A DNA stretch of 34,648 nucleotides from positions 4,915-39,562 of the forward strand of contig PBIV01000015.1 in the NCBI GenBank assembly GCA_002720935.1. The letters are read 5' to 3'. The notes under the pieces are model-generated. The model saw only the letters and a list, made by a program, of their open reading frames with translations, did not search any database and was not told the DNA's origin. Position numbers and translations under genes: made by a program. The stretch comes from Rickettsiales bacterium (lineage in GTDB: Bacteria; Pseudomonadota; Alphaproteobacteria; Micavibrionales; GCA-2720935). Below are positions 1 to 34,648 of this stretch, piece after piece. Position 1 is the first letter of the stretch; each line of letters starts with the position of its first letter.

Positions 1-657
1 AGTAATTTTTTAGAAAATGAATTAGCCCCACAACAAATGATTAATTTTCAAAATATGATCCCCAATCCATCGGGCGGTAATCCAAGACAAGTGACATCCA
101 TGATGTTTTTCTTTATGAATGCGTTGCAACTCAATGCAGGGGTCATTCCTTGGATGGGGGCATCGATCATGAATGCCGTTAAAAATCAGAGTAATTCAAG
201 GTTGGTTAATAAACTGATCGATCAGCTCAACACAGATATGTCGAGAGGGTCAACGCGCGTTTTAGACACTGTTAATGGTAACGAGTTTCAGCGCTTTACA
301 ATTCCCATTCAAACAGCCGATCAACAATTACAACCCATCTTCTTTTATATAAGACCTTTTTCTGGTGATGAAAATAATCAGCAAAACCAAAATAATATAG
401 ATGGTAAAAAGGATAACGAGGTACGCTTTCTTCTCGATCTAAATCTAAGCCGTTTAGGGGCGGTACAAATTGATGGGCTATTTAAACTAAAAACAATGCA
501 TATGATTTTAAAATTAGAAAATGATCTGCCTTCAAAGGCAAAAATTGAAATGCAAGATCGCTATAGCTCAGTCTTAGAATCTTTAGGCTTAGAGGGCGGC
601 TTAAAATTCCAAAATGTCGATAACTGGCTTAGTTTCCAAGATTTGAGAAAGCGATAA
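1..657 (+). CDS. FliK-like C-terminal domain protein (5' end outside window)
   Basis: The frame is open from base 1, so the gene begins before the window; the visible part encodes 218 residues. The last ~75 residues have the pattern of the C-terminal domain of flagellar hook-length control proteins: a hydrophobic strand followed by LSRLGAVQIDG, a second strand pair, then a helix ending in ESLGLEGGLKFQ. The middle (about residues 120-140) is rich in Asn, Gln and Asp, as in a flexible linker. Its position beside ctrA and fliI fits a flagellar or secretion-related role. The similarity is judged by eye and is weak, and the N-terminal half is not recognised. It ends in a strong terminator shared with ctrA. 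Confidence 0.5.
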   Translation, partial: SNFLENELAPQQMINFQNMIPNPSGGNPRQVTSMMFFFMNALQLNAGVIPWMGASIMNAVKNQSNSRLVNKLIDQLNTDMSRGSTRVLDTVNGNEFQRFTIPIQTADQQLQPIFFYIRPFSGDENNQQNQNNIDGKKDNEVRFLLDLNLSRLGAVQIDGLFKLKTMHMILKLENDLPSKAKIEMQDRYSSVLESLGLEGGLKFQNVDNWLSFQDLRKR

Positions 658-660
658 AAA

Positions 661-688
661 AAAGCCCACATAAATGGGCTTTCTTTTT
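661..688. terminator. Bidirectional rho-independent terminator
   Basis: An 8-bp perfect stem AAAGCCCA/TGGGCTTT with a 6-base loop is followed by TTCTTTTT on the plus strand and by a run of T on the minus strand. It sits between the stop of the plus-strand FliK-like gene and the stop of minus-strand ctrA, so one hairpin can end both transcripts. Confidence 0.9.
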
Positions 689-711
689 AAAATCTATGAA
701 TAGTAAAGAGA

Positions 712-1407
712 TTAAGCTGCACCAGCTTCTTTTTGAGGATCACGTAGAACATAACCACGCCCCCAAACAGTCTCGATATAATTATCGCCATCTGCTGCTT
801 CTTCTAATTTTTTACGAAGCTTACAAATAAAGACGTCAATAATCTTCACTTCTGGCTCATCCATACCGCCATAAAGGTGGTTTAGGAACATTTCTTTTGT
901 CAAAGTTGTGCCTTTTCTTAAAGAAAGAAGTTCTAAGATTTTATATTCTTTGCCTGTTAAGTGTAGTGGCTTGCCACCAACTTCAACTGTTCTTGCATCC
1001 AAATTGACTGATAATTTACCAGTTTCAATTTTACTTTGTGAATGACCTTTTGAGCGACGAACAATGGCTTGAATACGAGCCAATAATTCACGCTTATCAA
1101 AAGGCTTAACAAGATAGTCATCAGCACCATAGCCAAGACCTTTGATCTTGCTTTCCATCTCGCCTAGACCAGATAAAATCAAAATTGGTGTTTCAACTTT
1201 AGAAGCACGAAGGCGTCTTAATACCTCATATCCATCCATATCAGGAAGGAGTAGATCAAGAACGATGATGTCGTAATCGTATAATTTACCGATTTCTAAA
1301 CCATCTTCTCCCATATCAGTTGAATCAATTACAAATCCTTCTGATTTAAGCATTAACTCAATGCTCTTTGCTGTAGCGCTGTCATCTTCGACCAACAAAA
1401 CTCTCAT
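712..1407 (-). CDS. ctrA: Cell-cycle response regulator CtrA
   Basis: OmpR/PhoB-type response regulator that in alphaproteobacteria controls cell cycle, flagellar and chemotaxis genes. The receiver domain (about 1-115) has the acidic pair D8-D9, the phospho-acceptor D51 in [13 protein letters not shown] and the conserved Lys in [11 protein letters not shown]. The winged-helix DNA-binding domain (about 125-225) ends in [11 protein letters not shown]. The length, 231 residues, and the position of D51 match Caulobacter CtrA, and the protein ends in Ala-Ala, the feature that makes Caulobacter CtrA a ClpXP substrate. The start has AAAGGA about nine bases upstream. It is divergent from fliI, and a TTAA-N7-TTAA box in the shared gap suggests autoregulation. 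In Caulobacter, phosphate arrives from CckA through ChpT; a chpT gene is at 9403-10041. Confidence 0.96.
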
Positions 1408-1499
1408 AATTATAATTCCTTTATAAGTTTGTTATTATTTTTTTAAGATTAATGTGTTTGAACCCTTTGAACCTATATACCTATTGTCGTTAACTTTTG

Positions 1500-1514
1500 T
1501 TAACAAATGGTTAA
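1500..1514. promoter_or_regulatory. CtrA-type binding site in ctrA/fliI divergent promoter
   Basis: TTAACAAATGGTTAA matches the CtrA consensus TTAA-N7-TTAA exactly. It lies 93 bases upstream of the ctrA start and about 130 upstream of fliI. Another GTTAAC stands just before it (1489-1494), separated from the first half-site by six bases, and more single TTAA half-sites follow at 1531, 1564, 1588, 1595, 1605 and 1629. Binding is inferred from sequence only; the region is AT-rich, so the single half-sites carry little weight. Confidence 0.65.
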
Positions 1515-1642
1515 AAAACGATGAAAAAGGTTAATTTTCTATAAAGAGAACAAGACGAACGTCTTAATTTCTATTATAATGAAAAGGTTAATATTTAAAA
1601 GTTTTTAATTTCATTTTATCAAAAAAAGTTAATTTCACAGCC

Positions 1643-3019
1643 ATGGATCGCCTTTCAGACAAGATTATAGCCTCAGTTGAATCCCTTGATGATTACAAAG
1701 GATACGGCATCGTCTCTAAAATTTTAGGGATGTTGATCGAAATTAAGGGAGGCGATAAATTTTTAACAATCGGCTCAAGATGTCAGTTAACGCCCGATAA
1801 TAGACCACCTGTTTTATGTGAGATTGTTGGATTTGAAGGCGACAAAGCGCTTGCACTACCCTTTGGTGATTTAAGTGGGATTGGCCCTGGTTGTATTGCT
1901 TACCTAGAAGAAAGCAGCCCTAAAGTTTATCCTGATATTAGTTGGTTGGGTCGCATTATTGATGGTTTGGGCAATAACATTGATACAATGCCACCGCTAA
2001 AAGCAGGAAAGACAGGTATTGATGTCAAAAGAAAAGCACCACCTGCGCATTTAAGACAAAGATTAGGCGGGCGTTTGGATTTAGGTGTTAAAGCCTTAAA
2101 CACGTTCTTGCCCTCTTGCCAGGGACAAAGAATGGGGATTTTTGCAGGCTCTGGTGTTGGTAAGTCGGTTATGATGTCAATGATGGCACGTTTTGCAAAG
2201 GCCGATGTCATTATCATTGGTCTAATAGGGGAACGTGGCCGCGAGGTTCAAGAATTTATTCAAGATGATTTGGGCGAAGACGGTCTTAAAAAATCAATTG
2301 TTGTTGTCGCAACTTCAGATGAGCCCCCTTTAATGCGAAAACAAGCCGCTTACTTAACTTTAGCTTTGGCCGAGTATTTCCGTGATGAAGGAAAAGATGT
2401 TTTATTATTAATGGATTCAGTGACCCGCTTTGCAATGGCACAGCGTGAGATTGGACTATCTGCAGGTGAGCCTCCGACCAGTAAAGGATACCCACCGACA
2501 ACCTTTGGCGAGCTGGCAACTTTGTTAGAACGTGCTGGCCCTGGGGAAAAAGGCAAAGGATTTATAACTGCCCTATTCACAGTTTTGGTTGAAGGCGATG
2601 ATACAAATGAGCCCGTGTCAGACGCGGTACGCGGTATTTTAGATGGTCACATTGTCATGGATCGACGTATTGCCGATCGTGGACGCTATCCAGCCATTGA
2701 TGTTTTGAAAAGCGTTTCAAGAACCGTTCCTGATTGTTTAGAGGGCGATGAACAACAGATATTAAGAGAGGCCAAACAAGTTATTTCCACCTATGAAGAT
2801 ATGGAAGAATTGATCCGTCTTGGTGCCTATCGAAAAGGAACCGATCCAAAAGTTGATAGAGCCTTAGAACTTTATCCAAAAATTGAAAGTTTCTTATCAC
2901 AAAACAAAAATGCCTCTTTTGATCTCCAAACCTGTTTCCAGATGTTGCGTGATATTTTATTTATGTCACCGAATGCACAAGGCCAAAATGATGAAGACAC
3001 TAACGATCAATCACAATAA
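1643..3019 (+). CDS. fliI: Flagellar export ATPase FliI
   Basis: Cytoplasmic ATPase of the flagellar type III export apparatus, related to the F1 beta subunit; it works with FliH and FliJ to deliver rod, hook and filament proteins. The N-terminal beta-barrel domain spans about residues 1-95. The P-loop AGSGVGKS is at residues 168-175, followed by the FliI-type IGLIGERGREVQEF segment, the Walker B strand DVLLLMDSVTRFAMAQREIG, and GEPPTSKGYPPTTF. The C-terminal helical domain is complete. The length of 458 residues is normal. No clear Shine-Dalgarno precedes the ATG, and the start was chosen from alignment of the N-terminus with the family. It is divergent from ctrA with a CtrA-type box in the gap, and fliJ follows 23 bases downstream in a likely operon. 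Confidence 0.96.
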   Translation: MDRLSDKIIASVESLDDYKGYGIVSKILGMLIEIKGGDKFLTIGSRCQLTPDNRPPVLCEIVGFEGDKALALPFGDLSGIGPGCIAYLEESSPKVYPDISWLGRIIDGLGNNIDTMPPLKAGKTGIDVKRKAPPAHLRQRLGGRLDLGVKALNTFLPSCQGQRMGIFAGSGVGKSVMMSMMARFAKADVIIIGLIGERGREVQEFIQDDLGEDGLKKSIVVVATSDEPPLMRKQAAYLTLALAEYFRDEGKDVLLLMDSVTRFAMAQREIGLSAGEPPTSKGYPPTTFGELATLLERAGPGEKGKGFITALFTVLVEGDDTNEPVSDAVRGILDGHIVMDRRIADRGRYPAIDVLKSVSRTVPDCLEGDEQQILREAKQVISTYEDMEELIRLGAYRKGTDPKVDRALELYPKIESFLSQNKNASFDLQTCFQMLRDILFMSPNAQGQNDEDTNDQSQ

Positions 3020-3042
3020 TTTAGGATTATAAAAAAAATACT

Positions 3043-3474
3043 ATGGCTCGCTTAGAAAGTCTTATTCGCTATCACAAACATGATTTAGATGAAAAAAGAA
3101 AACATCTTGGCAATTTAAACAGCCAAGCGACCGAGCTTGAAAATCAACTGGATACTTTAGAAAAACAAAAAGATAAGGAAGCCGAGCTTGCCAAAACAGA
3201 ACCGCTTTTGGGACAAGCCTATTCAAATTATTTAGTTGGCTATAAAAAAATGAAAGCAACGCTACTCAATCAAAGAGCTGAGCTTGAAAAAGAAATTGAG
3301 GCTGCTCTTTTTGAAATCCAAGAAAAATTTACAGAGCTAAAAAAATACGAAGTTTTACATGAAAAACGCTTAAAAGAAAAACGTATCCAAGAACAAAAAG
3401 AAGAAGATAAAGCGTTTGATGAAATGGCGTTAGAAATTTATGAGCGCAAGAAAAAAGAAAAAACAGAACAGTAA
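3043..3474 (+). CDS. fliJ: Flagellar export protein FliJ-like
   Basis: A 143-residue, highly charged protein rich in Lys, Glu and Gln, predicted to be almost entirely coiled coil. This is the shape and size of FliJ, the stalk-like chaperone-escort component that inserts into the FliI ring. The sequence identity of FliJ is always low, so the call rests on length, coiled-coil character and position directly after fliI with only a 23-base gap. The C-terminus carries the charged IYERKKKEKTEQ tail. Its stop lies three bases from the stop of the convergent cheR, leaving no room for a terminator between them. Confidence 0.85.
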   Translation: MARLESLIRYHKHDLDEKRKHLGNLNSQATELENQLDTLEKQKDKEAELAKTEPLLGQAYSNYLVGYKKMKATLLNQRAELEKEIEAALFEIQEKFTELKKYEVLHEKRLKEKRIQEQKEEDKAFDEMALEIYERKKKEKTEQ

Positions 3475-3477
3475 AGT

Positions 3478-4293
3478 TTAAGCTTGATCTTTCTCATAAA
3501 GACCTCTTTGATCTGGAACGGTTTTATATTTATCCGTAATACCGATGACCGTTTCCGCACCACCTAAGAATAAATAACCATCATTATTGAGAATATTAGA
3601 CATATTTTCTAACACAGTTTTTTTGGTTGGCTGATCAAAATAAATCAAAACATTACGACACATAATAATATCAAATTTACCAAGTGAGCTTAGCGGGTGT
3701 AAAAGATTGAAATGACTATATTTTATCATTGATTTAATATCATCATTAATCTGCCATTTTTCATCAATCTGCTTAAAATATTTCACCAACAACGTAATGG
3801 GAAGCCCTCTTTGAACTTCGAATTGTGAATATAGCCCTTGTTTTGCGACTTCCAAAATATCTTTTGAAATATCTGTTCCAACAATCTCGAAATTCCAACC
3901 CTGATTAAGCCAGCCAGCCTCTTTGATTACCATAGCGAGCGTGTATGGTTCTTGTCCACTTGAACAAGCCGCAGACCAAATTCTGATTTTTTTTGTTGCC
4001 TGATTTGTTTCCATCAGTTTCGGCATCACATGATTTTTGAAAATATCAAACGGTCTGGTATCCCTAAAAAATGATGTTTCATTTGTTGTCATTGCCTCAA
4101 CAACATCCCAAGCTTCTGGGGATTTTTGATTGGCTCTAACACGGGACGCCAACATAGAAATATCGGCTAAATTATATTTATCAATAACAGGGCGCAATCT
4201 TGATTCAAGAAGATAGCACTTATCCATACCGATCACGAGACCTGATGTCTTTTTCAACACATCTTGGAATGCTTCAAAATCACTTTCTTCCAT
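3478..4293 (-). CDS. cheR: Chemotaxis protein methyltransferase CheR
   Basis: SAM-dependent methyltransferase that methylates glutamates on chemoreceptors during adaptation. The N-terminal helical domain (about 1-75) is followed by the conserved TTNETSFFRD segment. The Rossmann-type methyltransferase domain has IRIWSAACSSGQEPYTLAM (SAM-binding), VGTDISKDIL (acidic ribose-binding residue) and FDIIMCRNVLIYFD. The length of 271 residues is typical. AAGGA stands about eleven bases before the ATG. It is the last gene of the minus-strand cheA-W-Y-B-R operon. The protein lacks the C-terminal receptor-tethering pentapeptide domain or TPR repeats seen in some relatives. Confidence 0.96.
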   Translation of the reverse strand: MEESDFEAFQDVLKKTSGLVIGMDKCYLLESRLRPVIDKYNLADISMLASRVRANQKSPEAWDVVEAMTTNETSFFRDTRPFDIFKNHVMPKLMETNQATKKIRIWSAACSSGQEPYTLAMVIKEAGWLNQGWNFEIVGTDISKDILEVAKQGLYSQFEVQRGLPITLLVKYFKQIDEKWQINDDIKSMIKYSHFNLLHPLSSLGKFDIIMCRNVLIYFDQPTKKTVLENMSNILNNDGYLFLGGAETVIGITDKYKTVPDQRGLYEKDQA

Positions 4294-4327
4294 ATCGACA
4301 CCGTTTCCTTAATTAATTTACCAAAAA

Positions 4328-5497
4328 TTACATCGTAGCTATTTTTTTAATTCTCGGCCCAACCTCATCAAGAGGCAAAACATCAAAACAAATATTGGCC
4401 ATTGCAACAGCGCCAGGCATACCCCAAACAACTGATGTTTTCTTATCTTGCGCTAAAACCATACCACCATTATCGGCTAGTGTTTTGCATGATTTTTGAC
4501 CATCAGATCCCATACCCGTTAAAATCGTTGCCAAGACTGACGAGCCAAAAACCCCCATCACGGAACGCAACATAGGGTCGACCGCTGGCCTACAAAAATT
4601 CTCTGGTTCGTCTTTATTAAGCCTGATGACTTTATTCCCGTCTTCCTTAACAACCGTCATATGATAACCACCGGGCGCTAAATAAATACGCCCCCCAACA
4701 ACAACCTCGCCTTCAACACCTTCTGCACAAGTCACACCTGTTTGTTTTGTAATATGTTCGGCCAAAATCGCTGTGAATGTTTCTGGCATATGTTGGGTTA
4801 AGAAAATTGGTTGTTGGACATCTTTTAAATGCTCAATAACCCTAAATAAAGCTTGTGGCCCACCTGTTGAACTCCCGATTACAAGAGCTTGAGGTCTAAA
4901 TATTTTTGTATCAGTTTTTAGTTGAAAGTTTTCAGTTAAGACAATCGGCGCTGTTTTTGGTGCCGTTGTTGCTGGTGTCGTTGCACGTGGGATAGCTCTT
5001 TCACTAGGCGATGCCGTAGCTTTAGGCGCTTCTTTTTTACCCGACTTGATACGGGCTTCTTTCACAGTTTGGCCAAGAACTTTAATCTTGTTTAATAAGT
5101 CTCTTTTAAAATCATCCGCAGATGCTAAATCGCGTGTTGTTGATGGTTTTGTGAGACATTCAGATGCCCCCTTTTTAAGGGCTTCTAAAGTTACTTGTGC
5201 ATTATGCTTTGTCAATGTTGATGCAATAATAACTTTCACATCTGGATCAACCTCTAACAATTTTGGCAGAGCTGTAATCCCATCCATAACGGGCATTTCA
5301 ATATCCAAAACAATGATATCAGTGGGATTATTTTGCAAACTTCGAATAGCCATCTCACCATTCGAAACAGATGCAACAACCTCAATATTTCCATCGGCTT
5401 GCAAAGCTCTGGAAAATAGACCTCTTACAACCGCCGAGTCATCAACGATCATAACACGCACTTTGTTATTTGCACTAATTAGAGAATTCATGTTCAA
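4328..5497 (-). CDS. cheB: Protein-glutamate methylesterase CheB
   Basis: Response regulator that removes methyl groups from, or deamidates, chemoreceptors. The receiver domain (about 13-130) has D19-D20, the phospho-acceptor D65 in IIVLDIEMPVMDG and a conserved Lys in CLTKPS. A linker of about 45 residues rich in Ala, Pro and Thr follows. The C-terminal methylesterase domain (about 200-387) shows the catalytic triad motifs: Ser in VIGSSTGGPQAL, His in LTQHMPETFT and Asp in GMGSDGQK. The length of 389 is slightly long because of the linker. Phosphorylation by CheA is expected. It sits between cheY and cheR. Confidence 0.96.
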   Translation of the reverse strand: MNMNSLISANNKVRVMIVDDSAVVRGLFSRALQADGNIEVVASVSNGEMAIRSLQNNPTDIIVLDIEMPVMDGITALPKLLEVDPDVKVIIASTLTKHNAQVTLEALKKGASECLTKPSTTRDLASADDFKRDLLNKIKVLGQTVKEARIKSGKKEAPKATASPSERAIPRATTPATTAPKTAPIVLTENFQLKTDTKIFRPQALVIGSSTGGPQALFRVIEHLKDVQQPIFLTQHMPETFTAILAEHITKQTGVTCAEGVEGEVVVGGRIYLAPGGYHMTVVKEDGNKVIRLNKDEPENFCRPAVDPMLRSVMGVFGSSVLATILTGMGSDGQKSCKTLADNGGMVLAQDKKTSVVWGMPGAVAMANICFDVLPLDEVGPRIKKIATM

Positions 5498-5524
5498 AAT
5501 TGCCCTTTTTAAAAAACGATAAGA

Positions 5525-5902
5525 TTAATCGCCACTATAAAGGCCAACTTGAACCAACTTATTTTTAATGATTTCGCCATCAAATGGCTTCATAATATAT
5601 TCATTCGCACCAGCACTCAAAGCTTCTTGAATAAATTTAATATCGTTTTCTGTGGTACAGAATAGAACGATCGGCTGATCTCCGCCTGGTGTTTGTCGAA
5701 GCTCTTTTAAAAACTCAATCCCCGTCATGACAGGCATATTCCAGTCCAATAAAACAGCATCAGGCATTCCTTGACCAGTGCAGTAATCTAATGCAACCTG
5801 ACCATCCTCTGCCTCATCAACTTTGAAGTTGAGTTCCTCTAAAATTTTTCTAGCAACTTTACGAACAACGCCACTATCATCGACCACAAGAAAGGTTTTC
5901 AT
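5525..5902 (-). CDS. cheY: Chemotaxis response regulator CheY
   Basis: Single-domain receiver protein of 125 residues that carries phosphate from CheA to the flagellar switch. It has D8-D9, phospho-acceptor D53 within VLLDWNMPVMTG (DWNMP is typical of CheY), the Thr in LFCTTEND and the Lys in IMKPFDGE. AGGAAG lies about seven bases before the ATG. It is in the che operon eleven bases after cheW. No cheZ is seen in the window, so signal termination may rely on the CheA-fused receiver acting as a phosphate sink or on genes elsewhere; this last point is inference. Confidence 0.95.
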   Translation of the reverse strand: MKTFLVVDDSGVVRKVARKILEELNFKVDEAEDGQVALDYCTGQGMPDAVLLDWNMPVMTGIEFLKELRQTPGGDQPIVLFCTTENDIKFIQEALSAGANEYIMKPFDGEIIKNKLVQVGLYSGD

Positions 5903-5913
5903 TTTTTAACTTC

Positions 5914-6441
5914 CTATTCTCTTTCTAATATTGGTGCATCCGAAGGATACACAGATTTTAAAAGGCGTGCCACATCAAGCACAACCAAAAGATCTTTATC
6001 AAGGCGATAAATTCCCCCTGAAATTTCTTTCCAAACTGGTGATAGGTTTGGAGGATTTTTTTCATACTCATCTTGAGACAAAGCCAAAACATCGCCGACA
6101 TTATCAACGACCAATGAATAAAGGTCATCGCCATTCTCAACGACAACACTCATACTTGAATCAACATCCTCTTGATCAACCGTGTCATTTAAACGAACTC
6201 TAACATCAATTGCCGTTACAATACGACCACGCAAATTAAGCGATCCCGCAATCTCTGGCGGGGCTAAAGGAATATGCGTTACAGTTTGATTATCTAATAC
6301 ATCTTGCACTTGCATAACGGGTATACCAAAAAGTTGTCCAGAAATATACATTGTCAAAAATTCTTGACGTTGCTGAAGGTCTATATAACCTTTCTCACCC
6401 ATAACTCTTTGTTTTTCTGCGACACGCGTTGCTGATTGCAT
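5914..6441 (-). CDS. cheW: Chemotaxis coupling protein CheW
   Basis: Adaptor that links chemoreceptors to CheA. It is a single CheW domain of 175 residues: EFLTMYISGQLFGIPVMQVQ starts the fold, then LNLRGRIVTAIDVRVRLN, which is the signature segment, and the second half carries LVVDNVGDVLAL. An N-terminal extension of about 20 residues precedes the domain. GAGG seven bases before the start lies inside the 3' end of cheA, and only two bases separate the two genes, so translation is probably coupled. Confidence 0.95.
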   Translation of the reverse strand: MQSATRVAEKQRVMGEKGYIDLQQRQEFLTMYISGQLFGIPVMQVQDVLDNQTVTHIPLAPPEIAGSLNLRGRIVTAIDVRVRLNDTVDQEDVDSSMSVVVENGDDLYSLVVDNVGDVLALSQDEYEKNPPNLSPVWKEISGGIYRLDKDLLVVLDVARLLKSVYPSDAPILERE

Positions 6442-6443
6442 GA

Positions 6444-9254
6444 TTAAACCTCAACTTTCTCATTAGAATACTGAGTCTTCTTTAAGACTTGTTTAACAGC
6501 ATCCATAATTTCGTCTTTGTCAAATTTTGCAACATAATCATCAAAACCGACACTGCGTCCACGTTCAAAATCTTCTTCTGTCGCATGTGATGACAAAGCA
6601 ATCATTGGAATTTTTGCCCATGGTTGTTTTGAATGTCTAACTTTTTGTGCAAAATCAAACCCAGTCATTTCTGGCATTTCAATATCACTAATAATCAGAT
6701 CAAATTTTCTATCTTTTTCAAACAGATCAAGAGCTTCAAGCGGGCTCTCTACAGCTGTAACCGCATAACCACCGATTGATAATAATGGCACTAACATATT
6801 TCTAAAGAATGGCGAGTCATCGACCAATAGAACACGTTTTGATAAATCATTTTCAAATGGGTCATCTGTTTCATTAATCGCAAACCAGTCTTTATGGCCT
6901 CTTGATAAATAATGGCTAACATTAATAATATCTGTTGCCTTGCCATTGATAATCGCACTTCCAAATGTGCTGTCTTGGGCTGTTGATGTTTCAATTGCAA
7001 CATATTCCTCAACGATATCAACAATCTCATCAACGACAAGCCCCATTGAACGTAAATGATCAGAGAACACAATGGCTGCCCTCTCTTTACCTTCAACTTT
7101 AACTTGAACCTGATTATTAAATGGAACTAGTGGCATTAATTGACCACGATATTGGATAACATGATTATTATTAGATATTTCGATATCTTTATCTTCAAAA
7201 ACCTCTAAGCGTGCAACCAATGATAATGGAACCGCCTTTGGTGCTCCTTCTCCAGCACGGAAGACAAGAAGAGATGTCTTTTTATTCTCCGCAGATGATG
7301 CCTGCTCAAGAGCTGTTTTTTCTGACGCATCAGATACGCTCAGATCGCCAGATGCATTCGCAATACCATTTGGATCCAAGATCATGATAACGCTACCATC
7401 TCCAAGAATAGTATTTCCTGCGAATAAATCAATATGACGCAAGATTGGTGCAACTGGTTTTACAACAATCTCTTCTGTATCAAAGACTTTATTCACGATA
7501 ATACCAAAAGTATAAGTGCCAACTTGTGTGACAACAATATATTTGCCGTCATCTTCCATGCTGTTTGTTAAAGACTTCAAGTCTTCTTTAACAGCTGGTT
7601 GCTTTTCATTTTCTAAAGACGCAATCTCATTTTTCAAATCTTGGTTGTGCTCTTCAATTGATTTTTTATCTTCAACGATTTTTTTCTTTAATTTACGTTG
7701 ATCTAACTTCAACATTTTGTTTAATGAAATAAGAGGCAACAAACGATCACGAAGGCGTAAAACCGGCGTGCCTTTGATAAACTCAATTCTTTGGTCACCC
7801 TGGTTAGAAGCGCGCACCAATTCTTGAACACTTAATTGTGGGATCGCGTATTTTTCTTCGCCCGCTTCAACGATTAGTGCTGATACAATCGCCAATGTCA
7901 GTGGGATTTTAATAGTAAATGTTGAGCCCTGACCTTCTTTAGATTTAAGATCAATCGTACCACCAATTTTCTCAATATTGGTTCGAACAACATCCATACC
8001 AACACCACGCCCAGATACAGCCGTTACTTTTTCAGCTGTTGAAAATCCTGCGTGAAAAATAAATTGTTGAATTTGGCTTTCGCTCATCTCTGCTAATTGA
8101 GATTCTGTGGCAGCACCATTCTCAATCATTTTCTTTTTAATTTTTTCTGTTGATAGCCCCTTACCATCATCACTAATTTGGATAATGATATGTCCACCCT
8201 CATGATAAGCATTTAAAAGAACGGTTCCTGTCTCTGGCTTACCAACTGCCAATCTATCCGCGGGATCTTCGATCCCGTGATCGGCAGAATTACGAACCAT
8301 ATGTGTCAATGGATCTTTAATTAAATCTAAGACTTGGCGATCAAGTTCTGTATCCTGACCACGCATTTCTAAATCAATTTTCTTACCCAATTCATTGGAT
8401 AAATCACGAATAATTCTTGGTAATTTTGACCACGCATTGCCAATCGGCTGCATTCGCGTCTTCATAACCCCTTCTTGAAGGTCAGAGACAACATGGTTTA
8501 ATCTTTGTAATGGTGCTGTAAATTCGCTCTCGCGCTGGTTTCTTAAAATCTGTAAAAGTTGGTTTCTTGTTAAAACAAGCTCTGAGACCATTGTCATCAA
8601 GTCTTCTAGAACATCAACATTTACACGAAGCGATTGAGTAACAGCAACTTGTTCTTTTTTTGCTTGAGGCTCTTGGCTCTTGGCAACTGCTTTTGGTGCA
8701 GGAGGCGCAACAGCTTTAACCTCATCTTCGTCATCGTCTCCATCTTCGCCTTCATCGTCTTCGTCTTCAGCTTTTTGCTGACTTGATTCAGAAAGACCAA
8801 GAGCATCTGCAACAGCAGCTGTCTGGCTTGCAGGAACAGGGGTGAAAATATCATCTTCTTCTGGCTCTTCCCCAGAAGCTGCCTTTTCAATGGCATCAAG
8901 TTTTGCGATTAATTCACTGTCATCGCCATCTCCTTCGCCACCGGTTTGTTCGATTAAATCGACAATTTCTTTAATGCGATCAAGAGATTCTAAAATAATT
9001 GTCACTGAATCACTTTGAACTCCTAAAACGCCATCTCGGTACAGACCGAACACATTTTCTGCGTGGTGCGCAACTTTCTCTAATCTTGACAACCCTAAGA
9101 AACCACAGGTTCCTTTTACAGTATGGACAACTCTAAAAATATTGCCCAAAAGCGCTTGGTCATTTGGATTTTGTTCTAACTTAATAATATCTTGGTCAAG
9201 AATGTCTAAGCTTTCTCTTGTTTCAACCAAAAACTCATTAATTAAATCATCCAT
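6444..9254 (-). CDS. cheA: Hybrid chemotaxis histidine kinase CheA with C-terminal receiver
   Basis: Kinase that receives signals from chemoreceptors and phosphorylates CheY and CheB. Domains in order: HPt (about 1-110) with phospho-acceptor H44 in VVHTVKGTCGFLGL; an acidic, then Ala/Pro/Lys-rich linker (about 125-205) where the usual CheY-binding P2 domain is not evident; dimerisation domain (about 206-270); ATPase with N-box HMVRNSADHGIED and G boxes DDGKGL and GRGVGMDVV; two CheW-like domains (about 455-650 and 665-800); and a receiver (about 812-930) with acceptor D857. The first CheW-like domain is interrupted by about 55 charged, coiled-coil-like residues. In the receiver the Lys-Pro pair is Lys-Phe (VAKFDKDE). 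The length of 936 is long for CheA. AAGGA precedes the start, and a CtrA-type box lies upstream. Confidence 0.95.
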   Translation of the reverse strand: MDDLINEFLVETRESLDILDQDIIKLEQNPNDQALLGNIFRVVHTVKGTCGFLGLSRLEKVAHHAENVFGLYRDGVLGVQSDSVTIILESLDRIKEIVDLIEQTGGEGDGDDSELIAKLDAIEKAASGEEPEEDDIFTPVPASQTAAVADALGLSESSQQKAEDEDDEGEDGDDDEDEVKAVAPPAPKAVAKSQEPQAKKEQVAVTQSLRVNVDVLEDLMTMVSELVLTRNQLLQILRNQRESEFTAPLQRLNHVVSDLQEGVMKTRMQPIGNAWSKLPRIIRDLSNELGKKIDLEMRGQDTELDRQVLDLIKDPLTHMVRNSADHGIEDPADRLAVGKPETGTVLLNAYHEGGHIIIQISDDGKGLSTEKIKKKMIENGAATESQLAEMSESQIQQFIFHAGFSTAEKVTAVSGRGVGMDVVRTNIEKIGGTIDLKSKEGQGSTFTIKIPLTLAIVSALIVEAGEEKYAIPQLSVQELVRASNQGDQRIEFIKGTPVLRLRDRLLPLISLNKMLKLDQRKLKKKIVEDKKSIEEHNQDLKNEIASLENEKQPAVKEDLKSLTNSMEDDGKYIVVTQVGTYTFGIIVNKVFDTEEIVVKPVAPILRHIDLFAGNTILGDGSVIMILDPNGIANASGDLSVSDASEKTALEQASSAENKKTSLLVFRAGEGAPKAVPLSLVARLEVFEDKDIEISNNNHVIQYRGQLMPLVPFNNQVQVKVEGKERAAIVFSDHLRSMGLVVDEIVDIVEEYVAIETSTAQDSTFGSAIINGKATDIINVSHYLSRGHKDWFAINETDDPFENDLSKRVLLVDDSPFFRNMLVPLLSIGGYAVTAVESPLEALDLFEKDRKFDLIISDIEMPEMTGFDFAQKVRHSKQPWAKIPMIALSSHATEEDFERGRSVGFDDYVAKFDKDEIMDAVKQVLKKTQYSNEKVEV

Positions 9255-9335
9255 ATTTCGTTCCTTTTGTAATCAAAGATATAAGAAATTGCACTGTTCA
9301 GATTCGTGACAATGTATAGAATATACGCTCAGATA

Positions 9336-9350
9336 TTAAGCTTACATTAA
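9336..9350. promoter_or_regulatory. CtrA-type binding site upstream of cheA
   Basis: TTAAGCTTACATTAA, followed by C, is an exact TTAA-N7-TTAA match located 82 bases upstream of the cheA start, in the 148-base gap between chpT and cheA. A GATTC (GANTC, the CcrM methylation target) lies at 9301-9305 between the box and the gene. The position suggests direct CtrA control of the chemotaxis operon. No binding data are available from sequence. Confidence 0.6.
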
Positions 9351-9402
9351 CAAAGAAAAATTTGTTATACTTATATTATACTCCAAGGTGGTTAACACAA
9401 TA

Positions 9403-10041
9403 TTACGAAGCCGTTAAATGTATAAAAACCTTGTTTTCTCCATCTTTTTTATGATCTAACAACACACCATACTGTTCACAAATCAACTTAGTAACACGAC
9501 CATGAACCGTTTTAGGGTCAAGTTCATCTTCAGATAAATCAGAAAACGCAGCCGGTAACATATTTTCTTTAAATGTTAAACGATCGCCAGCAACTTCAAT
9601 TTCAAATTTTAACGGCTCATCTTGAATAACTCTAAAGGTCATTGTACCGCCAATACCAAGACCATCGGCCGCTAAAAACATAGCATTAAGCAGACATTTC
9701 AACATTCCTCTTGGCGGTAAAACAGATGTCAAAACGGGGGCGTCTTCCCAAATAAAATCAGCCTTTCCAAGTGCCATATATTCACTAAAAATTGATTTAA
9801 TATCAGCTGGCTTGACATCACTGCCAGCACCAGAAGCACCATAGGCCAAGCGATATAATTTTAAATAAGCACTTGATTTCTTGGCACTATCCGCAATCAA
9901 ATCAACAGCATCAGCACCATCAACAAGCCCCATCTCTTCGATTAACTCAACACCATTTGAAATTGCACCAACAGGGCTAATTAAGTCATGGCAAATGCGT
10001 GAGGATAAAAGTTCTAATATCTTTGTGGAAAACTGTGTCAT
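9403..10041 (-). CDS. chpT: Histidine phosphotransferase ChpT
   Basis: Dimeric phosphotransferase that passes phosphate from CckA to CtrA and CpdR. The N-terminal helical hairpin has LSSRICHDLISPVGAISNGVEL, with H18 as the expected phospho-acceptor; this LxxRxxHDLxxPxGAxxNG pattern is characteristic of ChpT. The C-terminal part (about 90-212) resembles a degenerate GHKL ATPase fold without clear nucleotide-binding G boxes, as known for this family. The length of 212 is within the family range. It is transcribed in the same direction as cheA, 148 bases upstream of it, with a CtrA-type box between the two. No cckA is in the window. Confidence 0.88.
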   Translation of the reverse strand: MTQFSTKILELLSSRICHDLISPVGAISNGVELIEEMGLVDGADAVDLIADSAKKSSAYLKLYRLAYGASGAGSDVKPADIKSIFSEYMALGKADFIWEDAPVLTSVLPPRGMLKCLLNAMFLAADGLGIGGTMTFRVIQDEPLKFEIEVAGDRLTFKENMLPAAFSDLSEDELDPKTVHGRVTKLICEQYGVLLDHKKDGENKVFIHLTAS

Positions 10042-10319
10042 CTATATCGTCTCGGCTAGAATTTTGAATTATTTAGAGCCACTAAGAATTGGGCTCAAGA
10101 TCAATAGATATAAGATGAAGCAAGCAACGCCCTTTGTCAAGATAGACAATTTTTATTTTCTGAATACATCCTATAATTATGACTAACAGCAAGGATTACT
10201 AGCTGATGAAATGAAAAAATATTCATATTTAGTAAAACTTAAACTTGATTTATTATGTCTGAGTTGCTATTTAAAAGAACCTTGATAAATACGAGCTATT
10301 TATTAAGAACAAATGGTCT

Positions 10320-10406
10320 GGGCGTGTGGTGGAATTGGTAGACACACAGGACTTAAAATCCTGAGAACGTATGTTCGTGGGGGTTCAAGTCCCCCCGCGC
10401 CTACCA
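10320..10406 (+). tRNA. tRNA-Leu (anticodon UAA)
   Basis: A complete class II tRNA of 87 bases with encoded CCA. The acceptor stem pairs GGGCGTG with CGCGCCT (two G-U pairs). The anticodon arm is CAGGA-CTTAAAA-TCCTG, giving anticodon TAA, which reads UUA and UUG leucine codons. A long variable arm is followed by the T arm GGGGG-TTCAAGT-CCCCC. The gene stands alone, about 280 bases from chpT and 210 from the SDR gene. No integrase or attachment-site duplication is visible beside it. Confidence 0.97.
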
Positions 10407-10449
10407 TGATCTTAAATATTTCTTTAAAATCAATAAGTTTAAGTTTTAA

Positions 10450-10474
10450 CACTTTGTGGTGAGCCACAAAAGTG
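10450..10474. other. Short hairpin downstream of tRNA-Leu
   Basis: CACTTTGTGG-TGAG-CCACAAAAGTG forms a tight stem with a single bulged A and a 4-base loop. There is no T run after it on the plus strand, so it is not a classical terminator. It may be a processing or termination structure for the tRNA transcript or part of a regulatory site; the role is unknown. Confidence 0.35.
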
Positions 10475-10567
10475 AGACAAGACATGGTGCAAAATCCAAC
10501 TTGTTTAAACACCTATAGCCAGCCTATAAAAAAATTATAAAAATAAATTTTGCCGCAACCAACTTTC

Positions 10568-10608
10568 GACCTAAGTCGATTTTATAACAAAAATAAAATC
10601 GAAAGGTC
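10568..10608. promoter_or_regulatory. Long inverted repeat covering the SDR ribosome-binding site
   Basis: Two perfect 10-base arms TCGATTTTAT (10576-10585) and ATAAAATCGA (10593-10602) are separated by AACAAAA. They are extended on the outside by GACCT (10568-10572) and AGGTC (10604-10608) across a small internal loop. The right arm contains AAAGG, the only good ribosome-binding site for the ATG at 10617. The dyad can be a repressor operator in DNA or an RNA hairpin that hides the ribosome-binding site. Confidence 0.55.
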
Positions 10609-10616
10609 TAAATGAG

Positions 10617-11375
10617 ATGACACAGAAAATTGCAATTATTACCGGATCAGGATCTGGAATGGGTGCGGCCACAGCCAAGAAATTTGTCAAAAATGGTTTC
10701 AAGGTTGTTCTAAATGGGCGTACAAAATCAAAATTAGAGAATATCTCTGAAGAAATTGGCATGGACAATGTTCTCATTGTTCCTGGTGATGTATCAAACC
10801 CTAATGATGTTGAAAATCTAATTAACAAAACAATAGAAACTTTTGGGCGTTTAGATGTTTTAGTCAACAATGCAGCTATCGCTATTTTCAGCCCTATCGA
10901 AGATTTATCATTAGAAGATTGGAACAAACAGCTATCCATTAATGCAACAGGAACGTTCTTAATGATTAAACATGCTATTCCTTACCTAGAAAAGACAAAG
11001 GGTTCAATCGTAAATGTATCGTCTGTCTCTGGCCTTGGCGGAGACTGGACTGGCTTTGCCTATGATGCAACCAAAGGTGCTATTAATTTAATGACAAAAG
11101 CACTCGCCCTTGATTTTGCCAAGAAAGGTGTGCGTGTAAATGCCGTAGCCCCTAGCTTAACGGACACTGATATGGCCTCTTTCGCAATCGACAACAATGA
11201 TATTTTAAATAAATTTAAAAGTCGTATTGCTATGAAAAGGCCAGGAAAACCAGAAGAAGTTGCTGATGTTATTGCCTTTTTAGCAAGTGACGAAGCACGC
11301 TTTGTTACAGGAACAATCCTCCCAGTTGATGGCGGTTTAAGCGCATCCAATGGGCAACCGAATATGTCTGAATAA
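10617..11375 (+). CDS. Short-chain dehydrogenase/reductase (SDR), substrate unknown
   Basis: Classical SDR of 252 residues. The dinucleotide-binding motif TGSGSGMG is at residues 10-17; the Arg after the second strand (NGRTKSKLE) suggests NADP(H) preference. NNAA follows at about residues 86-89, then the catalytic Ser in VNVSSVSG, and Tyr/Lys in YDATKGA. The C-terminus has the common FVTGTILPVDGGLS segment. Members of this group include 3-oxoacyl-ACP reductase-like and glucose or alcohol dehydrogenase-like enzymes, and the substrate cannot be told from sequence. The ATG at 10617 is chosen because the ATG at 10612 runs into a stop. The gene is monocistronic, between a dyad that overlaps its ribosome-binding site and a terminator. 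Confidence 0.88.
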   Translation: MTQKIAIITGSGSGMGAATAKKFVKNGFKVVLNGRTKSKLENISEEIGMDNVLIVPGDVSNPNDVENLINKTIETFGRLDVLVNNAAIAIFSPIEDLSLEDWNKQLSINATGTFLMIKHAIPYLEKTKGSIVNVSSVSGLGGDWTGFAYDATKGAINLMTKALALDFAKKGVRVNAVAPSLTDTDMASFAIDNNDILNKFKSRIAMKRPGKPEEVADVIAFLASDEARFVTGTILPVDGGLSASNGQPNMSE

Positions 11376-11385
11376 CTAGAAATTA

Positions 11386-11442
11386 TATATTCTGACCTCT
11401 TCAAAAAATCACTAAATGGGGTCAGAGTATATTTTTTATTTT
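11386..11442 (+). terminator. Terminator of the SDR gene, with REP-like GGGGTCAGAGTA end
   Basis: TATATTCTGACC (11386-11397) pairs over all 12 bases, with one T-G pair, with GGTCAGAGTATA (11420-11431). The loop is 22 bases and TTTTTTATTTT follows. It starts ten bases after the SDR stop. The right-hand half, ATGGGGTCAGAGTATA, resembles in my memory repeat sequences associated with REP-type tyrosine transposases in other proteobacteria, but no second copy is seen here. Confidence 0.65.
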
Positions 11443-11466
11443 AAAATCAAACCAACATTAATTAAC

Positions 11467-12234
11467 TTATTCAGGCAATGTATTCTCTACGATATGAGGG
11501 TTTGCATCAACAGATTCAAATAACGCATATAGCTCTTGGATAACCTTGTCCAAATCTTCTTCGCTTGTAGATCTTGCAACCAAAGAAACAGATGGTTTGG
11601 CATTTTTAAAAGCTGGATAACTCCCGATACTCACACTTGGCCAAGCGTTAACAATTTCCGTTAAACGATCTGCAATCATGCTCTCGCCCGTATTGCCCTC
11701 AACCGTTCTTGAGACAACTTTTTTACCGCCAGCTAAACTCGGCAAAACAAAATGAAGCATGCCTTGCATAATCTTTGGCACGCCTGCCATGACATGAACA
11801 TTTTCTAACTTAAAACCAGGTGCGCCCGAAACAGGGTTTGGAATAAGGGTTGAGCCTTCTGGCACCATTGCCATTTTAAGACGTGCAGGTGTGACCTGCC
11901 CTTCTAAATAATAATCTTCCAGCATTTTAACGGCTTCTGGATTTAAAACACATTTTTTTCCAAAGGCCTTACCAATACATTCACTCGTGATATCATCATG
12001 GGTGGGGCCAATCCCGCCAGTTGTAAAGACATAGTCAAATTTAGCTGATAAAGTTTGTGTTGTTTCAATGATTTCATGTTCATCATCAGGGATAACACGA
12101 ACTTCCGCCAACTGAATGCCATACTCGTTTAGATTTTCAGCGATGTAAGATAAATTCTTATCTTTGGTACGCCCCGATAAAATTTCATCGCCAATTAGAA
12201 TTAAAGCTGCTTTATATGTTTTTTCTTTATCCAT
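11467..12234 (-). CDS. CinA-like MoaB/molybdopterin-binding-fold protein
   Basis: The protein corresponds to the N-terminal (MoCF/MoaB-like) domain of CinA proteins, 255 residues, and lacks the C-terminal PncC amidase domain of full-length CinA (about 400 residues). Visible motifs are LILIGDEILSGRTKDKN at the N-terminus, FTTGGIGPTHDDITSE near residue 70 and VSGAPGF-x-VHVMAGVPKIM in the middle. In full-length CinA the domain has ADP-ribose or NMN-related pyrophosphatase activity; what this stand-alone version does is not certain. Many alphaproteobacteria carry this short form next to map. It is divergent from map with 78 bases between the starts. Genome annotations often call it competence/damage-inducible protein A, which should not be taken as proof of a competence role. 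Confidence 0.88.
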   Translation of the reverse strand: MDKEKTYKAALILIGDEILSGRTKDKNLSYIAENLNEYGIQLAEVRVIPDDEHEIIETTQTLSAKFDYVFTTGGIGPTHDDITSECIGKAFGKKCVLNPEAVKMLEDYYLEGQVTPARLKMAMVPEGSTLIPNPVSGAPGFKLENVHVMAGVPKIMQGMLHFVLPSLAGGKKVVSRTVEGNTGESMIADRLTEIVNAWPSVSIGSYPAFKNAKPSVSLVARSTSEEDLDKVIQELYALFESVDANPHIVENTLPE

Positions 12235-12312
12235 TTGATAAGTTGATCTATACCTTGTTTTTAACTATGTTGAATATACTTATTTTATAAAACAAATATA
12301 GAGATTACAATT

Positions 12313-13110
12313 ATGAATGCAAAAGCTTCTCAAATAAAAATTCACAATGCAGCCGAATTTGATGGTATGCGAAAAGCTGGACGTCTGGCGGCGGAGACTT
12401 TAGATTTCTTAACACCACACGTAAAACCAGGGGTAACAACAGCCGAGCTGGATGATTTAGCGCATAACTATATCATCGAAAACGGTGCTGTGCCTGCACC
12501 GCTTAATTATCGTGGCTTTCCAAAATCAATTTGCACATCGGTCAATCACGTTGTATGTCATGGGATTCCCGGCGATAAAAAATTACGTGAAGGCGATATT
12601 GTTAATATTGATGTAACAGTCATTCTTGATGGCTGGCATGGCGACACAAGCCGTATGTTTATGATCGGTGACAAAATCCCTGTAAAGGCGAGAAATTTGA
12701 TTGATGACACTTATGAAGCCATGATGCGCGGTATTGAAGTCGTTAAACCGGGGGCAACTTTGGGCGATATTGGTCACGCTATTCAAAGCTTTGCTGAAGG
12801 CAAGCGTTACGGTGTTGTTCGTGACTTTTGTGGTCATGGTTTAGGCGAAGTGTTTCACGCCCCGCCTTCTGTCCTACACTATGGTGAGGCTGGCAAAGGA
12901 ACTGTTTTACAAGAAGGTATGTTCTTCACAATTGAGCCGATGATCAATACTGGCGATTGGCAAATAAAAGTTCTATCTGATGGCTGGACAGCCGTTACAA
13001 GAGACCGTTCTTTATCAGCGCAGTTTGAACATTCCCTTGGTGTTACAGCCGATGGCTATGAGATTTTCACGCTTTCTCCAAAAGGATGGCACAAGCCACC
13101 ATATGATTAA
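12313..13110 (+). CDS. map: Type I methionine aminopeptidase
   Basis: Removes the initiator methionine from nascent proteins. The pita-bread fold is complete at 265 residues. Metal ligands are visible as Asp in VNIDVTVI, Asp in HGDTSRMF, His in GHGLGEVFH, Glu in FTIEPMI and Glu in SAQFEHSLG; the substrate-side His is in VVCHGIPG. The length fits a type Ia enzyme with no N-terminal zinc-finger extension. Only a weak ribosome-binding site precedes the ATG. radC follows after three bases, so the two are likely co-transcribed. Confidence 0.96.
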   Translation: MNAKASQIKIHNAAEFDGMRKAGRLAAETLDFLTPHVKPGVTTAELDDLAHNYIIENGAVPAPLNYRGFPKSICTSVNHVVCHGIPGDKKLREGDIVNIDVTVILDGWHGDTSRMFMIGDKIPVKARNLIDDTYEAMMRGIEVVKPGATLGDIGHAIQSFAEGKRYGVVRDFCGHGLGEVFHAPPSVLHYGEAGKGTVLQEGMFFTIEPMINTGDWQIKVLSDGWTAVTRDRSLSAQFEHSLGVTADGYEIFTLSPKGWHKPPYD

Positions 13111-13113
13111 ATC

Positions 13114-13992
13114 ATGAGTGATAAAAACCAATTTGATGATGTTTTTTCTGATGATATCCTCTCTTATATCAAAGGGGATAGCGAGACCAATCCTTTTGAA
13201 AAACAATCAAATCCGCCCGCTTCTGAGAACAAAGAAGATCAAGAACAGCCAGCGCAAGATAGTGATTTATTCCCGACAATAAATGATAAAGTCGATACAA
13301 AACCTATCGCTTCCGATAGTAAAGACCACCGCCATGGTCACAGACAGCGCCTTAGAGAAAGATTTTTAAAAGGCGGCGCAGATGCCATTGCCAATTATGA
13401 ATTGTTAGAGCTCATTCTCTTCCTTGCGATCCCGCGCAAAGATGTAAAGCCTTTGGCAAAAGAACTTCTTAGTAAATTTGGCACGTTAAATGATGTACTG
13501 TGCGCTACCGTAGATCAGCTTACCCAAGTTAAAGGGATTAGCGAGACAACCGCCACACATTTTAAGGTTATACAAACCGCCACCCATAGGATTTTGTCCG
13601 AGCAAATTCAGAATAAAAATATCATCAGCTCATGGCAGTCCTTACTTGACTACTTACAAACCGTTATGGGGCCTTTAAAAAAGGAACAATTTAGAATTCT
13701 GTTCCTGGATAAAAAAAATGCCCTTATCGCTGATGAAATTCAACAAGAAGGCACGATTGACCACACCCCTGTTTACCCAAGGGAAGTCATGAAGCGTGCT
13801 TTAGAATTACATGCCACAGCCCTGATTCTGGTTCACAATCACCCAAGTGGTGATCCAAAACCATCAAAAGCTGATATTGACATGACAAAAGCGATTGTTG
13901 ATGCTGGAAAGAATTTAGGGATCGTAATACATGATCATTTAGTCATTGCGAGAAGCGAATATGTAAGCTTTAAATCGCTTGGTTTACTTTAA
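13114..13992 (+). CDS. radC: RadC family JAB-domain protein
   Basis: JAMM/MPN-fold protein of the RadC (UPF0758) family; the biological role is unsettled despite the historical DNA-repair name. After a variable acidic N-terminus of about 70 residues comes HRQRLRERFLKGGADA, the typical RadC opening, then a helix-hairpin-helix region (LTQVKGISETTA) and the zinc-binding JAMM motif HNHPSGDPKPSKAD near residue 245, with the upstream Glu in the preceding strand. At 292 residues it is about 60 longer than usual, entirely through the N-terminal extension rich in Asp, Glu, Pro and Gln. The start is three bases after map. A start further inside the extension is possible but has no better ribosome-binding site. 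Confidence 0.93.
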   Translation: MSDKNQFDDVFSDDILSYIKGDSETNPFEKQSNPPASENKEDQEQPAQDSDLFPTINDKVDTKPIASDSKDHRHGHRQRLRERFLKGGADAIANYELLELILFLAIPRKDVKPLAKELLSKFGTLNDVLCATVDQLTQVKGISETTATHFKVIQTATHRILSEQIQNKNIISSWQSLLDYLQTVMGPLKKEQFRILFLDKKNALIADEIQQEGTIDHTPVYPREVMKRALELHATALILVHNHPSGDPKPSKADIDMTKAIVDAGKNLGIVIHDHLVIARSEYVSFKSLGLL

Positions 13993-14032
13993 TGGGGCTA
14001 CTTTATTTTGGCTGGCTTTAATTCGCTTTACT

Positions 14033-14320
14033 TTAGTAATGAAAAGCGAGCTGATCGCTCCCCCCGCCATTTGGATAACCATACATCATCACAATAAAAT
14101 TACCATTTTGATCACTTGCGGTAATGCTACTCTTGATATGGCGAAGAAGTTTTTTATAAAGTTCAATAACCTCTGCACGATCCCAATAGAGCATTGTGAT
14201 GTCATCAACAACACGAACCGAAACTGTATTTTTTAGTGTTGCATCCGCACTTACGCTTGCAGGGCTTGCACATAAAAACGCGAATAAACAGATGAATAAA
14301 TATAAAGCTCTCTTAAACAT
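14033..14320 (-). CDS. Small exported protein of unknown function
   Basis: A 95-residue protein with a clear Sec signal peptide: MFKR, a hydrophobic core LYLFICLFAFLCA, then a small-residue cleavage region SVSA-DA near residue 25. The mature part is about 70 residues with no motif I recognise; it contains one Trp and a Gly-rich YGYPNGGGSD near the C-terminus and no Cys after cleavage. It is convergent with radC (40-base gap) and is probably transcribed alone. An overlapping plus-strand frame at 13979-14236 lacks such features, so I prefer this strand. Confidence 0.6.
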   Translation of the reverse strand: MFKRALYLFICLFAFLCASPASVSADATLKNTVSVRVVDDITMLYWDRAEVIELYKKLLRHIKSSITASDQNGNFIVMMYGYPNGGGSDQLAFHY

Positions 14321-14363
14321 AGATGTTTAACCTTAGATATTCGCCTAATTTGATATTTTTACT

Positions 14364-14377
14364 TGAGCGGGCGCTCA
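14364..14377. promoter_or_regulatory. Inverted repeat TGAGCG-GG-CGCTCA
   Basis: A compact GC-rich dyad of two 6-base arms with a 2-base centre, in an AT-rich gap, 44 bases upstream of the small exported protein gene. TTTTT follows on the plus strand, but no plus-strand gene ends nearby (radC stops 370 bases away), so an operator for a dimeric regulator is as likely as a terminator. Further upstream AGAACTCTTTA occurs twice (14470-14480 and 14493-14503). The rest of the 274-base gap (14321-14594) shows nothing else. Confidence 0.35.
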
Positions 14378-14594
14378 TTTTTCAAAAGACCTTGAAAAAG
14401 ATACAAACAAGACGGCTTCAGAATCGACAAAAACACTGAAACAAAATTGATAATTAATTGATTTAAAAGAGAACTCTTTATAGCAGAAAACAAGAACTCT
14501 TTAGCCAGAATGACTAATATTTAAGCTAATTGATTCGCCATAATTTGTTAAGGATTAGTTTTTAACGATGCGCTAAACGGCTCAAGAGCGAGAC

Positions 14595-15665
14595 CTACTC
14601 TGTCTTTTCCTTCTCACTCATTAGAAGAGCGTAAGGGCGCAACCCATCAAACTGATATAGAATAATCATCAAGCTAACCATCATCGGAATACATAAAATC
14701 ATCCCAATAATACCCCATAGGCTTCCCCAGATCGCAAGCGATAGTAAGATCACTAAAGGACTTAGATTCAATGAATTACCAAAAAGTTTAGGTTCAATAA
14801 TATTCCCAATGATAAAGGCAACGGCAACCAAACCACCTAAAACTACGAGCGCTGAGCTAAAATCGCCGAACTGAACAAGCGCTGCAAACACTGGCAATGC
14901 CGTTCCGATAAAGGGCCCAACATAAGGAATAAAGTTTAACAAACCAAAGATAAGCGCCCAGAAAACGGCATTATCAACCCCCATAATAACCAAGACAGCA
15001 TAGCCACAAATCCCCATTCCGATTGAGGCCAAAGTTTTCAAACCAATGTAGCTTTCTAATGAGCGGCCAACTTTTTGTAAAATATCTTCTGCATTTTTAC
15101 GATTTTCTTTTTTCGGGAATAAGGCCTTTAATTTCCAAGAAAAGCTTGATTGTTCTAAGAATAAGAATGCTAAATAGATTAAAATTGTAATTGTCATGGT
15201 CGCAACTGAACTAACGGCCGCGACGATCCCAGCTGCTAAGCCACCAAAATTAACCTTTTTGACAATATCTCTTGCCCCAGAGAGATCAACGGTTCCAAAT
15301 TTTGCCGTAAACTTATCAATAAAGATATTGATGTTGGCTTGATAGGCTGGCGCTTGCTCGATAAAGGCTTGAACATTATCTTTTGTCACTTGAACAAAGC
15401 CTGCGACCGCCAATGTGATCACAACAAAGGCCAAAAACAGCGATGTCTTTTCAGAAAATGTCGTCATATTGACAATTTTGTGGGCGAGCGCATTAATCAA
15501 ATACCAAAAGAATGTCGCAATCACAAAAGGAATTATGATTGATTTACCGATAACAAGCAGATAACCAAGCATAATCATGCTCGCAAAGAAGAAAAAGCTG
15601 TTTTGTAAGAAATTCATTTTAGAATCATTATTTACGGGCATTTGAATATCCTTTAACGTTATCAA
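14595..15665 (-). CDS. AI-2E family transporter (PerM/YhhT-like permease)
   Basis: Inner-membrane protein of 356 residues with about seven to eight hydrophobic segments: a pair at about 20-60, one at 75-95, a soluble stretch of about 60 residues, a segment at 155-185, and four closely spaced ones at 220-340. The conserved GLLNFIPYVGPFIGTALP motif near residue 250 and the following NIIEPKLFGNSLNLSPLVILLSL are signatures of this family. Some members export AI-2 or act as Na+/H+ antiporters, so the substrate is unknown. It is divergent from purB with 41 bases between the starts. Confidence 0.9.
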   Translation of the reverse strand: MITLKDIQMPVNNDSKMNFLQNSFFFFASMIMLGYLLVIGKSIIIPFVIATFFWYLINALAHKIVNMTTFSEKTSLFLAFVVITLAVAGFVQVTKDNVQAFIEQAPAYQANINIFIDKFTAKFGTVDLSGARDIVKKVNFGGLAAGIVAAVSSVATMTITILIYLAFLFLEQSSFSWKLKALFPKKENRKNAEDILQKVGRSLESYIGLKTLASIGMGICGYAVLVIMGVDNAVFWALIFGLLNFIPYVGPFIGTALPVFAALVQFGDFSSALVVLGGLVAVAFIIGNIIEPKLFGNSLNLSPLVILLSLAIWGSLWGIIGMILCIPMMVSLMIILYQFDGLRPYALLMSEKEKTE

Positions 15666-15706
15666 GTAATAAAAAGAATCACTTTTAATATGAATGAATT
15701 AGGCAA

Positions 15707-17005
15707 ATGATACCACGCTACTCAAAACCATCAATGCGAAATATCTGGAGCGATGAGAATAAGTTTAAACTCATGCTTGAGGTCGAAGTTATTGCTTGTG
15801 AGGCAATGGCAAATTTAGGACAAATCCCAAAAGACGATTATAAAGAGATTAAGGAAAAGGCATCTTTTTCCGTTGATCGTATTCGTGAGATTGAAAAAGA
15901 AGTGCATCATGATGTCATCGCTTTTTTAACCAATGTCGCTGAAAATGTTGGCCCCGCTGCCCGTCATATTCATCAAGGCATGACCTCTTCTGATGTGCTT
16001 GATACGGCCTTTGCCATGCAATTAAACCAAGCTGGAAAACTTATTTTGGTTGCCTTAGAAACATTAATTGAGAAATTAAAGGCACAAGCTGAGAAACATA
16101 AACACACGCTTTGCATTGGTCGCTCTCATGGTATTCATGCCGAGCCAACAAGCTTTGGTTTAAAACTAGCTGGTCATTACACAGCCTTTGAACGTCACAA
16201 AGAACGCCTTGTTGCAGCCATTAAGGATGTCTCTACAGTTGCGCTATCTGGAGCGGTTGGAACATTTGCAACGCTAAACCCGAAAATAGAAGAATTTGTC
16301 GCCGATCAACTTGGCTTTGAGGTTGAAAACCATTCAACACAAATTATCCCAAGAGACAGACATGCGCATTTCTTTTGTGTGCTTGCGAATATAGCAAGTA
16401 GCTTAGAAAATCTAAGTACAGAAATCAGGCACCTACAGCGCAGTGAGGTTAGAGAGGTATTTGAATATTTTGATCGCGATCAAAAGGGTTCATCTGCCAT
16501 GCCACATAAGAAAAACCCTGTTTTAAGTGAAAATATTACTGGCCTAGCCCGTGTTATTCGGTCCACTGTGATCCCTGCTTTAGAGAATGTAACGACATGG
16601 CATGAACGTGATATATCGCACTCATCAGTTGAGCGAATTATTGCGCCCGATGCAACACAAGCGTGTGAATTTGCACTCTACCGCATGGCTGGCGTCATTG
16701 AAAAAATGATTGTTGATGATGAGCGCATGCTCAAAAATATTGATCTTTTAAGAGGTTTAATCTTTTCACAAAAGATGTTACTTGCCCTCACACAAAAAGG
16801 GTTAAGCCGAGAAGTCGCTTATAAGATCGTTCAAAATGCCGCTATGCAAGTTTGGGATGACGATAATTTAACTTTTTATGATATACTAATGGAAGATGCC
16901 ACAATTAAAGAGCACTTTAGCAAAGATGAATTGGATAAAATCTTTGATCTGTCATCTTATTTAAAAAATATCGATTATATTTGGAATAAAATCTTTAAGA
17001 ACTAG
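15707..17005 (+). CDS. purB: Adenylosuccinate lyase
   Basis: Cleaves SAICAR to AICAR and adenylosuccinate to AMP in purine synthesis. It belongs to the fumarase/aspartase superfamily, 432 residues, as usual for the short bacterial form. The signature loop SSAMPHKKNPVLSENI near residue 265 carries the catalytic Ser. Other conserved parts are the N-terminal MIPRYSKPSMRNIWSDENKF, VHHDVIAFL, GMTSSDVLDTA with the catalytic-region residues, and GRSHGIHAEPTSFG with the general-acid His. The ATG has only a weak AGG close by. yqgE follows after 12 bases and is probably co-transcribed. Confidence 0.97.
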   Translation: MIPRYSKPSMRNIWSDENKFKLMLEVEVIACEAMANLGQIPKDDYKEIKEKASFSVDRIREIEKEVHHDVIAFLTNVAENVGPAARHIHQGMTSSDVLDTAFAMQLNQAGKLILVALETLIEKLKAQAEKHKHTLCIGRSHGIHAEPTSFGLKLAGHYTAFERHKERLVAAIKDVSTVALSGAVGTFATLNPKIEEFVADQLGFEVENHSTQIIPRDRHAHFFCVLANIASSLENLSTEIRHLQRSEVREVFEYFDRDQKGSSAMPHKKNPVLSENITGLARVIRSTVIPALENVTTWHERDISHSSVERIIAPDATQACEFALYRMAGVIEKMIVDDERMLKNIDLLRGLIFSQKMLLALTQKGLSREVAYKIVQNAAMQVWDDDNLTFYDILMEDATIKEHFSKDELDKIFDLSSYLKNIDYIWNKIFKN

Positions 17006-17017
17006 ATTATAAATACA

Positions 17018-17596
17018 ATGCCTAAAAATAAGAAAAATGTACAAGCCGGACTGGCTGGAAAAATCATCATTGCAATGCCTGCAATGAAGGATTCACGTTT
17101 TCAAAAAACCATTATCTATATGCTAGAACATAATGAAAAAGGCGCAATGGGACTTGTTTTAAATAAGCAATTGGGCGAAGTGACCTTATCTGATCTTTTC
17201 AAGCAAATGAATGTTGAGATTAAAGGTCTTAATAACAATATGCCTGTTTATTTTGGTGGCCCTGTTGAAACAGAACGTGGCTTTATCCTCCACTCTCCTG
17301 ATCGCTTATATGGGCAATCTAAAACCGTTAAGGGCGGCTTTGCCTTAACAGCAACCACAGATATTTTAAAATCGATCGCCATGGGCGAAGGCCCTAGCAA
17401 AATGATTTTTGCGCTTGGCTATGCTGGTTGGTCAGCAGGACAACTTGATCAAGAGATCATGAAAAATGCTTGGCTCCATGTTGAGGCCGATGAAAAGCTA
17501 GTCTTTTGTGGTGAGCAAGAAAAAGCCTGGAGCATGGCGTTAAAGAAATTAGGCGTATCCCCAGAGCTATTAAGCGAAGGCTTTGGTACAGCTTAA
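17018..17596 (+). CDS. yqgE: YqgE/AlgH family protein
   Basis: UPF0301 family protein of 192 residues, a normal length. The family pattern is clear: LAGKIIIAMPAMKDSRFQKT at the N-terminus, MLEHNEKGAMGLVLNKQ, VYFGGPVETERGFILHS in the middle and FALGYAGWSAGQLDQEI towards the end. The function is not established; the AlgH name comes from alginate regulation in Pseudomonas and does not imply that role here. It is 12 bases after purB. A weak AT-rich hairpin (CTAAAATT/AATTTTAG, about 17628-17652) lies downstream without a T run. Confidence 0.92.
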   Translation: MPKNKKNVQAGLAGKIIIAMPAMKDSRFQKTIIYMLEHNEKGAMGLVLNKQLGEVTLSDLFKQMNVEIKGLNNNMPVYFGGPVETERGFILHSPDRLYGQSKTVKGGFALTATTDILKSIAMGEGPSKMIFALGYAGWSAGQLDQEIMKNAWLHVEADEKLVFCGEQEKAWSMALKKLGVSPELLSEGFGTA

Positions 17597-17738
17597 AAAA
17601 TCTCATACTTTAATATATAATCATAGATGCTAAAATTAAATGATAAATTTTAGATCCATTTACATTTAAAAACCTTTGATATTTCATAATGCAATGCTAT
17701 ACCTAGCAATATTAATTTATTTTAGGATATATATAGCT

Positions 17739-18077
17739 ATGAAAACAAACACTCTAAATCTTAAATTCTTAGCTCCCTCTGCCTGTTTGATGGTCTTAGG
17801 TTTGAGCGCATGTGAAAATAAACAAACATCAAATTACCCGTCTTTTGACGGTGCCATTGAAAGAGTATGTACTGATACTGGCGGTGAATACTATTTCGTA
17901 GCTTCAAGACTAATGGAAAATATTAAGCACCATTATTGTAGATTTACAGATGCATCAACAGAACAAATTGATCGTTTTGAAAGCGAAATACAAAGCCTTA
18001 ATATTGAAGACGCTTCAATTCGATACTTACAACCTTCAAGTTCAGAACGCGTAACAGCTATTTCACCAGATTATTAA
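17739..18077 (+). CDS. Small putative lipoprotein, unknown function
   Basis: A 112-residue protein with a lipoprotein signal: MKTNTLNLKF, a hydrophobic stretch, then lipobox LSAC with the Cys at residue 25. The frame is open upstream to 17676, but the ATG at 17739 is chosen because AGGA lies eleven bases before it and the signal peptide starts there. The mature part has two further Cys residues that could form a disulfide in the periplasm, and no domain I recognise. Its stop is four bases from that of the convergent GNAT gene. Confidence 0.72.
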   Translation: MKTNTLNLKFLAPSACLMVLGLSACENKQTSNYPSFDGAIERVCTDTGGEYYFVASRLMENIKHHYCRFTDASTEQIDRFESEIQSLNIEDASIRYLQPSSSERVTAISPDY

Positions 18078-18081
18078 GGAC

Positions 18082-18711
18082 TTATAGTTTATGCCACATT
18101 GATTTGGTAAGGGCATAGATCTCGTGATCTGTCCATTTACCGCAAATATTAAGAAATTCTTTGGCTGTGCCTTCATGCGCAAAGCCCATCTTTTCCAAAA
18201 GTTTGATGCTAGCCGTATTGTCTTTCATGCAAGATGCCTGAATACGGTTTAAATTAATATCATTAAAGACGAGATCAATAACACTGCTTAAGGCTTCTCC
18301 AACATAGCCCTTTCTTAAAAACGGCACAGCACACCAATAGCCAACAACACAAGATTGCTCAAAACCACCGACGATATAACGGATCGAAATACCCCCTACA
18401 ATTTTGTTATCTTCTTGTCTTTTAATTAGAAAATAAAGCCCTCTTCCATTCTTAGCTTGATCCTCGTAAAAAGCCACACGCTTTTTAAAAGCATCCAATT
18501 CAAGAACATCATCATCCCATGTTGGTTCCCATGGTTGCAAATTTTCTCGACTAACTTCTCTTAAATGCGCCCATTCGGCATGGTCTTCTACCGTGTATAA
18601 ACAAAGATACAAGCGCTCAGTCGCTCTAAAAATAGCCCCTTCATTGACTTGTGATAAATATTTACGGCGCTCTTTATTAAGCTTTTGTCTATCTTTTTTA
18701 AAAAATGGCAT
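18082..18711 (-). CDS. GNAT family N-acetyltransferase (RimJ/RimL-like)
   Basis: Acetyl-CoA-dependent acetyltransferase of 209 residues. After a basic N-terminus comes RLYLCLYTVEDHAEW, the RimJ/RimL-type opening, then IVGGISIRYI, the acetyl-CoA-binding segment VPFLRKGYVGEAL and the C-terminal NRIQASCMKDNTASIKLLEK-MGF, all typical of Acetyltransf_3 members. RimJ acetylates ribosomal protein S5 in E. coli, but the substrate here is unknown. Its ATG shares one base with the stop of the M16 peptidase gene, so translation is coupled. It is the last gene of the oxidase-linked operon. Confidence 0.9.
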   Translation of the reverse strand: MPFFKKDRQKLNKERRKYLSQVNEGAIFRATERLYLCLYTVEDHAEWAHLREVSRENLQPWEPTWDDDVLELDAFKKRVAFYEDQAKNGRGLYFLIKRQEDNKIVGGISIRYIVGGFEQSCVVGYWCAVPFLRKGYVGEALSSVIDLVFNDINLNRIQASCMKDNTASIKLLEKMGFAHEGTAKEFLNICGKWTDHEIYALTKSMWHKL

Positions 18712-19961
18712 TACTTAACTCTATTAAAATTAAACGCATCAATCATTATGTCCTGTTTAGGTCCAACAACAGCCAACGCATGATCTTTTGATGATAGTTT
18801 TTGTGAAAAATCCTGTAACTCATCAAATGTTACCCTATTAATATGATCCAAAGTTGTTTGTAAATCAAACGTTTTGCCATATTGGGTTAACTGGCACCCC
18901 CAATGATCCGCGCGGTTAAAGCTTTTCTCTAAGCCCATTAAAAGGCTTGCTTTTAGTTGCTTTTTTGCCTTATTCAGATCATCTTCTTTTAATGTTTTGG
19001 GCATCTCTATAACGCTGTTACACATCAATTTATAACATTGATACGCATCTTCTGGCGATGTGCCTGCATACAGGTTTATTAGCCCTGTATCATTATAACC
19101 ACTATGATATGAATAAACTGTATAGGCGAGACCATGCTCTTCGCGGATAAGCTGATTTAGATATGAGGAATCGCCATGCCCGAGTAAAATATTATAAAGC
19201 TGGCCGACATAATAATCAGGATCCAAATAAGAACAGCCCTCAAAGCCAATTTGAATATGCGCCTGCTCTAAGTCCTTATCCCTAAAAACCTTATCACGAG
19301 ATAGATCGATCTTAGGTTTAGGATTAATCTCGCCCTTATTAAGATCAAACAACGCCTCGGTGCGTTTACAAAGCTCATCATGATCAATATTCCCCACCAA
19401 AACCAGTTTTACATTTTTGGTAGTGTATTGATACTTAATAAAATTATTTAAAGATTTCTTATCAAAACTTTGCAGGCTGTGTTGTGTCCCTAAAATAGTT
19501 CTCCCCATTGAATTTTGACCAAAGGCAACCTCATAAAGATCATCATCAACCAAATCTTCTGGTGTATCTAGATAAAGAGCTATTTCTTGCTCAATAACTT
19601 TTTTCTCTTTTTCCAATTCAATATCGGAGAATTCAGAGTTTTGAATAATGTCCGCCAAAATATCTAAGCATTGAAAACTATCTTCTGAAAGACAGCGCAG
19701 ATAATAGCTCGTATTTTCTTTTGATGTGTAAGCATTCATGTAAGCGCCCATATTATCAACCGTTTGTGCGATATCCAATGCACTGCGTTTTTTTGTTCCT
19801 TTAAACAACATATGTTCTAATAGATGCGCGAGACCGTGCTCATGCTCTTGTTCATGACAAGCTCCCACATTATTCCACAGCCCAATCGTCACAGATGGGG
19901 CATCTGGCAAATACTCACTAACCACCTCTAGGCCATTTGATAGGATTGTGCTTTTTAACAT
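18711..19961 (-). CDS. M16 family zinc peptidase (mitochondrial processing peptidase-like)
   Basis: Zinc metallopeptidase of the pitrilysin family, 416 residues. The inverted zinc motif is HLLEHMLFKGT (HxxEH) near residue 45; the third ligand Glu lies about 75 residues later in the EKEKKVIEQEIALY helix. A second, inactive M16-type half follows, with GLAYTVYSYHSGY. No signal peptide is evident, so it is probably cytoplasmic. The family is the bacterial relative of the mitochondrial processing peptidase; its substrates in bacteria are mostly unknown. It starts directly at the thrC stop with no gap and overlaps the GNAT gene by one base. Confidence 0.94.
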   Translation of the reverse strand: MLKSTILSNGLEVVSEYLPDAPSVTIGLWNNVGACHEQEHEHGLAHLLEHMLFKGTKKRSALDIAQTVDNMGAYMNAYTSKENTSYYLRCLSEDSFQCLDILADIIQNSEFSDIELEKEKKVIEQEIALYLDTPEDLVDDDLYEVAFGQNSMGRTILGTQHSLQSFDKKSLNNFIKYQYTTKNVKLVLVGNIDHDELCKRTEALFDLNKGEINPKPKIDLSRDKVFRDKDLEQAHIQIGFEGCSYLDPDYYVGQLYNILLGHGDSSYLNQLIREEHGLAYTVYSYHSGYNDTGLINLYAGTSPEDAYQCYKLMCNSVIEMPKTLKEDDLNKAKKQLKASLLMGLEKSFNRADHWGCQLTQYGKTFDLQTTLDHINRVTFDELQDFSQKLSSKDHALAVVGPKQDIMIDAFNFNRVK

Positions 19962-21374
19962 TTATTTGCCCGCAAATTTTGATGATATTGTTTCTTTAAG
20001 CAAGCTCACATCAGCTTCTAAAATCTCTACGCGCTCTTGCTTACTTTCCAAATCAGCAATAAAATCAGGCTTATCTGGAACTTGATCTAATGTTTTTTGA
20101 ATTACGTCAGGGAATTTTGCAGGATGCGCACAACATAATGAAATATAAGTGCAATCATCAGCCTCATGGATTTCTTTATCTTTAAACACACCATAGACAC
20201 CAGTTGCACTGTGCGGATCTAGCATATAATCATAGCGCTCATAGATATCTTTTATTGTTCGTTCAGTATCGTCATTTGAACAACGATAGGCCTTCATAAT
20301 ATTGGCAAATTTTGCTTTTTTATCTTGATCAACACTATAGCTTCCCTTGGTTTTTAGTCCGCTCATAGACTGGCTTACAAGGGCGCTATTATGACCAAGA
20401 AGCTCATATAAAAAGCGCTCAAAATTGCTTGAGATTTGTATATCCATGCTTGGGCTTGGTGTTTGTGTTACAACCCCTGTTTTCATCTCTCCTGTTTGAA
20501 AGAAACGAAATAGTGAATCATTCTCATTGGTCACAGCAATTAATTGATCAATTGGCGCCCCCATTTTTTTAGCATAGTAGCCAGCCAATATATTGCCAAA
20601 ATTGCCCGTTGGCACCATAACTTTTAAAGGCTTGCCCGCTTGCTTAGCTCTTAAGCTTGCATGAAAATAATATGGGATTTGGGATAAAATGCGCGCCCAG
20701 TTAATTGAATTAACAGCCGTTAGTCCAAATTGATCTCTAAAATCCTCATCGCCAAAGGCTTGCTTAACCATGTTTTGGCAATCATCAAAACTGCCCTCCA
20801 CGGCAATGTTCAACACATTCTCATCCAAAACTGTTGTCATCTGCTTTCGCTGAATTTCTGAGGTTCTGCCATGGGGATGTAAAATAACAATGTTCAAATA
20901 ATCCAAGCCTCGACACCCTTGGATTGCAGCAGAGCCTGTATCGCCAGAAGTAGCGCCCAAAACGGTACGCTTACCCACCTCTTTTTTTGATAAGCTATGC
21001 TCGAATAAAAGCCCTAAAAGCTGTAAAGCAACATCCTTAAAAGCCAATGTCGGTCCGTGAAAAAGTTCTAAACAATAAAGGTCATCATCCAATTTCTTTA
21101 AAGGCGTAATCTCATCATGAGTAAAATTTGAATAAGCTTTATCAATAAGCTTTGTCAAATCGTTGGCTGATATCCAGCCATCAAGAAATTTAAACATGAT
21201 TGCATGAGCAATGTCTTGATAGGGTTTTGTCTTAAAACTCTCTATTTCAGTTTTTGAGAATGTTGGAAATTCATTTGGGATAAAAAGCCCGCCATCACGT
21301 GCCAACCCTTCCAATAAAACATGATCAAAAGAACGATCCTGATCACCGCCCCTTGTGCTTGAATAGGTAATCAA
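19962..21374 (-). CDS. thrC: Threonine synthase
   Basis: PLP enzyme that converts O-phosphohomoserine to threonine. The length of 470 residues is that of the class II (proteobacterial and fungal type) enzyme. Visible motifs: MITYSSTRGG at the start, HGPTLAFKDVALQLLG with the PLP-binding Lys near residue 111, GATSGDTGSAAIQGCRG for phosphate and substrate binding, VPTGNFGNILAGYYAKKMG for the PLP phosphate loop, and LDPHSATGVYG. Its ATG overlaps the SURF1 stop by four bases (ATGA). Placement after surf1 and before an M16 peptidase is common in alphaproteobacteria and does not point to a role in oxidase assembly. Confidence 0.97.
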   Translation of the reverse strand: MITYSSTRGGDQDRSFDHVLLEGLARDGGLFIPNEFPTFSKTEIESFKTKPYQDIAHAIMFKFLDGWISANDLTKLIDKAYSNFTHDEITPLKKLDDDLYCLELFHGPTLAFKDVALQLLGLLFEHSLSKKEVGKRTVLGATSGDTGSAAIQGCRGLDYLNIVILHPHGRTSEIQRKQMTTVLDENVLNIAVEGSFDDCQNMVKQAFGDEDFRDQFGLTAVNSINWARILSQIPYYFHASLRAKQAGKPLKVMVPTGNFGNILAGYYAKKMGAPIDQLIAVTNENDSLFRFFQTGEMKTGVVTQTPSPSMDIQISSNFERFLYELLGHNSALVSQSMSGLKTKGSYSVDQDKKAKFANIMKAYRCSNDDTERTIKDIYERYDYMLDPHSATGVYGVFKDKEIHEADDCTYISLCCAHPAKFPDVIQKTLDQVPDKPDFIADLESKQERVEILEADVSLLKETISSKFAGK

Positions 21375-22108
21375 GATGCCATCTCTCTTTCGCTTTTTTT
21401 GTGATAGAGATAGTAATAAAGGAGTAAGAACACAAAAACAAAAGCCATGGTGTACCAGAATATCGCATATTTAAAATGATTATTTGGCAAATCCGTGCTC
21501 AGCTCATGAGGCATTAAATCTGGTGTGATTTTGCTTTCCACTTCAAAGATAAACGGAACAAATTGATCTACATCCCGATTGGTACTTTCAATATATGAGT
21601 TGGCATCCAACCAATAAATATTAGTCATAGAAAAATCATTGTCATTTTGGAACATGCCCTGATATGGGAAGATTTTTAAATAGCCAGATACAGCCACATC
21701 ATCTGACAGGTTAAGCTGATCTAAGACGGCATTTAAATCTAAATTTTGCCCTTCTAAAAAGCCCAAATTCACAATGATTTGATCGCCATTTTCTAAACTC
21801 GCGATTGTGATTAGCTCTGCGCCGACAACCCCATCTCTTGTTTTAGGTATTAAAAGTTTATAGCTATTTTGATCAAGCGTTAGACGCGCATCCACGCTGC
21901 GATAGCGCCATTGAAAGGCATTATTTTCGATAGAAGAAATATTCTCAACCAACGAGACAGGTTCTTGTTTCTTTGCCTCTTCAATGGTTAGAATTAAATT
22001 CTCTTTCCATTGCATTCTTGCTGTTTGCCAAGACCCCATAGCCAACAGACCCAGAAAGACTATTCCAAGCATTATATAAAAAAAGGTTTTTTTGAAAGCA
22101 TCAAGCAT
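21371..22108 (-). CDS. SURF1 family cytochrome oxidase assembly protein
   Basis: Inner-membrane factor for heme a insertion into oxidase subunit I. It has the SURF1 layout: an N-terminal membrane helix (about 10-28), a periplasmic domain with the family's WRYRSV, NLGFLEG and a segment near NDFSMTNIYWLD, and a C-terminal membrane helix (about 215-235) after NHFKYAIFWYTMAF. The length of 245 residues is normal. It is downstream of ctaE and the DUF983 gene and overlaps thrC by four bases. Confidence 0.92.
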   Translation of the reverse strand: MLDAFKKTFFYIMLGIVFLGLLAMGSWQTARMQWKENLILTIEEAKKQEPVSLVENISSIENNAFQWRYRSVDARLTLDQNSYKLLIPKTRDGVVGAELITIASLENGDQIIVNLGFLEGQNLDLNAVLDQLNLSDDVAVSGYLKIFPYQGMFQNDNDFSMTNIYWLDANSYIESTNRDVDQFVPFIFEVESKITPDLMPHELSTDLPNNHFKYAIFWYTMAFVFVFLLLYYYLYHKKSEREMAS

Positions 22109-22171
22109 AAGAGTTTATTCCTGATTAGATTTAGCGTTAAGAAGGCAGAGCGCCTCAATATATATAAAAGT

Positions 22172-22597
22172 TTATTCGCTTTTATTGGGATCGTCCAGTT
22201 CTTCCTTATCATTCCACATATCAGGGCGATGATGATAGATCAAAACCATGACATAGGCCTTAGCAGGGCGAAGGGCAAGTATTGTGAAGCCAACACCAAT
22301 GATGCTCCATAAAATGAAATGCACCCATAAGGCAGGCTCTAAATAATAATCTACTATGAGAGCCAAAGGAACGAGCAAGAAACCAAATAAAAAGATCAGC
22401 AACACTGCTGGTCCATCACCATTATCGTTATTCGCAATATTCAAGTTACATTGAGAACAGCGATCTTTTAATAGAATAAGGCCTTTATAGATGCTCCCCT
22501 CGCCACAACGAGGACAACGACATAAAAGGCCTTTTTTCAAATTATTCCAAAATACAGATTGTGTATTTAAATTCTGGTTTTCTTGCTCAGAAGACAA
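22172..22597 (-). CDS. DUF983 zinc-ribbon membrane protein
   Basis: A 141-residue protein with an N-terminal zinc ribbon, CPRCGEGSIYKG followed about 18 residues later by CSQCNLNI, and two membrane helices (about 65-85 and 92-112). This is the DUF983 family, found beside oxidase assembly genes in alphaproteobacteria. The function is not known; a link to cytochrome oxidase biogenesis is inferred from conserved position between ctaE and surf1. Confidence 0.9.
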   Translation of the reverse strand: MSSEQENQNLNTQSVFWNNLKKGLLCRCPRCGEGSIYKGLILLKDRCSQCNLNIANNDNGDGPAVLLIFLFGFLLVPLALIVDYYLEPALWVHFILWSIIGVGFTILALRPAKAYVMVLIYHHRPDMWNDKEELDDPNKSE

Positions 22598-22628
22598 AAT
22601 TATTCCTCTTTGTTATAAATGGGTTTGA

Positions 22629-23459
22629 TTAACCACCCCACCAGTAAACAGCAACAAATAAGAACAACCAAACAACGTCAACAAAGTGCCAATACCAAGC
22701 AGCCGCTTCAAAACCAAAATGGCTCTCTTTTGTGAAGTGACCTTTCTTGGTTCTAAAATAACAAACCGCTAAGAAGATAGCCCCAACAAGAACGTGAAAA
22801 CCGTGGAACCCAGTTGCCATGTAGAATGTCGCACCAAATACGTTATCCGAAAAACCAAAAGCAGCATGACCGTATTCATACATTTGAAAGCCTAAGAAGA
22901 TAACGGCGATCAAAACTGTTAGACCCGTTGCTTTTGCAGCCTTGTCCATATTGCCTTCAACCATTTCATGGTGTGCCCAAGTCACAGTACAGCCCGATAA
23001 AAGAAGCAACATTGTCATTAAAAACGGTAAATCCAGCGGGTCAAATGTCTCAACACCAACAGGAGGCCAAACACTACCAATGGCTTCAGTTGGAGACAGG
23101 CTAGAATGGAAAAACGCCCAGAAGAAAGCAACAAAGAACATCACTTCTGAAGCAATAAACAACGCCATACCATAGCGCATACCAATTTTGGCAACAGCCG
23201 TGTGAGCTTTTTCAGTTACTGCCTCAAAAATCACATCTTTCCACCAAAAAATTGCGATAAGCACTAAAGAAACAAAACCTAAGATCAGCCCTTTAAGACC
23301 GACTGGAAAGCCCATAAATTCAACATCATGCATGAACATAACCGCACCAGCTGCCGTAATACCAGCCGCAATTGACGCTAAAAAAGGCCACGGGCTTGGG
23401 TTTACGAGATGGTAAGGGTGTGGTTTTCCTGTTGTTCCATATTCTGGTTTATTTGCCAT
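22629..23459 (-). CDS. ctaE: Cytochrome c oxidase subunit III
   Basis: Third core subunit of the aa3-type oxidase, 276 residues with seven membrane helices. The N-terminus KPHPYHLVNPSPWPFLASI is typical, followed by SEVMFFVAFFWAFFHSSLSP, with the conserved Glu of helix III, the TWAHHEMVEGN loop, FYMATGFHGFHVLVGAIFL and the C-terminal FGFEAAAWYWHFVDVVWLFL. It follows ctaG with a 122-base gap that contains no other gene. The alternative name is coxC. Confidence 0.97.
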   Translation of the reverse strand: MANKPEYGTTGKPHPYHLVNPSPWPFLASIAAGITAAGAVMFMHDVEFMGFPVGLKGLILGFVSLVLIAIFWWKDVIFEAVTEKAHTAVAKIGMRYGMALFIASEVMFFVAFFWAFFHSSLSPTEAIGSVWPPVGVETFDPLDLPFLMTMLLLLSGCTVTWAHHEMVEGNMDKAAKATGLTVLIAVIFLGFQMYEYGHAAFGFSDNVFGATFYMATGFHGFHVLVGAIFLAVCYFRTKKGHFTKESHFGFEAAAWYWHFVDVVWLFLFVAVYWWGG

Positions 23460-23537
23460 TATTTTATCCCATAGTGATTAAATTGAAAAATCAAAGAATG
23501 TTTGTAAAGTTAGTATCGCTATATTTCAAGCAAAAGT

Positions 23538-23548
23538 CTAGCCCCATA
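23538..23548 (-). repeat. 11-base repeat TATGGGGCTAG, copy 1 (upstream of ctaE)
   Basis: On the minus strand this lies 79-89 bases upstream of the ctaE start. The same 11 bases occur at 25240-25250 upstream of ctaB, in the same orientation. It could be a shared regulatory site within the oxidase operon or chance. Confidence 0.25.
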
Positions 23549-23581
23549 GCTTAAAATTTAAAGATTAATTTAAAGCTAATA

Positions 23582-24166
23582 TCATTCATTAGCGTTATAG
23601 AATTCAGCGATAGAACTGTCAAGATCTTCGCTATCTGCTTTAAAGAAAATATAAGAGAGTGTGATTGTTTTAACTTCTTTTGTGAAAACATCCCTATCCA
23701 TTTCTGGATCAATATAAAAATAAACAGGCATATCAACGCGCTGGCCTGATTCTAGAACTTGGCGATCAAAACAAAAACACTGAATTTTCTTAAAATATTT
23801 GCCAACCTTTTGTGGATTAACATTAAACACAGCTGTGCCCGCAACTGGCTTGTTGGATAGGTTTTTAGCAGAAAAAGAGATTAAGCCACCTTGCCCTAAT
23901 TTTACATCAACCGAATTTTGCTCCGCCTTAAAATCCCACGGCAAGTCAGGAGATGTCTCTGCTTGAAACCGAACCGTGATTGTACGATCAACTATCTCAT
24001 CAGGGAGCTGTGAGGATTCGCCTGTTGTGCCTGCATAGCCAGTGACTTTACAAAACAGGTTATAGAGAGGCACAGATGCAAACGCCAAACCCACCATAAC
24101 AGCCACAAGTGCTAATAGAGATAATAAAACTTTTAGATTATTTTTATTGCGATTTTGATAGTCCAT
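23582..24166 (-). CDS. ctaG: Cytochrome c oxidase assembly protein CtaG (Cox11)
   Basis: Copper chaperone that delivers copper to the CuB site of subunit I. It has 194 residues: one N-terminal membrane helix (about 13-32) and a periplasmic Ig-like domain. The copper-binding CFCF motif is in IQCFCFDRQVL, preceded by GKYFKK. NLFCKVTGYAGTT just after the membrane helix is the Cox11 signature and holds a third Cys. This is the Cox11 type, not the unrelated Bacillus CtaG. It starts eight bases after the coxF-like gene. Confidence 0.96.
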   Translation of the reverse strand: MDYQNRNKNNLKVLLSLLALVAVMVGLAFASVPLYNLFCKVTGYAGTTGESSQLPDEIVDRTITVRFQAETSPDLPWDFKAEQNSVDVKLGQGGLISFSAKNLSNKPVAGTAVFNVNPQKVGKYFKKIQCFCFDRQVLESGQRVDMPVYFYIDPEMDRDVFTKEVKTITLSYIFFKADSEDLDSSIAEFYNANE

Positions 24167-24174
24167 AGAAAAAC

Positions 24175-24288
24175 TTAGCTCATGCGCGCTAAAGTAAGCG
24201 CAAACAACCCAACCATCATCACAACCAAAAGCAGAAGAATAAGATAATTCTTCGTTTTGTTTTTTTCATGAATAGGAGAGCGTGACAT
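24175..24288 (-). CDS. coxF: CoxF-like small membrane protein (37 residues)
   Basis: A short gene between ctaB and ctaG. The ATG at 24288 has AGGA about nine bases upstream, just after the ctaB stop, and the TAA stop is eight bases before ctaG. The protein starts MSRSPIHEKNKTKN, followed by one membrane helix rich in Leu, Val and Met and the end LFALTLARMS. In alphaproteobacteria this exact position holds CoxF, a single-helix oxidase-associated protein with a basic N-terminus and a similar FxLTxARL-type end. The assignment rests on position, ribosome-binding site, size and topology; similarity over 37 residues is too short to be decisive. Confidence 0.65.
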   Translation of the reverse strand: MSRSPIHEKNKTKNYLILLLLVVMMVGLFALTLARMS

Positions 24289-24304
24289 CTTAAAAAATCC
24301 TTTA

Positions 24305-25204
24305 TTAAATTTTATCAATGACCATAAATGTGAAGATTAAGAAGAGATATAAAATTGAATATCCAAACATCTTCTTCGCATATTTATAAGACCCAGTTGC
24401 CTCTTTCAAAACCGCAACAGAGCTTATAATGAATATAAGATTTAATATAGTTGCACCGATTAAATAAACAAGCGACACCATATCTAAAAAATAAGGCGCT
24501 ATTGTGATTGGAACAAGAAGAAGTGTGTAGGCCAACATTTGAATTTTTGTTGATTTTTCGCCCGCTGTCACTGGCATCATTGGAACCCCAGCCTTTTTAT
24601 ACTCTTCTGATTTAAACAGTGCTAACGCCCAAAAATGAGGCGGTGTCCACATGAAAATAATCATGAATAAAACAATTGATTCAAGAGAGACTGATCCTGT
24701 TACTGCCGCCCAACCAATCATCGGAGGAAACGCCCCAGCAGCCCCGCCAATAACAATATTTTGCGGCGTGCTACGCTTTAACAACATTGTGTAAATATAG
24801 CCATAAAAGAAGGATGCAAACCCAAGTAAGAATGCCGCCACCCAATTTGAGGCTAGCCCCAAAAAGCCGATTGAAAATAGCGTTAAAAAGATGGAGAAAA
24901 AAAGCACATCTTCTTGTAAAATTTTACCCGCGGGAATAGGACGATTTGACGTTCTTGACATCATCGCATCAATATCACGATCATACCACATATTAAAAGC
25001 ACCAGAAGCACCAGCACCGATTGCAATTGCCAAAATACTGATCATGGCCAAATATGGATGGATTGTGCCTGGCGCCATAAATAAACCAACGGCAGCCGTA
25101 AAGACAACCAAGCTCATAACGCGTGGTTTTAACAAAGAGAAATAATCTTTTGGTGTTGCCTCAAGATGAGGAGCAACTTGTGATATTTTTGAGTGCGTAT
25201 TCAT
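24305..25204 (-). CDS. ctaB: Protoheme IX farnesyltransferase (heme O synthase)
   Basis: UbiA-family prenyltransferase that adds a farnesyl group to heme b to make heme o, the precursor of heme a. It has 299 residues and about eight to nine membrane helices. The first Asp-rich motif is [19 protein letters not shown] near residue 75, and the second polar loop is [20 protein letters not shown]. The C-terminal half has [20 protein letters not shown]. It lies downstream of a terminator that follows ctaD and is the first gene of the ctaB-coxF-ctaG segment. No ctaA (heme A synthase) is in the window. Confidence 0.97.
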
Positions 25205-25239
25205 AACACGCCTATCCTATATAAGTTCTTTTAAAAATG

Positions 25240-25250
25240 CTAGCCCCATA
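25240..25250 (-). repeat. 11-base repeat TATGGGGCTAG, copy 2 (upstream of ctaB)
   Basis: Second copy of the 11-base word also found upstream of ctaE at 23538-23548. Here it lies 36-46 bases upstream of the ctaB start on the minus strand, between the ctaD terminator and ctaB, where a promoter for the assembly genes would be expected. Confidence 0.25.
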
Positions 25251-25293
25251 TGATCATTTTTAAAAAGGGCTGAATGACAGTAATTTAAGCGCA

Positions 25294-25325
25294 TAAAAAA
25301 AGCCGATTTTACTCGGCTCTTTTTA
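25294..25325 (-). terminator. Terminator between ctaD and ctaB
   Basis: AGCCGA/TCGGCT forms a 6-base stem with a 6-base loop. Read on the minus strand it is followed by a run of seven T (25294-25300), directly after the ctaD stop at 25332. It should stop most transcripts after ctaC-ctaD, separating the abundant structural subunits from the assembly genes. Confidence 0.82.
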
Positions 25326-25331
25326 TTAAAA

Positions 25332-26918
<1,587 letters not shown>

Positions 26919-26924
26919 TTATAA

Positions 26925-27749
26925 TTATTTACTAGCGAATTTTATCTTGTTTAAAGTATCAAGGCTTGCATATTCATCTTGTGCCCAAGAAACCCAATTT
27001 TCAAACTCTTCTTTTGAGACAACGCGCACAGTGATCGGCATGAAACCATGACCTGTTCCACAAATCTCTGAACACTGGCCGTAATAAACACCTTCTTTAT
27101 TAACCTCAAACCAAATCTCATTGAAATGACCAGGAACAGCGTCTTTTTTTACACCAAAGGCAGGAATTGTCCAAGAGTGGATCACGTCCTTACCAGTGAT
27201 AACAAGGCGTACCTTTGTATCAACAGGAATAACCATTTCTGTATCTGTTTGAAGAAGTCTAGGTTGGCCTTCTTTTAAATCTTCATCAGGCACCATATAG
27301 CTTAAGAAAGAGAAATTACCATGATCTGGGTACTCATACCCCCAATACCATTGATAACCAGAGACATTAATTGTCATCTCTGCGTCTTCAACTTGGTGGT
27401 GGTGATATAGCAATCTGAATGATGGAATAGCAATAATGATTAAGATAATAACTGGAACAATTGTCCAAATAATTTCAATGAAGATATTGTGTGATGTTTT
27501 TGATGGCACGGGGTTTGCCGATTTTCTAAAACGAATCATCACATATAAAAGAAGTGCTAAAACGAATAACGTGATCCCAATAATAATTGGCAAAAGCAAT
27601 TCATGAAATCTCCAAACATCTTCGTGAATTGACGTTACTGGCGGTTGGAAATTTATTTGTTTTTCAACGGGCTGTGCAGCCAAAACTGTTGGTATAGCAG
27701 ACATAATAGAGAGAAACGCAACCGTCAAAAAAGACACCAATTTTTTCAT
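26925..27749 (-). CDS. ctaC: Cytochrome c oxidase subunit II
   Basis: Subunit with the CuA electron-entry site. The start at 27749 is preferred over an upstream in-frame ATG at 27797 because AAGG stands nine bases before it and a proper signal peptide begins there (MKKLVSFLTVAFL to VLAAQP); this gives 274 residues. Two membrane helices (about 50-72 and 92-112) are followed by the cupredoxin domain: YQWYWGYEYPD, then the CuA cluster CSEICGTGHGFMPI. No cytochrome c domain is fused to the C-terminus. It is the first gene of the oxidase operon, divergent from the MFS transporter across about 210 bases. Confidence 0.97.
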   Translation of the reverse strand: MKKLVSFLTVAFLSIMSAIPTVLAAQPVEKQINFQPPVTSIHEDVWRFHELLLPIIIGITLFVLALLLYVMIRFRKSANPVPSKTSHNIFIEIIWTIVPVIILIIIAIPSFRLLYHHHQVEDAEMTINVSGYQWYWGYEYPDHGNFSFLSYMVPDEDLKEGQPRLLQTDTEMVIPVDTKVRLVITGKDVIHSWTIPAFGVKKDAVPGHFNEIWFEVNKEGVYYGQCSEICGTGHGFMPITVRVVSKEEFENWVSWAQDEYASLDTLNKIKFASK

Positions 27750-27963
27750 TTTTATTACCTTAAATTGAGTTAGTCTAAAACAAGTAAGAAATTTCAAAAA
27801 CTTCTAACATAAAACCTATACAGATTAAAAGTCCTTGTTTCAAGTCTCATAGTGCTTATTGTAAAAATAATATAGATCAAATGAGGCAAAATCCACACAA
27901 AATCAATGTTGTTATTTCAAACAAAATTGGGATAATTACAAATAAAAATGAGAAAGAACTTTG

Positions 27964-29220
27964 ATGGAATCATTCTTAAATAAAAAAATTATCTCTTGGT
28001 GTCTGTTTGACTTTGGTAACTCAGCGCATTCAGCGATCATTGCGACCTTTATCTATTCGGTCTTTTTTGCCCGCGTGTTATATGGTGATGAAGTTCAAGG
28101 CAGTGCCTTATGGGCACAAATGACTGGAATTGCGGCACTTTGCACAGCCCTCATCTCTCCTTTTGTCGGCGAATATTATGATCAAAAAGACGGCAAAAAG
28201 ACTGGCGTCATGATTTTTAGCTTTATTACAATTATCGCCACGGCCGCACTTTTTATGTTTGAAAAAGGTGGGAATAGCGCTATTTACGCCCTTATCGTGG
28301 CTGGGATTAGTTTTTTTGCCATTGAGATTGCTGTCGCGCTTAACAATTCTCAACTTCTTGATATTTCTACCAAAGAAAACCGTGGTCGCATCTCTGGTTA
28401 TGGCTGGGGCATTGGCTATATTGGTGGTCTCATTGCGCTTATCATTTCATTGGTCGTGTTTATTGGCCTTGATGGCATGATTGAACCAATTTTAAATTTA
28501 AACAGCGATACCCATGAAAATGTAAGGGCAACGACCTTATTTACAGCGTTCTGGTATCTTTTATTCTTAATCCCTCTCTTGATCGTTTTTAGAACAAAGA
28601 TCAAAGGAAAAACCGTTCCTTTAAAATTGGTTATCAATAATGTTAAAGATACTTTTAAAGATTTAGTGACACTTGAAGATAAAAACCTGATGCTGTTTTT
28701 AATTGCAAGTGCGTTATACAGAGATGGCTTAATTACGCTTTTCGCAGTTGGTGGACTTTATGCCGCGGGCACATTCCAGATGAGCTTTAGTGAAATTCTT
28801 ATCTTTGCGATTGGATTAAACATCATGGCGGGCATTGGTGCGTTCTCATTTGGCTTTATTAATGACAAAATCGGCTCAAAAAAGACGATTATAATTTCAC
28901 TTATCGGTTTAATTCTTGTTGGAATAGCAACCCTGATCATTACCAGTAAAATCCTCTTTATCGCCCTCGCCCTATTTTTAGGCTTATTTATGGGCCCTTG
29001 CCAATCGGCAAGTCGTGTTTTCATGAGTGAATTATCCCCTGAACATGAACAAGCCAAATATTTCGGATTCTATACACTAACAGGTAAATCAATTGCCTTT
29101 ACAGGGCCTATTCTATTTGGAATTTTGACCAGTGCTTTTGATAGCCAACGCGTTGGTATGTTGGCGGTCATTATCCTGTTATCGATTGGCCTTGCAATCT
29201 TGCTAAAAGTCAAAAAATAA
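27964..29220 (+). CDS. UMF1-type MFS transporter
   Basis: Inner-membrane transporter of 418 residues with about twelve hydrophobic segments. The N-terminal ISWCLFDFGNSAHSAIIATF matches the opening of the UMF1/Atg22-like family of the major facilitator superfamily (SWxxYDxANSAFxT pattern), and NRGRISGYGWGIGYIGGLIAL is the second conserved block. The start is the ATG at 27964, right after an in-frame TTG at 27961; AGAAAG lies seven bases upstream of the ATG. In yeast, Atg22 exports amino acids from the vacuole; the bacterial substrate is unknown. Its stop overlaps the next ATG by one base (TAATG), linking it to the asparaginase-like gene. Confidence 0.86.
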   Translation: MESFLNKKIISWCLFDFGNSAHSAIIATFIYSVFFARVLYGDEVQGSALWAQMTGIAALCTALISPFVGEYYDQKDGKKTGVMIFSFITIIATAALFMFEKGGNSAIYALIVAGISFFAIEIAVALNNSQLLDISTKENRGRISGYGWGIGYIGGLIALIISLVVFIGLDGMIEPILNLNSDTHENVRATTLFTAFWYLLFLIPLLIVFRTKIKGKTVPLKLVINNVKDTFKDLVTLEDKNLMLFLIASALYRDGLITLFAVGGLYAAGTFQMSFSEILIFAIGLNIMAGIGAFSFGFINDKIGSKKTIIISLIGLILVGIATLIITSKILFIALALFLGLFMGPCQSASRVFMSELSPEHEQAKYFGFYTLTGKSIAFTGPILFGILTSAFDSQRVGMLAVIILLSIGLAILLKVKK

Positions 29221-30161
29221 TGCGAAAACAGTTAATTACCATTTTTGGATCTACATTTCGGCTATCATCTGATGGCTCTAAAATGACGCATGGTAAAGAT
29301 AATAATATAATAGATACGCTGAAATCCTTTTTATCGTCTCGAGGGCTTGATGAACAATTCCCGCTTGATAACTGGGAGGTTCAATTTATTGATGAAAGCA
29401 CAGGGGCGCACGCAACCCATGATTTGATCTTAAAAGTTGCGCAAATCTATGAACAAACCGATGACCTAATCGCGATTATAGGTACCGATAGCATGGAAGA
29501 GATTTCATTTGGTTTATCTTTGCTTGATCTTAAGTTAGAAAATAAAAACCTTGTTCTAACAGGGGCAATGCGCCCTGCCGATCATTTGGCATTTGATGGA
29601 TTATCCAATCTCTTGGACACAATCCTTTATTGTGAAACACAAAATAAAAAGCTGGAACACCGCTATTATTCCAATCAATGTGAGCCAAATAAAGTCGCCG
29701 TTTTAATTCAAAATACGATTTTTGATGGCGGCCGACTATTTAAATCAAACAGCTCATCCATGCAAGGATTTGAGCAAACAAAAGAGCGCTATGACTTACC
29801 AAAATTCAATCCATTATTGTTAAAGAATGCGTTTCCAAATATTCCAATCATCACAACAGCTCTTGGCTTAAAGCCAGATTTCATCAATTTTGAGACCCTT
29901 GATGGGCTGGTCATAGCAGGCATGGGAACCTCAAGTTTAAATCAAGAATGGATTGATTATTTAAGACCAAAATCAAGAGATATTCCAATCGCCCTTGTAT
30001 CTAGATGTCCTTTTGGTAATAATTATGATGATTTAAGCTATATAAATAGCATTCAAAAATATGAAGATTTAGGCTTTCACTTAAACCGCTTTAGAAATCT
30101 AAATCCACTTCAAGCAAGACTGCTTTTAGGATATGAATACCTCGACAGACAAAATAGGTAA
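29220..30161 (+). CDS. Asparaginase-like amidohydrolase with altered motifs
   Basis: Type I/II asparaginase fold, 313 residues, without a signal peptide. The first motif is FGSTF instead of the usual TGGTI; the nucleophile position T12 is kept. The second motif is IGTDSMEE instead of HGTDTMEE; T89 and D90 are kept at the same numbers as in E. coli AnsB, but the His and the second Thr are changed. LTGAMRPADHLAFDGLSNLL and a Lys in GRLFKSNS (K175) are also typical. Hydrolysis of asparagine or a related amide is likely, but the altered motifs allow a different substrate. It is coupled to the MFS transporter upstream and is followed by an amidase. Confidence 0.82.
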   Translation: MRKQLITIFGSTFRLSSDGSKMTHGKDNNIIDTLKSFLSSRGLDEQFPLDNWEVQFIDESTGAHATHDLILKVAQIYEQTDDLIAIIGTDSMEEISFGLSLLDLKLENKNLVLTGAMRPADHLAFDGLSNLLDTILYCETQNKKLEHRYYSNQCEPNKVAVLIQNTIFDGGRLFKSNSSSMQGFEQTKERYDLPKFNPLLLKNAFPNIPIITTALGLKPDFINFETLDGLVIAGMGTSSLNQEWIDYLRPKSRDIPIALVSRCPFGNNYDDLSYINSIQKYEDLGFHLNRFRNLNPLQARLLLGYEYLDRQNR

Positions 30162-30165
30162 TGCA

Positions 30166-30669
30166 ATGAAATTAAATAAAAATATTTGCTCAAACAACTG
30201 TGATGAACGAAAAGAAGGCGCTGAGATCGATATGATCATTATCCATGCAATGGCAATGGATATTAAGGACGCATTAGAGCTGTTATGTGATGAATGCCCC
30301 TCTGGCGATCATGGTGCGGTTAGTGCCCATTATGTGATTGATCATGATGGGACAATTTATGAGCTTGTCTCCCCGCTGAAGCGTGCTTGGCATGCAGGAG
30401 CCTCACACTGGGACGGGCGTGATAATTTAAATCATTACTCAATCGGGATTGAGCTTTTAAATAAGGACATTAATAATGGCGAGTTTTTTAACAAACCTTT
30501 TGAAGATACCCAGATTGAAGCGCTTATCAAATTAATTGAAGCGCTAAAACAAGAATTCCCGATTAAAAATAAATATATTCTTGGCCATCAACATGTCGCA
30601 CCCTCCAGAAAAACTGATCCAGGGCCAATGTTTCCATGGGATAAAATCAGACACACATTTAAACCGTAA
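30166..30669 (+). CDS. N-acetylmuramoyl-L-alanine amidase (AmpD-like, Amidase_2)
   Basis: Zinc amidase that cleaves between muramic acid and L-alanine in muropeptides. The start at 30166 is preferred because the in-frame ATG at 30133 has AGGA only a base or two away and lies inside the asparaginase-like gene; this gives 167 residues. Zinc ligands: His in MIIIHAMA (residue 27), His in GHQHVAPSRKTDPGP and the Asp in the same segment; RAWHAGASHWDGRDNLNHYSIGIEL is the typical centre. There is no signal peptide, which fits a cytoplasmic recycling enzyme such as AmpD. The gene follows the asparaginase-like gene after four bases. Confidence 0.9.
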   Translation: MKLNKNICSNNCDERKEGAEIDMIIIHAMAMDIKDALELLCDECPSGDHGAVSAHYVIDHDGTIYELVSPLKRAWHAGASHWDGRDNLNHYSIGIELLNKDINNGEFFNKPFEDTQIEALIKLIEALKQEFPIKNKYILGHQHVAPSRKTDPGPMFPWDKIRHTFKP

Positions 30670-30745
30670 AATTTGCTATGGCTTGATTTCCCGCCCAACT
30701 CCTCATACACTTAAAAATAAAAAAGTTTTATGAACAGGAATAATA

Positions 30746-31213
30746 ATGGCGCATAAAAGTCTGCCGACAAAATTTGAGGAAAAGATTGAAAGCATCAAGG
30801 ATGTTTTTAATGCTTATAATATTAACGGGCTAATTATTTTAAATGAATTGTTCAATAAAGCTTATGATCTAAAACTTAGCCTAGATGAATTTAAGGACAT
30901 TCTTGTTGAGGGCTATCGCATTAAGTTTGAGCATTATCACAAACTGACCAAAGATTATCCTGCTTTAAAAAAATCATATAAAAGTGGCGAGACCCCAAGA
31001 GAGGTTATGGCAGCTTATGTTGAAAACTTCTTTAATGAGTTTTTAAAAATCAAACGAGAAGAGAATAAATGCGGCTATAAAAAAATCTTCCGCACTCTGG
31101 ATGAAGCCCGAAAAGGAAACCGCCTTTTATATTCAAATATAAGCATCATGCTAAAAGAAAATAAACAGCTTCAAAAGGCTGTAAAACGATTAAAGCTCAA
31201 AAACTCAATTTAA
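30746..31213 (+). CDS. Uncharacterised alpha-helical protein
   Basis: A 155-residue soluble protein with no motif I recognise. It is rich in Lys, Glu, Leu, Phe and Tyr and looks helical throughout, with a charged C-terminal helix ending in KRLKLKNSI. AGGA six bases before the ATG makes translation convincing. It lies 76 bases after the amidase and immediately before rnpB; the -35 element of the rnpB promoter begins two bases past its stop. No function is assigned. Confidence 0.7.
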   Translation: MAHKSLPTKFEEKIESIKDVFNAYNINGLIILNELFNKAYDLKLSLDEFKDILVEGYRIKFEHYHKLTKDYPALKKSYKSGETPREVMAAYVENFFNEFLKIKREENKCGYKKIFRTLDEARKGNRLLYSNISIMLKENKQLQKAVKRLKLKNSI

Positions 31214-31214
31214 A

Positions 31215-31243
31215 GTGACAAAATTTGCATCTTTTGCTATAGA
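31215..31243 (+). promoter_or_regulatory. Sigma-70-type promoter of rnpB
   Basis: GTGACA (31215-31220) as -35 and TATAGA (31238-31243) as -10 are spaced by exactly 17 bases. Transcription would start near 31250, where the first helix of RNase P RNA begins. The agreement of promoter spacing with the RNA 5' end supports both calls. Confidence 0.65.
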
Positions 31244-31249
31244 TGAGCT

Positions 31250-31616
31250 TGTATCAAGTGATCGGATGATTGCAAGAGTATATGCTCTTGAGGAAAGTCT
31301 GGGCTCCACGGAAAAAAGATGCCAGTTAACGACTGGTCGCCTTTTTAAAGGTGCAGGAAAGTGGAACAGAAATATACCGCCATGTTTACATGGTAAGGGT
31401 GAAATGGTGTGTGTAAGAGACCACCGCTTTTTTAGTAATAAAAAAGGCAACTCTAAACCCCATCTGGAGCAAGACCAAATAGGCATAACACATAAAGTTT
31501 TTCCGCTTTGTTGTGCGGGTCGGTCGCTAGAGCTTTGTTGTGAGACAAAGTCTTAGATGAATAATCATCCCTATTCAATTAGGACAGAACCCAGCTTACA
31601 GATCACTTGGTACTCT
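31250..31616 (+). ncRNA. rnpB: RNase P RNA, bacterial type A
   Basis: Catalytic RNA that removes 5' leaders from tRNA precursors. The terminal P1 helix pairs 31251-31263 with 31601-31613 over 13 bases, with one G-T pair. Conserved elements in order: P3 hairpin CAAGAG/CTCTTG; GAGGAAAGTCTGGGCTCCA (31290-31308); GGGTGAAATGGTG with GTAAGAGACCACCGC (31397-31427); CATCTGGAGCAAGACCAAAT followed by AGG (31461-31483); AGATGAATAATC; and ACAGAACCCAGCTTA (31584-31598). The total is about 365 bases. The ends are placed from P1 and are accurate to a few bases. Open frames overlapping it on both strands are not genes. A location just before mraZ is seen in other alphaproteobacteria. Confidence 0.97.
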
Positions 31617-31748
31617 TCTTATCCTTTATTAAATCCATAATCTTATTATAAAGTTACACCCCTTGCGCAAGATTCAATCTTTTTCATTTTTGAAATCATT
31701 GAAAGAATCCATCACTTTTGCATATATCATTAATGATAAATCACTGAT

Positions 31749-31985
31749 TTAAGATATTTTATTTATAATAAATTTTGTATTTTGGCGGAAGCGCATATAG
31801 GCTCTCAGGGTAAAAACTTGAGTCAATTCCCATTGACAACCCATATAAATCCATGCTATCCCATAAAGTACCAGATCAAAAGAAACTATTCGTTTCATTA
31901 AATAAAGATTTTGTACTGAGTTTTTAAAACTCAACTGAAAAGAGCATGAAGAGGAAACCTCAAGCTTATCGTTTGACTTAGCCAT
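31749..31985 (-). CDS. Doubtful 78-residue ORF, possibly a frameshifted remnant
   Basis: The ATG at 31985 has AAGGA about seven bases upstream, as good as most real genes here, and the first ~20 residues (MAKSNDKLEVSS...) look normal. Later residues in this frame look less like protein. From about 31875 down to a stop at 31759, another minus-strand frame reads SGTLWDSMDLYGLSMGIDSS and continues through FYPESLYALPPK, which has a much more protein-like composition. The two frames could be joined by a shift near the A/T run at 31921-31929, but a TGA at 31876-31878 would still interrupt. I see no known family. It may be a decayed gene or chance. The rest of 31617-32227 holds only short dyads. Confidence 0.3.
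   Translation of the reverse strand: MAKSNDKLEVSSSCSFQLSFKNSVQNLYLMKRIVSFDLVLYGIAWIYMGCQWELTQVFTLRAYMRFRQNTKFIINKIS
31917..31933. repeat. Perfect palindrome TGAGTTTT-T-AAAACTCA
   Basis: Eight-base arms with one central base, between rnpB and mraZ and inside the doubtful small ORF. It could be an operator or a weak RNA hairpin. No function is assigned. Confidence 0.3.
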
Positions 31986-32014
31986 TTTGTTTCCTTTATT
32001 CGAACAAGCTTTAT

Positions 32015-32036
32015 GGACACGAGCCGTTATGTGTCC
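32015..32036. repeat. Inverted repeat GGACAC-N10-GTGTCC upstream of mraZ
   Basis: Six-base perfect arms around a 10-base centre, extended by three more pairs after one mismatch. It lies about 190 bases upstream of mraZ and 30 bases upstream of the doubtful minus-strand ORF. It may be a regulator site; it does not match the TGGG direct repeats that MraZ binds. Confidence 0.3.
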
Positions 32037-32227
32037 TTAGGTTTATCAAAAACTTCTTTATGCTCTCTTTTTTTAATGAAACAGATCGTTTTAAAAGAGC
32101 GCTTAATTAAAAGCTGCCTATAGAGATACTGAAGAGAGAAAAGAAAATTCACTAAAAACTTTAAGCCCATGCGAAAGATGCATGAATTTTGAATTTTTAA
32201 AGATTGATCTTATAAAGGATAAAGAAA

Positions 32228-32674
32228 TTGGGATTGTTTTTATCAACATATACAAACCGTGTTGACAAAAAGGGACGTGTTTCCTTTCCTGCTTCTTTTC
32301 GCTCTGCTTTAGAAAACTCAAATTCGATCGTTTTATTCAAATCACATAATCATGAAGCCATTGAGGGATTTTCCATTGAAAAGATGGAAGATTTATCAAA
32401 TCGCCTTGATGCCTTTGATATCTTTTCTGATACACAAGATGATTTAGCCACAACAATTTTTGCCGAAGCCATGCCCCTTAATATTGATGGCGATGGACGT
32501 ATCCTTTTACCAGCAGATTTAATTGAATTTGCACAAATTGATGAAGAAGCTTCATTTATAGGAATGGGGACAAAATTTCAAATCTGGTCGCCTGCTCTTT
32601 TAAAAGAAAGAAAAGCCTCTGCCAGAAATCAGGTTAAAGAAAAAAACTTAACGCTGCCAAAGACGGAATCATGA
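32228..32674 (+). CDS. mraZ: Transcriptional regulator MraZ (TTG start)
   Basis: DNA-binding protein of the SpoVT/AbrB-like fold, first gene of the division and cell-wall cluster, which represses its own operon in E. coli. It has two half-domains: LSTYTNRVDKKGRVSFPASF at the N-terminus and LNIDGDGRILLPADLIEFAQ at about residue 80. The start is TTG at 32228: AAAGGA lies eight bases upstream, and the resulting MGLFLSTYTNRVDKKGR aligns with the normal MraZ N-terminus, while no ATG is suitably placed. The length of 148 is normal. rsmH follows after six bases. Confidence 0.95.
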   Translation: MGLFLSTYTNRVDKKGRVSFPASFRSALENSNSIVLFKSHNHEAIEGFSIEKMEDLSNRLDAFDIFSDTQDDLATTIFAEAMPLNIDGDGRILLPADLIEFAQIDEEASFIGMGTKFQIWSPALLKERKASARNQVKEKNLTLPKTES

Positions 32675-32680
32675 TCGCCA

Positions 32681-33673
32681 ATGAAAGACAAAAGCAAGAT
32701 CGCTAATGTTTCAGATGATCGGCCTCACATACCAGTGATGCTTGATGAGGTTCTTGATACCCTTAATATAGAAGATAAAAAAACTTACGTGGATTGCACC
32801 TTTGGCAATGGTGGCTATACAAAAGCTATTTTGGATCAAGCAGACTGCTTTGTTTATTCAATTGATCGTGACCCCAATGTCAAACCACAAGTCAATGCGA
32901 TTGAGGAAGACTATCCAAACCGCTTTACCTTCCTAGAAGGCACATTTGGCAATATTAAAAATTTATTAGCCGAAAAAAATATTACAAAGATCGACGGTAT
33001 GGTTTTAGATATCGGTGTTTCTTCCATGCAATTGGATGAGGCAGAGCGTGGATTTTCTTTTAGAAAAGATGGCCCTTTAGATATGCGTATGGGACAATCA
33101 GGTTTAAGCGCCGCAGATATTGTAAACACAATGCCCGAAGAAGAGCTTGCCAATTTAATTTACAAATACGGCGAAGAACATAAATCACGCCACATTGCAA
33201 AAAAGATTGTTGAGCGTAGGGCCGAGACACCATTTAAGACAACTCTGGATTTAGCGACGACCGTTCAATCCTGCTTCCCGAAATTTACCAAAAGTAAGAT
33301 TGACCCTGCGACCAAGACATTCCAAGCGTTGCGTATTGCCGTTAATGATGAGCTGGGCGAGTTAGAACGCGCGCTTGAGGCCTCAATAGACCTTCTCAAT
33401 GAGAATGGGCGTTTGGTTGTTGTAACCTTCCATTCTTTGGAAGATGGCATTGTAAAATCATTTTTGACAAAAAATGCGCTTCCCAAACGCAAACAAAACA
33501 AATATGCTGAATATAGTCATCATGACGAAGAGCAAGATGATCCCACCGATAAATTTTTTAAAGTTATTCAGAAAAAACCACTTAGCGCTTCGGATAAAGA
33601 GCAAAAGTCTAATCCTCGATCGAGGTCTGCAAAATTGCGTTATGCCACACGCAATGGTAATCCAAGCAATTAA
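32681..33673 (+). CDS. rsmH: 16S rRNA (cytosine-1402-N4)-methyltransferase RsmH
   Basis: SAM-dependent methyltransferase that modifies C1402 of 16S rRNA (older name MraW). It has 330 residues. Motifs: HIPVMLDEVLDTL at the N-terminus, VDCTFGNGGYTKAIL for SAM binding, DGMVLDIGVSSMQLDEAERG, GFSFRKDGPLDMRM, then the inserted helical domain with TFQALRIAVNDELGEL, and VVVTFHSLEDGIVKSF. The C-terminal NPRSRSAKLRYA is typical. It has no strong ribosome-binding site and is probably translated by coupling to mraZ. Confidence 0.97.
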   Translation: MKDKSKIANVSDDRPHIPVMLDEVLDTLNIEDKKTYVDCTFGNGGYTKAILDQADCFVYSIDRDPNVKPQVNAIEEDYPNRFTFLEGTFGNIKNLLAEKNITKIDGMVLDIGVSSMQLDEAERGFSFRKDGPLDMRMGQSGLSAADIVNTMPEEELANLIYKYGEEHKSRHIAKKIVERRAETPFKTTLDLATTVQSCFPKFTKSKIDPATKTFQALRIAVNDELGELERALEASIDLLNENGRLVVVTFHSLEDGIVKSFLTKNALPKRKQNKYAEYSHHDEEQDDPTDKFFKVIQKKPLSASDKEQKSNPRSRSAKLRYATRNGNPSN

Positions 33674-33688
33674 AAAGAGAGGTAAGAG

Positions 33689-34234
33689 ATGATTAAAGAA
33701 AAAAAGCAACTTGATACCTATATGAAACTATTTTGGGTAAGCGCCATTGTCATTTGTGGTGCAATTGCTTTTTATGTCAGTCTTGAGGCGCGCCACACTT
33801 TAGAAAAATTAGGCCGCACCAATGCTTTAATCGAAGAAGAAAAGCGCAATATTGATATTTTAAAATCTGAATATGCCTATCTATCACGCCCAGAGCATTT
33901 AGAAAATCTAATCAAAAAAGATAAATCAAACAGCTATCAAACTGCTTCTTTTGATCAGTTTAAAACGTTAAAAGATTTCCCGATTACGCACGAGATTGAG
34001 CCTTTAGCGATTTTTTCTGAAACGATCGCAAGCACATCAAATATTGAGAACTTAGATGTCGAGAAAGCCGAAAAAAGAGCGTTGATCATGAGCAACTTCA
34101 TTCCAAAGAAAAAACCAATTTATATCCAAGTTGAGCCAACAAAAGCTAAAAATAATGTCTCTGCAGCACAAAATAAGCCAGCGGATACATCATCCGAATT
34201 TTTAAATCTTCTTGGTGGTTTAACAAGCAATTAA
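33689..34234 (+). CDS. ftsL: Cell division protein FtsL-like
   Basis: Bitopic division protein expected to form a complex with FtsB and FtsQ and recruit FtsW and FtsI. A short cytoplasmic N-terminus is followed by one membrane helix (about 13-31) and a heptad-like coiled coil (about 33-70) with LEKLGRTNALIEEEKRNIDI and YAYLSRPEHLENLIKK, the latter matching the FtsL pattern. At 181 residues it is longer than E. coli FtsL (121) because of a C-terminal extension of about 90 residues, low in complexity and rich in Lys, Ala and Asn. The call rests on position between rsmH and ftsI plus topology. GAGAGG precedes the start. Confidence 0.85.
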   Translation: MIKEKKQLDTYMKLFWVSAIVICGAIAFYVSLEARHTLEKLGRTNALIEEEKRNIDILKSEYAYLSRPEHLENLIKKDKSNSYQTASFDQFKTLKDFPITHEIEPLAIFSETIASTSNIENLDVEKAEKRALIMSNFIPKKKPIYIQVEPTKAKNNVSAAQNKPADTSSEFLNLLGGLTSN

Positions 34235-34266
34235 GAATAACAAAGGTTAGAAATTTTTGATTTTCA

Positions 34267-34648
34267 ATGCCAATATTAAGACAAAAGAAGAAAGATCCAG
34301 TTAAGCGCGCAAAAGAACGCCTTGTTCTTTTAATCGCTGTTTTTTTTATTGGGTTTAGTGCAATTTCTTTTCGTTTGGCGGACCTTACCCTTGTTAATGT
34401 AACTGAACCTGAAAATATTGAGCTTTCAGAAAAAATCCAAAATATTAAAGAAGACTTTGACGGATTCAGAGCCCCTATTCTGGATTTTAGAAATGAGCCA
34501 TTGGCTTTATCCCTCCCGTTAAAATCGCTTTATGCCGATACAAAATATATTAAAAATCCAAAGCAAGACGCAAAAGAAATTACAAAACTTTTCCCCTCTT
34601 TGGATGAAAAGCGTTTAGAAAAAAAATTAGCCAGCGGTAACCGTTTTG
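34267..34648 (+). CDS. ftsI: Peptidoglycan transpeptidase FtsI/PBP3 (3' end outside window)
   Basis: The first 127 residues of the division-specific class B penicillin-binding protein. A basic N-terminus MPILRQKKKDPVKRAKERL is followed by one membrane helix (about 19-38), LADLTL, and then FRAPILDFRNEPLALSLPL, which corresponds to the RGxIxDRNGxxLA motif that opens the PBP dimerisation domain, with SLYADTKYI after it. The frame is open to the window end, so the transpeptidase domain is not visible. An in-frame TGA at 34258 makes the ATG at 34267 the only possible ATG start. Confidence 0.93.
   Translation, partial: MPILRQKKKDPVKRAKERLVLLIAVFFIGFSAISFRLADLTLVNVTEPENIELSEKIQNIKEDFDGFRAPILDFRNEPLALSLPLKSLYADTKYIKNPKQDAKEITKLFPSLDEKRLEKKLASGNRF

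Follow-up and report, generated by a model that had tools for sequence, protein, structure and literature searches.

A predicted CtrA-dependent promoter ahead of the chemotaxis operon cheA-cheW-cheY-cheB-cheR in the order of Micavibrio

The window analysed here is a stretch of 34,648 nucleotides (contig PBIV01000015.1, positions 4,915 to 39,562) from a Rickettsiales bacterium assigned by GTDB to the order Micavibrionales. According to Pfam, the genes cheA, cheW, cheY, cheB, and cheR all lie in one direction behind chpT, and a gene for a CtrA-type response regulator adjoins fliI (Table 1). These identities had been proposed in the initial annotation of the window and are borne out by domain and NCBIfam matches. 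The ctrA product passes the NCBIfam CtrA equivalog model NF045991 with 420 bits against a cut-off of 350, indicating that CtrA is encoded in the window's own genome, and its receiver domain matches that of CtrA in PDB 4qpj. The matches of chpT to the NCBIfam ChpT models were below their cut-offs. CheA (6444-9254) carries a C-terminal receiver domain at residues 808-921, beyond the usual CheA domains.

Table 1. Genes and predicted promoter elements at the chpT-cheA locus and the presumed regulator gene (window coordinates).
Feature	Position	Strand	Basis
cheA-cheW-cheY-cheB-cheR, presumed target operon	3478..9254	-	Pfam, ORFs
chpT, phosphotransferase of the CtrA relay	9403..10041	-	Pfam HPTransfase
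ctrA, presumed regulator	712..1407	-	NCBIfam NF045991, PDB 4qpj
Site 1, GTAA-N7-TTAACC, copy matching the conserved CtrA-type site of the relatives	9390..9406	-	matrix, R1, shuffles
-10 element TATAAT of site 1, family register, predicted start ~9368	9375..9380	-	alignment of relatives
Site 2, box quoted in the initial annotation, GTTAATGTAAGCTTAAT on the cheA strand	9335..9351	-	exact N7 pair
Putative -10 element of site 2, TATATT, nearer to its box by one base than most relatives have it; start predicted at ~9313	9320..9325	-	
Leader GANTC (GATTC), past both predicted starts	9301..9305	.	not conserved

The initial annotation had drawn attention to an exact TTAA-N7-TTAA pair, TTAAGCTTACATTAAC, as a CtrA box in front of cheA. 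Coordinates re-read from the window place this box (site 2) at 9336-9351, separated by 81 bases from the ATG of cheA (complement of 9254), and the GANTC site described between box and gene is the GATTC at 9301-9305. A window scan located exact N7 pairs in intergenic DNA at 1500 and 9336 only, as had been noted by eye; the N8 pairs at 10412 and 32091 were also correctly placed, and a third intergenic N8 pair lies at 23558. The exactness of the pair is not what carries the case. Such a pair arose in 168 of 5000 dinucleotide shuffles (3.4%) of the 148-base chpT-cheA gap, and at least two across all intergenic DNA in 153 of 500 shuffle sets. There were 5 N7 pairs in the window versus 2-7 at other spacings, and three of the N7 pairs fall within genes (6482, 31032, and 34220). 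In the whole genome we counted 150 exact N7 pairs, where base composition alone predicts about 147 by our own estimate. With no enrichment in genome, window or intergenic DNA, the exact pair was dropped as evidence.

The comparison of relatives was more informative. The order was searched with CheA, and upstream regions were read at the loci recovered and in additional stretches, giving 62 distinct gaps with chpT directly before cheA, the window's own being one of them. On the cheA strand, TAA-N7-TTAAY was present in 36 of the 62 gaps, versus a mean of 2.2 and a maximum of 6 in 200 sets of shuffles. Other spacings from 3 to 12 occurred in 0-6 of these gaps each, and the opposite-strand form in 5 gaps versus 2.2 expected. 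Thus, where the initial annotation had named absence of the motif from relatives with the same gene order as a refutation, the motif is present, with N7 spacing and on one strand only. The conserved directional motif lies on the cheA (minus) strand, TTAATGTAAGCTTAAT; the plus strand had been quoted earlier. Related genomes are not independent, although the spacing and strand controls share the same relatedness. Outside the window's genome the motif sites span about 20 other genera and three other families, as counted from genus labels, and GC-rich genomes are among the relatives that keep it. It was also found in 9 of 23 regions without an adjacent chpT, and therefore goes with cheA. The 46 aligned sites read TNGTAAC-N6-TTAAY and share a downstream -10 element, GGCATNNT, at constant spacing; 37 of them have A at +26 and 42 have T at +30. 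The sites, their conservation, their spacing, and their strand are direct observations.

Against CtrA control of cheA, a clear site was absent from approximately 40% of the 62 chpT-cheA gaps. No CtrA-type site was found before cheA in genomes G046 and G053 (loci L023 and L024) or at loci L088 and L089, and in these four cheA closely follows another gene. G053 is presumed to be Micavibrio aeruginosavorus ARL-13, so Micavibrio itself probably lacks this cheA site. When the genome collection was scanned, ChpT gave no matches and CheA returned one distant relative and one unrelated match.

Both strands of the whole window were scored with a matrix trained on 25 relatives and not on this genome. 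Its best score, 16.7 bits (9408-9373, cheA strand), fell on a site missed in the initial annotation, GTAATATTGTGTTAACC at 9406-9390 (site 1), and the next score, 8.4, lay within a gene. Site 1 was again the top match of R1, a covariance model of sequence alone derived from the same alignment. It overlaps the chpT stop codon, which supplies its first half, and its TATAAT, at positions 25-30 counted from the first base of TAA, aligns with the CATNNT or TATNNT of the relatives. Its score was reached in none of 5000 shuffles of the gap and, when the stop codon was kept in place, in 4 of 20000; it was reached in 3 of 150 shuffles of the whole window, which counts against the site, as does the overlap of its first half with a stop codon. 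The combined pattern of box and -10 element had three matches in the genome, site 1 among them, and the reversed control also had three, so this pattern alone is no proof. A two-block matrix with free spacing was rejected as too unspecific, since three intragenic sites outscored both candidates. The earlier proposal that CtrA directly controls cheA is well supported by sequence comparison, with the correction that the best-matching site is 9390-9406 and not the quoted box.

We consider it probable that transcription of cheA-W-Y-B-R starts from a CtrA-activated promoter within the chpT-cheA gap. From the sequence we infer CtrA binding, activation, and a choice between the two sites. Phosphorylated CtrA, bound to an N7-spaced site covering the -35 region, would recruit RNA polymerase to a -10 element beginning 10-11 bases past the box. 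Site 1 (9406-9390, with TATAAT at 9380-9375) is most likely the main copy, and site 2 (9351-9335) would be a second site in the leader that may give rise to an additional start or modulate the one of site 1.

The roles of the two sites could be reversed, such that CtrA acts on cheA through site 2 and site 1 is a coincidence at the chpT stop codon, which we regard as unlikely. Both have half sites 7 bases apart, and site 2 is the exact pair; its box-only score of 11.9, third in the window, exceeds the 10.3 of site 1, and it lies 96 bases from cheA, near the family median of 103.5, whereas site 1 lies at 151. Allowing the spacing to differ by one base brings the two sites level (13.4 and 12.7). 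However, only site 1 has its -10 element at the family distance. Site 2 offers only TATATT, one base too close, and because of this its whole-promoter score with the relatives-only matrix is -9.9, versus 16.7 for site 1; the rarity of the site 1 score among shuffles with the stop codon fixed also argues against coincidence. An exact consensus match can thus draw attention to the site with the weaker support. Site 1, the upstream one, and site 2 lie 56 bp apart and might instead form a tandem pair, with two starts or with a cooperative or roadblock arrangement. Two box-level sites arose in 2 of 10000 shuffles of this gap, and a single CtrA site in Caulobacter can activate one start and repress another (PMC4287350), but no other gap of the order has a second site at the same threshold and the exact second site occurs in this genome only. 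We therefore hold the tandem arrangement to be a tentative possibility.

That both sites are chance matches in AT-rich DNA, with cheA read through from chpT, appears very improbable: the exact TTAA-N7-TTAA pair is indeed no commoner than expected in the genome or across intergenic DNA, but the conservation is specific to spacing and strand, includes GC-rich relatives, and comes with a matching -10 element. OmpR-type regulators other than CtrA could bind TTAA-like sites, and this counts against the CtrA reading. A conserved promoter served by another member of this family would have many response regulators per genome to draw on (loose candidates counted). However, full CtrA sites in Caulobacter are known to have the form TAA-N7-TTAAC (PMC4287350), nearly all genomes of the order have CtrA (129 of 142, and 97 of the 98 good ones), and chpT, the gene for the CtrA phosphotransferase, adjoins cheA in most of the genomes compared, all of which makes another regulator improbable.

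The predicted architecture is similar to that of mapped CtrA promoters. In Caulobacter crescentus, the full sites of CtrA-activated promoters begin near -35/-39, with the half sites of TTAA-N7-TTAA 7 bases apart over the -35 region (PMC4287350), as predicted at cheA. Whereas the Caulobacter full site is TTAA-N7-TTAA, the family consensus found here is GTAAC-N6-TTAAY, and both start and binding are predicted. In Rhodobacter (Cereibacter) sphaeroides, the mapped distance from box end to start is 23 nt and the A at -11 is invariant (PMC6180460). If the conserved A of the family is taken as -11, the box would likewise end 23 nt before the start, and it would begin near -35/-39. Those fla2 promoters differ in that they drive flagellar genes, two have a 6-base spacing, and their starts were mapped, while those given here are predictions.

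The GANTC site was tried as a part of the promoter, or as the mark of a CcrM-methylation-dependent one, and dropped. GANTC occurs in 16 of 38 gaps at varying places, and the GATTC here lies downstream of both predicted starts, just past that of site 2. The window as a whole is strongly depleted in GANTC (36 sites versus 112 expected from shuffles), which fits a genome with CcrM-type methylation.

The region upstream of ctrA has a different geometry. The initial annotation had reported an N7 box in the ctrA/fliI gap, and an exact N7 pair is indeed there; it is part of an N6 array, and the N7 site is not conserved in relatives. TTAA pairs at N6 spacing were found upstream of ctrA in all 30 sampled genomes (L129-L158), where 1.7 were expected, and often form an array such as GTTAACcttGTTAATatttGTTAA; an exact N7 pair was present in 3 of the 30. 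In the window (1490-1524), TTAA occurs at 1490, 1500, and 1511, of which only the N7 part had been seen earlier. This N6 spacing counts against the CtrA reading of the N7 site at cheA.

A possible wider regulon in this genome was probed with R1, with a prefilter that left out the cheA site itself and with E-values of 0.15 or weaker. Weak matches (L097, L098, L102, and L108) lie before genes for a PAS-GGDEF-EAL protein, an MCP-domain protein, a PilS-like pilin, and DotI/IcmL of type IVB secretion. In relatives, R1 matches lie before cheA, an MCP-like sensor gene, and a PilB-type ATPase gene. That these matches represent a CtrA regulon is plausible, and they are suggestive only.

Chemotaxis genes are documented to be under CtrA control in Caulobacter (PMC2877005) and Phaeobacter inhibens (PMC12363192); such control is cited for Rhodobacter capsulatus in PMC4046655 and is partly documented in Sinorhizobium (PMC4433202). 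In Phaeobacter inhibens and other alphaproteobacteria, chemotaxis genes depend on the CckA-ChpT-CtrA relay (PMC12363192; PMC2877005; PMC4046655). Whereas that dependence was shown by mutants, it is predicted here from sequence, for a promoter directly before cheA and in another order. In Micavibrio aeruginosavorus, flagellar and chemotaxis genes are on when the bacterium hunts and off when it is attached (PMC3189940), and none of the literature searched names CtrA and Micavibrio together. Regulation of chemotaxis by CtrA is thus known elsewhere, and its predicted form is newly traced here in the order of Micavibrio. More speculatively, CtrA might be the switch of the motile, prey-seeking programme in this order, firing cheA through an N7 promoter (a tandem pair in this genome) and reading its own gene through a separate N6 TTAA array, so that two geometries would part targets from autoregulation; we put this forward as a doubtful but possible scheme. 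CtrA becomes a specific candidate for testing in this order, even though the presumed Micavibrio is without this cheA site. The finding would add an order best known for its bacterial predators to those with CtrA-controlled chemotaxis, and it fits the view of motility as an old role of CtrA.
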